Source: Gemmatimonadaceae bacterium
GTDB taxonomy: Bacteria > Gemmatimonadota > Gemmatimonadetes > Gemmatimonadales > Gemmatimonadaceae
Length of the DNA: 64,000 bases
NCBI GenBank assembly: GCA_019637445.1
Contig: JAHBVS010000001.1
Span: forward strand, 1,957,586 to 2,021,585
Direction: 5' to 3'
Shown here: positions 1 through 64,000 of the stretch, piece after piece
Layout: each line of letters starts with the position of its first letter
How positions within the stretch are numbered: position 1 is the first letter of the stretch
Position numbers and translations under genes: made by a program
The notes under the pieces: model-generated
The model's database searches: none
What the model saw: only the letters and a program-made list of their open reading frames with translations
What the model was told of the DNA's origin: nothing

Positions 1-138
1 ACATACGACTGACAACTCATCCGGTGATCGCGTCACGCTGAAGAATGCGCCGCTCGCGGCCCATGGCGGAACGTCGTGATCCGGCGGTAGCCGGCAGATG
101 GTGAGATCCGAGTCGTCAAACTGGACGCATACGCTCAT
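1..138 (-). CDS. ACT-domain protein, N-terminal part (gene cut by window edge)
   Basis: A 46-codon open frame runs from an ATG at 138 off the left edge of the window. The peptide begins MSVCVQFDDSDLTICRLPPD and continues through a PPWAASGAFFSVTRSPDELSVVC-like stretch. That pattern (CRL, then a WA.GAFFSVTR.PDELS block) is typical of small stand-alone ACT-domain proteins of the CASTOR/ACT_7 type. Those proteins are thought to bind small ligands such as amino acids, but the ligand cannot be read from this fragment. A GAGAG Shine-Dalgarno-like stretch lies just upstream of the ATG (about 141-148). The gene is transcribed away from the rest of the window. Family call is fairly confident; function is unknown. 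Confidence 0.72.
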   Translation of the reverse strand, partial: MSVCVQFDDSDLTICRLPPDHDVPPWAASGAFFSVTRSPDELSVVC

Positions 139-672
139 TGCTCTCTCGTGGAAAAACCAGGCACTCACGGTCGGCTAGCGCGCGCGGTGCGAGGTGAGTA
201 TTCCGTTGGGCCACCGGCTTCCGGCGCAAACTCGCCCTAGGGCGAGACGGCAGCTAGGACCGCGTCCTCGACCCTGCAAGGATTGATGTCAGCCGCCGAG
301 CTCCGGCAACGTACATCAACTACGCGAAGCTGCAAGTGTGATCGTCTCCGCTTGTACAAGCAGCGTTCCAGACCGTTCGCCGTTGCGGCTGCTCAGCGGC
401 ACACGGGTCGCATGTACGCTCCGCGGGTGCCGAGAGTACATCGTTCAACTCGCACGACGGCACCGGCGAATCTCCGTGAAGCACGCTCCCCAGCGCACGC
501 ACTGGAAGATGCCGGTGCTGGCTGTCGCCCAGCTGTCAGCGCAGTTGGGCTGTACATCGCGACCACGTGGAGCAGCAAGATTCTCATATCGACGAGGCAC
601 TCTGACCGGCAAAGTGTTGTCGACCATCTTCGTCGATGCGAATTCATGGCCACTCTTGCTGAAGACCAACCA
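139..672. other. Non-coding gap with no supported gene
   Basis: This stretch lies between two divergent genes and should hold both promoters. Several reading frames stay open because of base composition, but none gives a recognisable protein. The frame of the downstream phosphatase is open back to 283, but that extension is Arg/Ser-rich and precedes a clear signal peptide, so it is treated as untranslated. The only obvious structure is the palindrome at 231-246. Confidence 0.5.
231..246. repeat. Perfect 16-bp palindrome (CTCGCCCTAGGGCGAG)
   Basis: CTCGCCCT is followed directly by its exact reverse complement AGGGCGAG. It lies in the intergenic region between the divergent ACT gene and the DUF442-type phosphatase gene, where an operator would be expected. 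No regulator is adjacent, so its role is unknown. It could also be a chance palindrome in GC-rich DNA. Confidence 0.4.
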
Positions 673-1305
673 ATGATACCGCGATTCCTCCGAGCAGCAG
701 TGTTGCTCTGCACCTGCGTTGGCACCGCGGAGCCAGCGCTAGCACAGCAGTTCACAAGGCCTGGCCGGATTGACAGTCTGGAATCACCGGTCGCTCTACA
801 AACCGTCGGCTTGTTTCTCGCTGCATTCTCTCGCGTCGGCGACGATGTCTTTATCGCGGGACAGCCCACGGAACGGGCGTTGAGGGAACTGCGCGATCAA
901 GGCGTGATGACGGTGGTCAATCTGCGCATGCCTGACGAGATGCGGAATCAGGTGCCGTTCGATGAAGCGGCGCTCGTGGAGCAGTTGGGGATGAGGTACG
1001 TGCACATCCCGGTGCGTGCCGGGACGGAGAACCCGTACTCGCCGGCGACGCTGGCTCGGTTCACCGAAGCGCTGCACACATCGAACGGAAAGGTGCTCCT
1101 CCACTGCACCATCGCCTGGCGTGCCAGTCACTTGTGGGCCGCCTACCTCATCCGTGAGCGTGGCATTCCCGTCGAGGTCGCGCTCAAGCACGCGCGAGCA
1201 ATAAACCTTCTGGACACGACTCGTGTGGCGCCCGCCGGCGGACGCCAGCCGGTCGAGGAGTTTCTGGACCGTGCGCTCCCCACGCTCGGCCGCACGCCCC
1301 GCTGA
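673..1305 (+). CDS. Exported DUF442 / beta-lactamase-hydrolase-like tyrosine phosphatase
   Basis: A 210-aa protein. The ATG at 673 is chosen because it opens directly into a signal peptide (MIPRFLRAAVLLCTCVG, then an AxA-type site before QQF); an in-frame ATG at 646 is the alternative. The mature part has the DUF442 layout: an FIAGQPTERALRELRDQGV opening, a conserved VVNLRMPDE loop, and a catalytic-type loop LLHCTIAWRAS. The family uses a CX4R phosphatase loop (commonly HCASGNR); here Cys145 and Arg150 are kept, but the usual Gly is Ala. A periplasmic cysteine phosphatase is likely, substrate unknown. Neighbours give no pathway clue. Start site is uncertain; the family is fairly sure. Confidence 0.72.
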   Translation: MIPRFLRAAVLLCTCVGTAEPALAQQFTRPGRIDSLESPVALQTVGLFLAAFSRVGDDVFIAGQPTERALRELRDQGVMTVVNLRMPDEMRNQVPFDEAALVEQLGMRYVHIPVRAGTENPYSPATLARFTEALHTSNGKVLLHCTIAWRASHLWAAYLIRERGIPVEVALKHARAINLLDTTRVAPAGGRQPVEEFLDRALPTLGRTPR

Positions 1306-1786
1306 CTCGAAGACACGCACCTAGGCCACGCGGACGTCGCCTCGCTGCGTTCCTGGCCCGCGGGGTTTCCCACGTGCCGGATGGCTGTGGTCGACCGCGA
1401 ACTAGTGCACCTGTATAGGAGTTGCGCCAAGAGAGTTGGCGTAGCAGCGCACAACGCGTTCGAGCGGCAACCTTGCACGCACCGCACCGTGGGCGGGCAG
1501 GTCGCCTTCCCCCGGCGTGCCCGAGTGAGACGCAGCGTGAGCTCTGCGGCGAGAGCGGTGGCGACTGCGCATGCAGTGGCCAGCTCGGAAGCGTGCCTTA
1601 GGGCCGGACGACATGCCAATGTATTCCCTCATCCGGGTCCTGTTCTCGCGGAAGCGCGCGCCGGGCGCCTGAGTGCGGGTGGGCTCAACAGGATCGTGGG
1701 TCGCGGGGAAGCACGGTGGCAAGATAGTTCTATAGTTGCAGACTCGCCTCACGCATTCTAGGGTGTGTCGTTCACTGGAGGGTGGG
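1306..1786. other. Non-coding gap, no gene recognised
   Basis: No frame in this stretch gives a recognisable protein. A short segment near 1450-1465 loosely resembles one half of an integron attC site, but no partner arm was found. A TAGGGT hexamer at about 1759-1764 could be a -10 element for the downstream propeller gene. Confidence 0.45.
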
Positions 1787-1789
1787 TTG
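1777..1789 (+). promoter_or_regulatory. Shine-Dalgarno site that sets a TTG start
   Basis: GGAGG at 1777-1781 lies 5 nt upstream of a TTG at 1787. The TTG opens directly into a hydrophobic signal sequence. An upstream in-frame ATG at 1736 has no ribosome-binding site and would add a charged extension before the signal peptide. The TTG is therefore preferred. Confidence 0.65.
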
Positions 1790-2701
1790 AGCAGGACTTC
1801 AATTGCGCTGCTCGTGGCGATACTCGGCCGTTTGCCAGTAGCCCTCGCCGGTCAACAGGCGGGCACCGAGCCTCCCGCCGCGCTCAGCAATGGGGCGTAT
1901 CCCATCGTGTCGCCGAGTGGCCGTTGGATTCTCTTCACGTCGGAACGCGACGGGACACCCGATGTGTACGTAATGCGTACCTCTGGGCGCGACGTGCGGC
2001 GACTCACCTACGGTCCAGAGCGGGAACTGCCCGTCGGCTGGTCCCACGACCGTCCTCTGTTTGGCGTCTTTGCGCAGGACAGCACAACGCTGTTTGCCGG
2101 CCGCCTGAATGGCTCGACCTCGGCTATCGCTCGTGTCCCGGGGCGCGGAGTGCAGCTGACGCCCGAGGGTAACCGCGTGCTTCACACGGTCGGGACGTTC
2201 CGGTCCAACCGGCTTGTGGAGTCTGACTTGGATGGGGGCAACCCGCGGTTCATCACCCACGGTGGCGAAGCGATCTTCAACCCACGGCTCTCGACCGATG
2301 GCAAGCTTATAGCTTACACACGGATGGACTCGACGGGGACGCTCGAGATATGGGTGGCGCGCCGTGACGGGAGCGGAACATGGCCGGTCGTCCGCCATGT
2401 AGTGAGCGCCGGCCGCCCGCAGGTGCCGGCCTGGTCGCCCGACGGAACACGGATCGCATTTCAAGTGAACGTTCAGGTGTCAAGCACGCCACCTCAGTCC
2501 ACAAGCCAGATCTGGCTCGTGGAGATTGCCACCGGAGGTCTCGTCAGTCTAGCCGGGCACGAGCGGGTGTACCTGGATGAGGTACCTTCGTGGTTTCCGG
2601 ACGGACGGCACTTGGCGTTTCAAAGCAATCGGACCGGACGGATGGAGGTGTGGGTGATGCGCACCGATGGCATGCGCGCTCGTCAGCTGACGCGAGAATG
2701 A
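1787..2701 (+). CDS. Exported TolB-like (PD40) beta-propeller protein
   Basis: About 304 aa. The TTG start is followed by a signal peptide (RTSIALLVAILGRLPVALA) and then a series of TolB/PD40 blades. Repeats read YPIVSPSGRWILFTSERDG, FNPRLSTDGKLIAYTRMDS, PAWSPDGTRIAFQVN and PSWFPDGRHLAFQSNRTG, each near a D.Y.M/W.V/I strand. It is shorter than TolB and lacks the TolB N-terminal domain. It probably folds as a roughly 6-bladed propeller in the periplasm and could bind a protein or polysaccharide partner. Such stand-alone propellers are common in this kind of genome. No enzymatic residues are visible. Confidence 0.75.
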   Translation: MSRTSIALLVAILGRLPVALAGQQAGTEPPAALSNGAYPIVSPSGRWILFTSERDGTPDVYVMRTSGRDVRRLTYGPERELPVGWSHDRPLFGVFAQDSTTLFAGRLNGSTSAIARVPGRGVQLTPEGNRVLHTVGTFRSNRLVESDLDGGNPRFITHGGEAIFNPRLSTDGKLIAYTRMDSTGTLEIWVARRDGSGTWPVVRHVVSAGRPQVPAWSPDGTRIAFQVNVQVSSTPPQSTSQIWLVEIATGGLVSLAGHERVYLDEVPSWFPDGRHLAFQSNRTGRMEVWVMRTDGMRARQLTRE

Positions 2702-3257
2702 CTTGTATCGCCATAGGTGAGTCCTGTTCGTCAGGGCACCAATGCCGTCGAAGAGCGCAGCAGCGGTTTGGATTGCCACGCACTTGCGCGGCCTCCGGTT
2801 CGGAAGGTCGGCGACGGCTTCGAGTTGCCGCCGCTGCTGCCACCATCCTTTCCAAGCGCCCCGACGGGAAGCGCGATTCGTGTCGGCGGTACAGAATGGG
2901 ACGCGCACCTCGCGCGTGAAGGCTTCGGACGTGCCGCGTCGGGCCAGTGGCGGGTGGGTGGCACCCTGCGCTCCGTTGGCGAGTCCGCAGCGCGACACTC
3001 AATCGCAGCGTTTCCGCGCCTGGTGCTCCGAAGCGTCCCGATCCCCATCAGCACACCACGAACCTTCTCCAGAGGGCAGAATGAACTCTTCGCACCGACC
3101 ACGTCGACGGGAGCATGCCGCCCGTTGGGCACCATCGCTCGAACGCGAGGTCAGTGCGCCAGGGGGTCTCGCTGGAGTTGCTGCACCTGAGGGTACTCAC
3201 GCATATCTGACCTCGGTCGCCCGGCTCGCCCTCCGAACTGTCGAGGTACCGCCGCGA
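2702..3257. other. Non-coding gap, no gene recognised
   Basis: About 556 bp with no convincing coding sequence on either strand. The downstream esterase frame is open back to 2742, but this part lacks family similarity and precedes a clear signal peptide. Together with the other long gaps in the first 7.9 kb it suggests a loosely packed, possibly decayed region. Confidence 0.45.
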
Positions 3258-4565
3258 ATGCGTAGCCTCTTCGTCGCCGGCCTCCTAGTCGCGATGGTCG
3301 CGGCGCCGGTGCGTGGACAGATTGCGCCTGTACTCCTGGAAGACTCCGTCAACTCGGTACCGCACCGAATCGTCCGGTCGTACCGCATCCTCTCCGCAGC
3401 GCTTGGGGAGGAGCGTCGAGTTGCCGTGCACTTTCCGGCGTCGTACTTCCGAGCGTCGGCGGATCGTCGCTATCCCGTCGCGGTCGTCTTCGACGGGGAA
3501 ACACTCGGACAGACCGTCGCCACGGTCGCTACCGAACTCGCCCGGAACGGACAGATCCCCGAGATGCTGGTCGTCGGCGTCGAGAACACCGGCCGTACGG
3601 CGAGGCTGGACGCGAACCAAAAGCGCGTGTGGGATCTGACCCCGCCCGGCCTGTCCGTCAGCGGGAGCGACCGGCGGCAGGCGGGTGACCTCATGCTCGA
3701 TTTTGTCGAGCACGAGCTCCTCGAGGCAGTCGATCAGCGACTCCTCGGCGGGTCCCCCAAGGTTCTCATCGGTCACTCATCGGGTGGGATCCTTGCGACG
3801 TACGCAGCGGCGACCCGTGCGAGATTCGACGTCGTGTTGTCGTTGGACGCCCCTGTCAGTCTGCAAGAGGGCTGGCTCGTCAACCGTCTTACCGAGGCGG
3901 CCAATGAATCGGAGCGGCCACTGCGCTACGCGACAATCGGCGCACGTTTCGAATGGCCCGACGATGGATGGGACTCCCTGACGAAGGTTGCTCCGAAGGG
4001 CTGGCAGTTGCTGCGTCGGCATCTGCCTGAAGAGCGACACCAGACGATGACGATGCTCGGCAGCTATCTCGGACTGCGCGATGTCTTCGCCGACCATCCG
4101 ACACGTGTGGCAGAGCAGGAGAGGGTGCTGCAAGAGGCTAATGCTCGTCCCGGCTCCGTGACTGTGGCGTCGCTGCTCGCAACCCCGTTCGCGACCCCGG
4201 ACGAGGCAGCGCAGTTCGTGGGCGAATGGACCGGCAGCGTCTGGATGGGCGACGAGCGACCCGTGCGCGACGAGGTTCGCCTCCGGCTGCGAGTCGTGGA
4301 CGGCCGGCTGGTCGGCGAGACCGAGCAGCCTCGCCCCGGGGTCGCTCCGCTGGTGCGCCGCTGGGAATACCTGAGAATATCGCCCCGGGGCATGACCTGG
4401 GGCTTCATGAACGGGATGGAGCCTCGGGCCCTCGCGCTCTTCGAGGGCACACTAGAGGGCGAAGAGCTCTCGGGGCTGATGCGGCTCTCGGGCCTCCCTG
4501 ACGCAACCGACACTGGGCCACCGCTGAAGTTCTCGTTCCGGCGCACCAGCGCCTCCAAGCGCTGA
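3258..4565 (+). CDS. Exported alpha/beta hydrolase, esterase D/Fes-like family
   Basis: 435 aa from an ATG at 3258 that opens a signal peptide (MRSLFVAGLLVAMVAAPVRG). An esterase domain (PF00756 type) follows: a YPVAVVFDGE strand, a MLVVGVENTGR strand, and a nucleophile elbow G172-H-S174-S-G-G. The likely catalytic His261 lies in an ERHQTM segment, equivalent to the D/E.H.S/T block of this family. Relatives hydrolyse ferric-siderophore esters, acyl esters or feruloyl groups. The substrate here is not determined. The last ~130 residues form an extra beta-rich domain (EWTGSVWMGDE...) not present in minimal esterases. The gene is convergent with the next one. Confidence 0.78.
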   Translation: MRSLFVAGLLVAMVAAPVRGQIAPVLLEDSVNSVPHRIVRSYRILSAALGEERRVAVHFPASYFRASADRRYPVAVVFDGETLGQTVATVATELARNGQIPEMLVVGVENTGRTARLDANQKRVWDLTPPGLSVSGSDRRQAGDLMLDFVEHELLEAVDQRLLGGSPKVLIGHSSGGILATYAAATRARFDVVLSLDAPVSLQEGWLVNRLTEAANESERPLRYATIGARFEWPDDGWDSLTKVAPKGWQLLRRHLPEERHQTMTMLGSYLGLRDVFADHPTRVAEQERVLQEANARPGSVTVASLLATPFATPDEAAQFVGEWTGSVWMGDERPVRDEVRLRLRVVDGRLVGETEQPRPGVAPLVRRWEYLRISPRGMTWGFMNGMEPRALALFEGTLEGEELSGLMRLSGLPDATDTGPPLKFSFRRTSASKR

Positions 4566-4698
4566 CAAGAGTCGCATCGGGAATTCGTCCTCTCCGTCGG
4601 CTCGTGCGCACAAAGAACTGGCGGCTTCCTCCGCACGGAACATTTCTGAACAGAAGCTCTCGCTGGACCGAAGTGGTGTCCACCAATTCAGGTGAACT

Positions 4699-7128
4699 TC
4701 ACTCGGACCGCAGTGCAGCCAGCGTGTCCGTGCGGGCGGCGCGCGAAGCCGGAAGCCAGGCCGCCAGCAGTGTTGCGATCAGGATAGCTAGCGCCGCGAC
4801 GCCCATTGTCTTCCCGTCGCTCGCTGAGATCCCGTAGAAGAGTGCGCTTCCGAGGCGTGCCATGCCCATCGCGATTGCGACGCCGATAGCGACTCCGATT
4901 GCGGTGCTACCCAACACATGGTCGAGCACCAGACGCCGAATTACTCTCGGCGTGGCCCCCAGGGCGCTTCGGATACCGAACTCGTTCGTTCGCTCCGATA
5001 CAGTGTAGGACATGAGGCCATACACGCCAACGATCGCCAGCGCGAGTGCGAGAGCGGCCAACACACCCATGAGTGTCCCTGCAAGTCGCGTCGTGGACGT
5101 GGCATCCCGCACGTAATCCGTCAGCGGCTTCGGATCGTAGACCGGCAGGTCTGGGTCCACCGCGCCAATCACCCGTCGCATCGCTGTCGCCAGCGCGACG
5201 GGGTCACCGCCGCCTCGTACCGTGAACGTCAATTGGTTCATCACGGTGTGGTTCGGTAGCACGTAGGCTTGATGCTTGCCGACGGTGAGCACCTCTTCGT
5301 GTCGCACATGCTCTACCACGCCAATGACACGCATCCATCTCGCGGGGCCACCGACACGATTCAACATGACGCGTTGGCCGATGGGATCCTGTCCGCGCCA
5401 GACCTGCTCGGCGAACTGATTGTCGACAATGGCGACGTCGGATCCTTCGATATCGTCAAGTGGCTCGAAATGGCGCCCGCGTAGGAGGCGCGTGCCCACT
5501 GTCTGCAAGTAGCCAGTGGTGACGGTGTGCTGCTCGACTGAAAGCTCACCGAATCTCTCAGCGGTTGCATCGTCATACGCGTACGGCATCGACAACACTC
5601 TGCCTGCCAGCGGCAGATGCGACGTGGCCCCCGCTGAAACCACGCCCGGCAGCGCTTCAAGTCGTGGAATGACCTCGTCGAGGAATCGCTTTGTTCCGGG
5701 CTGATCGTACCGGGTAGTGGGGAGTGCAACGCGCGCCGTAAGAACTCCTGCGGTCTCGAAGCCGAGTCTGACGCGGCTGATGTTGAGGAAGCTCTGGATA
5801 AAGAGCCCGGCCCCGACCAGCAGTACGAGTGCGAAGGCCACCTCACCTACCATGAGAGCGGTGCGGAGTCGCTTTCCCTGTCGACTCATCCCGGCGCGCC
5901 CGCCCTCACGAAGCGCGCTCGCGAGCGACGCGGATTCGGCACGGAGCGCGGGCACCAATCCAAACAGGATACCGGTAAGCACCGTGAGCCCAACAGCGAA
6001 GCCAAGGCACACGAAATTTAGTCTAATCGCGTCTTGCATCGGAAACGCGTGTCGTGCCCCTGCGAGTAGGATTTCGAGCGCAATCCAAGCGATTCCCACT
6101 CCGAGAATTCCTCCAGAAAGAGCGAGGACTGCGCTCTCGGCCATCAGCAGCGCAAAGATGTCACGACGAGAAGCGCCCAGCGCCGATCGAATGGCAACCT
6201 CGCGCTGGCGCCGTACACTGCGAGCCAGTAGGAGGTTGGCGACATTGGCACACGCAATCAGCAACACGAATCCTACAGCAGCCATGAGCGCGACGAGAGC
6301 AGGGCGAACCGAGCGCACAATTTCGTCTTGCAGCCCGCTCGCATGGAATCGCATCCGCGACTCGGCGTAATCCGGCATGTCCTCCACGAACGACGCCTGG
6401 AGTCGCGTCAGCTCCGCCTGCCCGGCCTCTGTCGTCATTCCGGGCTTCCGGCGCGCGAAGACTCTCAGAAAGTGCCCATTGTGCACGACCGTTCGAAAGT
6501 CGACGCGGAGAGGCTTCCAGACTGCCGTCGAGGGGCCGAGGTTCGCATCCGGCGGACCGTAGAGTGCGAACGCGTTCGGCAGGACCCCGACGATGGTCCA
6601 TGACTCGCCGCCCAGCAAGATGACCTTCCCGACGACGTCAGGCATGCCGCCGTAGCGGCGCTGCCAGAGATCGAAACTGATCAGCACCGCATGGGGCCCG
6701 GTATCGTTGTCCTCCTCAGGGGCGATGTGCCGGCCGAGGACGGGGTTCACGCCAAGTGTCTGGAAAAAGTTTCCCGTCATGAGTCCGACATCGACCTGCT
6801 CGGGCTCTCCGTCGCCAGTCAGCGCCTCGCTGACTGTGAACGTCCCAGCGAGGCTTTCGTACACTTGGCTACGATCGCGAATGTACTGAATCTCCACGCC
6901 GGCATACGAGGGACGTCGCTCGTTTGGGCCGAACGATAACCGGAGCAGGTCGAGCTGGCCCGCGTCGGCATAGGGAAGTGGCCGAAGCAAGATCGCGTAG
7001 ACGATGCTGAAGATCGCCGTATTGGCACCGATGCCAACGGCCAGGATGCCGATGACGAGGGCGGCGAAGTCAGGAGCGCGACGCACCGATCTGAGACCGG
7101 CGGCAAGAAGACCTTTCAACGCGGGCAT
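4699..7128 (-). CDS. ABC transporter permease, MacB/FtsX type (ADOP family)
   Basis: 809 aa, ATG at 7128. The protein has the duplicated MacB-like layout: an N-terminal TM helix (about 20-45), a periplasmic MacB_PCD domain, an FtsX core of three TM helices ending near 400, another TM near 430, a second periplasmic domain, and a final FtsX core (about 690-800). The ending AARTDTLAALRSE is typical of the large orphan permeases first described in Acidobacteria. No ATPase gene is adjacent, as is usual for this family. In MacB relatives the periplasmic domain couples ATP hydrolysis to export of peptides or lipoproteins; the cargo here is unknown. No good ribosome-binding site is seen before the ATG. 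Confidence 0.88.
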   Translation of the reverse strand: MPALKGLLAAGLRSVRRAPDFAALVIGILAVGIGANTAIFSIVYAILLRPLPYADAGQLDLLRLSFGPNERRPSYAGVEIQYIRDRSQVYESLAGTFTVSEALTGDGEPEQVDVGLMTGNFFQTLGVNPVLGRHIAPEEDNDTGPHAVLISFDLWQRRYGGMPDVVGKVILLGGESWTIVGVLPNAFALYGPPDANLGPSTAVWKPLRVDFRTVVHNGHFLRVFARRKPGMTTEAGQAELTRLQASFVEDMPDYAESRMRFHASGLQDEIVRSVRPALVALMAAVGFVLLIACANVANLLLARSVRRQREVAIRSALGASRRDIFALLMAESAVLALSGGILGVGIAWIALEILLAGARHAFPMQDAIRLNFVCLGFAVGLTVLTGILFGLVPALRAESASLASALREGGRAGMSRQGKRLRTALMVGEVAFALVLLVGAGLFIQSFLNISRVRLGFETAGVLTARVALPTTRYDQPGTKRFLDEVIPRLEALPGVVSAGATSHLPLAGRVLSMPYAYDDATAERFGELSVEQHTVTTGYLQTVGTRLLRGRHFEPLDDIEGSDVAIVDNQFAEQVWRGQDPIGQRVMLNRVGGPARWMRVIGVVEHVRHEEVLTVGKHQAYVLPNHTVMNQLTFTVRGGGDPVALATAMRRVIGAVDPDLPVYDPKPLTDYVRDATSTTRLAGTLMGVLAALALALAIVGVYGLMSYTVSERTNEFGIRSALGATPRVIRRLVLDHVLGSTAIGVAIGVAIAMGMARLGSALFYGISASDGKTMGVAALAILIATLLAAWLPASRAARTDTLAALRSE

Positions 7129-7339
7129 GGTGGAGGTGGTAGGCGAAACCTGAACTGTCCGCGTTCGGCTATCGTCAGTCTAGAACGAAGTTGATCGACC
7201 CTTGGTCTGCGCCGCGAGGACCACAAGATGAATCCGCCGCGCGTGACGCACCTCCCCAATGGGGGCGACGCCCGTCACATGGCCTCCACTCGCGAGTTGT
7301 GTGCGAGGCATTGGGTTGTCGGGCAGGCTATCATGGGTG

Positions 7340-7890
7340 TCTACGCGAGCGGGTGAACTCCACCCGTCGCCCAAGTCGCCCGCGCCTTCGGCGTGTCGCG
7401 GTAGACCATCTGCAAGTGGCGGCGGCTGCGCGGGTCGGGCCGCCGCGACGGATCGTGCGCTCCGAGCGGGCGCGGCCTGGCGAGCTGGTGTACCTCGACG
7501 TGAAGTAGCGGCCGCATCGGCCGTGTGGGCCACTGCATCTACGGTGACTTCACGCGCCGCGCGCGGCGGGTGGGGAAGCAAGTGCACCCCGGCATCGACG
7601 ACCAGGCGCGGCTCGCGTACGCCGAGGTGCTCGAGGACGACACCGCGGCCACCGCGGCCGACTTCCTGGCGCGGGCGGTCGCCCGGTACGCGGCGCTCGA
7701 CGGCGTCGTCGAGCGCATCCACACCGACAAGGGGAGCCGATTTCATGCCCTGCCCATCGCGGCGCACCCGCGCGCTCCCGCACGACCTCTCCCTCTACAA
7801 CACCGAGTGCCGCCACGGCGCGCTCGGCGGTCGGATCCTAGCGCAGCGCCCCGCCTCGCTCGCTAGCTGTCAACATCGTGCTAGCTCACG
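7340..7890 (+). mobile_element. Decayed IS481-type transposase (relic)
   Basis: Pieces of one transposase can be read only by changing frame. A helix-turn-helix part VAQVARAFGVSR / TICKWRRLR (7366 onward) is split by an in-frame TAG. A GELVYLDVK piece in another frame also ends in TAG. A catalytic-core piece with HPGIDDQARLAYAEVLEDD and VVERIHTDKGS lies at about 7582-7740. A C-terminal SLYNTECRHGALGG tail lies at about 7790-7835. The DDE-core residues between the DKGS block and the tail are missing, so there is an internal deletion. The end near 7868-7890 (TGTCAACATCGTGCTAGCTCA) resembles an IS481 terminus. The element cannot be active. Confidence 0.75.
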
Positions 7891-7894
7891 ATAC

Positions 7895-9361
7895 CTAGGC
7901 CAGATCGCGCCCCAGCCGTAACACCTCGCGCACCAGCAGGTCGAAATCCTCCTTGCGCGACCTGTGGTTCGTGATCGCCACGCGGATCGCGTACTTCCCG
8001 CGCACCACCGTCCCCGACGGCGCCGCGATGCCATCCTCCTGCAATCGCACGAGGATCTTTCGATTGAGCAGGTCCACCGCTTCCTCCGAAAGACCTGCTG
8101 CTGCATAGCGGAAGTTCACGATGTTGAGCGGCACGGGCGCCAGCAGTTCGAGTTCGGGCGCCGCGGCCACCAACCCCTCGAGATACCGCGCCTGCGCGAT
8201 GTTGCGGTCTATGTGTTGCCCCAACAGGTCCGTGCCCTGTGCGCGCATCGTCATCCACACCTTGAGCGCGCGGAAGCTGCGGGTGAGCTCGATGCCGCGG
8301 TCGTTGTAGTAGATGCTGCCCGAGGCCGTCATCCCGCCGGGCACCGCGGTGGTGAGGTACGGCGCCTGGTTCGCGAAGGTCTCGGGGAGATGCTTGTCCT
8401 CGCGCACCACCACCATCGCCACATCGAAGGGCAGGTAGCCCCACTTGTGCAGGTCGAAGGCGATCGAGTCCGCGCGCTCGATGCCGCGCACGGCGGTCTT
8501 GGCGGCCGCCGATGTTCCAAGCCGCGCCATCGCACCGAAGGCACCATCCACGTGGAACCAGAGCTGCTCGCGGGCGGCAAGGTCCGCCAAAGCATTGAGG
8601 TCGTCGCTGGCCCCGGTCTGCACTGTGCCGGCCGTCCCCACGATGCAGAACGGCCGGAGCCCCGCCGCGCGGTCCTCGGCGATCATCGCTTCCATCGCCT
8701 TCACATCGACGGTGAAGTCGTCGAGCACGGGCACCTTCCGGAAAGACTCCTCGCCCATCCCGAGGAAATCGCAGGATTTCTTGAGCCAACTATGGATCTC
8801 GGCGCTCGCGTACACGCGCAGCGGCGGGCCACCATAAGTGCCCTTCGCGCGCACGTCCCAACCCGCGCGCTGTCGCCGTGCCACGGCGAGGCCCAGCACA
8901 TTCGCCATCGTGCCGCCACTGATGAGGATGCCGCCCGCGGTGTCGGGGAAGCCCATCAGCTCGGCGTACCAGCGCACCACCTGCTGCTCGATGTAGATCG
9001 GCGAGTGGTCGATGCCACCCATCTGCGGGTTCACGATCGACGAGAGGAAATCCGCCATCGCCGCCTGCGGCGTGCCCGTGCCCATCACCCAGCCCCAGAA
9101 GCGCGGGTGGATGTTGCCGTTGGGGTAGGGCCGCACGAGGCGCAGGAAGTCGTCGTAGGTCGCCGCCTCGCCCTGGCCGCGGCGGGGCAGGGGCTCGTCG
9201 CGGATCTCCGATCGCACGTCCGCCGGCGTGGGCGTCCACGTGGGCCGCTCGCGCACGTCGCGCAGGTAGTCCAGCGACTCGTCGAGCATCCGGTGCGCGA
9301 GGGCGCGGTACTCGTCCCAGTTCGTGGGGTCCAGCGGGGCGACCGTATCGGTGGATTTCAT
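7895..9361 (-). CDS. PLP-dependent amino-acid decarboxylase (group II)
   Basis: 488 aa, ATG at 9361. It belongs to the glutamate/aromatic-L-amino-acid decarboxylase family. Visible landmarks are the HPRFWGW N-terminal block, the SGGTMANVLGL PLP-phosphate region, HVDGAFGA (Asp pairing with the pyridine nitrogen) and FDLHKWGY with the Schiff-base Lys306. It removes the alpha-carboxyl group of an amino acid, probably aromatic or acidic, in the cytoplasm. The exact substrate cannot be decided from sequence alone. The gene lies downstream of a TauE-type transporter on the same strand with a 61-bp gap. The frame is open upstream into that gene, but the ATG at 9361 fits the family N-terminus. Confidence 0.87.
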   Translation of the reverse strand: MKSTDTVAPLDPTNWDEYRALAHRMLDESLDYLRDVRERPTWTPTPADVRSEIRDEPLPRRGQGEAATYDDFLRLVRPYPNGNIHPRFWGWVMGTGTPQAAMADFLSSIVNPQMGGIDHSPIYIEQQVVRWYAELMGFPDTAGGILISGGTMANVLGLAVARRQRAGWDVRAKGTYGGPPLRVYASAEIHSWLKKSCDFLGMGEESFRKVPVLDDFTVDVKAMEAMIAEDRAAGLRPFCIVGTAGTVQTGASDDLNALADLAAREQLWFHVDGAFGAMARLGTSAAAKTAVRGIERADSIAFDLHKWGYLPFDVAMVVVREDKHLPETFANQAPYLTTAVPGGMTASGSIYYNDRGIELTRSFRALKVWMTMRAQGTDLLGQHIDRNIAQARYLEGLVAAAPELELLAPVPLNIVNFRYAAAGLSEEAVDLLNRKILVRLQEDGIAAPSGTVVRGKYAIRVAITNHRSRKEDFDLLVREVLRLGRDLA

Positions 9362-9422
9362 TTGGGAAACGTCGTTGATATGATTCGTCGCGGCGACCCG
9401 GATCCTGCGGTGCGCCAGGTCG

Positions 9423-10214
9423 TCAGATGAGATCGAAGAGCATCGCGAACCCGGCTCCGAGTCCGATGACGGCAATTGCGCGGCGAACCCACTCCTGCCC
9501 GACACGCTGCGCCAACTTGGAGCCGGCGTAACCCCCGAGCCCCGCCCCGACCGCCATCGCCAGGGCGATCGGCCAGTTCACGATCCCCGAGACGGCGAAG
9601 ATCGCCACGGCGACGAGGTTCATCACGCCGCCGCCCCAGTTCTTGAGGCCGTTCATCTGGTGGATGTTCGTGAGCCCCATCAGCCCCAGCGAGGCCAGCA
9701 TCAGGATGCCGGCGCCCGCCCCGAAGTAGCCGCCGTAGACGCTCACCGCGAACTGGTAGACGAGGAACGAGGCGCTCGGCGGCAAGAGCTTGCCGTCCGC
9801 CCCGTTGATCTCGCGGCGCAGGCTGCCAATGCGGGCGAGGACGCGCATCAGCGGCCGCTGCGTCATGAACAGCGCCGTGGCGCCAAGAATCAGCCAAGGC
9901 ACCAGCGCGGCGAACTGCTTCTCTGGCGTCTTGAGCAGCAGCAGCGCGCCTACAATGCCGCCCGCGAACGAGGGCACGGCGAAGGCCTTGGCCCAGCGGC
10001 GGGCCCCAACGAGCTCGCGGCGGTAGCCCCACATCGAGGACATCGTGCCCGGCCAGAGGGCCACCGTCGACGTGGCGTTGGCCACGATCGGCGGCACGCC
10101 CAAGGCGACCAGCGCCGGAAACGTGATCAGCGTGCCCCCGCCGGCGATGGCGTTCATCATCGCGCCGAGGGCGGCGGCGAGGGCGGTAGTCGCGAGGAAG
10201 AGGGGGGAGTCCAC
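9423..10214 (-). CDS. TauE/SafE family membrane transporter
   Basis: 263 aa from a GTG at 10214. Multiple hydrophobic segments (about eight) with the family pattern: a GGGTLITFPALVALG loop after TM1, FAGGIVGALLL, and a second-half GAGAGILMLASLG loop mirroring the first. The family exports sulfite or other sulfur-containing or organic anions, but most members are uncharacterised. A TAGCTT hexamer lies about 26 nt upstream of the GTG. It may be co-transcribed with the downstream decarboxylase, which could suggest export of a small organic anion, but this is speculative. Confidence 0.82.
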   Translation of the reverse strand: MDSPLFLATTALAAALGAMMNAIAGGGTLITFPALVALGVPPIVANATSTVALWPGTMSSMWGYRRELVGARRWAKAFAVPSFAGGIVGALLLLKTPEKQFAALVPWLILGATALFMTQRPLMRVLARIGSLRREINGADGKLLPPSASFLVYQFAVSVYGGYFGAGAGILMLASLGLMGLTNIHQMNGLKNWGGGVMNLVAVAIFAVSGIVNWPIALAMAVGAGLGGYAGSKLAQRVGQEWVRRAIAVIGLGAGFAMLFDLI

Positions 10215-10306
10215 GGGGGTCGACGGGAAGCGATTCCCCGTAAGCTATTCGCGATCGGTCCTGCTGCGGCGATTGCCGTCTCCGCCACTGCGTCGTCCAA
10301 GGCGTG

Positions 10307-11047
10307 ATGACGGTCTCGTACATTCGCAGCCTCACCGCCACGCGCCGTGCTCCGCGGGCCGACCTCCACCTGGGCGGCATCCTCGCCTTCGTGGCCGGCG
10401 CCGCGAACGCCGGGGCCTTCCTGGCCGTGGGCCAGTACACCTCGCACATGACAGGCGTGGTCTCGGCCATGGCGGACGCGGTCGTTCTAGGCCACATGCC
10501 GCTGGTCTGGCTGGGACTCGGCTCGCTGCTCTCCTTTCTTGCGGGGGCAGCGACCACGGCCGTCCTGGTCAACTTCGCCCGCCGCCGCGACCTCGCCAGC
10601 GCCTTCGCCCTGCCGCTGATCCTCGAGTCGGCCCTGCTGCTGGCGTTTGGGCTTCTCGGCCTTCAGATGCGCAACCTGCAGACAGTGGTGGTGCCGCTGA
10701 CGGTCGTGCTGCTCTGCTTCACGATGGGGCTGCAGAACGCGGTGATCACCAAGCTCTCCGGCGCGGTCATCCGTACCACCCACGTCACGGGCATCGTGAC
10801 GGACCTCGGCATCGAGCTCGGGAAGCTGGCGTACTGGAACCGCTCCCGCCGCGACCCCGGCTTCGCCGTGCTGGCGGATCGGGAGCGGATGCGCGTGCTC
10901 GCGGCGCTGCTGGTGGCGTTCTTCGGGGGTGGTGTACTGGGGGCGATCGGCTTCGGGGCGCTGGGCTACTCGGCCACGATTCCGCTCGCGCTCGGTCTTC
11001 TCGCCATTGGGTTGGTCCCCGCCATCGACGACCTGCGAGGTCGTTAG
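10307..11047 (+). CDS. DUF1275 (YoaK-type) membrane protein
   Basis: 246 aa; ATG at 10307 is chosen over an adjacent GTG at 10304. Six or so TM segments with DUF1275 landmarks: GGILAFVAGAANAGAFLAVGQYTSHMTG near the N-terminus, and GLQNAVITKLSGAVIRTTHVTG in the middle. The function of the family is unknown; it is a small integral inner-membrane protein. It is divergent from the TauE gene with a 92-bp spacer and lies upstream of gltA on the same strand, but the 90-bp gap makes co-transcription uncertain. Confidence 0.85.
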   Translation: MTVSYIRSLTATRRAPRADLHLGGILAFVAGAANAGAFLAVGQYTSHMTGVVSAMADAVVLGHMPLVWLGLGSLLSFLAGAATTAVLVNFARRRDLASAFALPLILESALLLAFGLLGLQMRNLQTVVVPLTVVLLCFTMGLQNAVITKLSGAVIRTTHVTGIVTDLGIELGKLAYWNRSRRDPGFAVLADRERMRVLAALLVAFFGGGVLGAIGFGALGYSATIPLALGLLAIGLVPAIDDLRGR

Positions 11048-11137
11048 ATTTCAGGGTAGCGGCCTCTCCTGGCCGTCCGCCCAGCCGGCGCCCTGCCACG
11101 GCTTGGGCCTGAACCCCCCAGCTTGAGACCCGTACCG

Positions 11138-12475
11138 ATGGCTGCATCCGACGCCAAGGCCGCCCCGCAGGGCGACCATCTTGAGATCAAGGACTCGCGC
11201 ACCGGGAAGATCTACTACGCCCCGATCACCGACGAGACCATCCGCACCGCCGACCTGAAGCAGATCAAGGTCAATGCCGACGACTTCGGCATCATGGGCT
11301 ACGACCCGGCGTTCATGAACACCGCGTCCTGTCGGTCGGCCATCACCTTCATCGACGGCGACAAGGGCATCCTGCGCTACCGCGGCTACCCGATCGAGCA
11401 GCTCGCCGAGCACTCGAACTTCCTGGAAGTGGCCTGGCTGCTTCGCAATGGCGAGCTGCCGACGCAGAAGGAATACGACGAGTGGCAGTACCACATCACG
11501 TACCACACGTACGTGCACGAGAACATCAAGCGCTTCATGGAGGGCTTCCGCTACGACGCCCATCCGATGTCGATGCTCACGGCCGGCGTCGCGGCGCTCT
11601 CGTCCTTCTATCCGGCGTCAAAGGACATCCACGACAAGACGGAGCGCGACATCGCGTTCATCCGGCTGCTGGCCAAGATGCCGACGCTGGCGGCCTTTGC
11701 GTACCGCCACGTGAAGGGCCTGCCGTATGTCTATCCCGACAACTCGCTGTCGTACTCCGAGAACTTCCTCTCGATGATCGCGCGGATGTCGGAGCCGAAG
11801 TACGAGGCGAACCCGATCTACGCGCGGGCGATCGACATCCTCTTTATCCTGCACGCGGACCACGAGCAGAACTGCTCGACCAACGCGGTGCGCGCCGTTG
11901 GCTCCTCGCACGTGGACCCGTATTCGGCCGTCGCGGCCGGCGTGGCGGCGCTCTACGGCCCGCTGCACGGTGGCGCCAACGAGGCCGTGCTGCGCATGCT
12001 CGAGGAGATCGGCGATGTGAAGAACATCCCGGCCTTCATCGATGGCGTGAAGACGGGCAAGGGCAACCGCCTGATGGGCTTCGGCCATCGCGTCTACAAG
12101 AGCTACGACCCGCGCGCCAAGATCGTGAAGAAGCTTTGCGACGACGTGCTGAAGGTCGCCGGCCTCACGAAGGACATGGAGATTGCGCTGGAGCTCGAGC
12201 GCATCGCCCTCTCGGATGACTACTTCATCCAGCGCAAGCTCTACCCGAACGTGGACTTCTACACGGGCCTGATCTACCGCGCGATGCACTTCCCCACGGA
12301 CTACTTCACCGTGCTGTTCGCGATTGCGCGCACGGCGGGATGGTTGGCCCAGTGGGAGGAGATGCTCAACGACAAGGAGCAGAAGATCGCGCGTCCGCGT
12401 CAGATCTACACGGGCTTCGATACGCGGGACTACAAGTCGGCGCGGATCGACCTTGGGCACAAGGTTGTGAAGTAG
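11138..12475 (+). CDS. gltA: Citrate synthase
   Basis: 445 aa. Condenses acetyl-CoA and oxaloacetate to citrate, the entry step of the TCA cycle, in the cytoplasm. Landmarks include the N-terminal beta-rich EIKDSRTGKIYYAPI part, FIDGDKGILRYRGYPIEQLAE, the active-site His in YGPLHGGANE, GFGHRVYK, and the catalytic Asp region DFYTGLIYRAM. The N-terminal domain and length are those of the longer, hexameric-type bacterial enzymes. ATG at 11138 is preferred; an in-frame TTG 15 nt upstream is possible. The gene is single and ends just before a strong inverted repeat. Confidence 0.96.
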   Translation: MAASDAKAAPQGDHLEIKDSRTGKIYYAPITDETIRTADLKQIKVNADDFGIMGYDPAFMNTASCRSAITFIDGDKGILRYRGYPIEQLAEHSNFLEVAWLLRNGELPTQKEYDEWQYHITYHTYVHENIKRFMEGFRYDAHPMSMLTAGVAALSSFYPASKDIHDKTERDIAFIRLLAKMPTLAAFAYRHVKGLPYVYPDNSLSYSENFLSMIARMSEPKYEANPIYARAIDILFILHADHEQNCSTNAVRAVGSSHVDPYSAVAAGVAALYGPLHGGANEAVLRMLEEIGDVKNIPAFIDGVKTGKGNRLMGFGHRVYKSYDPRAKIVKKLCDDVLKVAGLTKDMEIALELERIALSDDYFIQRKLYPNVDFYTGLIYRAMHFPTDYFTVLFAIARTAGWLAQWEEMLNDKEQKIARPRQIYTGFDTRDYKSARIDLGHKVVK

Positions 12476-12481
12476 GTGAAC

Positions 12482-12590
12482 GGCAGTCGTAAGTTGTGAG
12501 TGGTGAGTTGTAAGAGTTGAGAGGGGGGCGGCCGCTGCGGCTGCTCCCCTCTCTTCACTCACCACTTACAACTCACCACTTACGACTGCC
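12482..12590. terminator. Long imperfect inverted repeat between convergent gltA and mutY
   Basis: The left arm (12482-12526) and right arm (12546-12590) are near-complementary over about 45 nt, around a GC-rich loop (GGCGGCCGCTGCGGCTG). Each arm is itself built of repeated GTGAGT/GTTGTAAG-like words, so the arms can pair in more than one register. It sits exactly between convergent genes, so a bidirectional terminator role is likely. No U-tract is obvious. The internally repeated pattern also looks like a dispersed intergenic repeat family. Confidence 0.65.
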
Positions 12591-12599
12591 CGTACCCAC

Positions 12600-13415
12600 C
12601 TACAGCGCGGACTCGCGCGACGCACAGATCGTTCTTACAGGGCATGCCCCGCATCGCTTCACCCTCGCCGTGCACACCAGCGCCCCAAGCTCCATCAGCG
12701 CCTGGTTGTGTGTCCACGTCGCCTTGCCCGTGCGCGGCAGCGAGTGCTCGGCGATCTGCCACAGCACCGTAAGGTCACGCGGTCGCTTCGGGTTAAGCCG
12801 CGGCGCAAAGACGCGCGCGAGCACCCTCGCCACGTTCGTGTCCACGAGGGCAGCACGGCGCTCGAATGCGAAGGTGGACACCGCGCCCGCCGTGTAGGCA
12901 CCCACGCCCGGTAGGCGGCGCAGCTTCGCTGCCTCGGCGGGGAGCCACGAGGGTTGGCCGTCCGCTGACAGCGCGATCGGCCCGGCATCGGCCACGTGGT
13001 TGTCGCCCCAGGCGCGTGCGCCCTCGCGGACCACGGCGCGAGAGAGCTTGTGCAGGTTCCGCGCGCGGGCGTAGTAGCCGAGCCCCTTCCACTGCGCGAG
13101 GACGTGGCGCTCCTGCGCGCTCGCCAGCGTCTCGAGGGTGGGGAATCGATGTAGGAATCGCGTCCAGTACTCCAACACGCGGCTGACCTGCGTCTGTTGG
13201 AGCATCAGCTCCGAGACAAGGATTGCGTAGGGATCGCGCGTGCGGCGCCAGGGAAGGTCGCGGGCTTGGCGTCGGTACCAGGCGCGAAGCTTCGTGCCGA
13301 AGTCACGGAGCGATATGCTGTTGAGATGCAGGGCGCTCGAACCGCGTCGCTCGATGCGGATCTTCCCCACACGCCCCAGCCTCGGAGCGGCGCCTCGCGT
13401 CAGTGCGGATCCCAC
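12600..13415 (-). CDS. mutY: A/G-specific adenine DNA glycosylase
   Basis: 271 aa if the GTG at 13415 is used. It removes adenine mispaired with 8-oxoguanine. Landmarks: the catalytic Glu in SELMLQQTQV, helix-hairpin-helix LPGVGAYTAGAV, the catalytic Asp in LVDTNVARVLARV, and the iron-sulfur ligands CX6CX2CX5C (CTARVKRCGACPVRTIC). It lacks the C-terminal NUDIX-like domain of E. coli MutY that recognises 8-oxoG, so specificity may differ; short forms are known. The GTG overlaps the stop of the upstream nickel transporter gene by 16 bp; another GTG lies at 13370. The true start is uncertain. Confidence 0.9.
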   Translation of the reverse strand: MGSALTRGAAPRLGRVGKIRIERRGSSALHLNSISLRDFGTKLRAWYRRQARDLPWRRTRDPYAILVSELMLQQTQVSRVLEYWTRFLHRFPTLETLASAQERHVLAQWKGLGYYARARNLHKLSRAVVREGARAWGDNHVADAGPIALSADGQPSWLPAEAAKLRRLPGVGAYTAGAVSTFAFERRAALVDTNVARVLARVFAPRLNPKRPRDLTVLWQIAEHSLPRTGKATWTHNQALMELGALVCTARVKRCGACPVRTICASRESAL

Positions 13416-14044
13416 GTCGGCGCCGCCGAAAACAGGCCGCCGTCCACGATCAGCTCGCGCGCGAGCAGAAGCCCGAACACGATGCTCAGCGCACCGGCCG
13501 CCACCCGAATGCCGGTCTGCATCCGCTTCACGCGGCTCGCCGCGTAGAGCGCCGGCGCGGCAAGAATCAGCGTGACCAGCATCATTCCGGCGATGGTGCC
13601 GAGGCCGAACATCAGCAGGTAGAAGAGCGCAGCGGCAGTGCCGCGGATGGTGGCGAGTACCAGGAGCGCGACTGCGGCCGAGCCGGCGAGGCCGTGCACG
13701 ACGCCGATCAGCAGCGGTCGCGCGACCACCGGAGCGTTCTCGTCCTCGTCCGACCGGCGCAGGTTGGCGTAGCCGAGCCCGATCAACATCAGCGCCACGC
13801 CGAACTCGAGGCCGAGACCAATGCGTGCGGGAATCACAAGCCGGAACGCGATGATCGTCCCGCCGAGCAGGAGCAGGGTCAGCGTGTGCCCGACGCCCCA
13901 GAGCGCCCCGATTCCGACGGCACGCGCAAGCCTACGCTCACGCGCGACAATCGCCGTCACCGCGACGACGTGGTCGGCGTCCGTGGCGTGGCGAAGCCCG
14001 AGCAGGGCGCCGAGCAGGATTGGGGCGAGGGCGTCAAACGGCAC
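13400..14044 (-). CDS. Nickel/cobalt transporter, NiCoT-like
   Basis: 214 aa, GTG at 14044. Integral membrane protein with about six TM segments. The NiCoT signature HX4DH is visible as RHATDADHVVAVTAI in the first helix, with a second conserved WGVGHTLTLLL segment. The family imports Ni2+ or Co2+ at high affinity, or exports them in RcnA-like branches. A cobalamin adenosyltransferase elsewhere in the window shows the organism uses cobalt, but there is no direct linkage. A TAGATT hexamer ends 6 nt before the GTG, with no Shine-Dalgarno, suggesting leaderless expression. The downstream mutY start overlaps its end. Confidence 0.83.
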   Translation of the reverse strand: MPFDALAPILLGALLGLRHATDADHVVAVTAIVARERRLARAVGIGALWGVGHTLTLLLLGGTIIAFRLVIPARIGLGLEFGVALMLIGLGYANLRRSDEDENAPVVARPLLIGVVHGLAGSAAVALLVLATIRGTAAALFYLLMFGLGTIAGMMLVTLILAAPALYAASRVKRMQTGIRVAAGALSIVFGLLLARELIVDGGLFSAAPTWDPH

Positions 14045-14056
14045 GCGGGGAATCTA
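14045..14056 (-). promoter_or_regulatory. TAGATT -10-like element 6 nt before the NiCoT GTG
   Basis: On the minus strand TAGATT (14056-14051) is followed by CCCCGC and then the GTG. It fits TAnnnT with the start codon at the expected transcription start. No -35 is obvious. Confidence 0.45.
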
Positions 14057-14127
14057 GCGAGCGGCGGCCGGCGAAGGCCGCTGCGGGACGCCGCCGATGC
14101 GAAGGTCGCCGCCGCGCTGCCGTCCCC

Positions 14128-14817
14128 TTACACGGACCCGTAGCGCGCGTCGTGCGCGGCGTAGTGCGACACCATCATTCCATGCGCCTCGCGGATGGCG
14201 AGCGCACGGTGCGCGCTCGGCAAGCGCCCCGCCAACTCCACCACGGCGTGCACCGCGACCACCGACACCAGTGCTGACGCCGCGCGCACATCCTCCGGCA
14301 TCCGCGGATATCGCAGCGCCAGGAACTGCCCCACGTGCCCGACCAAGGCCTGTTCCATATCGGCGTTGATCTCCGGGCAGTTTCGCTGCACCGCTTGGTG
14401 GACCGGATTGAAGGCCGGCAGCTCCTCGAGCAGGCGCATCTGGGCGCGCAGCACGCGGTCGAAGAGATCCTTCAGCTCGATATGCGCCAAGGTCAGCGGC
14501 ATCGCCTCTTCGTTGGCGCGGCGCACCGCCTCCGCGTATCGCGCCCCCAAGGCCTCGACGATTGCGTCCTTGTTGGGAAAGAAGTGGTAGAGCGATCCCA
14601 TCGACGACTCCGCCCGCTCGGCGATCAACTGCATCGTCGCCGCGTCGACGCCGAGCTCCGCGAAGACCTGCTCGGACGCGTCGAGGATTTGCTCAACCCG
14701 TCGCTGTCCCCGCTCCTGCTGGGGGGCACGGGACGCGCGGTCCGAAGCCTCGGGTGCGACGGTCTCTAGGATGTCGGGCACTGGTTGGGGCTTGGGACGG
14801 GTGGTCGACTTTGCCAT
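14128..14817 (-). CDS. TetR-family repressor of the adjacent efflux operon
   Basis: 229 aa, ATG at 14817. The first ~40 residues are a Pro/Ala-rich lead. The TetR DNA-binding domain follows (QRRVEQILDASEQVFAELGVDAATMQLIAERAESSMGSLYHFFPNKDAIVEAL), with the helix-turn-helix at AESSMGSLYHFF. The C-terminal ligand/dimer domain ends at residue 229. The gene is divergent from a TolC-adaptor-RND operon, and operator-like palindromes lie in the shared region, so it very likely represses that operon and itself. The inducer is unknown. A TATTAT hexamer lies exactly 6 nt before the ATG. Confidence 0.88.
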   Translation of the reverse strand: MAKSTTRPKPQPVPDILETVAPEASDRASRAPQQERGQRRVEQILDASEQVFAELGVDAATMQLIAERAESSMGSLYHFFPNKDAIVEALGARYAEAVRRANEEAMPLTLAHIELKDLFDRVLRAQMRLLEELPAFNPVHQAVQRNCPEINADMEQALVGHVGQFLALRYPRMPEDVRAASALVSVVAVHAVVELAGRLPSAHRALAIREAHGMMVSHYAAHDARYGSV

Positions 14818-14829
14818 GGCCGGATAATA
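14818..14829 (-). promoter_or_regulatory. TATTAT -10-like element of the TetR gene
   Basis: On the minus strand TATTAT (14829-14824) is followed by CCGGCC and the ATG at 14817. The hexamer overlaps the first operator-like site (14828-14843), which would allow autorepression. Confidence 0.5.
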
Positions 14830-14903
14830 GAGGATTCCCTCCACTATTGACAAGTAGTGGAAACCCTCTAATATTTTGGCCCGTATTAGAGGATATCCTC
14901 TAA
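14828..14903. promoter_or_regulatory. Three operator-like sites for the TetR repressor
   Basis: Three related 16-bp inverted repeats lie between tetR and tolC. O1 is TAGAGGATTCCCTCCA (14828-14843). O2 is TAGTGGAAACCCTCTA (14855-14870). O3 is TAGAGGATATCCTCTA (14887-14902), a perfect palindrome that extends to 18 bp (14886-14903). O1 overlaps the repressor's own -10. O2 lies between and partly over the -35/-10 of the efflux promoter. O3 lies just downstream of that -10. This is a standard steric-block arrangement. Confidence 0.75.
14847..14874 (+). promoter_or_regulatory. Sigma70-type promoter of the RND efflux operon
   Basis: A perfect TTGACA (14847-14852) is followed after 16 nt by TAATAT (14869-14874), one base from the consensus TATAAT-type element. 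It is AT-rich compared with its surroundings. It reads into tolC about 90 bp downstream. It is the clearest consensus promoter in the window. Confidence 0.8.
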
Positions 14904-14965
14904 AATGCCGACCTGGCCTTTCTTGTCCAGATCGGGAGTCCACCGAGACACCCAGCCCGAAGCCG

Positions 14966-16306
14966 ATGCGCCACCTCCTTCTATTGACCACCGCCCTCGT
15001 AGCGTCCGCGCCTATCGCCGCGCAGGGTCCGCTCGACGCGTACGTCGACCAGGGTCTCCGACAGAACCTGGGAATCCGACAGCAGGCATTGGCCGTGGCG
15101 CGATCCGAGGCCGCGCAGCGCGAGGCGCTGGGCAACTTCCTGCCCTCGCTCACGCTGAACGCTCGCTACACGAATGTGAACGGGCAGGTCGTGAACCTCG
15201 GCGAGTTGATCAACCCCGCGTTCGGGGCGCTCAACCAGCTGCTTGGCGCGCCTCAGTTCCCGACCGACATCGACCTGCAGTTGCCGCTCAAGCAGGAGAC
15301 GGCGCTGCGGCTCGCGCAGCCGCTGTTCCAGGCGGAGGTCTACTCGGGCTACCGGGCGGCGAGCGCCGCGCGCGAGTCGCAGGATGCGAGCTTTGGCGCC
15401 GCCGAACGAGCGCTGGCCGCGGAGATTCGCTCCGCGTACGTCACGCACCTCAAGGCGCGGCGCGTGCTGGAGATCCGCGACGCCACGCGCGAGGTGCTCG
15501 ACGAGCAGGTGCGCGTGATGGCGCGCTTGGTCGAGGCCGGCCGCGCCACGCCCGATGCGCTCTCGCGCGCGAGGGCCGAGCAGAGCGAGGCTGAGCAGCG
15601 TCAGGCCGAGGCGCGGCAGTTGGTCGCGGCTAGCGCTCAGAGCTTCAACATGATCGTCGGTCGGGCGATCACCGACTCGGTGGCCGTGCTGCCCGACGCT
15701 GCGCTCGGACTTGATGCACTTCCTTCTCTCGATGACGCGCTGAGCCAAGGACTCACGCGACGGGAGGAGTTGCGCGCACTCGACGCCGCCCGCCGCGCCG
15801 CTGACGCCCAGCGCAGCGTGGCGGCCGGCAGCTTCCTGCCGAATCTCGCGCTGGCGGTGGACTACGGCGTGCAGGGGAACGAGTACCGCTTCTCGCGCGA
15901 TGCTGACTTCATGCTCGTGAGCCTCGTGGCGTCGTGGAACCTCTTCAATGGCGGCAAGGATCGCGCACGCGTGCAGCAGGCGCGGATCGACGCCGAGCGC
16001 TACTCGCTGCAAGGCGATGACGCACGACGCGGCGTTGAGCTGCAGGTGCGGCTGGCTTGGCAGGCCGCCGCGGTCGCCCGGCAGGCGATCGAGACCGCGG
16101 AGTCGCAGCGCAGCGCCGCGGAGCGCACCTACGAACTGGTGCGCCGGCGCGCCGAGGAAGGTCTGGCGTCGCCGCTTGAGCTCTCCGAGGCCCGCGTGGC
16201 GCGCACCGCGGCCCAGTTGAACGCAACACTGACCACCTACGACTACTACCTGCGCCGTGTGGAGCTCGACCGGGCCGCCGCGCTCTATCCGAGGACTGCC
16301 CGATGA
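14966..16306 (+). CDS. TolC-family outer-membrane efflux channel
   Basis: 446 aa. ATG at 14966 starts a signal peptide (MRHLLLLTTALVASAPIAAQ). The mature protein has the two-fold TolC repeat of long amphipathic helices (LGIRQQALAVARSEAAQREALGN and VARQAIETAESQRSAAERTYELVRRRAEEGLASPLELSEAR). It forms the outer-membrane exit duct for the adaptor and RND pump encoded immediately downstream. The stop overlaps the adaptor ATG (ATGA), so the genes are translationally coupled. Expression should follow the promoter at 14847 under TetR control. Confidence 0.9.
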   Translation: MRHLLLLTTALVASAPIAAQGPLDAYVDQGLRQNLGIRQQALAVARSEAAQREALGNFLPSLTLNARYTNVNGQVVNLGELINPAFGALNQLLGAPQFPTDIDLQLPLKQETALRLAQPLFQAEVYSGYRAASAARESQDASFGAAERALAAEIRSAYVTHLKARRVLEIRDATREVLDEQVRVMARLVEAGRATPDALSRARAEQSEAEQRQAEARQLVAASAQSFNMIVGRAITDSVAVLPDAALGLDALPSLDDALSQGLTRREELRALDAARRAADAQRSVAAGSFLPNLALAVDYGVQGNEYRFSRDADFMLVSLVASWNLFNGGKDRARVQQARIDAERYSLQGDDARRGVELQVRLAWQAAAVARQAIETAESQRSAAERTYELVRRRAEEGLASPLELSEARVARTAAQLNATLTTYDYYLRRVELDRAAALYPRTAR

Positions 16307-17388
16307 ATGCGCATCGATCTACTCTCACCGCAGCAGTTGCCGTCGCGGCCCTTGTTGCTGTTGCTGCCTGCGGGAACGCACCTGAAGCGGACACCGCCGA
16401 AGCCGCCGCTGCCATTCCGGTTAGGGTTGCGGCACCCGCGTATCGAAGCGCCGAGCCGACTATCGTGCTCACCGGCTTCCTCGGCGCACGCGAGGAGATT
16501 CCGCTCGCCTTCAAGATCGGCGGCGTGGTGGAGCGCGTGACGGCCGTCGGTGGCCAGCGTGTGCAGGCCGGCGAGTTGCTGGCTGCGCTCTCGCTCACGG
16601 AGATTGAGGCGCAGGTCGCCGCGGCGCGTGAGGGCCGCGACAAGGCGCGCCGGGACCTCGCGCGCGTGGAGGTCCTGCATGCGGACAGCGTGGCGACGCT
16701 CTCGCAGCTGCAGGATGCCCGCACTGGCCTCGAGGTCGCTGAGGCGCAGCTGCGCGCCGCGGAGTTCAATCGACAGTACGCCGAGGTGCGGGCGCCGGGT
16801 CCCGGCGTCGTGCTGAAGCGCGCCGTCGACCCTGGCCAGCTGATCGGCCCAGGGGCGCCGGCCTTCTTCTTCCGCGTGGAGCGAAGTGGCATCGTGCTGC
16901 GTGCGGGTGCCGCGGACCGCGATGCCGTGCGCATCCGCGACGGGATGCCCGCCACACTGCGCTTCGATGCGCTGCCCGGCCGGACGTTCTCGGGTCGCGT
17001 GACGCGCGTTGGCGTGGCCGCGGCGCCGACGACGGGTGCCTACGAGGTTGAGATTGAGTTGCAGAATCCGCCGCAGCCGCTTGCCTCGGGGCTGATTGGC
17101 CGCGCAGAACTGACGCCCGCGAGCGGCAGTCCCGTGCTGACGGTGCCGACCGACGCGCTGCTGGAGGTGGACGGCCGCACGGCAACGATCTTCCTCCTCG
17201 GCGGCGACGGCAGCCGCGTACGGCGAGTCAGCGTCGAGGTCCTCTGGCTCGACAACGGAGTCGCGGCGATCGCTGCAGCCCCAGGTGAATCCGTCGCAGT
17301 GGACAGCGCCTCGCGTGTGATTGTCGCCGGCGCCACGCGCCTTTCCGACAGCACGCGTGTTCAGGTCGTGACGGAGCGTGCGCCGTGA
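16303..17388 (+). CDS. RND efflux periplasmic adaptor lipoprotein (HlyD/MFP family)
   Basis: 361 aa. Signal peptide with lipobox LVAVAAC; Cys23 would be lipidated and anchored in the inner membrane. The order of domains is the adaptor standard: barrel-sandwich half (FKIGGVVERVTAVGGQRVQAGELLA), coiled-coil hairpin (about 75-150), second lipoyl half (YAEVRAPGPGVVLKRAVDPGQ), beta-barrel and membrane-proximal domain. It bridges the RND pump and the TolC channel. It overlaps its neighbours by 4 bp on both sides. Confidence 0.9.
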   Translation: MNAHRSTLTAAVAVAALVAVAACGNAPEADTAEAAAAIPVRVAAPAYRSAEPTIVLTGFLGAREEIPLAFKIGGVVERVTAVGGQRVQAGELLAALSLTEIEAQVAAAREGRDKARRDLARVEVLHADSVATLSQLQDARTGLEVAEAQLRAAEFNRQYAEVRAPGPGVVLKRAVDPGQLIGPGAPAFFFRVERSGIVLRAGAADRDAVRIRDGMPATLRFDALPGRTFSGRVTRVGVAAAPTTGAYEVEIELQNPPQPLASGLIGRAELTPASGSPVLTVPTDALLEVDGRTATIFLLGGDGSRVRRVSVEVLWLDNGVAAIAAAPGESVAVDSASRVIVAGATRLSDSTRVQVVTERAP

Positions 17389-20300
17389 ACATCGTTGGCT
17401 TCAGTGTCCGCAACCGGCAGTTCATGCTGGTCAGCTTCGTCGCGTTGCTGGCGATGGGCGCGTTCTCGATGCTCACGATCCCGCGCGCCGAGGACCCGGT
17501 GTTTCCGATCCCGGTCTATCCGATCATCGCGGTGTATCCGGGCGCCAGCCCGACCGATATGGAACAGTTGGTCGTGGACCCCATCGAGGACCGCATCCGC
17601 GCCCTCGAGGACCTGCGCGACGTCAAGACGAGCATCGAGGACGGGCTCGCCGTCATCGTGCCCGAGTTCGAGGTCTATGTAGACGCCGACCGGAAGTACG
17701 ACGAAGTCGTCCGCGAAGTGAACTCGATTCGCGCCGATCTCCCGGCCGACCTCGCGCGACTTGATGTGAACCAGATCAACCCCTCGGACGTCAACATCGC
17801 GCAGTTCGCGTTGGTGTCCGAGACCACGCCCTACTACGAGTTGGACCGCCAGGCCCGCGCGCTGCGTGATGCCTTGCTGCGCGTACCCGGTGTGAAGGCG
17901 TCGGAGACCTGGGGCTACCCCGCGCGTGAGGCGCGCGTGACGCTCGACGTCGGTCGGCTGGCCGAACTCGGCGTGCCGCTGACGCAGGTGCTGCAGGCCG
18001 TGGGAGGCGAGAGCGCGAACATCCCCGGCGGCAGCGTCAACGCCGGCACACGGCGATTCAATGTGAAGACTGGCGGCGGCTACCGTTCGCTGGAGCAGAT
18101 CCGAACGACGGTCATCGCCGGCACGCCCGGCAGCACGCTGCGCCTTGGTGACGTTGCCGATGTCGCCTGGGACTACGAGGATGCATCGAGCACCGCGCGC
18201 CTCAACGGTCGCCGCGCGGTCTGGGTGACGGCCACGATGCAGGAGAACCGCAACATCATGGCGGTGCGTGACGGCATCTGGGCCGAAGCGGATGCGTTTG
18301 CGGCAGCGATGCCCGCGGCCATCTCGCTGGAGCGGCCCTTCGATCAGTCGCGGAACGTGCGGCTGCGGCTCTCGCGGCTCACCACCGACTTCCTGATCGC
18401 CATCGCGCTGGTCATCCTCACGCTGCTGCCACTTGGCTTTCGCGCCTCGGGCATCGTGATGGTCAGCATCCCGCTGTCGCTCGCCATTGGCGTGACGCTG
18501 CTCAAGGCCTTTGGCTACAGCATCAACCAGCTGAGCATCGTGGGCTTCGTGATCGCGCTCGGCCTGCTGGTCGATGACTCCATCGTGGTGGTGGAGAACA
18601 TCGCCCGCTTCCTGCGCGAGGGATACAAGCGGACCGAAGCGGCGATTGCGGCGACGAACCAGATCCTTGTGGCCGTCGTCGGTACCACCGCGACGCTGAT
18701 CTTTGCCTTCCTTCCCGTGCTGATGCTGCCGGGCACGCCGGGCAAGTTTATCCGGTCGATGCCCGCGGCCGTGGTGTTCACGATTGCCGCATCGCTGCTG
18801 GTGTCCATCACGATCATACCGTTCCTCGCCGCGGTATTCCTGCGCGAGGAGAAGGACGAGCACGGCAACATCTTCCTGCGCGCGCTGAATCGTCTGATTG
18901 ATGCCACCTATGCCCGCGTGCTGCACCGGGCGCTGGGACATCCGATGCGCACGCTGGCCGTGGCGGCGCTGCTCTTCGTCGGCGCGCTGGCGTTGATTCC
19001 CAGCATCGGCTTCTCGCTGTTCCCCAAGGCCGGTACGCCGCAGTTCCTTGTGCGCGTGACGGCCCCGGAGGGCAGCGCGCTGGCGATCACGGACTCCGGC
19101 GTGGCCTTCGCCGAGCGCGCGCTGCTTCGGCGCGAGCGGGTGACGGATGTCTACGCAAACGTCGGCCGCGGCAACCCAAAGATCTACTACAACATCAACT
19201 CCGAGGCGGAGCGCTCGACGCGCGGCGAGCTGTTCGTGCTGTTGGAGGACTACGACAACACGGACACGCCGCTGCTGCTGGACTCGTTGCGCGCGGAGTT
19301 TGACCTGTATCCCGACGCGCGTATCACGGTGACAGAGTTCGAGAACGGGCCGCCGATCGACGCACCCATCGCAATGCGGGTGACGGGTGGCAACCTCGAT
19401 TCGCTGCGCGCCATCGCCGGCCGGATCGAGGGGATCATGGAAGGCACGCCGGGCACCCGCGATGTGGTGAACCCGCTGCGCGTTTCGCGCACGGATCTTC
19501 GACTGCGCACCGACCGCGCCAAGGCCGGGCTCTATGGCGTGCCGACTGTCGAGGTCGATCGCGCCGTGCGACTCGCGCTCGAGGGACTCACCGCTGGCCG
19601 CGTCCGCGACGACGACGGTGAGGAGTATTCCGTGACGCTTCGACTGCCTGGGCCGACTCGCAAGGGGCCCGAAGCCCTCGACCGCATCTATGCCGGCGCC
19701 GTCACCGGCGCACAGGTGCCTGTGAGGCAACTCGCCTCACTCGAGTTCGAGACCTCGGCGCCCGTCATCCAGCACTACGATGGCGAACGCGCCGTGACCG
19801 TGACATCGCAGGTGCGCACGGGGTTCATCACCGATCGCGTGACGCGCGAAATCCTGGCCGAGCTGGAGATACTGCAGTTGCCCGACGGCTACCGCATCAC
19901 GCCGGCTGGTGAGATTGCCAGTCGGCAGGAGAGTTTCGGCGGGCTTGGCGCGGCGATCCTCATTGCCACCTTCGGCATCCTCGCAATCCTCGTGTTGGAG
20001 TTCAAGACGTTCCGCGGCATGCTGATCGTCGCGAGCGTCATCCCCTTGGGCGTGATCGGTGGCCTTGTTGGCCTCTGGCTGACGGGCTACACGCTGAGCT
20101 TCAGCGCAGTAATCGGCTTTGTGGCCCTGATCGGCATCGAGATCAAGAGTTCGATCCTGCTCGTGGACTTCACCAACCAGTTGCGCGCTACGGGCCTTGG
20201 ACTCGACGAGTCCATCGAGCGGGCGGGCAAGATCCGCTTCGTGCCCATCGTGTTGACCTCGCTCACGGCGATCGGCGGACTCACGCCGTTGGCGGTGCAG

Positions 20301-20453
20301 GGCAGCTCGCTCTACTCGCCCCTGGCCATCGTCATCATCGGTGGCTTGGTGAGCTCCACGCTGCTGTCGCGCTTGGTGACACCTGTGCTCTACAAGCTCC
20401 TGCCGCCCACCGAGGATGAGGTGATGCACACGGGGGAGTTCGCCGTGGCCTAG
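17385..20453 (+). CDS. RND-family efflux transporter permease (AcrB/MMPL superfamily)
   Basis: 1022 aa, ATG at 17385 overlapping the adaptor stop. It has the RND plan: TM1, a large periplasmic loop, TM2-TM6, TM7, a second loop, TM8-TM12. The proton-relay Asp pair in TM4 is present (GLLVDDSIVVVENI; Asp397 and Asp398). It belongs to the hydrophobe/amphiphile subgroup, close to CusA/AcrB-like pumps, without an obvious metal-binding Met cluster. It uses the proton gradient to export hydrophobic compounds. TetR control suggests that a substrate or a metabolite induces it. Confidence 0.92.
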   Translation: MNIVGFSVRNRQFMLVSFVALLAMGAFSMLTIPRAEDPVFPIPVYPIIAVYPGASPTDMEQLVVDPIEDRIRALEDLRDVKTSIEDGLAVIVPEFEVYVDADRKYDEVVREVNSIRADLPADLARLDVNQINPSDVNIAQFALVSETTPYYELDRQARALRDALLRVPGVKASETWGYPAREARVTLDVGRLAELGVPLTQVLQAVGGESANIPGGSVNAGTRRFNVKTGGGYRSLEQIRTTVIAGTPGSTLRLGDVADVAWDYEDASSTARLNGRRAVWVTATMQENRNIMAVRDGIWAEADAFAAAMPAAISLERPFDQSRNVRLRLSRLTTDFLIAIALVILTLLPLGFRASGIVMVSIPLSLAIGVTLLKAFGYSINQLSIVGFVIALGLLVDDSIVVVENIARFLREGYKRTEAAIAATNQILVAVVGTTATLIFAFLPVLMLPGTPGKFIRSMPAAVVFTIAASLLVSITIIPFLAAVFLREEKDEHGNIFLRALNRLIDATYARVLHRALGHPMRTLAVAALLFVGALALIPSIGFSLFPKAGTPQFLVRVTAPEGSALAITDSGVAFAERALLRRERVTDVYANVGRGNPKIYYNINSEAERSTRGELFVLLEDYDNTDTPLLLDSLRAEFDLYPDARITVTEFENGPPIDAPIAMRVTGGNLDSLRAIAGRIEGIMEGTPGTRDVVNPLRVSRTDLRLRTDRAKAGLYGVPTVEVDRAVRLALEGLTAGRVRDDDGEEYSVTLRLPGPTRKGPEALDRIYAGAVTGAQVPVRQLASLEFETSAPVIQHYDGERAVTVTSQVRTGFITDRVTREILAELEILQLPDGYRITPAGEIASRQESFGGLGAAILIATFGILAILVLEFKTFRGMLIVASVIPLGVIGGLVGLWLTGYTLSFSAVIGFVALIGIEIKSSILLVDFTNQLRATGLGLDESIERAGKIRFVPIVLTSLTAIGGLTPLAVQGSSLYSPLAIVIIGGLVSSTLLSRLVTPVLYKLLPPTEDEVMHTGEFAVA

Positions 20454-20494
20454 GCTGTTTGAACGGACCCTGCGCGCGGTGTAGATATTCTGCA

Positions 20495-23287
20495 ATGCGG
20501 CACACCGCGCGCCTCCTGCTCTTCCTTGGGGCCTTCGCACTCCCGCCGATTCTCGCGGCCCAGGAGCTGCGCGGCACCGTGCGGCTCTCGGCAGCGGGTG
20601 AGCCTGCGGCCGGGGTGATCATCGAGGCGCTACGCAGGGGTAGCGCCGATCGCGTGGCCAGCACCCTGACGGATTCGCGCGGCTACTACATCCTGCACCT
20701 CGTCGCCGGCGAACCGGTGACGGTGCGTGCGCTGCGTATCGGACAGCGGCCCACCATACTCGGCGACTTCACGCTGGCCGCTGGCGAAGTGCGCACCGCG
20801 GATGTCGAGCTCTCTGGCGCGGCGATCGTGCTGGACCGCGTGCGCGTGGTGGGTCAACGCATCTGCGGTCCCAGCAGCGATCGCACGGCGACCGCACTCA
20901 CCCTGCTGGACGAAGCGCGAAAGGCGCTGCGCGCCACGCAGCTGATTTCGACGCAGGGCGAGCTGAGCGCGACCTGGGAGTTGCGAAGCCAGCGCATCAC
21001 CATGCGCGGCGATGCCATTGGCGCGCCGACCCTGCGGGAGTATCGGGGACGCACGAGCCAGCCCTTTGTGAGTCTGGCACCAGACTCGCTTGCTGAGGAC
21101 GGCTATCGACGCGAGCGCGATGGCGAGTCGACCTACTACGCGCCCGATGCCGATGTCCTGCTCTCAGACAGCTTCGTAGCCGGGCACTGCTTCCGCACCG
21201 AGCCGTGGTCGCGCGATGATCGGGATTGGGTCGGCGTCGGTTTCTCGGCGGTCCGCACTCGTCGCGACGTCGTGGACATCGAGGGCACGCTGTGGCTCGA
21301 CCGGCAGAGCGCCGAACTCCGGAGGCTGGAGTACCGCTACTCCAACCTCCCACGCGAGATTCGCGATGCACCGGCCGGCGGTGACGTGCAGTTCCTGCGC
21401 TTGCCAACCGGTGTGTGGCTCGTCGAGCGCTGGGAGATTCGGATGCCGCGGCTGACGGAAACCGAGGAGCCGGTGTTCCGCGGTGGCGTGCAGGTGGGCA
21501 CGACGCGTTCGTCGCGCCTGCGATCTATGGAAGTGGCGGGTGGCGCGGTCCGGGAGATCCGCGGCGACCGCGGCCTGCTCTTCACAACTGTCGGCGCTGA
21601 GACACTGGTCGCACCGAGCACGTCGCCGACAGCGATGGCGGAACTCTGCCCCAACTCGCTCGCCGCCAATGAGGGGTTGCTCTGGGGCGTGGTCAGCGAC
21701 TCAGCTGGCAATCCGCGCTCCGGCGCGCAGGTGCGCGTTGAGTGGCGGCAGAACGCGCGCTGGATCGCGGAGTGGCAACGCAGCTGGGACACGCGCGGGG
21801 TGGTGGCGCGAACCGCGGACGATGGGCTCTGGTTGGCCTGCGGGGTTCCGAAGCGCGAGATCCTGCAGGTGAGTCTGGAGGGCAGCGGTCGGGCGGCGCA
21901 TCCGATCGTCATTCCCCGGGAGGATCTCGGACTTGAGGTCGCCCTAAGCTCGCCTGTGGCTGCGGTGCCGGTTGGTCGTGTCGCAGGGGTTGTGATTGAC
22001 TCGCTGCGCAGAGGTGCCGCGTGGGCCAACGCGCAGTTGCGCGTGATTGGTGGACCCTGGCAGGCGGTGAGCGACTCTTCCGGACGCTTCGTCCTCGATG
22101 GCCTGCCGGAAGGACGCCATCGGATCGTGGTCTTGGACGATGAGCTGAGGACGCTCGGTGTGCCGATGCCCGAGGCGATGGTTGAGGTTCGAGGTGGGCT
22201 GCAGTCCAGCGCGATCGTCGCCTCGCCGACACCCGAGCGGCTCTACGAATCAATCTGTGGAGTGGCACGCGAGCCCGGGCTTGGTGTGATCGTTGGCGAG
22301 TTGCGCGATGTGGCCGGCGTTCGGCGTGCCGGAGTCGCCGTGCAGGCCGAGTGGGTGCGCGCGCTGTTGGGTCCTTCGCGTTCAGAGCAGGATCGACGTC
22401 TGGTCGCCGATACGACCGATGCGGCCGGGCGCTACACGCTCTGTGGAATCCCGGTGGAGGGCGAGGCCGCCAAGTCGGGCGATTTAACCACGTACTTCAG
22501 CGGCGAGGTCTCGCTCAGCGCCAACGCGGGATCGCTCGGCACAGACCCCGTGGGAGTGCGGCTCGACGGGGCGGTGATCCGGCGGCGTGACCTCGTGGCC
22601 GGTGATGCCCGATCGCGCACACGGATCTCCGGGCGCGTGCTGGACCACCTTGGTCAGCCGATTGAAGGCGCCACTGTCGTGGTGGGCGGGCTTGGCGGCC
22701 GCAGCGTGCAGACGTCGGCCGCCGGCGTGTGGGTGATCGATTCGGTGCCAGTGCGCACGACGACCTTGGCAATCCGCGCGCTGCGTTTCTCGCCCTTCGC
22801 ACGCGAGTTGGATCCAATCGGCGGCCGCTTCAACGTCGGTGAGGTGCGGCTGGAGCTCGCGCCGCAGGTGCTGGCGGCAAGCGTGACGACGGCACGGGGT
22901 GGCGGCGGTCCGCAGGCCTGGAAGGCCGAGTTCGAGGAGCGTCGTCGGGCCAGTGCGTCCGGCACATTCATTGACGACGAAGCCATCAAGCGCCAGCCGA
23001 CGCTGCAACAGACGTTCGTGGTGCGGCAGATCTCGAAGGCGCGGCTGAGTTGGGACTCGAGCGGCCGTGGCAAGATCGGCTTCGAGGTCGACTCAGGGAT
23101 GGGCGCGATGTCACTGTGCTATCCACGCTGGTTCATCGACGGCGTGGACTACGGCCAGCCGGAGGCCTTCGAGGAACAGATGTGGTTGGCTCAGGCCGTG
23201 CGCGTGGAGGTCTACAAGGCCACGGAGGCCCCGTCGCGGTACACCGACTTCAATGGTTGCGGCGTGATCCTGATCTGGACGCGCTAG
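20495..23287 (+). CDS. Large exported protein with carboxypeptidase-regulatory and TonB-plug-like domains
   Basis: 930 aa. ATG at 20495 begins a signal peptide (MRHTARLLLFLGAFALPPILAAQ). A CarboxypepD_reg-like fold follows (ELRGTVRLSAAGEPAAGVIIEA.. and SRGYYILHLVAGEPVTVRALRIG). There is a unique middle region with a DADVLLSDSFVAGHCF block, then further Ig/carboxypeptidase-regulatory-like repeats (about 390-480, 510-590, 630-690, 720-800). The C-terminus resembles a TonB plug: CYPRWFIDGVDYGQ ... VRVEVYKATEAPSRYTDFNGCGVILIWTR. No beta-barrel follows, so it is not a complete TonB receptor. It is probably an outer-membrane or surface protein of unknown role. A paralogue lies at 24623. Confidence 0.8.
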   Translation: MRHTARLLLFLGAFALPPILAAQELRGTVRLSAAGEPAAGVIIEALRRGSADRVASTLTDSRGYYILHLVAGEPVTVRALRIGQRPTILGDFTLAAGEVRTADVELSGAAIVLDRVRVVGQRICGPSSDRTATALTLLDEARKALRATQLISTQGELSATWELRSQRITMRGDAIGAPTLREYRGRTSQPFVSLAPDSLAEDGYRRERDGESTYYAPDADVLLSDSFVAGHCFRTEPWSRDDRDWVGVGFSAVRTRRDVVDIEGTLWLDRQSAELRRLEYRYSNLPREIRDAPAGGDVQFLRLPTGVWLVERWEIRMPRLTETEEPVFRGGVQVGTTRSSRLRSMEVAGGAVREIRGDRGLLFTTVGAETLVAPSTSPTAMAELCPNSLAANEGLLWGVVSDSAGNPRSGAQVRVEWRQNARWIAEWQRSWDTRGVVARTADDGLWLACGVPKREILQVSLEGSGRAAHPIVIPREDLGLEVALSSPVAAVPVGRVAGVVIDSLRRGAAWANAQLRVIGGPWQAVSDSSGRFVLDGLPEGRHRIVVLDDELRTLGVPMPEAMVEVRGGLQSSAIVASPTPERLYESICGVAREPGLGVIVGELRDVAGVRRAGVAVQAEWVRALLGPSRSEQDRRLVADTTDAAGRYTLCGIPVEGEAAKSGDLTTYFSGEVSLSANAGSLGTDPVGVRLDGAVIRRRDLVAGDARSRTRISGRVLDHLGQPIEGATVVVGGLGGRSVQTSAAGVWVIDSVPVRTTTLAIRALRFSPFARELDPIGGRFNVGEVRLELAPQVLAASVTTARGGGGPQAWKAEFEERRRASASGTFIDDEAIKRQPTLQQTFVVRQISKARLSWDSSGRGKIGFEVDSGMGAMSLCYPRWFIDGVDYGQPEAFEEQMWLAQAVRVEVYKATEAPSRYTDFNGCGVILIWTR

Positions 23288-23296
23288 CCCAGCCGC

Positions 23297-24496
23297 TCAG
23301 CCCGCCGCCCAGCTCGCCCCCACCGCCCGGATGAAGTTCCCGCCCAGCACCTTCTTGATCGTCGCATCCGAGTGCCGGCGCTTCACCATCGCCTCGGTGA
23401 GATCGAACAACCGCTTCGGATGGTTCATCCCATCCACGTGCACGCCACCGTCCTCCGCGTAGTACGGGTGGTAACGGTCGAAGTTGACCTGGTCGGCAAT
23501 CGCCAGCGGTTGGTTGTCCTTGGGGATCGGCGCACCGATACCGGCCATGTCGAGATCCGAACCAATGCCCACGTGGTCCTCGCCGACGAGCTTGATCACG
23601 TAGTCCACGTGGTCTGCCACGTGCTCGACCGTGACCGGCGCCTGCTGACGGATCATGAAGCGGATGAAGCCGATGCCCATCACGCCACCCTTGGCCGCGA
23701 GCCCCTTGATGGCCTCGTCGGTCTTGCAGCGCGTGTAGCCGGGCATCAACCCACGGGCCGCGGCGTGCGTGTAGATCGGCGGCTTGCTGCAGGCGGCCAG
23801 GCCGTCCATCGTCGTACGGTCGGCGCAGTGCGAGAGATCCACGGTCATCCCGACCTTCTGCATGCGCTCGACGATCTCGTGGCCAAAGATCGTGAGGCCG
23901 CCGTCGTTGTGCTCGAGGAAGCCCGCGCCGATGGTGTTCTGAGTGTTGTAGGTGAGCTGCGCCACGCGCTGCCCGAGTCGGTGGAACAGGTCCACGTCCG
24001 CCGCGCGCCGGAAGTGCAGCGCGTTCTGCGTCGTGATCATGATGCCCACGCGCCCGTCAGGGCGGTTGCTGCGCAGGTCCTCCACGTCATCCACGCGCGT
24101 GAAGAACTCGTTGCGCGAGGCAATGAAGCCGTTCCACTCAGCCATGAACTGCAGCATCGCCTCATAACTGTTCGCGCCACGGCCCAAGGCCAGCGTCTTC
24201 ACGCCGGATCCCTTGAACGCCGCGAAGTCCTCGGCGGTGAAGCTCGTGGGGTCCTGCAGCCAGCGGATGGCGCGCGGCGTGCCTTCCTCGCGATTGTCGG
24301 GGAAGGCGAACTGGCAGAGCATGTCCACCACCGGCGATTCTGTCATGAGCCGGATGGTGCGCGCCGAGTAGTCGTCGGTGAAGGGGCCGAGTTGGTAGCG
24401 ACCCTTGAGGATGGCCGGGGCGGCGAAGGCCGGGCGCGGCAGGAGGCTCGCGGCAGAGGCGCCGGCGAGGAGACGAAGAAGGGTTCGGCGTTGCAT
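23297..24496 (-). CDS. Exported membrane dipeptidase (peptidase M19)
   Basis: 399 aa, ATG at 24496. The N-terminus MQRRTLLRLLAGASAASLL looks like a twin-arginine signal. The M19 (renal dipeptidase) fold follows: DMLCQFAFPDN in the place of the first metal site, HNDGGLTIFGHEIVERMQKVGMTVDLSHCADRTT, YTHAAARGLMPGYTR, and VGIGSDLDM. The typical first HxD is partly changed (VVDMLCQFAF), so zinc ligation should be checked. The family hydrolyses dipeptides, often with D-residues. It is convergent with the paralogue upstream (9-bp gap) and divergent from the one downstream. Confidence 0.85.
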   Translation of the reverse strand: MQRRTLLRLLAGASAASLLPRPAFAAPAILKGRYQLGPFTDDYSARTIRLMTESPVVDMLCQFAFPDNREEGTPRAIRWLQDPTSFTAEDFAAFKGSGVKTLALGRGANSYEAMLQFMAEWNGFIASRNEFFTRVDDVEDLRSNRPDGRVGIMITTQNALHFRRAADVDLFHRLGQRVAQLTYNTQNTIGAGFLEHNDGGLTIFGHEIVERMQKVGMTVDLSHCADRTTMDGLAACSKPPIYTHAAARGLMPGYTRCKTDEAIKGLAAKGGVMGIGFIRFMIRQQAPVTVEHVADHVDYVIKLVGEDHVGIGSDLDMAGIGAPIPKDNQPLAIADQVNFDRYHPYYAEDGGVHVDGMNHPKRLFDLTEAMVKRRHSDATIKKVLGGNFIRAVGASWAAG

Positions 24497-24622
24497 CGGG
24501 CGAATGTGCGGCCTAGGGCGCCACTCTTCAAGTCGTGGAGGCCTAGGCCCTATGGTGTGCTCTCTTGACAGCAATCGTCCACACTCCAGTGTAGAGACAA
24601 CAACGTCAGCGCGAGGAGAGGG

Positions 24623-27394
24623 ATGCGCGTTTGGGCTGCGGCCGTACTAGCACTCCTATCGACCGCCGTGGCCGCGGCCGGTCAGGAGCTGCGCGGCACG
24701 CTGTTCACCAACGACTCGCTCCACACTCTCAGTGGAGTGCTGGTTGAAGCCACTGACAGGTCGGGGGCGCGAGCGGCCGTATCTCTCTCGGACTCGCGCG
24801 GGAAGTTCGTGCTTTCTCTGCCCGCGGGCCGGACGCTGTCTCTCCGGGCATTGCGCATCGGGTATCGCCCTGCGGCTCTTGGAGAGATCGAGCTCGCACC
24901 TGGCGACACTGTGGAGCGCGCGTTCTACGCGTCAGCGGCCGCTATCGTACTCGATGAAGTCATGGTCGCCGAGTCCCAACGCTGCGGCAGACTCGGCGAG
25001 AGCGGCCGTCGTGCGGCGACGCTGTTCGGCGAAGCTCGCAAGGCGATCGAGGCGTCGCGGCTCGAAGCTGGAGGCGCAGAACTGAGCGCAGTATGGAGCC
25101 TCTACAGCCGACGGCGGGCCTTGAACGGTCGGCCGCTGGGAGAGGCGCAACAGCGCCAGTATGAAGGCTCGACCGCTCGACCGTTCGCCAGCGCGCCCGC
25201 CGACTCGCTCGAGGCGCATGGGTACGTTCGTGAGATCGACGGCGAGATGCAGTTCTTTGCGCCTGATGCCGATGTCTTGCTCTCGGACTCCTTTGCTCGC
25301 ACGCACTGCTTCCAAGCCGTCGACGGCGAGGGCCCGCGCGCCGGCCAGGTTGGTGTGGCGTTTCGGCCGGCCCCTGAGCGCCGCAACCTGCCGGAGATCG
25401 CAGGCACGTTCTGGCTGAATGCCAAGACACTGGAGCTCAATCGGCTTGAGTTCGAGTATGTCGGACTGCCGCCTGTGTTCTCAGGTCGGACGGCTGGAGG
25501 CGACGTCGGATTCGCGAAGCTGAGCACCGGTAGCTGGCTCGTCGGTGAATGGAGCATCCGAATGCCGCGCGTCAGCGTCGGGATGGAGCGCGTCGTGGGC
25601 AGAACGAGCCGCCCGATTACGCGAGTCCGTTCGCTCGAGGAAACGGGCGGCATCGTGCAGGCCGTCCGGCTCGGCGGCCGCGTCGTGCTCGAACGTCGGG
25701 AGACGGGAGACTTCGATGCACCTGCGCTCGACGCTGAGACGGTCGCGCTGCTTTGCCACTCGCCGCTAGGGGCGCGAGACGCGGTGGTCTGAGGCACGCT
25801 GCGAGATGCGAGCTCATCGTCCACGGAAGGTGTCACCGTGAGGGTCCGAAGCTTGACCGCCGTTCAGGGCGTTGCCCCTACGCGGGAGTGGGAGGCGGTC
25901 ACGGAGCGTGACGGATTCTGGTACGTCTGTGGAGTGCCGCGCGGTGTTGTCTTGCGCGCTGACGCCGCCCTGTCAGGTCGGCGCGTTGTGTCGAGCTACG
26001 AGCTCGTCCCGGCTTGGGACGGAGGGGCGGAGATCGGCTTGGAGGCGACGGCCGAGCTCGAAGGCGACTCGCGGGCTCTGTCGGGGGTTGCCTATGACTC
26101 CCTCCGCAACGACTCGCCGTGGGCAGGGGCGCGTGTCGCCGCCCTGGGCACCGGCATCGCAGGCCAGACGAGCGACTCCGGAGAGTTCACGTTAGCGGGA
26201 GTGCCTGAGGGTCCGCTGCGTCTCGCGATATGGGACGATCTCATTCGCGATCTCGGATTACCGCCAGTTGAACTAACGGTTGATCCAGCGTCGACGGAGT
26301 TGCCTCGAGTCGTCGTGGTCCTACCCAAGACTGTCGCAGGTGAGGCAGTCGCATCAACAGAAGGTGCGCGTTGCGTGCTCGGGCGCGTGGTCGACCCTCA
26401 AGGCACCGCGCTGCGAGATGCGACAGTCCGCGTCAGGTGGCGCCGTCTGACGCGAACGGGGGAGACGTGGTCGGCCAGTTCTCCAGAACTCGAGACTCTC
26501 ACGGGCGCTGACGGCCGATACGTCGTCTGTGGACTCCCGCTCTCAGACGCTGCGGAAGGAGTAATCGACGGAGCCTTTGCCATCAACGTCACGGTGGGCG
26601 GACGCGATGGCATAGTGGTGGGCCTGGACTTGACCGAATCTCGCGTGTCCGCGCGGAACATCACGCTTGGAGGACCCGACGATGTCCGTGCGATTGCCGG
26701 ACGTGTCGAGTCGGGCGTTGGCGCGCCGCTCGCCGACGCACTCGTGAGCGTGGTGGGGGTCGATTCTCTGTGGGCGCGCAGCGGACCTGACGGCATGTGG
26801 CAGATCCCGCGGGTGCCACTGCGCAGTGCTCGGCTCGAAGTTCGGGCGGTCGGTTACGCTCCCGTTGAGTTCGATGTCGAGCCGGTAGGATCGAGCTTCC
26901 CGGAGGCGGCGGTACGCCTTGTGCCCGCTGTTCAGTCGCTTGCAGCTGTCACGGTGACCGCGAGGGCGAGCGCGCTCGGGTATCGCGAAGCGTTCGAGGA
27001 CCGCCGCAAGTCCTACTCCTTCGGGACTTTCTTCGACGACTCGCTCTTGGCGCGACAATCGTACGTGACTTCCGATTTCATCATCTCACGGGTTTCAAAG
27101 GCGCGCGCAGCGACAGCGGGCGCCCGCGAGAACTCCCGAAATGACCCGAAGGCACGCCTTATCCCTCCCGGCCAGAAAAAGATCGCCTTCGAAGTTGACG
27201 CTGGCTTCGGCGCGATGTCGCTCTGCAATCCACGCTGGTTCATCGATGGCGTGGATTTCGGCATTCCATCCGCCGCGGAAGAGGAAGTCTGGCTTCGCCA
27301 GGCAAAGCGCATCGAGGTGTACAAGGCCTCCCTCGCTCCTGCGCAATACAACGACTTCGATGGCTGCGGCGTGATCCTGATCTGGACGCGCTGA
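24623..27394 (+). pseudogene. Paralogue of the 20495 gene, interrupted by one in-frame TGA
   Basis: One continuous 924-codon frame from ATG 24623 (Shine-Dalgarno GAGGAGAG at 24613-24620) to a stop at 27394, broken only by a TGA at 25790-25792 (codon 390). On both sides the frame aligns with its neighbour: signal peptide, QELRGTLFTNDSLHTLSGV, DADVLLSDSFARTHCF, and the end CNPRWFIDGVDFG ... GCGVILIWTR. At the TGA the intact copy has TGG (Trp397, in LLWGVV), so a single G-to-A change explains it. No frameshift is present. It may be a recent pseudogene, a sequencing error or readthrough. A GTG at 25838 could restart translation, but without a signal peptide. Confidence 0.8.
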
Positions 27395-27405
27395 CCCGCG
27401 GCCCG

Positions 27406-28689
27406 CTATCGCACCGTCTGCGTCTTCCGCTTGAGAAAGTCCATCAGGATGAACTGCCCCAGCGTCATCGTGTTCGTGAAGTACGCCCGCCCGCGAGTAA
27501 TGGCACTGACCATCTTCACGAACTCCACCAGCGCGCGGTCCCGCGCCAGCATGAACGTATTCACCGGAATCCCACTCCTCCGGCAGGCCGCAACCTCCTG
27601 CAGCGTCTCCTGCAGCACGAAGGCATCGAGGCCCATCGAGTTCTTGTAGATGCGCCCGTCCGGCATCGTGAGCGCCGACGGCTTGCCGTCGGTGATCATC
27701 ACGATCTGGCGCATGTCCTTCTTCTGCGCCATCAACAGCCGCCGCGCCATCTTCAGCCCCTCGGCCGTGTTCGTGTGATACGGGCCGACCTGTGCCTTGG
27801 CCAGCGCGCCGATGGGGATCTCCTCCGCCGAGTCGTGGAAGAGGATGACCTTGATGCTGTCGCCGGGGAACTGCGTGTTGATCAAGTGCGTCAGCGCCAG
27901 CGCGACCTTCTTGGCCGGCGTGAAGCGGTCCTCGCCATAGAGGATCATCGAGTGTGAGCAGTCGAGCATCAGCACGGTCGCGCAGCTGGATCGGTACTCG
28001 CTCTGCCGCACCATCAGGTCGCCGTACTCGAGGTCCATCGGGATGTCGAGGCTGCCCGTGCGCAGCATCGCGTTCTTGAGCGTCTCGTTGACGTCAAGGT
28101 TGAGCGTGTCGCCGAACTCGTAGGGCTTGCTGCCCGCGTCGGCCTCGATGCCGGTGGCAAGGTAGGGCGTGTCGTGCGAACCGAAGTTGCTCTTGCCGAA
28201 GCCGCCGAGAATCCCGCGCAGGGACTTGTAGCCGAGGAAGTCGATGCCCTTGGACGTGAGGTCGAACTGCACGTCCTGCGCCGCGGCCTTGGCCAAGCCG
28301 CCAGGCCCGAACACGCTCTCGTGTCCGGCGGGCGCCTTCGGTGGCTCGCTGGCCTTGAGATAGCCCTCGGCCATCAAGCGCTGCACGATGTCATCAAGCA
28401 GCTTGGCGAGCTTCTCCTCGGAGATGTCGTCGCCGTCGCCGCGCAGGGCGTCGAGCATCTCGGGCGTGAACTGCCCGCTCTGGATCAGCGCGTCGAGGAT
28501 GGCCTGCTTGAGGGCGTCGAGGGAGCGGTCGCCGCCCTGGTCGTCGTCTTCGTAGCCCCAGGGATTCGCGGGGCCGCCGCCGGCGAATCCGCTCTGCAGG
28601 AGAAAGTCGGCCAGGTTGTCGAGCAGGGACTGCAGGTCCACGGCATCCGCGGACTCGGGGCTGAACTTCTTGTAGGTGTGGAACCGCAT
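27406..28689 (-). CDS. VWA-domain protein (partner of a MoxR/ChlI-type ATPase)
   Basis: 427 aa, ATG at 28689 with a GGGAGG-type Shine-Dalgarno site and a TAGCTT hexamer about 24 nt upstream. The N-terminal half is helical and acidic with a Gly-rich linker. The C-terminal half is a von Willebrand A domain with a complete MIDAS: DCSHSM (DxSxS), a Thr in YHTNTAEG and MITDGKPS. It is soluble, without a signal peptide. VWA proteins of this kind work with AAA ATPases of the type encoded at 30935-32395, as chelatase or chaperone pairs. Here the two are separated by two unrelated membrane transporters. The target protein is unknown. Confidence 0.85.
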
Positions 28690-28716
28690 CCCTGGCCTCC
28701 CAGCGTCACTCGCAAG

Positions 28717-29691
28717 CTAGTGAATGAACGCGGTCAGGCCCAGATAAGTGCCGTAGGCGACCAGCAACACCGCGCCCTCGAAGCGCGTGATCTCTCCCTT
28801 GCTGCGCATGATGGGGAAGAGCAGCAGCGAGAGGCCCAGCATCCACCAGAGGTCGCCGTGCAGAATCGGCGCGGAGACGGTCAGCGGCCGCACCATGGCG
28901 GTCACGCCGAGAATGCCGAGGATGTTGAAGATGTTCGAGCCGATGACGTTGCCCAGTGCGATCTCGCTCTGGCCACGGCGCGCCGCGACGATGCTGGTGA
29001 AGGCTTCCGGAGCGCCGGTGCCCATCGCCACTACGGTGAGTGCGATCATGCGCTCGGTCATCCCGAACGCGCGTGCCAACACGGTGGCGCCACGCACAAG
29101 GAGGTCGCCGCCCACGACCAAGAGCGCCACGCCGGCCGCAATAAGCCCAAGGGCACCGCCGAGCGAACGGAGATGCGCCAGCGGCGCGCGCCGCGTCACC
29201 TCGTACTCCAAGTCCGAGGCCTCCTCGCCCGAGACTGCCTTCCGGCCGATCAACACGGCGTACCAGGTGAACAACGCGAGGCCGGTGACGAAGAATCCGC
29301 CTTCCAGCCGGTCGAGCTGTCCGTCGCGGGCCAGCATCAGCAGCTGGAACGAGGCGAGGAACATGAACGGCCACTCCAGCCGCACCGCGCTGCCGTGGAC
29401 GCGCATCGGCAGGATGACGGCCGAGATGCCCAGTACCACGCCGATGTTGAAGAGATTGGAGCCGATCGCGTTGCCCAGCGCGAGATCCGAACTGCCGCGA
29501 AGGGCGGCCGCGATGCTGACGGTCAGTTCGGGCAGGGAAGTGCCCATCGACACGATGGTCAACCCGATGACGGCCGCCGAGATGCGCAGCGACTTGGCGA
29601 TGGTCACCGCGCCACGGATGAGGACGTCGGCGCCGAGCCCCAAGAGAGCGATGCCGGCGATCAAGACGAGGGTGGCGACGGGGGAGGACAT
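28717..29691 (-). CDS. Na+/Ca2+ exchanger-like antiporter (CaCA family, YrbG-like)
   Basis: 324 aa, ATG at 29691. Ten-or-so TM helices with the duplicated alpha-repeats of the family: GLTIVSMGTSLPELTVSIAAALRGSSDLALGNAIGSNLFNIG in the first half and ALTVVAMGTGAPEAFTSIVAARRGQSEIALGNVIGSNIFNILG in the second. The acidic residues of both repeats (Glu in SLPE and APE) are kept, so cation exchange is expected. It lies just upstream of the VWA gene on the same strand (27-bp gap), but no functional link is evident. Confidence 0.92.
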   Translation of the reverse strand: MSSPVATLVLIAGIALLGLGADVLIRGAVTIAKSLRISAAVIGLTIVSMGTSLPELTVSIAAALRGSSDLALGNAIGSNLFNIGVVLGISAVILPMRVHGSAVRLEWPFMFLASFQLLMLARDGQLDRLEGGFFVTGLALFTWYAVLIGRKAVSGEEASDLEYEVTRRAPLAHLRSLGGALGLIAAGVALLVVGGDLLVRGATVLARAFGMTERMIALTVVAMGTGAPEAFTSIVAARRGQSEIALGNVIGSNIFNILGILGVTAMVRPLTVSAPILHGDLWWMLGLSLLLFPIMRSKGEITRFEGAVLLVAYGTYLGLTAFIH

Positions 29692-29758
29692 CCGCCTCAA
29701 AGCTGCAGCCGGGGACGCGGACTGTCACGGGGGCCACCCCTCCAGCGAGATTACGACT

Positions 29759-30988
29759 GTGACGGTGCCTGTCCGCTCCCTGAATCCGTTCCGCGTACTG
29801 CTCAAGTACCGGAACTTCAGGCTGTTCTGGACGGGGCAGACGATCTCGCTGATCGGCTCCTGGATGCAGCAGGTGGCGATTGGTTGGCTGGCGCTTGAGT
29901 TGTCGAACGATCCCTTCCTCGTGGGCTTGGTCGCCGCGGCCGGCACGCTGCCCATCCTGCTCTTCTCGCTACCCGGTGGCGCACTCGCCGACCGCAGCGA
30001 CAAGCTGCGCGTCATCCGTACCGCGCAGACGCTGATGCTGCTCGAAGCCACAGCGCTGTTCTACCTCGCGATGACCGAGCACCTGACAATCGGCTCGCTG
30101 ATCCTGCTCACCAGCATCGGCGGACTGCTCGCGGCCTTCGAGATCCCGGCACGGCAGGCGATGTTTGTCGAGTTGGTGGGCCACGCCGACCTGCCGCAGG
30201 CCATCGGTCTCAACTCCACGGGCTTCAACCTGGCGCGCGTGCTCGGTCCGACGGTCGCCGCCGTGGTGATCGCCAAGCTGGGCATCGCGTGGACCTTCGG
30301 CCTCAACGCGCTGAGCTTCCTCTCGGTGCTGGTCGGGCTCGCGATGATCCAACTCCCGCCGCGCGCCGTCGCGCCGGGCCCGCGCCAGAGCGCCTTCGAC
30401 GGAATGCTGGAGGCCGTGCGCTTTGTGCGCGCCACACGACCGCTACCACAACTAATGCTCGTCGCATCGACCTTCTCGGTGCTCGGCATTCCAGTGATCA
30501 CGCTGTTGCCCGTGGTCGCGCGCGACCTGCTCGGGCTCGGCGCCGAGGGCTACGGGGCGCTGATGGCCACGCTGGGGCTGGGCGCCATCAGTGGTGCGCT
30601 CGGCATCGCGGCCACGGGCGGCGGAGCGCAGAAAGGCCGCACGATGTTCTGGGCCTCGCACCTCTTTCCCTTGTTGCTGGTGGTGTTCGCCTTCGTGCGA
30701 TTCCCTGTCGTGAACGGTCTGCTGCTCTTCTTTGTCGGCATCACGATGATCCTGAACAACGCGCTGGTGAACGCGCGGCTGCAGGAGGTCGTCCCCGACG
30801 CCCTGCGCGGTCGCGTGATCTCGCTCTATGTGATGGTGTACATCGGCGGCTCGCCGCTGGGAAGCTTCCTCGGCGGCGCGCTGGCCAAGTGGTTCGGCGC
30901 CGCCTGGGCCATCGGGGCCTGCGCGACCGCGATGCTACTCTTCGCGGTCTGGATATTCCGGCGGGAGCCCGCCCTGACGGCGCACTGA
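29759..30988 (+). CDS. MFS exporter (MFS_3 / enterobactin-exporter-like)
   Basis: 409 aa from a GTG at 29759 (a second GTG is at 29765; there is no ATG near the family start). Twelve TM segments. The N-terminus RNFRLFWTGQTISLIGSWMQQVAIGWLALELS and the loop PGGALADRSDKLRVI are typical of the MFS_3 group related to EntS. These proteins export siderophores, drugs or metabolites; the substrate here is unknown. The gene is divergent from the CaCA gene and its last 54 bp overlap the 3' end of the AAA ATPase gene on the other strand. Confidence 0.88.
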   Translation: MTVPVRSLNPFRVLLKYRNFRLFWTGQTISLIGSWMQQVAIGWLALELSNDPFLVGLVAAAGTLPILLFSLPGGALADRSDKLRVIRTAQTLMLLEATALFYLAMTEHLTIGSLILLTSIGGLLAAFEIPARQAMFVELVGHADLPQAIGLNSTGFNLARVLGPTVAAVVIAKLGIAWTFGLNALSFLSVLVGLAMIQLPPRAVAPGPRQSAFDGMLEAVRFVRATRPLPQLMLVASTFSVLGIPVITLLPVVARDLLGLGAEGYGALMATLGLGAISGALGIAATGGGAQKGRTMFWASHLFPLLLVVFAFVRFPVVNGLLLFFVGITMILNNALVNARLQEVVPDALRGRVISLYVMVYIGGSPLGSFLGGALAKWFGAAWAIGACATAMLLFAVWIFRREPALTAH

Positions 30989-32395
30989 GCGACCGTAGGA
31001 GCCGCCCTCGGAGCGCGAGATCTTACGTCGCGCCACCAAGGCCTCAAGCACCAGCTCGCAGCTGGCCACCAGCTCGGAATCCTTCCCGGTCGGCAGCTCC
31101 GACGCCTTCACGAGGTCGATGAGCCCCGGCACCGTGGCGAATCCCTCGTGGGTTGCTTTGGCGCTGGAGTCGTCACTGACTTGGAGGGCCGAGCCGGTGT
31201 CGAAGTACATCACGATCTCGTCGACGTCCAAGCGCGGCTCGCGCTCGGCGAGCGTCGCGTCGGCGGCGCGCCGAATCAGCTCGCGGGCGATCACCGCGCC
31301 ACCAATCAACTCGCCCTCGTACTCGAGCTCGATCTTGCCGGTGATCGCCGGCAGCGCTGCGTAGAGATCGGCCAGCCGCGGCACCACGGCCTTCTCTCCC
31401 AGGCGCACTGCCCGCCGCTCGGCGTTGGACACGATGTTCTCGAGCAGCGTGATGCTCAGCCGCTGAGAAACGCCGGAGCGCTGGTCGATGCGCTTCTCCT
31501 TGCGCGCCTCGAAGGCCACACGCTCTGCGACCTCGGCCACGACTTCGGGCACGTGCACCGGCAGCCCATCGCGTTCGACCCAGGCCTCCTGCTGTGTGAT
31601 GGACTGCGCGAGGTCCACGGTGGAGGGATAGTGCGTCTGGATCTCCGAGCCGATGCGGTCCTTCAGTGGCGTGATGATCTTGCCGCGCGCGGTGTAGTCC
31701 TCAGGGTTTGCGGTGAAGGCGAGCACCACGTCGAGCGGCAGGCGCACAGGGTAGCCCTTGATCTGCACGTCGCCTTCCTGCATCACGTTGAACAGGCCCA
31801 CCTGCACCTTGCCGGCGAGGTCGGGCAGCTCGTTCAGCGCGAAGATGCCGCGGTGCGCGCGCGGCAACATCCCGTAGTGGATGCTGAGTTCGTCAGAGAG
31901 CAGGTGCCCACCGCGCGCGGCCTTGATGGGATCAAGGTCACCGATGAGATCGGCGACGGTCACGTCCGGCGTCGCGAGTTTTTCCACGTAGCGCTGGTCC
32001 GGATGCAGCCAGGCAATCTCGGTGTCGTCGCCGGCCTCTCGAATGCGGTCGCGGCCAAACTTGGAGATCGGCGCGAAGGGATCGTCGTTCACCTCGCTGC
32101 CGGCAATCACTGGGACCTCGGGGTCCAACAGCGTGGTCAGCGCGCGGAGGATGCGCGACTTCGCCTGGCCGCGTGTGCCGAGCAGGATGAAGTGATGCCG
32201 CGAGAGCAGGGCATTGATGATCTGCGGCATCACGGTGTCTTCGTAGCCGATGACACCTTGAAAGAGCGGCTTGTTGTCCTTGAGGCGCGCCAGCAGGTTC
32301 GCGCGCAGTTCGTCGCGGACAGAGCGTGAGCGGCGCGGCGCCTCGCCGAAGGGCGACGCCTTGAGCGCGCCGAGCGTGGTCGGGAGCGAAGTCAT
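30935..32395 (-). CDS. MoxR/ChlI-type AAA+ ATPase
   Basis: 486 aa, ATG at 32395. Walker A is GTRGQAKS, the GxxGxAK form of the MoxR/magnesium-chelatase branch. The sensor and Walker B region reads RGIFALNELPDL, followed by FNVMQEGDVQIKGYPVRLPLDVVLAFTANPEDYTARGKIITPLKDRIGSEI. This subfamily pairs with VWA proteins and uses ATP to remodel a target; the likely partner is the VWA gene at 27406. The 3' end overlaps the MFS gene by 54 bp, tail to tail. A TAGTAT hexamer lies exactly 6 nt upstream of the ATG and no Shine-Dalgarno sequence is seen. Confidence 0.85.
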   Translation of the reverse strand: MTSLPTTLGALKASPFGEAPRRSRSVRDELRANLLARLKDNKPLFQGVIGYEDTVMPQIINALLSRHHFILLGTRGQAKSRILRALTTLLDPEVPVIAGSEVNDDPFAPISKFGRDRIREAGDDTEIAWLHPDQRYVEKLATPDVTVADLIGDLDPIKAARGGHLLSDELSIHYGMLPRAHRGIFALNELPDLAGKVQVGLFNVMQEGDVQIKGYPVRLPLDVVLAFTANPEDYTARGKIITPLKDRIGSEIQTHYPSTVDLAQSITQQEAWVERDGLPVHVPEVVAEVAERVAFEARKEKRIDQRSGVSQRLSITLLENIVSNAERRAVRLGEKAVVPRLADLYAALPAITGKIELEYEGELIGGAVIARELIRRAADATLAEREPRLDVDEIVMYFDTGSALQVSDDSSAKATHEGFATVPGLIDLVKASELPTGKDSELVASCELVLEALVARRKISRSEGGSYGRSVRRQGGLPPEYPDREE

Positions 32396-32407
32396 ATATC
32401 GATACTA
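32396..32407 (-). promoter_or_regulatory. TAGTAT -10-like element before the AAA ATPase ATG
   Basis: On the minus strand TAGTAT (32407-32402), then CGATAT, then ATG. It is not part of any upstream coding sequence, because the preceding gene ends at 32500. This makes it one of the cleaner leaderless-promoter candidates. Confidence 0.5.
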
Positions 32408-32499
32408 ACGCGTGGACGCGGCGACGGGTTCGGCGCGCCCCGGCGGCCGGGTGTCACAACTGGTCGCCGTTGGCTTCCCGTTCTGAACGCCGATTTCCG

Positions 32500-34578
32500 C
32501 TACAGCGCTCGGACTTCGACCAGGTTGTCGTAGAAGGTCGGGCCCGCGCCCATATCGGTGAGCCGTTGCGACGTGGTGGCATTCACGTTGCGCTTGTCCG
32601 GCGAGAGCTTGGCCCACCAGATGCCCGGGGCCCAGGCGACGCCCTCTCGGATGCCCTCGCGGATACGCGCCGTGGCCTCGAAGTGCCCGCGGTCGTTCTC
32701 CACCAGCACCTTGTTGCCGTCGGCGATGCCGCGGCGTGCCGCGTCGTTCGGGTGCAGCGCCACCTCTGGCTCGCGCGCCGCGCGCTGCAACGGTCCGACG
32801 TTCACGAACGAGGAGTTCATGAACTGGTGCGCTGGCGAGGAGATCAGCGCCAAGGGATACTTGGCGGCAAGCTCCGGCACGAGCTCCGGGAACTCAGCGG
32901 GCGGCGTGAAGGTCGGCAGCGGGTCGAGGCCCATCGCCTTCATGCGCTCCGAATAGAACTCGCATTTGCCGCTCGGCGTGTGGAAGCCGCCGTTTGCAAA
33001 CGGGGCGTAGGGCTTCGGCAACTGCAGGCGCGCCCAGCCGTGCTTCTGCAGCGCGTCCCAGGTCACGCTCGCCATCCGCGGGTCGGACGAACTCAGCGCC
33101 TGCTGGATCAAGGTCTGGTCGTCGTCCTTGAAACAGTCGTGTGCGAGTCCCATTCGCTGTGCGAGGCGGCGGAAGATCTCTGTGTTGGGCAGTGCCTCGC
33201 CCAACGGCTCGATCGCGGGCCTGTTGAGTGTTGCGTACAAGTGGCCATAGGACTGATGGATGTCCCAGTGTTCCAGCTGCGTCGTGGCAGGCAGCACCCA
33301 GTCAGCGTGGTCGGCGGTGTCGGTGCGGAAGTGCTCGAGCACCACAAGGAACAGGTCCTCGCGTCGCATCCCCTGCGTGACCTTGAGATGGTCGGGTGCG
33401 ATCGCCGCCGGATTCGAGTTGTACACGACCATCGCCATCACCGGCGGACCACCGACACCGGCGTCAGGCATCGTCAGCGCTTGGCCGAGCAGCGACATGT
33501 TGATGGTGCGCGTGCCAGCGGGAGAAAGATCCTCGCGCTGCAGCGCCGCCTTGTTGAAGGCGAAGTTGCCGCTGGCCGAGAGCTGCACGCCGCCGCCGGG
33601 TCGGCGCCAATGGCCGGTGACCGCTGGTAGGCAGGCGATGGTCCGCACCGCCATGCCGCCGCCCGCGTGGCGCTGCAACCCGTAGTTGATGCGCACGAAC
33701 GCGGCCTTTGCGCGGCCGTACTGTCGGGCGAGTTCCGTGATTCGCTCCGCAGGGACACCAGTGATGCCAGCCACGCGATCGGGCGGGTACTCGCGTACGC
33801 GCTCGCGCAGCTGCTCCGCGCCGAGCGTGTGCTTCGCGATGTAGTCATCGTCCTGCAGGCCCTCGGCGAAGAGGACGTGCATCATCCCGAGCGCGAGTGC
33901 CGCGTCGGTGCCGGGCCGGATGCCGATCCACTCATCGCACTGCTCGGCCGTGCGCGTACGGATAGGGTCGATGCACAGCACCTGCACGCCCTTGGCCCGC
34001 GCCTCAAGCACCTGCGGCCAGAGGTGCGGGTTGCTCGTAAGCGTGTTCGTGCCCCACAGGATGATGAGGTCGGCGTTGGGCACCTCCTCCATGTCGGCGC
34101 CGAAGCTCCCGCCAACGGTCATCCGCATTCCCATCATTCCCGCAGTCGCGCAGATCGTGCGGTCGAGCTTGGACGCGCCGATGAAATGGAAGAAGCGGCG
34201 GTCCATCGACTCGCCTTGCAGCAGGCCCATCGTGCCGGCGTATGAGTAGGGCAGGATGGCCTGCGGCCCGTGCGTCGATTCGCGGATTGCGTTCAATCGC
34301 GCAGCGATGTCGTCGAGTGCCTCGTCCCAACTCGCGGGCTCAAATTGGCCGCTGCCCTTGGGTCCCGTGCGCCGAAGCGGCGTGAGTACGCGCTCGGAGT
34401 CGTAGGAACGTTCGACGTAGCGATTCACCTTGGTGCAGAGCGCACCCCGAGTGATGGGGTGCGCCTTGTCGCCCTGGATGCGCACGGCGCGCCCGCCTTC
34501 GACCGTCACGACCGTTGCGCAGGTGTCCGGGCAATCGAGCGGACAGGCCCCGCGGATGCTGGTCGCGGCGTCGGTCAC
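32500..34578 (-). CDS. Molybdopterin (bis-MGD) oxidoreductase with N-terminal 4Fe-4S site
   Basis: 692 aa, ATG at 34578. The N-terminus carries the iron-sulfur motif CPLDCPDTC plus a fourth Cys (ALCTK, about residue 48). The Mo-bisPGD domains follow, with ADLIILWGTNTLTSNPH and IRPGTDAALALGMMHVLF. The C-terminal dinucleotide-binding domain contains VALHPNDAARRGIADGNKVLVEND. It belongs to the soluble-looking cytoplasmic relatives of formate dehydrogenase and thiosulfate/polysulfide reductase; there is no TAT signal. The substrate is not decided by sequence. It is the last gene of the glcDEF run, overlapping ygfZ by 4 bp. Confidence 0.87.
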   Translation of the reverse strand: MTDAATSIRGACPLDCPDTCATVVTVEGGRAVRIQGDKAHPITRGALCTKVNRYVERSYDSERVLTPLRRTGPKGSGQFEPASWDEALDDIAARLNAIRESTHGPQAILPYSYAGTMGLLQGESMDRRFFHFIGASKLDRTICATAGMMGMRMTVGGSFGADMEEVPNADLIILWGTNTLTSNPHLWPQVLEARAKGVQVLCIDPIRTRTAEQCDEWIGIRPGTDAALALGMMHVLFAEGLQDDDYIAKHTLGAEQLRERVREYPPDRVAGITGVPAERITELARQYGRAKAAFVRINYGLQRHAGGGMAVRTIACLPAVTGHWRRPGGGVQLSASGNFAFNKAALQREDLSPAGTRTINMSLLGQALTMPDAGVGGPPVMAMVVYNSNPAAIAPDHLKVTQGMRREDLFLVVLEHFRTDTADHADWVLPATTQLEHWDIHQSYGHLYATLNRPAIEPLGEALPNTEIFRRLAQRMGLAHDCFKDDDQTLIQQALSSSDPRMASVTWDALQKHGWARLQLPKPYAPFANGGFHTPSGKCEFYSERMKAMGLDPLPTFTPPAEFPELVPELAAKYPLALISSPAHQFMNSSFVNVGPLQRAAREPEVALHPNDAARRGIADGNKVLVENDRGHFEATARIREGIREGVAWAPGIWWAKLSPDKRNVNATTSQRLTDMGAGPTFYDNLVEVRAL

Positions 34579-35513
34579 GCGATTGCCTCAACAGTAGCGC
34601 TCACCTCGCGTTCGCCGGCGCGCGCCCGCACCGCGCTGCCTGGTGCGACCTCGCGCCGAACCATTCCGATCGCCAATGGTCCGTGCTCCGGCGAGACAGT
34701 TGCAGAACGGACCTCGCCGACTTCCTTGCCCTCGGTATCGAGCAACGCGGCGCCGGGCGTCAGCGGCTCCGGCGAGCGCAACCAACGCAGATGACGATTC
34801 ACGTGGCCGCGAAAATGGATCCGCGCGACGACTTCCTGGCCCGTATAGCAGCCCTTGGTGAACGAGATAGCGCCGAGCGTGTCGAGGTTCGCTTCCTGCG
34901 GCAGCGTGTCGCCGTCCATTTCCACGCCGAAGCGCGGTAGGCCAACCTCGATGCGAGCGCGCTCCAACTCCTCGGACTTAGCGTGCGTGGCACCCTCGGC
35001 CTCAAGCGCCGCAGTGAGCGCCGCAATCCGCTCGGGCGAGGCGAAGACATCGAAGCCCGCGATGCTGAAGTCCGCGGAGCGCACGACAGACACGGCGCCG
35101 TCGGGAGAACGCCAGAGTCCGAAAGGCTGTAGCCCCTCCAGGTCAACTGGGTGCGCCTCGACCTGCGCGCCAATCGCGTGCGCTGCGTGCGTGCCGTAGA
35201 CACCGAGGCAGCCGATCTGCTCGCTGACATCGGCGTACTTGGCCAATCGCGGATTCACGTACTTGCGGATCATCGCCTGAAAGGCGTCGGCCGATTCCTG
35301 CTCGACGTCCACCAACAGATCCTCGCCGCGGTCGAACACACGCAGCACCGCGATGATGCGTCCCTTGGCAGTGAGCGCGGCGGCGCGCTGTCCGTGTCCG
35401 CGCGTAAGCGCCGTGACGTCATTGGTCACGAGGCCGCCCAGTGCCTCCTTGGCCTTCTCGCCACTGAAGCTCATTCGCAGGCGTGCCGAGCGATCGGTAA
35501 TGAGCAGGCTCAT
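34575..35513 (-). CDS. ygfZ: YgfZ/GcvT-like folate-binding Fe-S maintenance protein
   Basis: 312 aa. The YgfZ signature K-G-C-Y-x-G-Q is clear (FTKGCYTGQEVVARIHFRG), with the GcvT-like fold around it and a FSGEKAKEALGGLVTNDV N-terminal part. YgfZ uses tetrahydrofolate to help maintain certain iron-sulfur enzymes and tRNA-modifying radical-SAM proteins. It lies between a HAD gene and a Fe-S molybdoenzyme with 4-bp overlaps on both sides. This fits a role in supporting the Fe-S enzymes of this operon (GlcF and the molybdoenzyme), though it may act more generally. Confidence 0.88.
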   Translation of the reverse strand: MSLLITDRSARLRMSFSGEKAKEALGGLVTNDVTALTRGHGQRAAALTAKGRIIAVLRVFDRGEDLLVDVEQESADAFQAMIRKYVNPRLAKYADVSEQIGCLGVYGTHAAHAIGAQVEAHPVDLEGLQPFGLWRSPDGAVSVVRSADFSIAGFDVFASPERIAALTAALEAEGATHAKSEELERARIEVGLPRFGVEMDGDTLPQEANLDTLGAISFTKGCYTGQEVVARIHFRGHVNRHLRWLRSPEPLTPGAALLDTEGKEVGEVRSATVSPEHGPLAIGMVRREVAPGSAVRARAGEREVSATVEAIA

Positions 35514-36199
35514 CGCGCACCCTTTGGCGAGGAGCCGAGCAGGGAGCGCAGGCGCTCGGGCGTCAGGTCGGAGAGCGTCGGATACCAGGCGTCGGCTTCC
35601 ATCGCGTCCTGGGGCGCGAGGTCGCCCACGATGATGGTGAGCAGGCCGGCCGCGCGCGCGGCGCGCACGCCGCGTACGCTGTCCTCAACGGCAATGCCCC
35701 GCAGCGCCTGTCCCGGAAAGAGCTCGGTGACGCGACTCATCGCCAAGGCGTAAGGCGCCGGTGAGGGCTTGGGTGCCTTGGCATCCTCGCAAGCGATGAT
35801 CGGTCGGAACAGTGCGCCGAGCCCGGCCAGGTCCAGCACGAACTCGACCTCGCGGCGCGAAGCGCGCGTCACGAGCGACAGCCGGGCGACGGCCGTGAGT
35901 CGCTCGAGCGTGGGCCGCGCGTCTGCCGCAACGCGCAGCCCCTTGCCCGCCCGCGCCGCAAAGGCACGCTCGGCGCGAAGGCGTGCCAGTTCGACTGCCG
36001 TGGGATCGTCGGGCGCACCCAACTGATCGCGGATGAGGCGGATCGCCTCCTCGGTGCAGAGGCCCTCGACGCCGTGCAGCAGCGCTGTCGTCGTCTCGAG
36101 CTCGTCCGCCGCCAGCGCTTCGGTCAAGGCATCGGCGCGCAGTCGCAAGGTCTCGGCGAGCACGCCCTCGAACTCGATAAGCAGGACCGGGACTTCCAT
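35510..36199 (-). CDS. HAD-superfamily hydrolase with an altered motif I
   Basis: 229 aa, ATG at 36199. The overall pattern is a beta-phosphoglucomutase/phosphoglycolate-phosphatase type HAD with an alpha-helical cap. Motif II Thr (LSLVTRASRRE), motif III (AKAPKPSPAPY) and motif IV (GIAVEDSVRGVRAARAAG) are present. Motif I, normally DxDG[TV], reads IEFEGVLAET, with Glu9 and Glu11 in place of the nucleophile and the general-acid Asp. Glycolate oxidase genes lie directly upstream (9-bp gap), so a phosphoglycolate phosphatase role would fit, but the altered motif makes normal activity doubtful. A TAGCAT hexamer lies 6 nt before the ATG, overlapping the glcF stop. Confidence 0.82.
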   Translation of the reverse strand: MEVPVLLIEFEGVLAETLRLRADALTEALAADELETTTALLHGVEGLCTEEAIRLIRDQLGAPDDPTAVELARLRAERAFAARAGKGLRVAADARPTLERLTAVARLSLVTRASRREVEFVLDLAGLGALFRPIIACEDAKAPKPSPAPYALAMSRVTELFPGQALRGIAVEDSVRGVRAARAAGLLTIIVGDLAPQDAMEADAWYPTLSDLTPERLRSLLGSSPKGAR

Positions 36200-36211
36200 A
36201 CTCGAATGCTA
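36200..36211 (-). promoter_or_regulatory. TAGCAT -10-like element before the HAD gene
   Basis: On the minus strand TAGCAT (36211-36206), TCGAGT, ATG. The TAG is also the stop codon of glcF, so the match may be partly coincidental. There is no Shine-Dalgarno sequence. Confidence 0.3.
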
Positions 36212-37624
36212 ACGGGTGCGGTCGTCCTGCGCGTAGGCAGCGTCCAGTAGCTCCACAGGGTGTCGAGCGACCGCCGGCAGCCCGTGCCGAAGGAGCCCGC
36301 CCTCGATCTGCATCAGGCAGCCGGGGTTGCCCGTGGCCACGATGCTGGCACCGGACAGGCGGATGCTGTCCAGTTTGGGCGCGAGGACGCGCTCGGAGAG
36401 CCCGGGGTTCGCGACATTATAGATGCCGGCGCTGCCACAGCAGAGGTCACTGCCTTCCAGCGGTACGACCCGGATGCCTGCGATGGCGCGCAGGACCTGC
36501 AGGGGCGGGTCGACCACACGCTGGCCGTGTTGCAGGTGGCAGGGGGCGTCCCAGGCGACTGGCTTACCGGTTGGGAAGTCGGATGCGGCGGTTGGAGCGG
36601 GCCGCAATGCGTGCGCAGCCGACTCGCCTGCGGCCGGGTCGCCGTCCGTCGGCACCGGCCCCGCCGCGGCGAGCAGCTCGTGCACGTCGCGGACCTTCGC
36701 GCTGAACGCAGCCGCGCGCTCGGACCACTCGGGGTCCCCGGCCAAGAGGTGCGCATAGCTACGACACATCGCGCCGCAGCCGGCTGAGTTGGTGACGACA
36801 ACCTCGGCGCCGCTCGCCTCGAAGGCCGCGATGTTGCGGCGGGCCAGGCCGCGTGCGGTCTCGGCATCACCGGCGTGTGCGTGCAACGCGCCGCAACACA
36901 CTTGGTTCGCCGCCCTGCGAAGGGCGTAATTGTTGTGCGCCAGGGTCCGCTCGGTCGCGCGATTGAGCGGCGCCATCAGACCTTCCATCACGCAGCCAGT
37001 GAGCAACGCGACCGAGCCGCGGGATCCGTCTCCGCGCGGTGTCCACGCCGTCGCTGATGGGCGCTGCGTGGCGGCAAGCATCGCGGCCGGCATAGCGAGA
37101 CGCGCCGGGAGCATCGCAGCGGCGAGCTGAGGGACTCGTATCCAGCGCATCACGCGAGCAGCGGCGAGCATCGGACGCAGCGCCCAATCGCGCGCAAACA
37201 CCCAGAGCAGCAAGCGCGCGGTCCACGGCAGCGCCTTGTGCGCAGCGAGCGTCGCACGCGATGCCTCGAGCAAGGCCCCATAGGGCACGCCGCTCGGACA
37301 GGCGGTCTCGCAGCCACGGCAGCCGAGGCACTGATCCAGATGTCGGTTCAGGTCCGCATCGTCCGGCTGCACGCGGCCCTCGAGCAGCGCGCGCATCAGC
37401 ACGAGCCGCCCGCGCGGCGAGTCGTTTTCGTCTTCAAGCGTGAGGTAAGTCGGGCAGGCTGGCAGACAGAAGCCGCAGTGGACGCAGGCGTCGAGCCCCT
37501 CGCGCTCGGCGGCGAGCGGTGAACTGCCGAGCGGCGAGCTTCCGAGTGGCGCAGCGCCGAGCGCAGGGTTGCCGGGCGACGAAGCGCCGTGCTGAGCTCC
37601 CGAGACAGATGAAGGCTGGCTCAC
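36209..37624 (-). CDS. glcF: Glycolate oxidase iron-sulfur subunit
   Basis: 471 aa from a GTG at 37624 that overlaps the glcE stop (GTGA). After a low-complexity lead with LGAAPLGSSPLGSSPL repeats come two 4Fe-4S motifs (CVHCGFCLPACP and CLGCRGCETACP), then two CCG-type heterodisulfide-reductase-like domains (VCCGALHAH, LCCGSAGIYN). It carries electrons from the flavin subunits GlcD/GlcE during oxidation of glycolate to glyoxylate. The repeat lead is longer than in E. coli GlcF and looks disordered. Confidence 0.92.
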   Translation of the reverse strand: MSQPSSVSGAQHGASSPGNPALGAAPLGSSPLGSSPLAAEREGLDACVHCGFCLPACPTYLTLEDENDSPRGRLVLMRALLEGRVQPDDADLNRHLDQCLGCRGCETACPSGVPYGALLEASRATLAAHKALPWTARLLLWVFARDWALRPMLAAARVMRWIRVPQLAAAMLPARLAMPAAMLAATQRPSATAWTPRGDGSRGSVALLTGCVMEGLMAPLNRATERTLAHNNYALRRAANQVCCGALHAHAGDAETARGLARRNIAAFEASGAEVVVTNSAGCGAMCRSYAHLLAGDPEWSERAAAFSAKVRDVHELLAAAGPVPTDGDPAAGESAAHALRPAPTAASDFPTGKPVAWDAPCHLQHGQRVVDPPLQVLRAIAGIRVVPLEGSDLCCGSAGIYNVANPGLSERVLAPKLDSIRLSGASIVATGNPGCLMQIEGGLLRHGLPAVARHPVELLDAAYAQDDRTR

Positions 37625-38577
37625 GCGCGCTCCCCCAGCAGTCCTGGATTGAGGATTCCGCGCGGGTCGAACTGATGCTTCACGCGCCTGGCGAGAGGCG
37701 ACCAGTCCCACTGCGTCGCCGATGCAGGCGGCGCGCAGTGTTCGCGCACCAGTGTCCAGATGTTTGCATCGTGCTGCGTGCAGTCGCCCAACTGTTGCAG
37801 CTGCTTGACGGCCGCGTTCACATCCGCCGCATTGCCGCCAAGTCGGAGCAACCATCGCGCGGAGGGATCGAGACCAAGCCGACGGTGAACTGAGTCGGCG
37901 CCGGCGGCGACGGCAACGGCGCCGAACGAGGCGACCGATGCGGTGCTCGCCGCACTGCCGAGCTGCAACGCGGCCAGCGGTGCGTGCGGCCCACGCAAGA
38001 AGGCATCAAGCGCCGCGGGGTCCCCGTGCAATACCCAGGTCTCATCCGCCGCCGGCCGCGCACGCAGCCGTAGGTGCACGCGCGTGATGACCCCGAGGCT
38101 GCCCCACGCGCCAGTCATCAGGCGCGTAAGGTCGAAGCCAGCGACGTTCTTCACGACCTGGCCACCGGCGTTGATCACGCGGCCGAGCCCATCCACGCAC
38201 TCTAGGCCAAGGACGAGATCGCGCGGCCGCCCGAGAGATGCGGCGAAGGGGCCAGCAGTCGCCGTCGCGATGGTCGCACCGACCGTACCCGAGTCATCAC
38301 CCCAGCTGAGCAGCGGGCACCACTGGCCGTGCGGCCGCGTCACGTTGTCGAGCTCGGCGAGTGTGGTTGCCGCGCCAACTGAGATGGTCAGATCCTCGGG
38401 GACGTACTGGCGAACGCCAGCGAATCGTTCGAGCCGAAGCGTGTGCATCGCGCGTACGGGATTTCCGGCGTCGAGCCAGCGTCCGGCGCCAACGATGCGC
38501 AGGCCATCGGTGGTCTCGCTGAGGAAGTCGGCGAGCTCGCGAGTATCGTTGGGAGCCACCACTGAAGAGACTGACAT
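37621..38577 (-). CDS. glcE: Glycolate oxidase FAD-binding subunit
   Basis: 318 aa, ATG at 38577 sharing one base with the glcD stop. An FAD-binding PCMH-type fold is seen in LRIVGAGRWLDAGN, VRQYVPEDLTISVGAATTLAEL and GWGSLGVITRVHLRLR-like text (GAWGSLGVITRV). The NVAGFDLTRLMTGA block is typical of GlcE. It forms a complex with GlcD and GlcF. The C-terminal FDPRGILNPGLL is the family ending. Confidence 0.9.
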   Translation of the reverse strand: MSVSSVVAPNDTRELADFLSETTDGLRIVGAGRWLDAGNPVRAMHTLRLERFAGVRQYVPEDLTISVGAATTLAELDNVTRPHGQWCPLLSWGDDSGTVGATIATATAGPFAASLGRPRDLVLGLECVDGLGRVINAGGQVVKNVAGFDLTRLMTGAWGSLGVITRVHLRLRARPAADETWVLHGDPAALDAFLRGPHAPLAALQLGSAASTASVASFGAVAVAAGADSVHRRLGLDPSARWLLRLGGNAADVNAAVKQLQQLGDCTQHDANIWTLVREHCAPPASATQWDWSPLARRVKHQFDPRGILNPGLLGERA

Positions 38578-40058
38578 TAGGTCGAAGTCCGCCCGGCCGC
38601 GCGCGCGCTGGGTGCCGCGTGCCACTCCTTGCAGGCGTGCACCGGCACGACCTTCCCAGGATTTGCGCGGCGCTCGGGGTCAAACACCTCGCGCAGGCTG
38701 CACATCGCCTCAAGCGTCGGTGGCGTGAACAAGGCTTCCATATACGGAAGCTTGTCGAGCCCGACCCCGTGCTCCCCGGTGATGGTGCCGCCGGCGGCGA
38801 TGCAGCGCTCCATGATCTCGCGCATCGCGGCGTGCACGCGCGCCACTTCATCCGGATCGTCGGCGTCGTACGGGATGTTGGGGTGCAGGTTGCCGTCTCC
38901 GGCGTGGAAGACGTTGCAGACGCGCACGCGCTGTCGCTCGCCGATGGCGGCGATCTCCTCGAGCAGCGCGGCCAGCTGCGTGCGCGGTACTACCGCGTCC
39001 TGCACCACGAGGTGCGGCGAGACGCGCCCCATCGCGCCGAAGGCCTTCTTGCGGCCCTGCCAAAGGCGCGCGCGCTCGGCGGGGTCGGTGGCGCGGCGGA
39101 TGCCGCGCGCGCCCGACGCACGGCACAGCGCCTCCACGCGATCTGCCTCGCCGTCCAATCCCTCGGCGGCGCCATCCAGTTCAATGAGAAGCACCGCTGC
39201 AGCATCCGCGGGATATCCGGCTGCATAGATGCTCCGCTCAACCGCGTCGATGGTCGCATGGTCCATCAGCTCAAGCGCCGCGGGAAGCACGCCCGCCGCG
39301 ACAATCGCCGACGTCGCCGCTGCGGCATCGCCCAACCGCGTGAAGTCGGCCAGCAACGTGATGATCGCCGCCGGATTCGGCGTCAGGCGCAGCGTCACGT
39401 CCAGCACCACGCCGAAGCAGCCCTCGCTGCCAATGAAGGCGCCGAGCAGGTCGTAGCCGCCAGTGTCGCCGCGGTCGAGCGTGACAACTTCGCCATCGGG
39501 CAGCGCGACGGTGGCGCGCAGCACGTGGTTCATCGTCACGCCGTATTTGAGGCAATGCGGGCCACCGGCGTTCTCCGCCACGTTGCCGCCGATGGTGCAG
39601 GCGCTCTGGCTCGAGGGGTCTGGCGCGTAATGCAGGCCGTGCGGTGCGACCAAGCGCGTGAGCGTCGCGTTGACCACGCCAGGCTCCACGGTGGCGGTGC
39701 GGCCCGCAGGGTCGATCTCCAGCACACGCTTCAGGCGATGCAGCCCAAGCAACACGCAGTCGTCGGCGAGCGCGCCACCGGAGAGACCCGTGCCGGCGCC
39801 ACGCGCCACGAAGGGTATGCCATCCGCAGCAAGCCGCCGCAGCACGGCGACGGTCTCCTCGCGCGAACCGGGGAACACCGCCAGCGCGGGCCGACGCCGG
39901 TAGCCAGGCAAGGCATCCGACTCGTAGGCCAAGAGCGCTGACGGTCGCTCAATCACCTGCGCTGCGCCGACGATGCGGCGCAGGTCGGCGATCAACGCCT
40001 CGTTGGCGAGCGCGCTCCGCGTCGGAGTCGGCGCGACGGCAGGTCCGGAGTGAGCCAC
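38577..40058 (-). CDS. glcD: Glycolate oxidase subunit, FAD-linked
   Basis: 493 aa from a GTG at 40058. FAD-binding PCMH domain with the GAGTGLSGGA loop and EPGVVNATLTRLVAPHGLHYAPDPSSQ, then the FAD-oxidase C-domain with NVFHAGDGNLHPNIPYD, GGTITGEHGVGLDKLPYM and FDPERRANPGKVVP. The His in HAGDGNLHP and the GEHGVG segment belong to the 2-hydroxy-acid dehydrogenase active site. It oxidises glycolate, possibly also D-lactate. It is the first gene of a six-gene minus-strand run (glcDEF, HAD, ygfZ, molybdoenzyme). Confidence 0.93.
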   Translation of the reverse strand: MAHSGPAVAPTPTRSALANEALIADLRRIVGAAQVIERPSALLAYESDALPGYRRRPALAVFPGSREETVAVLRRLAADGIPFVARGAGTGLSGGALADDCVLLGLHRLKRVLEIDPAGRTATVEPGVVNATLTRLVAPHGLHYAPDPSSQSACTIGGNVAENAGGPHCLKYGVTMNHVLRATVALPDGEVVTLDRGDTGGYDLLGAFIGSEGCFGVVLDVTLRLTPNPAAIITLLADFTRLGDAAAATSAIVAAGVLPAALELMDHATIDAVERSIYAAGYPADAAAVLLIELDGAAEGLDGEADRVEALCRASGARGIRRATDPAERARLWQGRKKAFGAMGRVSPHLVVQDAVVPRTQLAALLEEIAAIGERQRVRVCNVFHAGDGNLHPNIPYDADDPDEVARVHAAMREIMERCIAAGGTITGEHGVGLDKLPYMEALFTPPTLEAMCSLREVFDPERRANPGKVVPVHACKEWHAAPSARAAGRTST

Positions 40059-40071
40059 GAGCGGGAAGCTA
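40059..40071 (-). promoter_or_regulatory. TAGCTT -10-like element 7 nt before the glcD GTG
   Basis: On the minus strand TAGCTT (40071-40066), CCCGCTC, then GTG. It is not part of an upstream gene. There is no Shine-Dalgarno sequence or consensus -35. A leaderless transcript for the glc operon is suggested. Confidence 0.45.
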
Positions 40072-40105
40072 CGCGCGTCCCGCCACAGGCGCAGTGGCCG
40101 GATGC

Positions 40106-40140
40106 ACGATGGGGGCCCGGAAACTCCGGACCCCCATCGT
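40106..40140 (-). terminator. Stem-loop terminator after the sigma-factor gene
   Basis: Arms 40106-40120 and 40126-40140 pair over 15 bp with one mismatch around a 5-nt loop. The hairpin lies downstream of the sigma-factor stop and upstream of glcD, both on the minus strand. No U-run follows, so termination may be partial or Rho-assisted. Confidence 0.65.
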
Positions 40141-40191
40141 CGTCACCGCGCGTTCACCGGGCGCGCGATGGCGTTGCATCGCAACGGCCGA

Positions 40192-41085
40192 TCAGGCCAC
40201 GCCCCAGAATCCGGCCAGGGAGCGTCCCTCGGGCGAAGTGCGCAGCTTGTCGAAGGCGCGCTCGCGGATCTGGCGGATCCGCTCCCGCGTGACGCCCATC
40301 AGCGCCCCGATGCGCTCCAGCGTCATCGCCTCGCCACCGTCATCGAGGCCGTAGTAGAGGTTCAGGATCTTCCGCTCACGTGGCGTGAGGTACTGGCGGA
40401 AGACCTTGTCGATGCACTCGCGCATGAGGTTGAAGTCCGTGCGCTCCTCGATTTCCACGCCATCGCCGCCGGCAAAGCGCTCGCCCAAGGTGCAGGCCTC
40501 GCGATCGCTGCGGTCCACCGGCGCGTCGAGCGACACCTCGGTGGAGGACATCGACTTGGAGTTGCGCACCTGCTCTGGCGACTCATCAAGCAAGCGGCCG
40601 ATCTCGCTGTCGGTTGGATCGCGCTTCAACACCTGCGCGAGCACCGTCTCGGCCCGCGAGAGACGGATGAGCTGCGAGTTCTGGTTGAGCGGGATGCGCA
40701 CCGAACGCGTCTGCTCGGCCAGCGCCTTCAGTACGGCCTGGCGCACCCACCACACGGCGTAGGAGATGAACTTAACGCCCTGGTCCGGATCGAACTTGCG
40801 GACCGCCTTGAGCAGGCCTTCGTTGCCGATGGCAACGAGTTCGGACAGGTCGAGGCCGTGTCCCTGGTACTTCTTTACATAGGAGATGACGAACCGGAGG
40901 TTGGCCGTCACGAGCCGCTCGGCGGCGGCTTCATCACCCTTCTGCGCGAGTCGCGCGAGCCGCTTTTCCTCGGCTGGGTCGGTGATGAGGGGGAGTTTCT
41001 GGATGTCCTGCAGGTACTGGTCGAACGCGGACGACGGGGAAGAACGGAAATAACCTCTGCTGCGCGTCTCGGTCGCTTGCTGCAT
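40192..41085 (-). CDS. RNA polymerase sigma factor, RpoD/SigA family
   Basis: 297 aa, ATG at 41085 (GTG 41091 is possible). All core regions are present: region 1.2 (FDQYLQDIQKLPLI), 2 (NLRFVISYVKKYQGHGLDLSELVAIGNEGLLKAVRKFDPDQGVKFISYAVWWVRQAVLKAL), 3, and 4 with the -35-binding HTH (LERIGALMGVTRERIRQIRERAFDKLR). The acidic N-terminal region 1.1 is absent, giving a short RpoD-like protein. Such short forms are either the main sigma factor of some phyla or alternative group-2 factors. If it is the main factor, the TAnnnT promoters noted here should be its targets. Confidence 0.92.
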   Translation of the reverse strand: MQQATETRSRGYFRSSPSSAFDQYLQDIQKLPLITDPAEEKRLARLAQKGDEAAAERLVTANLRFVISYVKKYQGHGLDLSELVAIGNEGLLKAVRKFDPDQGVKFISYAVWWVRQAVLKALAEQTRSVRIPLNQNSQLIRLSRAETVLAQVLKRDPTDSEIGRLLDESPEQVRNSKSMSSTEVSLDAPVDRSDREACTLGERFAGGDGVEIEERTDFNLMRECIDKVFRQYLTPRERKILNLYYGLDDGGEAMTLERIGALMGVTRERIRQIRERAFDKLRTSPEGRSLAGFWGVA

Positions 41086-41144
41086 ACCCACCCCATACCA
41101 GCGTGTGAAGGGACGCAGTGCCAGGGCACTGCAATGAACGCTTT

Positions 41145-41177
41145 GGGTGCTGCATCGGGTGCTGCATCGGGTGCTGC
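41145..41177. repeat. 12-bp tandem repeat, 2.75 copies
   Basis: GGGTGCTGCATC is repeated directly (41145-41156, 41157-41168, then GGGTGCTGC). It lies upstream of the sigma-factor gene, between it and aroB. A TATAGC hexamer about 120 nt upstream of the sigma gene could be its -10. The tandem repeat could be length-variable; a functional role is not evident. Confidence 0.6.
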
Positions 41178-41312
41178 GGGTGTACCGGTCGGACTGGACG
41201 CGAACGCTATAAGCGGGGGCGAACGGCGGTCAACAGCCAAGAAGCATGCCACGTCGTCATTGGCGCGCCAGCATCAAGCCATCCCGTTAACTGTCAACGA
41301 CTTAGCCGGCGC

Positions 41313-42437
41313 TCACAAATGTTGGAGCGTTCGCAGCACATCCGGTTCAGGGACGGCAATTGCGAAGCCCTTGTCGGACGCGGACATACGGCCGATCGAT
41401 TCAGGCAGCGCGTACTCAACCTTGCCACCGCGCGTCTTCTTGTCCGTGCGCGTAGCGGTGACGACTTCGGCCGCCGCCAGCCCGTCCGGGAGCCGCACCG
41501 GAAGGCCTGCTGCATCGCAAACCGTAGCGATGGTGTCCGCTGTGCCCTTCTCCGCAACGCCTATACGTTCGGCCAGCATCGCCTCCGCCACCATTCCAAT
41601 GGCGACGGCATCGCCGTGTGGCACGCCGTAGCCCGTGACGTGCTCAATCGCGTGCCCTAGGGTGTGGCCGAAGTTCAGATGCTTGCGGCGGCCAGCCTCT
41701 CGCTCGTCGGACGCGACGATCTCCACCTTGATCTCGATCGAGCGCTGCACGAGCCGTTGAAACGTTGCATCGTCGGTCTGGTCTCCGTGCAGGATCTCGC
41801 GCAGCGAGGCCGTGATCCAGGAGAAATACGAAGCATCGGCAATCACGCCGTGCTTGATCGCCTCGGCCAGGCCACCGCGCAGGTGCACGGTGGGTAGCGT
41901 GCGGAGCAGCGTCGGGTCGACAAGCACCAACGACGGTTGGTGAAATGCGCCGACGAGGTTCTTTCCGGCGCTGGTGTCCACGCCCGTCTTGCCGCCGATC
42001 GCCGCGTCGATCATTGCCAGCAGCGAGGTCGGGACCTGCACGAAGGGCACGCCGCGCAGGAAGGTCGCGGCGATGAACCCGGTGAGGTCCCCGGTGACAC
42101 CACCGCCAAGCGCGATGAGCACCGAGTCGCGGCGCAGCCCTGCGGCGATGAGCTTGTCGGTGAGCGAGGCCCAGGTATCGCGGGTCTTGTGCTGCTCGCC
42201 AGCGGGAAACGTGAACACCGCCGGCGCCACGGTGCCGCCCTGTGTGCTTCCGAGCGCGAGACCTTCCGTGACCAAGCTCGCGATTGCCTTGGCCCCGTGC
42301 AGGTGCGCCACCGTCTGGTCCGCGACGATGGCCACGCGATGCCCGGGATGCAGCGTCGCGATGCGCTGGCCGAGCGTGGCCAGCGAACCCGGAGCGATCT
42401 CGATGCTGGCGCCGTGCAGTTCGAGGCGCGTGGTCAT
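41313..42437 (-). CDS. aroB: 3-dehydroquinate synthase
   Basis: 374 aa, ATG at 42437. The second step of the shikimate pathway: DAHP to 3-dehydroquinate, using NAD+ and a divalent metal in the cytoplasm. The NAD-binding GGGVTGDLTGFIAATFLRG and VPTSLLAMIDAAIGGKTGVD blocks, and the metal-binding Glu/His residues in AEAIKHGVI and LNFGHTLGHAIEH, are all present. It follows the cobalamin adenosyltransferase gene with a 13-bp gap. Confidence 0.95.
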   Translation of the reverse strand: MTTRLELHGASIEIAPGSLATLGQRIATLHPGHRVAIVADQTVAHLHGAKAIASLVTEGLALGSTQGGTVAPAVFTFPAGEQHKTRDTWASLTDKLIAAGLRRDSVLIALGGGVTGDLTGFIAATFLRGVPFVQVPTSLLAMIDAAIGGKTGVDTSAGKNLVGAFHQPSLVLVDPTLLRTLPTVHLRGGLAEAIKHGVIADASYFSWITASLREILHGDQTDDATFQRLVQRSIEIKVEIVASDEREAGRRKHLNFGHTLGHAIEHVTGYGVPHGDAVAIGMVAEAMLAERIGVAEKGTADTIATVCDAAGLPVRLPDGLAAAEVVTATRTDKKTRGGKVEYALPESIGRMSASDKGFAIAVPEPDVLRTLQHL

Positions 42438-42450
42438 CGGAGGATCGCGC

Positions 42451-43002
42451 CTACCAGGCAACTTCGCCCGCCCCGGCGCGGCGGTTCGCCACGCGCGCCA
42501 GCACGAAGAGCAGGTCGGAGAGACGGTTCAGGTACACGAACACGATCGGCGGCAGTTCCGTGTCGCGCTGCAGCGTGATCACCGCGCGCTCGGCCCGGCG
42601 GCAGACCGTGCGGGCCACGTGCAGCGCCGCCGCTTTCGGCGTCCCGCCCGGCAGGATGAACGCCTTCAGCGGCTCGAGCTCAGCCTCGCCGTCGTCGATC
42701 GCCTGCTCCATCTGCGTGATTCGCGCGTCGGAGATGCGGGCCTTGGTGAGTTGCTCGTGCATCTTCTCCACGTCCGGCGTGGCGAGCAACGCGCCGATGG
42801 AAAAGAGGTCGCGCTGGATCGGCGCCAGCACCTCATCGATGCGCGGCATCATCTCGACCGAGCGCGCCATTCCGATCACGGCGTTCAACTCGTCCACCTC
42901 GCCGTAGGCGCTCACGCGCGGGTGGTCCTTGGGCACGCGGCCGCCGCCGAAGAGGCCCGTGTCGCCCTTGTCGCCGGTCTTCGTGTAGATCTTGAGCGTC
43001 AT
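42451..43002 (-). CDS. Cob(I)alamin adenosyltransferase, PduO type
   Basis: 183 aa, ATG at 43002. It makes adenosylcobalamin from cob(I)alamin and ATP. The PduO N-terminal ATP loop KIYTKTGDKGDTGLFGG, the SAYGEVDELNAVIG segment and the C-terminal RRAERAVITL / VYLNRLSDLLFVLAR helices are complete. A TAGATT hexamer lies 6 nt before the ATG; its TAG is the stop of the upstream kinase gene. It follows the kinase gene by 9 bp and precedes aroB. Confidence 0.94.
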   Translation of the reverse strand: MTLKIYTKTGDKGDTGLFGGGRVPKDHPRVSAYGEVDELNAVIGMARSVEMMPRIDEVLAPIQRDLFSIGALLATPDVEKMHEQLTKARISDARITQMEQAIDDGEAELEPLKAFILPGGTPKAAALHVARTVCRRAERAVITLQRDTELPPIVFVYLNRLSDLLFVLARVANRRAGAGEVAW

Positions 43003-43014
43003 AGCGGAAATCTA
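43003..43014 (-). promoter_or_regulatory. TAGATT -10-like element before the adenosyltransferase ATG
   Basis: On the minus strand TAGATT (43014-43009), TCCGCT, ATG. The first three bases are the kinase stop codon, so some of the match is constrained by coding. Confidence 0.3.
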
Positions 43015-44019
43015 CGCGCGCGGGGGTCTTGTGTCCGGGATATCGCCGGCGCGGATCTCGCGTGTGCGACGTGTCCGCGGCGAGTAGGTCTGCGGAAACA
43101 GTTCGGCGAGGTGCGCCTGCAGTCGCTCCGGCGAACCCGGTGTGCCCTGCGAGCTATTCCAGCGATCCAACGAAATGCCCAGCGCCGCGGCCGACGGACG
43201 TGCACTTGGCTCCTTCGCGATGGCGTCGTTGATGATGCGACGGATCGGCTCGTCGACGTTCGGCAGCAGCGGCATCAGGTCGGGCGTCGGGCTGACGACA
43301 ACCTCCTCGATGGCCGCCATCGTCTCGTCCTCGCGGAACAGCGTCTTCAGCGCGAAGAGCTCGAACAGCACGACGCCCATCGAGAACACGTCCGCGCTGG
43401 GCGTGACGCGGCGGCCGAGCAGCTGCTCCGGCGCCATGTAGTGCTTCTTGCCGAGCAGCAGCGGCTTGCTCTCTGCGGGGTCGATCATCGTCTTGGCCTT
43501 GGCGATGCCGAAGTCGGCCAGCTTCACGTGGCCGTCCCAGGTGAGCATCACGTTGCCCGGCGACACATCGCGGTGCACGATGATCATCCGCTCGCCGTCG
43601 TCGTCCACGAAGTGGTGGGCGAAGTCGAGGGCGCGACAGATACGGCTGGCGCAATACGCCGCGATGTCCGGCGGCAGCGGCTCCCGCATCTTGCGATGCG
43701 TGTTGATCAGCGTGCGCAGCGTCAGGCCCTTGATCAGCTCCATCGCGATGAAGGGCCGGCCGCCCGACATCCCGAGCTGATAGATCTGCACGATGTTGCC
43801 GTGCACGAGGTTGGCCGAGAGCTTGGCCTCGTCGATGAACAGCTGGAACCACTCCGGGTGCTCGGCGAAGCGCTCGTGGATGATCTTGACGGCCATCCGC
43901 TTGGAGAAGCCCTCGGCGCCGAGCTGCTCGGCCTCGTAAACGGTGGCCATGCCGCCACGCGCCAGCTCCCGGAGGAGGCGGAATCGGCTTTCGGAGACCA
44001 GGTCGTTGGGATTGTTCAT
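43012..44019 (-). CDS. Soluble Ser/Thr protein kinase
   Basis: 335 aa, ATG at 44019. A complete Hanks-type kinase domain: glycine loop ELARGGMATVYEAE (about 18-31), ATP Lys45, catalytic loop H149-R-D151-VSPGN, the DFG at 169-171 and a YMAPEQL activation-segment end. The HRDVSPGN form replaces the usual HRDLKPxN and is frequent in myxobacterial and Gemmatimonadota-type kinases. The protein ends ~60 residues after the kinase domain with an Arg-rich tail and has no TM helix or sensor domain. The target is unknown. It is divergent from the flavin reductase gene with a 63-bp AT-rich spacer. Confidence 0.92.
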   Translation of the reverse strand: MNNPNDLVSESRFRLLRELARGGMATVYEAEQLGAEGFSKRMAVKIIHERFAEHPEWFQLFIDEAKLSANLVHGNIVQIYQLGMSGGRPFIAMELIKGLTLRTLINTHRKMREPLPPDIAAYCASRICRALDFAHHFVDDDGERMIIVHRDVSPGNVMLTWDGHVKLADFGIAKAKTMIDPAESKPLLLGKKHYMAPEQLLGRRVTPSADVFSMGVVLFELFALKTLFREDETMAAIEEVVVSPTPDLMPLLPNVDEPIRRIINDAIAKEPSARPSAAALGISLDRWNSSQGTPGSPERLQAHLAELFPQTYSPRTRRTREIRAGDIPDTRPPRA

Positions 44020-44082
44020 TCCAGGGGGTCGGATCGGGGGCGGGCGTTGCTCGGTAAGGCGTCTGCCAGCGATTTTATATGG

Positions 44083-45102
44083 ATGCAATCTCACGACATG
44101 CGGGACATCACCATAATCGGCGGGGGCCCGTCGGGCCTGTTCGCCCTCTTCTATGCTGGTATGCGGGGCGCCAGTGCGCAAATCGTCGACGCCCTGCCGC
44201 AGCCCGGCGGCCAGCTCGCCGCCCTGTATCCCGAAAAATACATCTTCGACGTGGCCGGCTTCCCCAAGGTCCTGGCCAAGGACCTCGTGGCACAGCTGAT
44301 GCAGCAGGCAGGGCAGTTCGGACAGCCCATCCACTGCGGACAGAACGTGATCGCACTGCACGAGCAAGACGGCCACTTCGTGCTGGAGACCGAGACCGAT
44401 CGCTTCCCGACGCGCTCGGTGATCATCGCCGCCGGCATCGGCGCCTTCTCGCCGCGCCGGCTGCCGCAGGCCTGCGCCGAGCCGTGGTACGGGCGCGGCA
44501 TCTACGACACGGTGCTCGAGCCGCAGAAGTTCCGCGGCCAGCGCGTGGTGATTATCGGCGGCGGCGACTCGGCCTTTGACTGGGCGCACCAGTTGGAGGG
44601 CGTGGCGGCCGGTATCACGCTCGTACACCGCAGCGACCGGTTCCGGGCCCACCAGGCCACGGTGGACGCGGTGATGCAGTCCGCGGCGCTGGGCAAGACC
44701 GCGGTCCACACCTTCCACGAGATCGCCGACGTGCACGAGGACAACGGGCGCCTCGTGGGCATCGAGCTCAAGGACATCAAGGCGAAGACGACCAAGCGCG
44801 TCGACTGCGACGTCGTGCTGCCGATGCTGGGGTACGTGTCCAATATGGGCGCGCTGACCTCGTGGGGGCTGACGGTGGAGAAGGACGAGATCGTGGTGAA
44901 CCAACTGATGGAGACCGGCCGCGCGGGCATCTGGGCAGCGGGCGACGTGAACACGTATCCGGGCAAACTGAAGCTCATCGCTACCGGTTTCGCCGAGGCG
45001 GCGACGGCGGTGAACCAGGCGGTGCACTGGGTCTATCCCGAGAAGAAGGTAAACCCGGGGCACAGCTCCAACCTCGCCGTCTTCGGCCAGAAGGACGACT
45101 GA
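44083..45102 (+). CDS. Ferredoxin/flavodoxin--NADP+ reductase, TrxB-like
   Basis: 339 aa with the ATG at 44083; an ATG at 44098 is an alternative. It has two Rossmann segments: FAD-binding ITIIGGGPSGLFALFYAGMRG and NADPH-binding VVIIGGGDSAFDWAHQLEGV, plus GIWAAGDVNTYPGKLKLIATGFAEAA. It lacks the redox CXXC of thioredoxin reductase, which places it with YumC-type ferredoxin:NADP+ reductases. It supplies or takes electrons to ferredoxin in the cytoplasm. It is the first gene of an 11-kb plus-strand run. Confidence 0.9.
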   Translation: MQSHDMRDITIIGGGPSGLFALFYAGMRGASAQIVDALPQPGGQLAALYPEKYIFDVAGFPKVLAKDLVAQLMQQAGQFGQPIHCGQNVIALHEQDGHFVLETETDRFPTRSVIIAAGIGAFSPRRLPQACAEPWYGRGIYDTVLEPQKFRGQRVVIIGGGDSAFDWAHQLEGVAAGITLVHRSDRFRAHQATVDAVMQSAALGKTAVHTFHEIADVHEDNGRLVGIELKDIKAKTTKRVDCDVVLPMLGYVSNMGALTSWGLTVEKDEIVVNQLMETGRAGIWAAGDVNTYPGKLKLIATGFAEAATAVNQAVHWVYPEKKVNPGHSSNLAVFGQKDD

Positions 45103-45106
45103 CGAC

Positions 45107-47353
45107 GTGCGGCGGCGACGCGCGCTCTACCTGTTTCTCGCGTCGCTGACGCTCGGCACCCCGGCCCTGGTCGCGGCGCAGGAGACGCGTTGCGACCGCG
45201 GCGACCTGGAGGTGGCCGACCTCGTCTTCGAGGGCAACACGCAGTTCTCCGACGCCGAGTTGGCAGCGGGCATCGTGACCACGCCGTCCACGACGCTGCG
45301 GCGACTGCTGCGCTTCGTGGGCACCAAGCATTGCCTCGACGCGGACCAGTTGCCGCTCGACGTGCAGCGGCTGCGCCTTTGGTATCGCAACCACGGCTTT
45401 CTCGATGTGTCCGTGGACACCTCGCGGCGCGAGATGAGTCGCAACCGCATCGCGGTGACCTTCCGCATCGACGAGGGCCCGCCGATGCTGGTGGACACGC
45501 TGCGCATCGAGGGTCTTGATGCCGTGCCCGAGCGGCCCGAGCTGATCGCGGATCTGCCCGTGCGGGTCGGCGGGCTCTTCGACCGCTACGCCACGGCCGC
45601 CGCGCGAGATAGTCTGACGCGGCGGTTGCGCGACAACGGCTATCCGGACGCCGAGGCCTTCGTTGGCTTCGACACGCGGACCGCGGACCGACGCGCCACG
45701 GTGCTGCTCACGGTGTCGCCGGGTCCGCGCGTGCACATCGGTTCCATCGAGCTGGAGCATCTGGGCCGGGCCGGCGGTGCGCCCGAGGTGCGCCGCTCGG
45801 CCGTGCGCCGCCTGATGGGGCTGCAGGCCGGTGACCTGTACCGCGAGCGCGACCTGGAGCGCGCCAAGCGGGTGCTCTACCAGAGCGAGGCGTTCACACA
45901 GGTGTTGGTGGAGCCGGGGGCCATCAGCGACTCCAGCATCGCCGTCAATGTGGCGCTGCAGGAAGGCTTTCTGCGCGCGGCGCGGCTTGGCGGCGGTTGG
46001 GGCTCGCTGGACTGCTTCCGTACCACGGCTGACCTCACGAACTACAATGTCCTCGGCTCCGCGACGCGCATGGAGTTCCGCGGCCGCGTCTCGAAGATCG
46101 GGATCGGCGATCCCCTGGCCGGGGCGGAATCCCTCTGCCCGCAGGCGCAGAAGGACATCTACAGCCGAAACCTCAACTACTACGCGGGGGCCACACTCTC
46201 GCGTCCGTTGCTCACGCGGGCCAGCCTCGTCCCCTCGTTCTCGCTCTACTCGGAGCGTCGCTCGGAGTACAGCGCCTTCCTGCGCACCACGCCGGTCGGT
46301 GGCTCGGTGGCGCTGACGCAGAGCCTGCCGGACATCAGTCGAGGCCTTGGCTACAGCGTGGAGTACGGAAAGACGGAGGCGCAGCCCGCGCTCTACTGCG
46401 CGGTGTTCAACGCCTGCGAGAGCGCGGACCGGGCGGCGCTGCAGCGCCTGTTCCGGCTCGCCGTGCTCAGCGCCTCGGGCAGCTTCGAGCGCACGGACGA
46501 TCCGGTGGAGCCGCGCCTGGGCTTCGTCACGCGCGGCGAGATCCGCCACGCCTCGCAGTACGTGGGAGCCGAACCGGGCCTCGAGTTCAGCCGCGCGACG
46601 CTCGACGCCTCCGCCTATGTGCCGCTCGGTCCGGACATCGTGCTCGCCACGCGCGTGCGTCTGGGTGCCGTGTTCGGCAGCACGCTCTCGCTCTCCGACG
46701 CGGCCGCCTTCGTGCCGCCACAGGAACGCCTCTTCGCCGGCGGCCCGACCTCGGTACGCGGCTTTCGCCAGAACGAGCTCGGCCCGGCGGTCTACATCCC
46801 CACGTCCTTCGACACGTTGAATGTGGATGGCACGCAGGCGCCGGCCGTTCCCGTGCCCGGCCAGACCTACTACTTCCGCGCCAACGCCGATGAGGTCGGG
46901 CAGCGCGCCGTGCCGACGGGCGGCAACACCTTGTTGGTTGGCAACGCCGAGCTGCGATTCGCCAGCCCGTTCCTCTCGAACCTCCTGCGCTGGACCGTCT
47001 TCGGCGACATCGGCGAGCTGTGGAACCGCGGCGCGGGCCGCACGCTGGCGTTCAAGTCGATCAAGCTCACGCCCGGCGCCGGATTCCGCCTGCGCACGCC
47101 GATCGGCTTCCTGCGCGTGGACATGGCCTACAACCCCTACGATCCCTCGAGCGGCTCGGCGTACTACGACGCGCCAATCCTTGCGGGCGGGCAGCTCTTC
47201 TGCGTCAGCCCCGGCAACACGCTGCCGGTGACGTTGGTCGGTGCGCAGCTGGTCCAGGCACAGGGCAACTGTCCGGGCGGCTACGCGCCGCGTCGCCAGC
47301 GTGGGCTTTTTGGCCGGTGGACCCCCTCGTTCGCCATCGGCCAGGCCTTCTGA
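45107..47353 (+). CDS. Omp85-family outer-membrane assembly protein (TamA/BamA-like)
   Basis: 748 aa from a GTG at 45107. Signal peptide (MRRRRALYLFLASLTLG...). POTRA domains follow (LEVADLVFEGNTQFSDAELAAGI; LVDTLRIEGLDAV; VHIGSIELEHLG), then a C-terminal 16-stranded barrel with the family RGF motif (FAGGPTSVRGFRQNELG). Adjacent TamB supports a TamA-like role in moving or inserting outer-membrane components. It follows the reductase gene by 4 bp and precedes tamB by 1 bp. Confidence 0.88.
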   Translation: MRRRRALYLFLASLTLGTPALVAAQETRCDRGDLEVADLVFEGNTQFSDAELAAGIVTTPSTTLRRLLRFVGTKHCLDADQLPLDVQRLRLWYRNHGFLDVSVDTSRREMSRNRIAVTFRIDEGPPMLVDTLRIEGLDAVPERPELIADLPVRVGGLFDRYATAAARDSLTRRLRDNGYPDAEAFVGFDTRTADRRATVLLTVSPGPRVHIGSIELEHLGRAGGAPEVRRSAVRRLMGLQAGDLYRERDLERAKRVLYQSEAFTQVLVEPGAISDSSIAVNVALQEGFLRAARLGGGWGSLDCFRTTADLTNYNVLGSATRMEFRGRVSKIGIGDPLAGAESLCPQAQKDIYSRNLNYYAGATLSRPLLTRASLVPSFSLYSERRSEYSAFLRTTPVGGSVALTQSLPDISRGLGYSVEYGKTEAQPALYCAVFNACESADRAALQRLFRLAVLSASGSFERTDDPVEPRLGFVTRGEIRHASQYVGAEPGLEFSRATLDASAYVPLGPDIVLATRVRLGAVFGSTLSLSDAAAFVPPQERLFAGGPTSVRGFRQNELGPAVYIPTSFDTLNVDGTQAPAVPVPGQTYYFRANADEVGQRAVPTGGNTLLVGNAELRFASPFLSNLLRWTVFGDIGELWNRGAGRTLAFKSIKLTPGAGFRLRTPIGFLRVDMAYNPYDPSSGSAYYDAPILAGGQLFCVSPGNTLPVTLVGAQLVQAQGNCPGGYAPRRQRGLFGRWTPSFAIGQAF

Positions 47354-47354
47354 G

Positions 47355-50300
47355 ATGATGAGCCGCCGCCGCCTCGTGGCCCTCGTCAGCGCGGTGCTGA
47401 TGCTCGCACTGGGCGCCAGCGTCATCGGCGCCTTCGTGCTGGCCACGCAGAGCGACCGCGGCCGCGAGCTGATCCGCCGAGTCGCGGAGGCGCAGCTCTC
47501 GCAGCTCGTGCGTGGCCGCGTGCGGCTTGGCACGCTCTCGGGATCCTTCCTCACCGACCTGCGCATCGACTCGCTGCGCATCACGGATGCGGATGACTCC
47601 CTGCTCGTCTCCACCGGCCCGCTGCGGCTCACCTTCGACCCGCGAGACCTCGCCGACGGGCGCATCATCCTGCGCAGCGCCGAGGTGGATCGCGCGTTCT
47701 TCGCCGCGCGTCGCGAGCTGGGCGGCGAGTGGACGCACGAGAAGATCTTCCGGCGCAACCGCGTGCGCAGCACCATCCGCCGCCGTTCTGCCTTCGGCGC
47801 GGTCTTCATCGTCGAGCGCGTCGTCGTGCGCGACGGCGAGTTCGCGCTGATCATGCCCTGGGCGCCGGACTCCGCGCCGAACGCCACGATCTCGCGCGCC
47901 TGGCGCTGGCAGGAGATCAATCTCGAATTGCCGCGGGCGCGCTTCGCGTATCCCGATTCGTCCGGCGTTCACCTCACGGTCGGCGACCTCGACGTGGAGG
48001 AGCGCGATCCGCCATTCAGCTTCCGCGACCTCGCCGGCGAGGTGCGTATCCTTGGCGACACCGTCTTCCTCGACTTCAATCGCTTCACGCTGCCGGGTTC
48101 CACCGGCGACGCCAACGGCAGGATCTGGTGGGGCCGACCCGGTCCCGTGCGCTATGCCATCCGCGTGAACTCCGATTCCGTGTCGCTGCAGGACATCGCG
48201 TGGATCAGCCCGGCGATTCCCACGCCGGGTCGCGGACGCATGCAGTTGGATATCCAGAGCGATCCCAACGATCCCTCGACGATCGACTACATCATCCGCG
48301 AGATGGATGTGCGGGCCCATCGCTCGCGGCTCGTTGGCGAGATGACCTGGGGCGTCGGACCGCGAGCGCTCGCGCTCAAGGACGTGAACATCGAGATGGC
48401 GCCGCTGGATGCCGCGCTGCTCGAGCGCTTCAACCAAGGGCCGCTCGCCGTGCCGCTGCGTGGTCAGCTGCGCGGACGTGTGCGGGCGAGCGGCGGGCCG
48501 CTCGACCAGTTCGTGGTGCAGGACGCGAGGGCCAGCTTCACCGACGCCAACGTCCCCGGCGCCACCGCGCAGGCGAGGGCCTCCGGTACACTCGACATCA
48601 CGGACCCCGGCCTGCCGATCTTCAAGGGCCTCCGACTCGACGTGGCGCAGTTCGACCTGCGCAGTGCGCAGGCGCTGGACGACGAGTTCCCGAAGCTGAA
48701 CGGCAACGTTCGCGGCGTGGCCACACTCGACTCCATCTGGGGCGACGTGCGATTCCGTGACGCCGACCTCACCCACGTGGATGGCGACTCTCCTGAGTCA
48801 CGGTTGCGCGGCGACGGCCGCCTCAGCTGGGATGATGTGTCGCCCCTGCGTTGGGAGCTCGAGGCGGCGGCGCTGCCGCTCGCCTTCACGGCGCTGGCGA
48901 AGAGCTTTCCCGCCTTCCCGTTGCGCGGGGAGTTCAGCGGCCCGTTCCGCTCCAGCGGCACGGGCGACGACTTCACTCTCGGCGGCGACCTGCTCGGGCC
49001 GGCCGGCCGCGTGGAGTCGGACCTGCGCGTGGCCAGCATTCCGCAGCAGCGCGTGGTCGGCCGAGCGAGCCTGACCAACGTGGATCCGCGGCTGCTGTTC
49101 CAGCAGGAGCGCGTGCCGAGCGGCGAGGTGAACGGGCGCTTCTCTGTTGACGTCGCGGGCGACTCGCTCGCCGCGTTGCAGGGTGAGGGGCAGCTCCAGC
49201 TCGATCGTTCGGTGATCGAGGGCGTTCGCGTCTTCGCGGGCACGGCGCAACTGCGCTTCGATGCCGGCCGCGCCCTGCTCGACACGCTCTACTTCGAGTC
49301 CTCCGCCGTTGACCTCTCGGGCCGCGGTGCACTCGGACTCCACGAAGGCGTCACGGACAGCCTTCGCATCGCTGGGCGCGCCGACTCGCTCGGCGGCCTG
49401 CGCCCCTGGCTGCGCCGTGCCCTCACCGACTCACTGTCGGGCGCGCTGCGCCTGCAGCTCGGCGCCGCCGGCTGGCTGCGCGACTTTGCCGTGGATGCGA
49501 CCGCCGTGGCTGAGAACGCATTTGCGATGGGCAACAGCGCCGACTCGCTCGAACTCGTCGGCCGGCTGCGCGGCCTGCCGACGCGGCCGTTCGGCACGCT
49601 CGAGCTGAGCGGCAGCGGCATGCGCATCGGAGGCATCGGCTTCGCCGACGCGCGCGTGGATGCGGACCGCGACGCTGACGGCATCACGACCGCGCGACTC
49701 GCGGGGCGCGGTGAGACTGGCACGCTTGTCGGCGCCTCGGGCCGACTGCGCGGTGTGGGCGACACGCTCGAGTTGAACTTGGCCACGCTCAGCTTCGGGA
49801 CCTCGCAGCGGACCTGGCAGCTGGCGGCGCCGTCTCGCCTGGCCTTTGCGCGCGGCGGGTTCCGTCTGGACTCGCTAGCGCTTGCGGCGGGACCCTCGAC
49901 AGTCGCGCTCGCCGGCGCGCTACCCGCCGAGGGAGCCTTGGACCTGCGTCTGCGGACCGTGGACTTCCCGCTGCGCGATGTGGCCGAGCTGCTCCAGCTG
50001 CCGGGGGATCCGCGCGGGAGGCTGTGGTCCACGGCGACGCTGACCGGAACGCGCGCCGCGCCGGACCTGGCGGCCGACGCGGAGTGGCGCGGCGGCGCGT
50101 TGCGCGGCGTGGCCCTCGACACCCTGCGGGCGCGCGCCCGCGCGGCGGCGGATGCCGTTCGCCTCGACGCCACGCTCGGCGCACGGGCGCGGCCCACGCT
50201 GGTCGCCGAGGCGGTGCTCCCGCTGGCACTGGGGCTCGACGGTTCAGGCACACGCTTCGAAGGCGAGGGCCCGATCTCCGGCCGCCTGCAGAGTGATTCG

Positions 50301-51818
50301 CTCGGTCTCGAACTCCTGCAGACGATTACCGGCGGCACGCTGTCGGCCCGCGGCACGATGGCCATGGACCTCACGCTCGGCGGCACCTGGTCGCACCCAC
50401 TGGCCGCAGGCGCGCTACGCGTCATCAACGGCTCGCTGGCGCCGGCGGCACTCGGCAACGTGCGCTGGCGCGGCGTCGAGGCGGACATCGGATTCTTCGG
50501 CGACTCGATCGCCGTGCGCAACGTAGCGGCCACCAGCAGCGCCGGCCGCGGTGGCAGCGCCCGTCTCACGGGCCATCTCGCCCTTGCCGATCGCGCGAAT
50601 CCGCTGCTCGACCTGCAGCTCAGCGCGCGCTCCTTCAACGCGATAGCGAGGCCCAACCTCGCCGAGGTGGACCTGTCGGGTGACCTTCGCCTCACCGGTC
50701 CCTGGCGCGGCGCCACGTTGCGTGGCAGCCTGACCGCCGACCGCGCGATCATCGCCATCCCCGAGTTGGCGAGCAAGGACGTGATCTCGCTCGAGGGTCC
50801 GGACCGATTCGCGATGCTGGACACGATCAACAGCCCCGTCACGCGCAGCGCCGCCGCCGCGCCGCCGGACTTCGTCGACAACCTCACGATCGCCAACGTG
50901 CCGGTGCGAATGGGCAGCGACGTGTGGCTGCGGTCCACCGAGGCGAACATCAATCTCGGCGGCGAAGTCAGCGTGACGCGCGGTCGAGTCACGCGGGGCG
51001 CGAACGCCGGCGAGTTGCAGCTGGCCTTGCTCGGGCCGCTGCAGACTCAGCGCGGGACCTACCGGCTCAACCTCGGTCCGGTGCAGCGCACCTTCACGGT
51101 GGAGCAGGGTGAGATCCGTTTCTTCGGCGATCCCGAGCTGAATCCCACGCTGGACATCTCGGCGCTGCACACCGTGCGGCAGTACAGCGAGCAGGGCGTG
51201 CGGCCGGACGTTCGCGTACGTGTGCATCTCGGCGGCACGCTGCAGCAGCCGCTGCTAGAACTCTCGTCGCCGGACTCGCTGCGCGTGACGAATGCCGACC
51301 TGCTCTCCTACCTCGTGACCGGTGGGCCCAGCGTGGAGATCGGTGGCCGCAACGGCGACATCTCGGCGACGGCGGCGCGTGTGGTGGTGGGCTCGCTCGG
51401 CAGCGTGCTCGGCGGCAAGGCCTCGGGCGGCGGCATCTGCGATGATGCGCAACTCTCCACCGCGGGACTCGATGCCTATGGCGGTCGTCTGCGACGCGTG
51501 GGTGGTGGCATCCTCTCCGGCACGCGCTTCAACTGCGCCAAGCAGATCAATGACCGCACCTTCGTGCGCCTCGATGCAGGTCTCTGCCAGGTGGGCCAGC
51601 TCGTGACGCAAGGCGGGGGCAGTGACCCGCTCTCGTTCACCGACGCCTTGGGACTCAAGTTGGATTACCTACTCGGCCGCGGGGTCTCGGCCTCGATCGG
51701 CGTGGAGCCACCGACCAGCGCCCTGCTTTGTTCGGTCAACGCGAATGCCAGCGCCCGCGGGTTCGTGCCGACCCCGCGGCAGGTGGGCTTCGACCTTTTC
51801 CGCACCTGGCGTTTCTAG
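47355..51818 (+). CDS. tamB: Translocation and assembly module protein TamB (AsmA-like)
   Basis: 1487 aa, ATG at 47355. A single N-terminal TM anchor (LVALVSAVLMLALGASVIGAFVLA) is followed by a long repetitive beta-rich region and the DUF490/TamB C-terminal domain (LSGDLRLTGPWRGATLRGSLTADRAIIAIPEL ... PTLDISALHTVRQY ... LLSYLVTGGPSVEIGG). It spans the periplasm and, with the Omp85 partner upstream, transports lipids or assists outer-membrane protein assembly. The largest gene in the window. Confidence 0.9.
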   Translation: MMSRRRLVALVSAVLMLALGASVIGAFVLATQSDRGRELIRRVAEAQLSQLVRGRVRLGTLSGSFLTDLRIDSLRITDADDSLLVSTGPLRLTFDPRDLADGRIILRSAEVDRAFFAARRELGGEWTHEKIFRRNRVRSTIRRRSAFGAVFIVERVVVRDGEFALIMPWAPDSAPNATISRAWRWQEINLELPRARFAYPDSSGVHLTVGDLDVEERDPPFSFRDLAGEVRILGDTVFLDFNRFTLPGSTGDANGRIWWGRPGPVRYAIRVNSDSVSLQDIAWISPAIPTPGRGRMQLDIQSDPNDPSTIDYIIREMDVRAHRSRLVGEMTWGVGPRALALKDVNIEMAPLDAALLERFNQGPLAVPLRGQLRGRVRASGGPLDQFVVQDARASFTDANVPGATAQARASGTLDITDPGLPIFKGLRLDVAQFDLRSAQALDDEFPKLNGNVRGVATLDSIWGDVRFRDADLTHVDGDSPESRLRGDGRLSWDDVSPLRWELEAAALPLAFTALAKSFPAFPLRGEFSGPFRSSGTGDDFTLGGDLLGPAGRVESDLRVASIPQQRVVGRASLTNVDPRLLFQQERVPSGEVNGRFSVDVAGDSLAALQGEGQLQLDRSVIEGVRVFAGTAQLRFDAGRALLDTLYFESSAVDLSGRGALGLHEGVTDSLRIAGRADSLGGLRPWLRRALTDSLSGALRLQLGAAGWLRDFAVDATAVAENAFAMGNSADSLELVGRLRGLPTRPFGTLELSGSGMRIGGIGFADARVDADRDADGITTARLAGRGETGTLVGASGRLRGVGDTLELNLATLSFGTSQRTWQLAAPSRLAFARGGFRLDSLALAAGPSTVALAGALPAEGALDLRLRTVDFPLRDVAELLQLPGDPRGRLWSTATLTGTRAAPDLAADAEWRGGALRGVALDTLRARARAAADAVRLDATLGARARPTLVAEAVLPLALGLDGSGTRFEGEGPISGRLQSDSLGLELLQTITGGTLSARGTMAMDLTLGGTWSHPLAAGALRVINGSLAPAALGNVRWRGVEADIGFFGDSIAVRNVAATSSAGRGGSARLTGHLALADRANPLLDLQLSARSFNAIARPNLAEVDLSGDLRLTGPWRGATLRGSLTADRAIIAIPELASKDVISLEGPDRFAMLDTINSPVTRSAAAAPPDFVDNLTIANVPVRMGSDVWLRSTEANINLGGEVSVTRGRVTRGANAGELQLALLGPLQTQRGTYRLNLGPVQRTFTVEQGEIRFFGDPELNPTLDISALHTVRQYSEQGVRPDVRVRVHLGGTLQQPLLELSSPDSLRVTNADLLSYLVTGGPSVEIGGRNGDISATAARVVVGSLGSVLGGKASGGGICDDAQLSTAGLDAYGGRLRRVGGGILSGTRFNCAKQINDRTFVRLDAGLCQVGQLVTQGGGSDPLSFTDALGLKLDYLLGRGVSASIGVEPPTSALLCSVNANASARGFVPTPRQVGFDLFRTWRF

Positions 51819-51819
51819 C

Positions 51820-52767
51820 GTGCAGCCATCGCTGTTGATCGTGAACCCCGCCGCTCGCGGGGGACGGCACGCTGAGGCCGAAGCGCTCGCGGCCTGCCGC
51901 TCGGTGGGTATCGCGCCGCGCGTGGTACGCACCACCGCCGCCGGCGACGCCGCCCGGATTGCGGCCGATGGGCCGGACGACGCGCCGATCCTCGTGCTCG
52001 GTGGCGACGGCACGGTGATGGAAGCCGTCGGTGCGCGTGTCGGCCGTCCGACACCCATCGGCATCCTGCCAGGCGGCACGGGCAACCAACTCGCCCGCCA
52101 CCTCGGCATCCCCCTGAACGTGACGCGCGCCGTCCGCGCCCTCGTCGGCGCCGAGGAGCTGCGCCTCGATCTGGGTCGGCTCAGCGACGGCCGGTACTTC
52201 GCGTTGGCGGCCGGCGTCGGACTCGACGCCGCGATGATCCAGGGCGCGAGTCCCGCCTCCAAGCGCCGCCTTGGCGTCGGCGCCTACGTACTCAGCGCGG
52301 TGAAGGCGGTCTTCGCCGCGCGCCCCTTCGCGGTGCGCGTCTCCGTTGACGGCCGCGTTGAAGAGCGCGACGTCGGCCTCGCGATGATCGCGAATGTGGG
52401 CGCCGTGATGGACGGCCGGTTCCGGCTTGGCCCCAACGCGCGGCCCGACGACGGCCTGCTCGACGTCTGCCTGCTTTCGCCCTCGGGTGTCGGCGATGCC
52501 CTCCGCTTGGCCTCGTGGATGGCGCGGGGCGTGTTTCCCGACGACTCCCGCCTCTGGCACGCCCAGGGCCGGCACATCCGGGTCGAGGCTGCCGCGAACG
52601 TGGCGGCCGAGGCTGACGGAGAACTGCTGGAGGCGCCGATACTCGATGCGGAGGTCGTGCCGCTGGCGGCGCGCTTCCTTGCCCCGACCCCGGCGGCATT
52701 GCGCCCACGTGCGCGAGGCGCATTTTCAGTAGGCGGCGAACCGCCCCAACCCCCGGAATCCAGATAA
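51820..52767 (+). CDS. Diacylglycerol/sphingosine-type lipid kinase family protein
   Basis: 315 aa from a GTG at 51820, one base after the tamB stop. The DAGK-catalytic signature is present: ILVLGGDGTVMEAV and GILPGGTGNQLARHLG, plus an N-terminal LLIVNPAARGG and a C-terminal beta domain. It phosphorylates a lipid such as diacylglycerol or a sphingoid base at the membrane; the lipid is not identified. Position after tamB fits a role in envelope lipid handling. Confidence 0.9.
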   Translation: MQPSLLIVNPAARGGRHAEAEALAACRSVGIAPRVVRTTAAGDAARIAADGPDDAPILVLGGDGTVMEAVGARVGRPTPIGILPGGTGNQLARHLGIPLNVTRAVRALVGAEELRLDLGRLSDGRYFALAAGVGLDAAMIQGASPASKRRLGVGAYVLSAVKAVFAARPFAVRVSVDGRVEERDVGLAMIANVGAVMDGRFRLGPNARPDDGLLDVCLLSPSGVGDALRLASWMARGVFPDDSRLWHAQGRHIRVEAAANVAAEADGELLEAPILDAEVVPLAARFLAPTPAALRPRARGAFSVGGEPPQPPESR

Positions 52768-52770
52768 CGC

Positions 52771-54120
52771 ATGTCGAGCATCCTGATCATTGATGACGAA
52801 GTGGCCATCGCGACTGCATTCGCGATGTTCTTCCGTCACGACGGTCAGCACACGGTGATGGAAGCGCACACGGGGGCCGACGGCATCGCCGCCTTCAACC
52901 GCATGCGGCCGGATCTCGTGCTGCTCGATGTCCGCCTGCCGGACATGACGGGCTTTGACGTGCTGGCCGCCATCCGCGAGCACCATCCCGTGGTCATTAT
53001 GGTCACGGCCTACGGCGACGTGCCGATGGCGGTAGATGCGCTGCACAAGGGCGCCGAGAACTTCCTGACCAAGCCGGTGGACCTGAGCCACCTGAAGGCG
53101 GCCGCCGAGCGTGCGCTAGAGAAGGCCCAGCTGCGTCGCATGACACAACTGCTGCACAACAAGCGCGGCGCGCAGCACGGGCTCGTCTTTGGCTCCTCGC
53201 CGTCGATGCGCGAGCTGCAGGCCCAGCTGCAGTTGCTGAGCGCCAGTGACCGCACCACCGCGCTCATCCTCGGTGAGAGCGGCGCGGGCAAGGGCCGCGT
53301 GGCCGAGTTGCTGCACGCCCAGAGCCCACGCGCCTCCAAGCCGTTCGTGGAAGTGAACTGCGCCTCGCTACGACCGGAGTCGTTGGATAGCGAGCTCTTC
53401 GGTGTGGAGGGGGGCAACGAGCCGGGCGCCGAGACCAAGCTGGGCGCCTTCGAGATCGCCGATGGCGGCACCATCTTTCTCGACGAGATCGGCGACCTCG
53501 ATCCCAAGCTGCAGCCCAAGCTCGTGCGCGTGCTCGAGGGCAAGGGCTTCCGCCGCGTCGGTGGTCGCGATGAAATCACGCCGAACGTGCGTGTGATTGC
53601 CGCGTCGTCGGAGGACCTCTCCTCGGCGGTGGCCGCCGGCCGCTTCCGCGACGATCTCTACTATCGTCTGGCCGTGATGCCGATCCAGTTGCCGCCGCTC
53701 AGGCAGCGCGTGCGCGAGGACCTGCTGGAGCTCATCGCGTCGGTGCAGGACTCGCTGCAGCCCTCGCTGCCCGGCGCACCCACCGTGCTCAGCGACGGCG
53801 CCCTGGATGCCATCCTGCGCTACTCTTGGCCTGGCAACATCCGCGAGCTGCGCAACGTCATGGAGCGCGCGATGCTCATCGCCCGCGGCCAGCCGGCGGT
53901 CGACGTGGTGCACCTGCCTCGCGAGGTGCAACAGGCCAGTGGCGCCGAGGTGGCGCATCACGAGCCGCGCTCGCTGAACGAGGTCGAGCGCGCACATATC
54001 GACCGCACGCTGCGGGCGCACGGCCACAACCGTACGCACGCCGCCAAGGAACTCGGCATCTCACGCGCGACTTTGATCAAGAAGATCCGCGAGTACGACC
54101 TGGCCGAGAAGCCGCGCTAG
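52771..54120 (+). CDS. NtrC-family response regulator without a canonical GAFTGA loop
   Basis: 449 aa, ATG at 52771. Receiver domain with Asp8-Asp9, phosphorylation site Asp53 and KP pair. AAA+ domain with Walker A G168-ESGAGK174 and Walker B GGTIFLDEI; C-terminal Fis-type HTH (NRTHAAKELGISRATLIKKIREYDL). The loop that contacts sigma54 is normally GAFTGA; here the corresponding stretch is GGNEPGAET, so the Phe-Thr core is gone. It may therefore not activate sigma54 promoters in the usual way. No histidine kinase gene is adjacent. Confidence 0.88.
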   Translation: MSSILIIDDEVAIATAFAMFFRHDGQHTVMEAHTGADGIAAFNRMRPDLVLLDVRLPDMTGFDVLAAIREHHPVVIMVTAYGDVPMAVDALHKGAENFLTKPVDLSHLKAAAERALEKAQLRRMTQLLHNKRGAQHGLVFGSSPSMRELQAQLQLLSASDRTTALILGESGAGKGRVAELLHAQSPRASKPFVEVNCASLRPESLDSELFGVEGGNEPGAETKLGAFEIADGGTIFLDEIGDLDPKLQPKLVRVLEGKGFRRVGGRDEITPNVRVIAASSEDLSSAVAAGRFRDDLYYRLAVMPIQLPPLRQRVREDLLELIASVQDSLQPSLPGAPTVLSDGALDAILRYSWPGNIRELRNVMERAMLIARGQPAVDVVHLPREVQQASGAEVAHHEPRSLNEVERAHIDRTLRAHGHNRTHAAKELGISRATLIKKIREYDLAEKPR

Positions 54121-54129
54121 GAGGGACCG

Positions 54130-54315
54130 ATGTCGGAAACCGACGTGATGGTGTGCAGGGCCTGCGGGAATGAGGAGCGGGCCAGCGAAGGCTATCCCTG
54201 CGAGAGCTGCGGGACCTTCATCTGCCAGATCTGTGCGATGCGCGGCGTCACGCTCTGCGCCACCTGCCAGGCCGCCGCCGACGCGGCCGACTCCGCCAGC
54301 GTCGAAGGCGCGTGA
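54130..54315 (+). CDS. Small four-CXXC putative zinc-binding protein
   Basis: 61 aa, ATG at 54130, preceded by a strong AGGAGGG site (54119-54125). It has four evenly spaced CXXC pairs: Cys9/12, 24/27, 32/35 and 43/46. This is enough to bind two zinc ions in a cross-brace arrangement like a B-box or double zinc ribbon. The rest is a short acidic Ala/Ser tail. No known function; it might act as a protein- or RNA-binding adaptor. It is translationally coupled to the P1 peptidase downstream (4-bp overlap). Confidence 0.72.
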   Translation: MSETDVMVCRACGNEERASEGYPCESCGTFICQICAMRGVTLCATCQAAADAADSASVEGA

Positions 54316-55277
54316 GCGCTTCGTCGTCGCTCGCGCGCTTCGGCCTCGCTGTCGGGCACGCGACCGATAGCGACGGGGCGACGGGTTGCACGGTCATCCG
54401 CGGCGTGGAGCATCCACTGCGCGCCGCCGTGCACGTAATGGGCCGCGCCACCGGCTCGCGCGAGTTGGCGCTGCTCGAGCCCGGACATTCCGTCGAGCGC
54501 GTGGACGCCATCCTGCTCACCGGTGGCTCGGCCTATGGGCTCGATGCCGCCGCCGGCGTGATGCAATGGATGGAATCGAAGGGCCGCGGCTATCCGGTCG
54601 GTGCGGGCGTGGTGCCGATCGTCCCAGCCGCTGTGATCTTCGACCTGCTGCCGCTCGGCCGATTCGACGCACGGCCCACGGCGCAGATGGCGTTTGCCGC
54701 CTGCGACTCCGCGATCAGCGATGGGGTTGCCGAGGGCTGCGTGGGCGTCGGCACCGGCGCGACGGTCGGGAAGGGCTCCGGGCCGGTCGGCGCGATGAAG
54801 GGCGGCTTCGCCCTCAGCGTCGCCAGCGGTGGCGACTCAGCGGTAGCCGCCTTGGTCGTCGTGAACGCCCTCGGCGATGTCCGCGACGGCAGCGGGCGCA
54901 TCATCGCCGGTGCGCGGGACGGCAAGGGTGCCTTCGTCGACACCGCGCGCCGCCTCGCCGAAGGCGGCGCGCGCAAAGGATTCATCAACGGCACCGCGAC
55001 CACGCTGGTCGTGCTGGCCTGCGACGCGGCGTTTTCGCGGCTTGAGCTGCAGTCACTTGCCCGCAGTGCCACGGCGGCGCTCCAGCGGCGCATCACGCCC
55101 GTTGGCACGCAGTCCGACGGTGACATCATCTTCGCGCTGGCGCCGATGGACGGACCCAAGGGGTCGCTGCCACAGGCCGAGCAGTTGGCCATCACGGCAT
55201 TGGAGCAGGCAGTGGAACGCGCGGTGCGGCTGGCGGTCGGCCGCGACGGCGTGCCCGGTCTCGCGGACCGCGCCTAG
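54312..55277 (+). CDS. P1-family N-terminal-nucleophile peptidase (DmpA/S58-like)
   Basis: 321 aa from a GTG at 54312 overlapping the previous stop. The L-aminopeptidase/D-esterase fold is seen: GLAVGHATDSDGATGCTVI, ILLTGGSAYGLDAAAGVMQWME, VGVGTGATVGKG. These enzymes self-cleave before a Ser or Thr; here the probable site is a Thr in INGTATTLVVLACDAAF. Relatives act as D-aminopeptidases or beta-peptidases. There is no signal peptide, so it is cytoplasmic. Confidence 0.86.
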   Translation: MSASSSLARFGLAVGHATDSDGATGCTVIRGVEHPLRAAVHVMGRATGSRELALLEPGHSVERVDAILLTGGSAYGLDAAAGVMQWMESKGRGYPVGAGVVPIVPAAVIFDLLPLGRFDARPTAQMAFAACDSAISDGVAEGCVGVGTGATVGKGSGPVGAMKGGFALSVASGGDSAVAALVVVNALGDVRDGSGRIIAGARDGKGAFVDTARRLAEGGARKGFINGTATTLVVLACDAAFSRLELQSLARSATAALQRRITPVGTQSDGDIIFALAPMDGPKGSLPQAEQLAITALEQAVERAVRLAVGRDGVPGLADRA

Positions 55278-55324
55278 AGCGCGACGTTGCCGAGCGAGCT
55301 GCGACTGCCGCCCGCCAACAACGC

Positions 55325-55750
55325 CTAGCTGACCAGCCCGCCGGCCGGCGGCATCACCGGGCTGCCAGAGCGCACGTGCAGGACCAACTCCGCGCAGAGG
55401 TCGCCGTCCAGCGCGATGCGCATTACGTGGGTGCCCTGCGACTGGATCGGAAGGTCGATGGCGGCAATCACCGGCACGTCCAACTCCTCGGCGCCCGGCG
55501 GCGGTGCGCCCACCTCCAGCTCGCCCTGCGAGGACCACATCTCGTCACCCTCGGGGCCGAGCCAGACGAAGGCCAGCGTGTGGCGACCGACGTCGTCCGG
55601 CAGGGCCTTCAGGCGGACGACCATCGTGGCCCGCGGGTGGACGGCCGGCAACTGCTGCACCTGCAGGGCGTCGAAGACCCCGAGGATGTTCAGCTTGCCT
55701 TCCTGCGAGATGTTGGCCGCGTCGGCGAAAAGCGCGAAGGAGACGTGCAT
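55325..55750 (-). CDS. DUF6941-family protein
   Basis: 141 aa, ATG at 55750. It opens MHVSFALFADAANISQEGKLNILGVFD and continues with a beta-rich DUF6941 pattern (ATMVVRLKALPDDVGRH, VPVIAAIDLPIQSQGTHVMRI). The function of this family is unknown. It stands alone on the minus strand between two plus-strand operons. A TAGCTT hexamer lies exactly 6 nt before the ATG. Confidence 0.78.
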   Translation of the reverse strand: MHVSFALFADAANISQEGKLNILGVFDALQVQQLPAVHPRATMVVRLKALPDDVGRHTLAFVWLGPEGDEMWSSQGELEVGAPPPGAEELDVPVIAAIDLPIQSQGTHVMRIALDGDLCAELVLHVRSGSPVMPPAGGLVS

Positions 55751-55762
55751 CGCCGGAAGCTA
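55751..55762 (-). promoter_or_regulatory. TAGCTT -10-like element before the DUF6941 ATG
   Basis: On the minus strand TAGCTT (55762-55757), CCGGCG, ATG. It is not constrained by an upstream coding sequence and has no Shine-Dalgarno sequence. Confidence 0.5.
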
Positions 55763-55853
55763 CTCGGGCCACCCGCAGCGCGCACCGCCGCGGGCCCCGA
55801 TGCTCGTCGCACGAGAGCCAGGCCGCGGCCCCGGGCGGTCTTGGTCGTCGCGC

Positions 55854-55868
55854 TAGATTGCAGAGGCC
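55854..55868 (+). promoter_or_regulatory. TAGATT -10-like element before the DMT transporter ATG
   Basis: TAGATT (55854-55859) then 9 nt (containing AGAGG, which could act as a weak ribosome-binding site), then ATG at 55869. Confidence 0.4.
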
Positions 55869-56747
55869 ATGACCGCCCCCACGCGCAGCGTACGCGCCAC
55901 CGAATACAGCCTCGTCGGGATGGCCGTCATCTGGGGCGTCAACTTCTCGGTGATGAAGTACGGCACGCAGCAGATGGCGCCGATCGCCTACAACGCGCTG
56001 CGGATGCTGCTCGGCTGCCTGATCCTGCTGTCGATTGCCTACGCGACGCATAGTCGCCGGCCCGCCCGTGCAGACAAGTATCGCCTGATGGCACTGGGCA
56101 TCCTCGGGCACTGCTTCTACCAACTGCTTTTTGTGCAGGGCCTCGCACTGACGCGTGCTGGCACGGCGTCGCTGGTGGTGGCGGCGAGTCCGGCAGTGGT
56201 CGCATTGGTCGCGCGCTTCACGGGCCACGAGAAGCTGCCGCTCAAGGCGGTGGCAGGCATCGCGCTGTCCATTGCCGGCGTGATGCTCGTGCTCGGCGGC
56301 TCCATCAGCGCCGACGGCGCCGCGCACCTGCTCGGCGACCTGATGATCCTTGGCGCGGTCGTCGTGTGGGCGTTCTACACGACCTGGCTCGTGCCGCTCA
56401 CGCAGCGCGTCTCGCCCGTGCACGTGGCGGCGTGGACGCTGGTCGGCGGCGTGATCCCGTTGATTGCCCTCGCCGTGCCGAGCCTGCTGCGCACCGACTG
56501 GACGAGCATCACGCCCGTCACGTGGTCGGCGGTGGCCTATTCCGGCGTGCTCGCGATGGTCATCGCCTACCTGCTGTGGTATCGCGGCGTGCGCGAGATC
56601 GGGCCCACGCGCACGGCGATGTTTGCCAACCTGCAGCCGATCGTCGCGGTGATGGTGGCGTGGGCCGCGTTGGGAGAGGTGCCCACCGGCTTCCAAGGCG
56701 CTGGCGCAGCGGCAGTGATCGGCGGACTCTACCTCGCGCGCCGATGA
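55869..56747 (+). CDS. DMT-superfamily (EamA-type) metabolite exporter
   Basis: 292 aa, ATG at 55869. Ten TM segments in two EamA repeats (MAVIWGVNFSVMKYGTQ ... and ... GDLMILGAVVVWAFYTTWLVPLTQ). The family moves amino acids, nucleotide precursors or other small metabolites across the inner membrane; the direction and substrate are not known. It is the first gene of an overlapping five-gene run with HAD, CYTH, an unknown gene and acpS. Confidence 0.88.
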   Translation: MTAPTRSVRATEYSLVGMAVIWGVNFSVMKYGTQQMAPIAYNALRMLLGCLILLSIAYATHSRRPARADKYRLMALGILGHCFYQLLFVQGLALTRAGTASLVVAASPAVVALVARFTGHEKLPLKAVAGIALSIAGVMLVLGGSISADGAAHLLGDLMILGAVVVWAFYTTWLVPLTQRVSPVHVAAWTLVGGVIPLIALAVPSLLRTDWTSITPVTWSAVAYSGVLAMVIAYLLWYRGVREIGPTRTAMFANLQPIVAVMVAWAALGEVPTGFQGAGAAAVIGGLYLARR

Positions 56748-57436
56748 AGGTCGTCCTCTTCGACATCGACGGCACGCTGTTGCTCTCCGACGGTGCCGGC
56801 CGCACGGCGATGGAAGCGGCGCTTGAGCGGGTCTTCGGACACCGAGGGCCCAGCGGCTATCGCTACGGCGGCAAGACGGACAAGCTGATCGTGCGCGAGA
56901 CGATGCGGCTGGAGGGCTTTGACGATGCCGCCATCGACGCGCGGATGGAGGAGGTGCTCGCACGGTACCTGCAAGGCCTGCGTGGCCATCTCGAGTCCGG
57001 GACGCACAGCGCCCACGCACTGCCGGGCGTGCCCGAGCTGCTGTCGGCCATCGAGGCCCGCGACGATCTCGTGCTCGGCCTGCTGACGGGAAACATCGCA
57101 GAGGGTGCCGGCGTGAAGCTGCGCGCGGTCGGCGTCGAACCGGCACGATTCCGCGTCGCCGCATATGGTTCGGACCATGAGGACCGTCCGATGCTGCCAC
57201 CCATCGCGCAGCGCCGCGCCAGCGACCTGCTCGGCTACGACGTGCCTGGGGAACGCTTCGTGATCATCGGTGACACGCCGCACGATATGACCTGTGGGCA
57301 GGGCATTGGTGCCCGCGCAATTGCCGTCTCGACGGGCGGCTATGCGCGCGCCGAGCTCGTCGCGCACGGCGCGGTCGCAGACTTTGAGGACCTGCGCGAC
57401 ACGACCCGCGTGTTGGAGGCGATCCTCGATGCGTGA
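56744..57436 (+). CDS. HAD-superfamily phosphatase
   Basis: 230 aa, ATG at 56744, overlapping the transporter stop by 4 bp. Motif I is intact (VLFDIDGTLLLSDGAG: Asp7 and Asp9), motif II LGLLTGN and motif IV VIIGDTPHDM are present. It is a phosphoglycolate-phosphatase-like HAD with a helical cap. In contrast with the HAD at 35510, all catalytic residues are kept, so it should be an active phosphatase. The substrate is unknown. Confidence 0.88.
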   Translation: MKVVLFDIDGTLLLSDGAGRTAMEAALERVFGHRGPSGYRYGGKTDKLIVRETMRLEGFDDAAIDARMEEVLARYLQGLRGHLESGTHSAHALPGVPELLSAIEARDDLVLGLLTGNIAEGAGVKLRAVGVEPARFRVAAYGSDHEDRPMLPPIAQRRASDLLGYDVPGERFVIIGDTPHDMTCGQGIGARAIAVSTGGYARAELVAHGAVADFEDLRDTTRVLEAILDA

Positions 57437-58031
57437 GGTCGAGCTGAAGGGCCGGCTGGAATCTGCCGAGGCCATGGTGGAGGCTCGAGGCAGGCTTGAG
57501 GCAGCCGGCGCCGAGTTGCAGTACGAGGGACGGCTCGAGGATCGCCGCTACGACACGCCGGATCGCGCGCTGGCCCTGCGCGACCACGTGCTGCGCCTGC
57601 GTGTGTATCGAAGCGAGGACGCGCTGCGCACGTCGCTCGACTTCAAGGGCCCCACTGGATACGCCGACGGCTTCAAGGTGCGCGAGGAGCACAGCGTGTC
57701 GGCCGAGGACCCCTCGGCGCTGGCGCAGATTCTCGAGGCGCTGGGCTACATCATCACGCGCGAGATCGACCGGGAGATTGCACAGTACACGCTGCACGGC
57801 GCCACCGTCCGCTTCGAGCGCTACCCGCGGATGGATGTGCTCGTGGAGGTCGAGGGCGAGCCCAAGGCCATCGAGCGCGCCATCGCCGCTCTGGGGATGC
57901 CGCGCGCGGGCTTTACGACCGGGCGCTTGCCTGACTTCGTGCTGGCCTATGAGTCGCGGACCGGACAGCGCGCGGCGATCTGCGACCGCGAACTCGACGG
58001 CGATTACCGATATTCAAGCCGTGACGCCTGA
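57429..58031 (+). CDS. CYTH-domain protein (class IV adenylate cyclase/thiamine-triphosphatase fold)
   Basis: 200 aa, ATG at 57429. The CYTH signature ExExK is at the N-terminus (EVELKGR), with the paired acidic and basic strands of the triphosphate tunnel (RRYDTPDRALALRDHVLRLRV, TSLDFKGP, FKVREEHSV, VLVEVEGEP). The family binds triphosphorylated substrates; members include class IV adenylate cyclases and inorganic or thiamine triphosphatases. Overlaps its neighbours by 8 and 11 bp. Confidence 0.86.
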   Translation: MREVELKGRLESAEAMVEARGRLEAAGAELQYEGRLEDRRYDTPDRALALRDHVLRLRVYRSEDALRTSLDFKGPTGYADGFKVREEHSVSAEDPSALAQILEALGYIITREIDREIAQYTLHGATVRFERYPRMDVLVEVEGEPKAIERAIAALGMPRAGFTTGRLPDFVLAYESRTGQRAAICDRELDGDYRYSSRDA

Positions 58032-58521
58032 GTATCCGCTTCCCGAGTTCACGCGCTCCCTCCGCGCGCTGGCTACGCCCTCGGCGCCCGGCTCGGATCA
58101 CGACGTGGTGTTCCTTCCGCTCATCGAGGCGCGGCGGGCGGCGCAGCGCGCGACTTCCCTTGAGCAGCAGCTGGCCGCGTTCGATGCCGCGCGACTGGAG
58201 CGCAACTGGCGCGGGGCCATCGCGACGCTTGCCGAGCGTCGGCACCCGAAGTCGCTGCCGGACCGGCGCGCGATCGGGGCCGAGTTGGAGATGCTGGCGG
58301 CGCCAGTCTGGGATGCGCTTGCTGCGGCGCGCAGTGGGGCCGAGGCGGTGCGCGCAGCGCGCGTTGACGAGCGACGCGCGGCTTGGGAGCGTTGGATCGC
58401 GGCGCTGCACGGCGTGTTCCGCGCCGCGGACGAGTGGTGGGAGCAGTCCTTGGCTGCCCTAGCGGATTCCCAGGGGCGTCGAGGTGCGCTGTGGCGACGG
58501 GTGCTGCGGAGGGGCCAGTGA
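58021..58521 (+). CDS. Hypothetical protein, helical
   Basis: 166 aa from a GTG at 58021, overlapping the CYTH gene by 11 bp and acpS by 4 bp. It is Ala/Arg/Glu-rich and mostly helical, with many Trp in the second half (RAAWERWIAALHGVFRAADEWWEQSL). No family is recognised. Its tight overlaps on both sides in the operon support it being a true gene. Confidence 0.6.
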   Translation: MTPEYPLPEFTRSLRALATPSAPGSDHDVVFLPLIEARRAAQRATSLEQQLAAFDAARLERNWRGAIATLAERRHPKSLPDRRAIGAELEMLAAPVWDALAAARSGAEAVRAARVDERRAAWERWIAALHGVFRAADEWWEQSLAALADSQGRRGALWRRVLRRGQ

Positions 58522-58901
58522 TCGTCGGCGTGGGATTTGACCTGGTCGCCATCGCGCGCGTGGAGCTGATGCTCAAGCGCAAGGAACAGCGCGCCCTTGA
58601 CCGCCTGTTCACGGCACACGAGCAGGAATACGCCCTGGCCCGCGCCAAGCCGGCAATGCATCTCGCCGCGCGGCTCGCCGCCAAGGAGGCGTCGTTCAAG
58701 GCGCTCACCGGCTCCGACGAGGCCAAGTTGATTGGTTGGCGCGAGGCCGAGGTGCAGCGCGGCAGCGAGGGACCGCCGGTGTTGCAGTTCACCGGTCGTG
58801 CGGCGGCGCGGGCCATCGAGCTCGGCGTGACGCGCATCCACCTGACGCTGAGCCACACCGAAGAGGTGGCCGGCGCGGTGGTCATTCTCGAGGCGCCCTA
58901 A
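58518..58901 (+). CDS. acpS: Holo-[acyl-carrier-protein] synthase
   Basis: 127 aa, GTG at 58518 (GTGA overlap). Transfers the 4'-phosphopantetheine arm of CoA to acyl-carrier protein. The two signature motifs are visible: VGFDLVAIARVE with the Mg-binding Asp, and RLAAKEASFKAL with the Glu-Lys pair. Length is typical of AcpS. A terminator-like tract (TGTTTTTTATT) follows the stop at about 58906-58918. Confidence 0.92.
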   Translation: MIVGVGFDLVAIARVELMLKRKEQRALDRLFTAHEQEYALARAKPAMHLAARLAAKEASFKALTGSDEAKLIGWREAEVQRGSEGPPVLQFTGRAAARAIELGVTRIHLTLSHTEEVAGAVVILEAP

Positions 58902-58929
58902 AGCCCCTGTTTTTTATTCGGGATTGCGC

Positions 58930-58943
58930 TAGGTTGAATCAGG
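58930..58943 (+). promoter_or_regulatory. TAGGTT -10-like element before the FTR1 fusion ATG
   Basis: TAGGTT (58930-58935), 8 nt, then ATG at 58944. The Fur-box-like palindrome at 58951-58965 lies directly downstream, so bound Fur would block transcription from it. Confidence 0.4.
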
Positions 58944-61001
58944 ATGTCATTGAGAACGATTCTCATCTACGCTTTCGGCGCGTTTGCGCTCCTCGCGCGG
59001 CCCTCCGTGGCCGCGGCGCAGGAGTCGCCCGCGCGCAGACTCGGCAACATCGTGGGCGTCGCCGCCGACGAGTATTCGAAGGGCGTTGATAGTGCCGGCC
59101 GCATCGTGCTGCAGGTGGAGTACGACGAGGCAGTCGCGTTCCTCGACGATGCGAAGTCGGTTGCCGCGCGCGTGTCCGACGAGCGTGCACCCAAGCTCGT
59201 CGCGCTGATCGAGCGCATGCAGGCGCAGGTCACCGCGCGCGTGGCGCCGGCAGACCTGCTCGCCACGCAAGTCGAGCTGGTGACACTGCTCGGCCCCGAC
59301 GCCTCGCTCGATTTCCCGACGAAGGCCGTGGATCTGGCCGAGGGCCGCGCGATCTACGCGCAGCGCTGCGCCTCCTGCCACGGCGACGCCGGCGGCGGTG
59401 ACGGGCCGGCTGCCCGCCGCCTGAACCCCGCGCCACCGGCGCTGGGTGACCGTGAACTGATGTTCGATGTCTCTCCGGCCACGATGTATCGCGTGGTGTC
59501 GGTCGGCATCCGCGGCACGTCGATGGCGGGCGCCGGCGACCTGACGCCGGCGCAGCGTTGGGCTGTCGTGACCTACGTGAACACGCTGCGCGCAAGCGCT
59601 GAGGAAGTCCGCCGCGGGGCCGCCGTGCTCGCCGAGCGATGCGTGACCTGCGGTGATGGTGCGGTGCCCGCCGGCCACACCTTTGGCTGGCTCGCGGAAC
59701 GGCACGACCAGCAGCTGCTGACCGCGCTGGCGGCCGGCGAGGTCGAGCTTGGTCTCGACGCGCACCATCCGATCGATGGCGATGAGGCGCGCGCCGTGGT
59801 AGCGGCGCTGCGCGCGAATCCCCGCGTGGTCGAACTGCCCACGCGCACACCCCGCGTCGTTGCCGCCGAAGTGCTTGCGATCCTCGATCGCGCAATCTCG
59901 ACTGCGAACGAGGGCAACGCGTCGGCGGCTGGCGACCTGGCCTTCGACGCCTACGTGGCTTTCGAGCCACTCGAGGCCAAGGTGCGCACGCAGGACCCCG
60001 GCCTTGTCGCGATGCTCGAGCGCCACTTCGCCGACTTCAAGGGCGCGGTCGTGCGCGGCGACGTCGTCGGCGCCGGCACGGCGCGTGCGCGCATCTCCGG
60101 TGGATTGCCGCAGATCGTGGAGCGCGCCGAGCGCGCGCCGAGCGGCTGGGGCGCGTTCCTCGAGTCGCTGCTGATCATCCTGCGCGAGGGCTTCGAGGCA
60201 ATCCTCATCGTCGGCGCGATCATCGCCTTCCTCGTGCGCACGGACAACCGCTCGCGCGTGCGCGAGGTCTGGGCGGGTGTGGGTGTCGGCGTCCTGGCCA
60301 GCGCCGTGCTGGCCGTGGTCCTTCGCACGGCGCTGGCCAATGCTCCGGCCAGCCGCGAGGTGATCGAAGGAGCGACGATGCTCGTTGCGGTGGCCGTGCT
60401 GTTCTCGGTCTCGTATTGGCTGCTGACCAAGGTTGAAGTGGCGGCGTGGCAGCGCTTCATCCGCGAGAAAGTCGGTACGGCGCTCTCGGCTGGCGGCGCC
60501 ACGGCACTGGCATCGGCCGCATTCCTCGCGGTATTCCGCGAGGGCGCGGAGACCGCGCTGTTCTACCAGGCGCTGCTCTCGCGGGGCCCGCAGGTGATCC
60601 CGCCGATGCTGGGCGGCCTCGCACTTGGCTCGCTGCTGCTCGTCGCGCTGTGGGTCGGGATCCAGCGTTTTGGGCTCCGCATTCCGCTCCGCGCCTTCTT
60701 CGGCACTACCAGCGCCTTGCTCTACACGCTGGCGTTCATCTTCATGGGCAAGGGCCTGCGCGAGCTGCAGGAAGGCAACCTGCTCGGCATCACGCCCATC
60801 GAAGGCGGGCCCTATCTGGGGGCGCTTGGCATCTTCCCAAGCGTGGAGACGCTCGTCGGCCAGGGCTTGATGCTGCTGCTTGCGATCGTCGCCTTGGTGC
60901 TGACCCTGCGCTCGCGCCCTGCGACCACGGCTGCCGCGGCCCCGCAGGCCAGCACCGACTCGCCGGCGCCACGCGCGGCGGAGGCTGAGGCCGGGCTTTA
61001 G
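58944..61001 (+). CDS. Cytochrome c-FTR1 iron permease fusion
   Basis: 685 aa, ATG at 58944. Signal peptide (TILIYAFGAFALLARPSVAAAQ). A c-type cytochrome domain follows with heme site C142-ASC-H146; a second site C233-VTC-G237 has Gly instead of His, so it is probably not a normal heme site. The C-terminal half is an FTR1 permease with the two REGxE motifs (R414EGFE and R532EGAE) and about seven TM helices. The arrangement suggests that iron is oxidised or reduced by the cytochrome part before transport, like FTR1-ferroxidase pairs but in one chain. A Fur-box-like sequence overlaps codons 3-8. Confidence 0.9.
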   Translation: MSLRTILIYAFGAFALLARPSVAAAQESPARRLGNIVGVAADEYSKGVDSAGRIVLQVEYDEAVAFLDDAKSVAARVSDERAPKLVALIERMQAQVTARVAPADLLATQVELVTLLGPDASLDFPTKAVDLAEGRAIYAQRCASCHGDAGGGDGPAARRLNPAPPALGDRELMFDVSPATMYRVVSVGIRGTSMAGAGDLTPAQRWAVVTYVNTLRASAEEVRRGAAVLAERCVTCGDGAVPAGHTFGWLAERHDQQLLTALAAGEVELGLDAHHPIDGDEARAVVAALRANPRVVELPTRTPRVVAAEVLAILDRAISTANEGNASAAGDLAFDAYVAFEPLEAKVRTQDPGLVAMLERHFADFKGAVVRGDVVGAGTARARISGGLPQIVERAERAPSGWGAFLESLLIILREGFEAILIVGAIIAFLVRTDNRSRVREVWAGVGVGVLASAVLAVVLRTALANAPASREVIEGATMLVAVAVLFSVSYWLLTKVEVAAWQRFIREKVGTALSAGGATALASAAFLAVFREGAETALFYQALLSRGPQVIPPMLGGLALGSLLLVALWVGIQRFGLRIPLRAFFGTTSALLYTLAFIFMGKGLRELQEGNLLGITPIEGGPYLGALGIFPSVETLVGQGLMLLLAIVALVLTLRSRPATTAAAAPQASTDSPAPRAAEAEAGL
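58951..58965. promoter_or_regulatory. Candidate Fur box overlapping the FTR1 start region
   Basis: TGAGAACGATTCTCA is a perfect 6-3-6 palindrome. It also fits the 7-1-7 Fur pattern (TGATAATnATTATCA) with three changes. It lies inside codons 3-8 of an iron-permease gene, just downstream of a -10-like TAGGTT. The combination of sequence and gene function makes Fur control likely. Confidence 0.6.
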
Positions 61002-61010
61002 CTTTCGGGT
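60999..61010 (+). promoter_or_regulatory. TAGCTT -10-like element before the UPF0316 ATG
   Basis: TAGCTT (60999-61004), TCGGGT, ATG at 61011. The TAG is also the stop of the FTR1 gene, so the match is partly constrained. Confidence 0.3.
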
Positions 61011-61580
61011 ATGGAAGCCCTGTTCGCGTCCCCGTGGGGGGCGCTGTTCATCTACCTCGCGCGCATCGTGGACGTCTCCTGCGACACGATGCGCGTTCTG
61101 TTCACCGTGCGGGGCAAGCGCAGCATCGCCGCGCTATTGGGCTTCATTCAGGCCCTCGTGTGGATCTTCGCCGTCGGCGCGGCCATCCGACATCTCGATA
61201 GCTGGGTGCACGTCGTCGCCTATGCGGCCGGCTACGCCACCGGCACGATGACGGGCATCACCATCGAGCGCTTCATCGCCTACGGCGTGGCGCAGGTGCG
61301 CATCATCACGCGCGGACACGGGGATGCGATTGCCACGGCCCTGCGCGACCTGGGCTTCGGCGTCACCGTGATTCGCGGCGAGGGCCGCTCGGGTGCCGTG
61401 GACGTCCTGCACACCTTGGTGCAGCGGTCGCAGGTGCAGGTTGTGATGCGCGTGGTGGACGACCACGACCGGGTGGCGATGGTGACCGTGGAAGAGCCGA
61501 GGGCCGTGCGCGGCGGCTTCGTGGACACGCGCGAGTGGCGCGTCCCGCTGCCTTGGGAGCGGACGCGGCAGCGTGTCTAG
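61011..61580 (+). CDS. UPF0316 membrane protein with C-terminal DUF2179
   Basis: 189 aa, ATG at 61011. Three TM segments (ALFIYLARIVDVSCDTMRVLF, IAALLGFIQALVWIFAVGAAI and VVAYAAGYATGTMTGITIE) are followed by the soluble DUF2179 domain (VRIITRGHGDAIATALRDLGFGVTVIRGEGRSG). The function of the family is unknown. It follows the iron permease by 9 bp and may be co-transcribed with it. Confidence 0.85.
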   Translation: MEALFASPWGALFIYLARIVDVSCDTMRVLFTVRGKRSIAALLGFIQALVWIFAVGAAIRHLDSWVHVVAYAAGYATGTMTGITIERFIAYGVAQVRIITRGHGDAIATALRDLGFGVTVIRGEGRSGAVDVLHTLVQRSQVQVVMRVVDDHDRVAMVTVEEPRAVRGGFVDTREWRVPLPWERTRQRV

Positions 61581-61654
61581 CGGCAAACCGGTCGCAAGCG
61601 AAACCATTTTCCGGTAAGTGCTGTCGTAGGGGTTGTCCCTTCGCCCCTCACACG

Positions 61655-64000
61655 ATGCGCCTGCGGCCCCACCGGACCGTTCTCGTCGCCGCTATGCTCG
61701 CGGCCACCGCTACCGCAGCTTCCGCCCAGGAAGATGCCAGCCCCAGCACGGCAGCCCGTACGCGAGCCGCGATCTCGGTTGCCGGCGCCCGCAGCGCTCA
61801 GGCGGCGCGGACGCAGACTCCGCCGACCATCGACGGCCGCCCCGACGACGCCGGTTGGCGCGACGCGCCGGTGATCGACCAGTTCCTCGAGTACGAACCG
61901 CAGATGGGGGCGGAACCGCGTTTCCGCACGGAGATCCGCGTCCTCTACGACGACCACTACCTGTACGTGATGGGCCGGATGTTCGATCCGGCGCCCGACT
62001 CCATCATCTCGCTACTCAGTCGGCGTGACGTGCGCACGGAATCCGAGCAGCTCAAGCTGGTCATCGATTCCTACCACGACCGCCGCACGGCCTACCAGTT
62101 CATCCTGAACCCGGCGGGCACCAAGCGCGACTTCTACGTCTACAACGACAACACCGAGGACGCGACCTGGGATGCCGTCTGGGATGGTGCCGCGCGCGTG
62201 GATTCTCTCGGCTGGGTGGCGGAGTTCCGGATTCCGTTCAGCCAGATGCGCTTCGCCGAGCGCGACGAGCACACGTTCGGACTGCTGGTGGTGCGTGACG
62301 TCGCCCGCACCCGGCAACGCATCTCCTGGCCGTTGTTCGACCGAAACAAGCAGGGCTACGTCTCGCAGGCGGGCGACATCTCGGGCATCGCGGGGCTGTC
62401 ACAGCCCCGCCGGCTCGAGGTGCTGCCGTATCTCGTCACGAAGAACGTCACGCTGCCGCAGGCGGGTGGCGGCTGGTCGCACCCGCAGGAGCAGACCATC
62501 GGCGCGGACGTGAAATGGGGGCTGACCTCGAACCTCACGATGGACGCCACGCTGAATCCGGACTTCGGGCAGGTGGAAGCGGACCCCGCCGTGCTCAACC
62601 TCTCGGCCTTCGAACAGTTCTTTGAGGAGCGACGTCCGTTCTTCCTCGAGGGTGCGGGCATCTTCAACTTCCGCACCTCCTGCGGCGACATCGATACCGG
62701 CTGCCGCGGGCTGTTCTACTCCCGCCGCATCGGTCGCGCGCCGCAGCTTGGCGGCGTCTACAGCGCGGCCGGCAACGCCACCTCCTCGCGCGTGCTCGGG
62801 GCGGCAAAGCTGTCGGGGCGGCTGTCCAACGGGCTGAACATCGGTGTGCTCAACGCGGTGACCGCCGACGAGCACGGGAGCCTCGGCCGCACCATCGAGC
62901 CGCAGACGAACTACGCCGTCGTGCGGCTACTGCAGGACCTCAACGAGGGCCGCAGCGGCGTGGGGGCGATGTTCACCGCGGTCAATCGCAGCCTCGACGC
63001 CGACACGAAGGACTTTCTGCGGCAGTCGGCCTACACAGGTGGGCTCGACCTGCGCCAACGGTTCTTCGAGAACAGGTACGAGCTTACGGCTTCGCTCAGC
63101 GGCAGTGTGATCGATGGCAGCGCGGACGCCATCGCCGCGACGCAGCGCGACGGCGTGCACCGCTACCAACGGCGCGACGACCGCCTGACCTACGATCCGA
63201 CGCGCACGCAGCTGCTCGGCGACGCCCAGCGCCTGACGGTCTCCAAGTTCGGCGGCGGCATCACCCGCTTCCAGACCGTGCTGCAGCGCTTCTCGCCCGG
63301 TTTCGAGATCAACGACCTCGGATTTCAGACGCGCGCGGACGAGCAGATGCTGCGGAATTGGTTCTCGTTGCAGTTCAATACGCCGACGCGCGCGTTCCGC
63401 CGCTTCTTCATGAACTTCAACACGATGAGCACCTGGACCACGCAGGGGCTCCCGACGCGCCAGAGCCTGAATACCAATTGGCACATGGAGCTGCCGAACA
63501 CGCATTGGCTGCACTTTGGGCTCAACGGCGACCTCCCAGGCACCTTCGACGACCGCAGCGCGCGCGGCGGCGTGGCCTTCCGTCGGGCGTCCACGTTCGA
63601 AGTCTGGGGCGGCTGGGAAGGCGACCGGCGGGTCTGGTACACCCCGGTGTTGTTCGGCGGTATGTGGCGCGGCGACGAGTGGGCCTCGCGCGGCGGCTGG
63701 CTTGATGCCGGCTTCCAGTTCCGCGCCGGCCCGCAGTTCTCGGCCTCGCTCAGTCTCAACGCCCAGCGTAGCCTCAACGACTCGCAGTGGTTCGAGAACT
63801 TCGGCGACGTCTCGACGGACACGGCGCACGTGACCTTCGCGCAGCTCGACCAGTGGACGGTCGGCATCACCTCGCGCATCAACTACACGGTGACGCCGAA
63901 CCTCTCGCTTCAGGTCTATGCCCAGCCATTCGCGAGCGTCGGCGACTTCTCCGAGTGGAAGGAGCTCAGCGACACCCCGCGCGCCACGCGCTATGCGGAT
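61655..64000 (+). CDS. DUF5916 outer-membrane-type protein with CBM9-like domain (3' end beyond window)
   Basis: 782 codons are open from the ATG at 61655 to the window edge. Signal peptide (MRLRPHRTVLVAAMLAATATAASAQ). A carbohydrate-binding family 9-like domain follows at about 50-240 (TPPTIDGRPDDAGWRDAPVIDQFLEYEP, LYDDHYLYVMGRMFD, WVAEFRIPFSQMRF). After it comes the DUF5916 part with NPDFGQVEADPAVLNLSAFE and FEERRPFFLEGAGIFNF, then alternating beta-strands expected for a barrel. Likely an outer-membrane protein; no known function or substrate. Confidence 0.85.
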   Translation, partial: MRLRPHRTVLVAAMLAATATAASAQEDASPSTAARTRAAISVAGARSAQAARTQTPPTIDGRPDDAGWRDAPVIDQFLEYEPQMGAEPRFRTEIRVLYDDHYLYVMGRMFDPAPDSIISLLSRRDVRTESEQLKLVIDSYHDRRTAYQFILNPAGTKRDFYVYNDNTEDATWDAVWDGAARVDSLGWVAEFRIPFSQMRFAERDEHTFGLLVVRDVARTRQRISWPLFDRNKQGYVSQAGDISGIAGLSQPRRLEVLPYLVTKNVTLPQAGGGWSHPQEQTIGADVKWGLTSNLTMDATLNPDFGQVEADPAVLNLSAFEQFFEERRPFFLEGAGIFNFRTSCGDIDTGCRGLFYSRRIGRAPQLGGVYSAAGNATSSRVLGAAKLSGRLSNGLNIGVLNAVTADEHGSLGRTIEPQTNYAVVRLLQDLNEGRSGVGAMFTAVNRSLDADTKDFLRQSAYTGGLDLRQRFFENRYELTASLSGSVIDGSADAIAATQRDGVHRYQRRDDRLTYDPTRTQLLGDAQRLTVSKFGGGITRFQTVLQRFSPGFEINDLGFQTRADEQMLRNWFSLQFNTPTRAFRRFFMNFNTMSTWTTQGLPTRQSLNTNWHMELPNTHWLHFGLNGDLPGTFDDRSARGGVAFRRASTFEVWGGWEGDRRVWYTPVLFGGMWRGDEWASRGGWLDAGFQFRAGPQFSASLSLNAQRSLNDSQWFENFGDVSTDTAHVTFAQLDQWTVGITSRINYTVTPNLSLQVYAQPFASVGDFSEWKELSDTPRATRYAD

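Follow-up and report, generated by a model that had tools for sequence, protein, structure and literature searches.

The question raised by this locus is whether an in-frame TGA (25790-25792) inside an otherwise open gene ends translation, reflects an error in the assembly, or is decoded as an amino acid. It lies in a window of 64,000 nucleotides, the whole stretch of DNA analysed, from a Gemmatimonadaceae bacterium. The most probable answer, at roughly two chances in three, is that one of two neighbouring paralogues was recently truncated by a nonsense change of a single base. The interruption looks like an ordinary loss-of-function change rather than a novel use of the genetic code. The features of the locus are listed in Table 1.

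Table 1. Features of the interrupted gene and its neighbours (positions are those of the window).
Feature	Positions	Strand	Basis
Intact adjacent paralogue, ending in TAG	20495-23287	+	
TGG (Trp397) of the paralogue, aligned with the internal TGA	21683-21685	+	
Peptidase family M19 (membrane dipeptidase) gene between the paralogues	23297-24574	-	PF01244, 1.7e-64
Interrupted gene, 924 codons including two TGA stops	24623-27394	+	
ORF of the truncated product, 389 aa, hydrophobic N-terminal leader	24623-25792	+	ORF list, leader hydropathy
N module, residues about 8-349	24644-25669	+	HMM made for this analysis
In-frame TGA, codon 390, first strand of the next CarboxypepD_reg-like repeat	25790-25792	+	
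Downstream part in the same frame, 533 codons, open up to the terminal TGA	25793-27391	+	
First possible restart codon past the TGA (GTG), GGAAGG just upstream	25838-25840	+	
C module, residues 485-923, CarboxypepD_reg repeats and a conserved end	26075-27391	+	HMM, Pfam

The internal TGA is the sole stop within 24623-27391, and no frame change is present; the open parts of 389 and 533 codons share one frame. This confirms the original prediction, which described a single in-frame TGA in a 924-codon frame with no further stop before the terminal one. Its statement that both sides align with the neighbouring paralogue also holds (39% identity over residues 17-923), as does its reading of the paralogue codon opposite the TGA as TGG. 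Two same-frame parts that match one paralogue end to end are not a product of chance. Over 20495-27394, the two paralogues on the plus strand flank the M19 dipeptidase gene on the minus strand.

Both paralogous proteins contain CarboxypepD_reg repeats. Against PF13620, the paralogue scores 116 and the downstream half of the interrupted gene 74.1 bits, above the gathering score of 32.3, and the N half falls just below it (30.6 bits, 4.3e-07). The N module comprises one such repeat, followed by a region that matches no named family. The repeats in both halves and in the paralogue resemble those of multi-repeat secreted proteins with CarboxypepD_reg (PF13620) domains; in contrast, Pfam and NCBIfam searches gave neither half a named family apart from the repeat models. 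The paralogue alone matches an S-layer model, at 26 bits against a model cut-off of 1400 bits. The C-terminal segment may resemble a TonB plug, and a Pfam search of 26951-27391 returned no match. Structure prediction for the 389-aa product, made from two sequences, reached a mean pLDDT of 54.7. A scan of 23200-27700 found four terminator-like sites, where 2.4 were expected, and no promoter-like site.

The original prediction regarded the lost codon as a conserved Trp, and this part is wrong. The residue was surveyed in relatives, in 52 distinct frames that contain the whole N module; these do not count as independent, and rows with low scores may match up different repeats. The TGA is placed directly before a Gly of the repeat strand, and 23 of the 52 frames have that Gly right after the aligned residue. 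These 23 residues comprise Arg (8), Leu (3), Val, Glu, and Thr (2 each), and Gln, Ala, Ile, Tyr, His, and Phe (1 each), with Trp in none, so a conserved Trp at this position was rejected. The other 29 rows were excluded, 18 because they are unaligned and 11 because they align elsewhere (3 Trp, 6 Tyr, 1 Arg, and 1 Glu, none with the following Gly). The three Trp-aligning rows have low scores (41, 38, and 32) and probably represent a different strand. The stop-site residue varies across the relatives, with Arg the commonest. Codons were inspected for 14 of the 23 relatives, where the eight Arg codons are CGC (six) and CGG (two). As all 14 are more than one change away from TGA, the TGG of the paralogue stays the best single guess for the earlier codon, as first proposed; it comes from the paralogue only and is not secured by conservation in the family. 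The lesson is that the residue of one paralogue should not count as conserved.

A module census of the relatives, excluding the gene itself and duplicate frames, found N and C modules fused in 4 frames, and N plus repeats without a full C module in 18. Among these 18, L009, L010, L011, and L026 reach the end of the C module with fewer repeats, and L015 is open at its 5′ end. The N module stands alone in 3 frames and is cut at the frame end in 1; the C module stands alone in 17 and follows a different N-terminal part in 1. The two modules therefore occur fused, partly fused, or as separate genes, and many genomes have several copies. The family is a shuffling, multi-repeat one, in which Pfam and NCBIfam name nothing beyond the repeat. 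Natural N-only ends are found in 4 of the 52 surveyed rows (L023, L032, L033, and the second frame of L142) and in L083, and the N-only proteins terminate 2-19 residues past the N module. L132 also terminates past the module, but at the edge of its locus, and was excluded from the count. The existence of natural N-only relatives means that the 389-aa product has a natural domain content. As an after-the-fact remark, the stop lies about 40 residues past the N module.

The leader of the truncated product has a hydropathy of 2.27, by a crude measure taken on stop-to-stop frames. This falls within the range of 1.62-2.98 for the C-only relatives, all 17 of which have a hydrophobic leader, and export of the 389-aa protein is therefore probable. 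It is highly unlikely that the stop has turned the gene into a pair of working genes, with the GTG at 25838 as the start of the second. Separate N and C genes in relatives (the C-only frames, and the N frames without a full C module) and the GGAAGG just upstream of the GTG are in line with such a split. In contrast, the restart product would begin inside a repeat and, at a hydropathy of 1.17, would lack the hydrophobic leader of the C-only relatives, so a working product from this codon is unlikely.

The downstream part was originally described as otherwise undamaged, and hence as evidence of a young event or an error. The single interruption and the conserved columns support this. Among the C-module columns that are at least 90% conserved across 28 relatives, the interrupted gene and the paralogue each keep 22 of 23, and all 14 invariant columns are kept. 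The corresponding N-module figures, for 53 relatives, are 31 of 32 in each paralogue and 8 of 8. At the 80% level, the interrupted gene keeps 26 of 32 C-module and 43 of 48 N-module columns, and the paralogue 28 and 42. Conservation downstream is thus like that of the intact paralogue, which indicates a young lesion or a base error. An undecayed downstream half is also expected under functional read-through.

Outgroups are nearer to the paralogue in 18 of 22 comparisons of the C module (3 opposite, 1 tie; sums 940 to 1044) and in 15 of 26 of the N module (10 opposite, 1 tie; sums 909 to 970). This slight lean, somewhat stronger downstream, could be a first sign of relaxed constraint. Third-position GC in the two halves is 0.743 and 0.709 in the interrupted gene, against 0.811 and 0.794 in the paralogue. 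Since the shifts in rate and in third-position GC touch both halves, there is no clear decay limited to the part past the stop. The 1599 downstream bases offer 157 single changes that would make a stop. A 5% chance of finding no second stop would be reached at about 0.057 neutral substitutions per site, or at 0.023 if 0.05 frameshifts per substitution are assumed; both are upper bounds under neutrality and not dates.

UGA is not reassigned wholesale in this genome, since RF2 is present (498.7 bits) and the terminal stop of the same gene is also TGA. Among 45 tRNA matches and the tRNA-Sec, only the latter has a UCA anticodon, the tRNA-Trp has CCA, and no suppressor tRNA for UGA was found. On these grounds, reassignment of UGA to Trp was rejected. 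The selenocysteine machinery was searched for as tRNA-Sec, SelB, and selD, and all three are present. The tRNA-Sec (C3:264487-264579, 75.3 bits, anticodon TCA) lies about 130 bases past the match of selD (C3:263445-264359, 384.4 bits), and SelB (C3:206986-208803, 338.9 bits) is about 55 kb away. A single TGA interrupts the selD frame, at C3:263475 (context RCAG-TGA-ASKMGP), and a hairpin directly follows it. This TGA (positions 1531-1533 of L095, G000:C3:263475) is a probable selenocysteine codon. From these genes, UGA is very probably in use as selenocysteine in the cell, and recoding at the internal TGA was therefore tested.

Decoding of the internal TGA as selenocysteine is extremely unlikely, even though the cell encodes the tRNA, SelB, and a TGA-bearing selD beside the tRNA. 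The gene shares its codon and a cell equipped with the machinery with bacterial selenoproteins (UGA, SECIS, SelB) such as the selD of this genome. It differs from them in the lack of a detected SECIS-like hairpin (by a weak test), of an aligned Cys, and of an active-site context. No stabilised hairpin follows the TGA, as the native sequence of 25787-25850 folds no better than 196 of its 200 shuffled versions (z +2.00), and an Rfam search of 24300-27700 gave no match. A crude SECIS-type score of -10.5 was equalled or bettered by 300 of 400 control TGAs. This score is weak evidence because it separates poorly in GC-rich DNA; selD itself is unexceptional (-15.7, with 123 of 400 control TGAs as good). 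According to PMC1794560, selenocysteine occurs in the active sites of oxidoreductases; it is also described as interchanging with Cys. Cys is absent at the stop site from all 34 of the 52 rows with an aligned residue, and the TGA is located in a strand of a repeat, where no redox motif adjoins it. Formate dehydrogenase alpha matches in the genome have no internal stop. Read-through, one of the options originally named, thus retains the encoded selenocysteine machinery in its favour and lacks a selenocysteine signal at this TGA. The locus is mostly a clean control: a TGA in a genome equipped for selenocysteine can resemble an ordinary nonsense change.

Another form of read-through, in which UGA is leaky through near-cognate tRNA-Trp and yields enough full-length protein for selection on the downstream part, is quite improbable. 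The C module is conserved, and PMC7918605 describes that two enterobacteria decode UGA as Trp at a very low level and that many in-frame stops in bacteria have purifying selection acting around them. Against leakiness, no stimulatory structure was seen past the TGA, the genome search found no suppressor tRNA, and a young age accounts for the conservation without read-through. All forms of read-through together are improbable. It is very doubtful that a decoded UGA, by selenocysteine through an unrecognised signal or by regulated leakiness, gives N-only and full-length proteins from one gene, although these products would match two architectures found in relatives. Should read-through occur, the gene would switch a surface-type protein between two natural architectures.

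An error of one base in the assembly, with the gene intact in the organism, is unlikely, and ranks next after a real mutation: with one genome and a best relative at 42% identity (N module only, among the matches listed), base error and mutation look alike. Two scans of a collection of named genomes, which may leave out the genome of the window itself, turned up no other strain. The TGA is the only lesion, and conservation in the downstream half is on a par with the paralogue, which is intact. With E up to 1e-45 and the best five candidates per genome, the family search had a match in 56 of 179 family genomes, and among the matches listed this TGA is the only stop inside a match. These points are consistent with an error. 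Against it, the assembly is apparently of good quality (7 contigs, 100% complete, 0.16% contamination), and isolated substitution errors are generally less common than true nonsense changes.

The preferred reading, a recent nonsense change, suggests the following course. A single-base change would have hit one of two paralogues for a secreted, multi-repeat CarboxypepD_reg protein, and RF2 would terminate translation at the TGA. The cell would then make and export a 389-aa protein ending past a complete N module, which may retain some function, like the natural N-only relatives. The C module would be silent, as a restart product would carry no export leader. The intact paralogue may make this loss tolerable.

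The interrupted gene is comparable to young single-nonsense pseudogenes or truncated alleles in its one in-frame stop, its intact frame and conserved residues, and its intact paralogue; here, the case is known from one genome only. It shares with the selected read-through stops of PMC7918605 a conserved sequence that continues beyond the stop. That work relied on stops shared in position among orthologous genes, together with dN/dS, whereas no orthologue sharing the TGA at 25790-25792 was found. A literature search that combined Gemmatimonadota with pseudogenes and stop codons returned no papers.

A codon-usage scan of 464 kb for interrupted genes gave 42 candidates, with coding and other frames poorly separated, and missed the gene at 24623-27394. 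Another homology search found at least five further matches with a stop. In L083, L086, and L087 the stop is at the end of an N module, and in G027 it comes after N plus repeats. L085, from another genus (G059:C57:318000-322500, minus strand), is a decayed relic, in which the start of the N module is absent from the frame and a TAG interrupts the module. The stop of at least one relative is therefore beyond a selenocysteine explanation.
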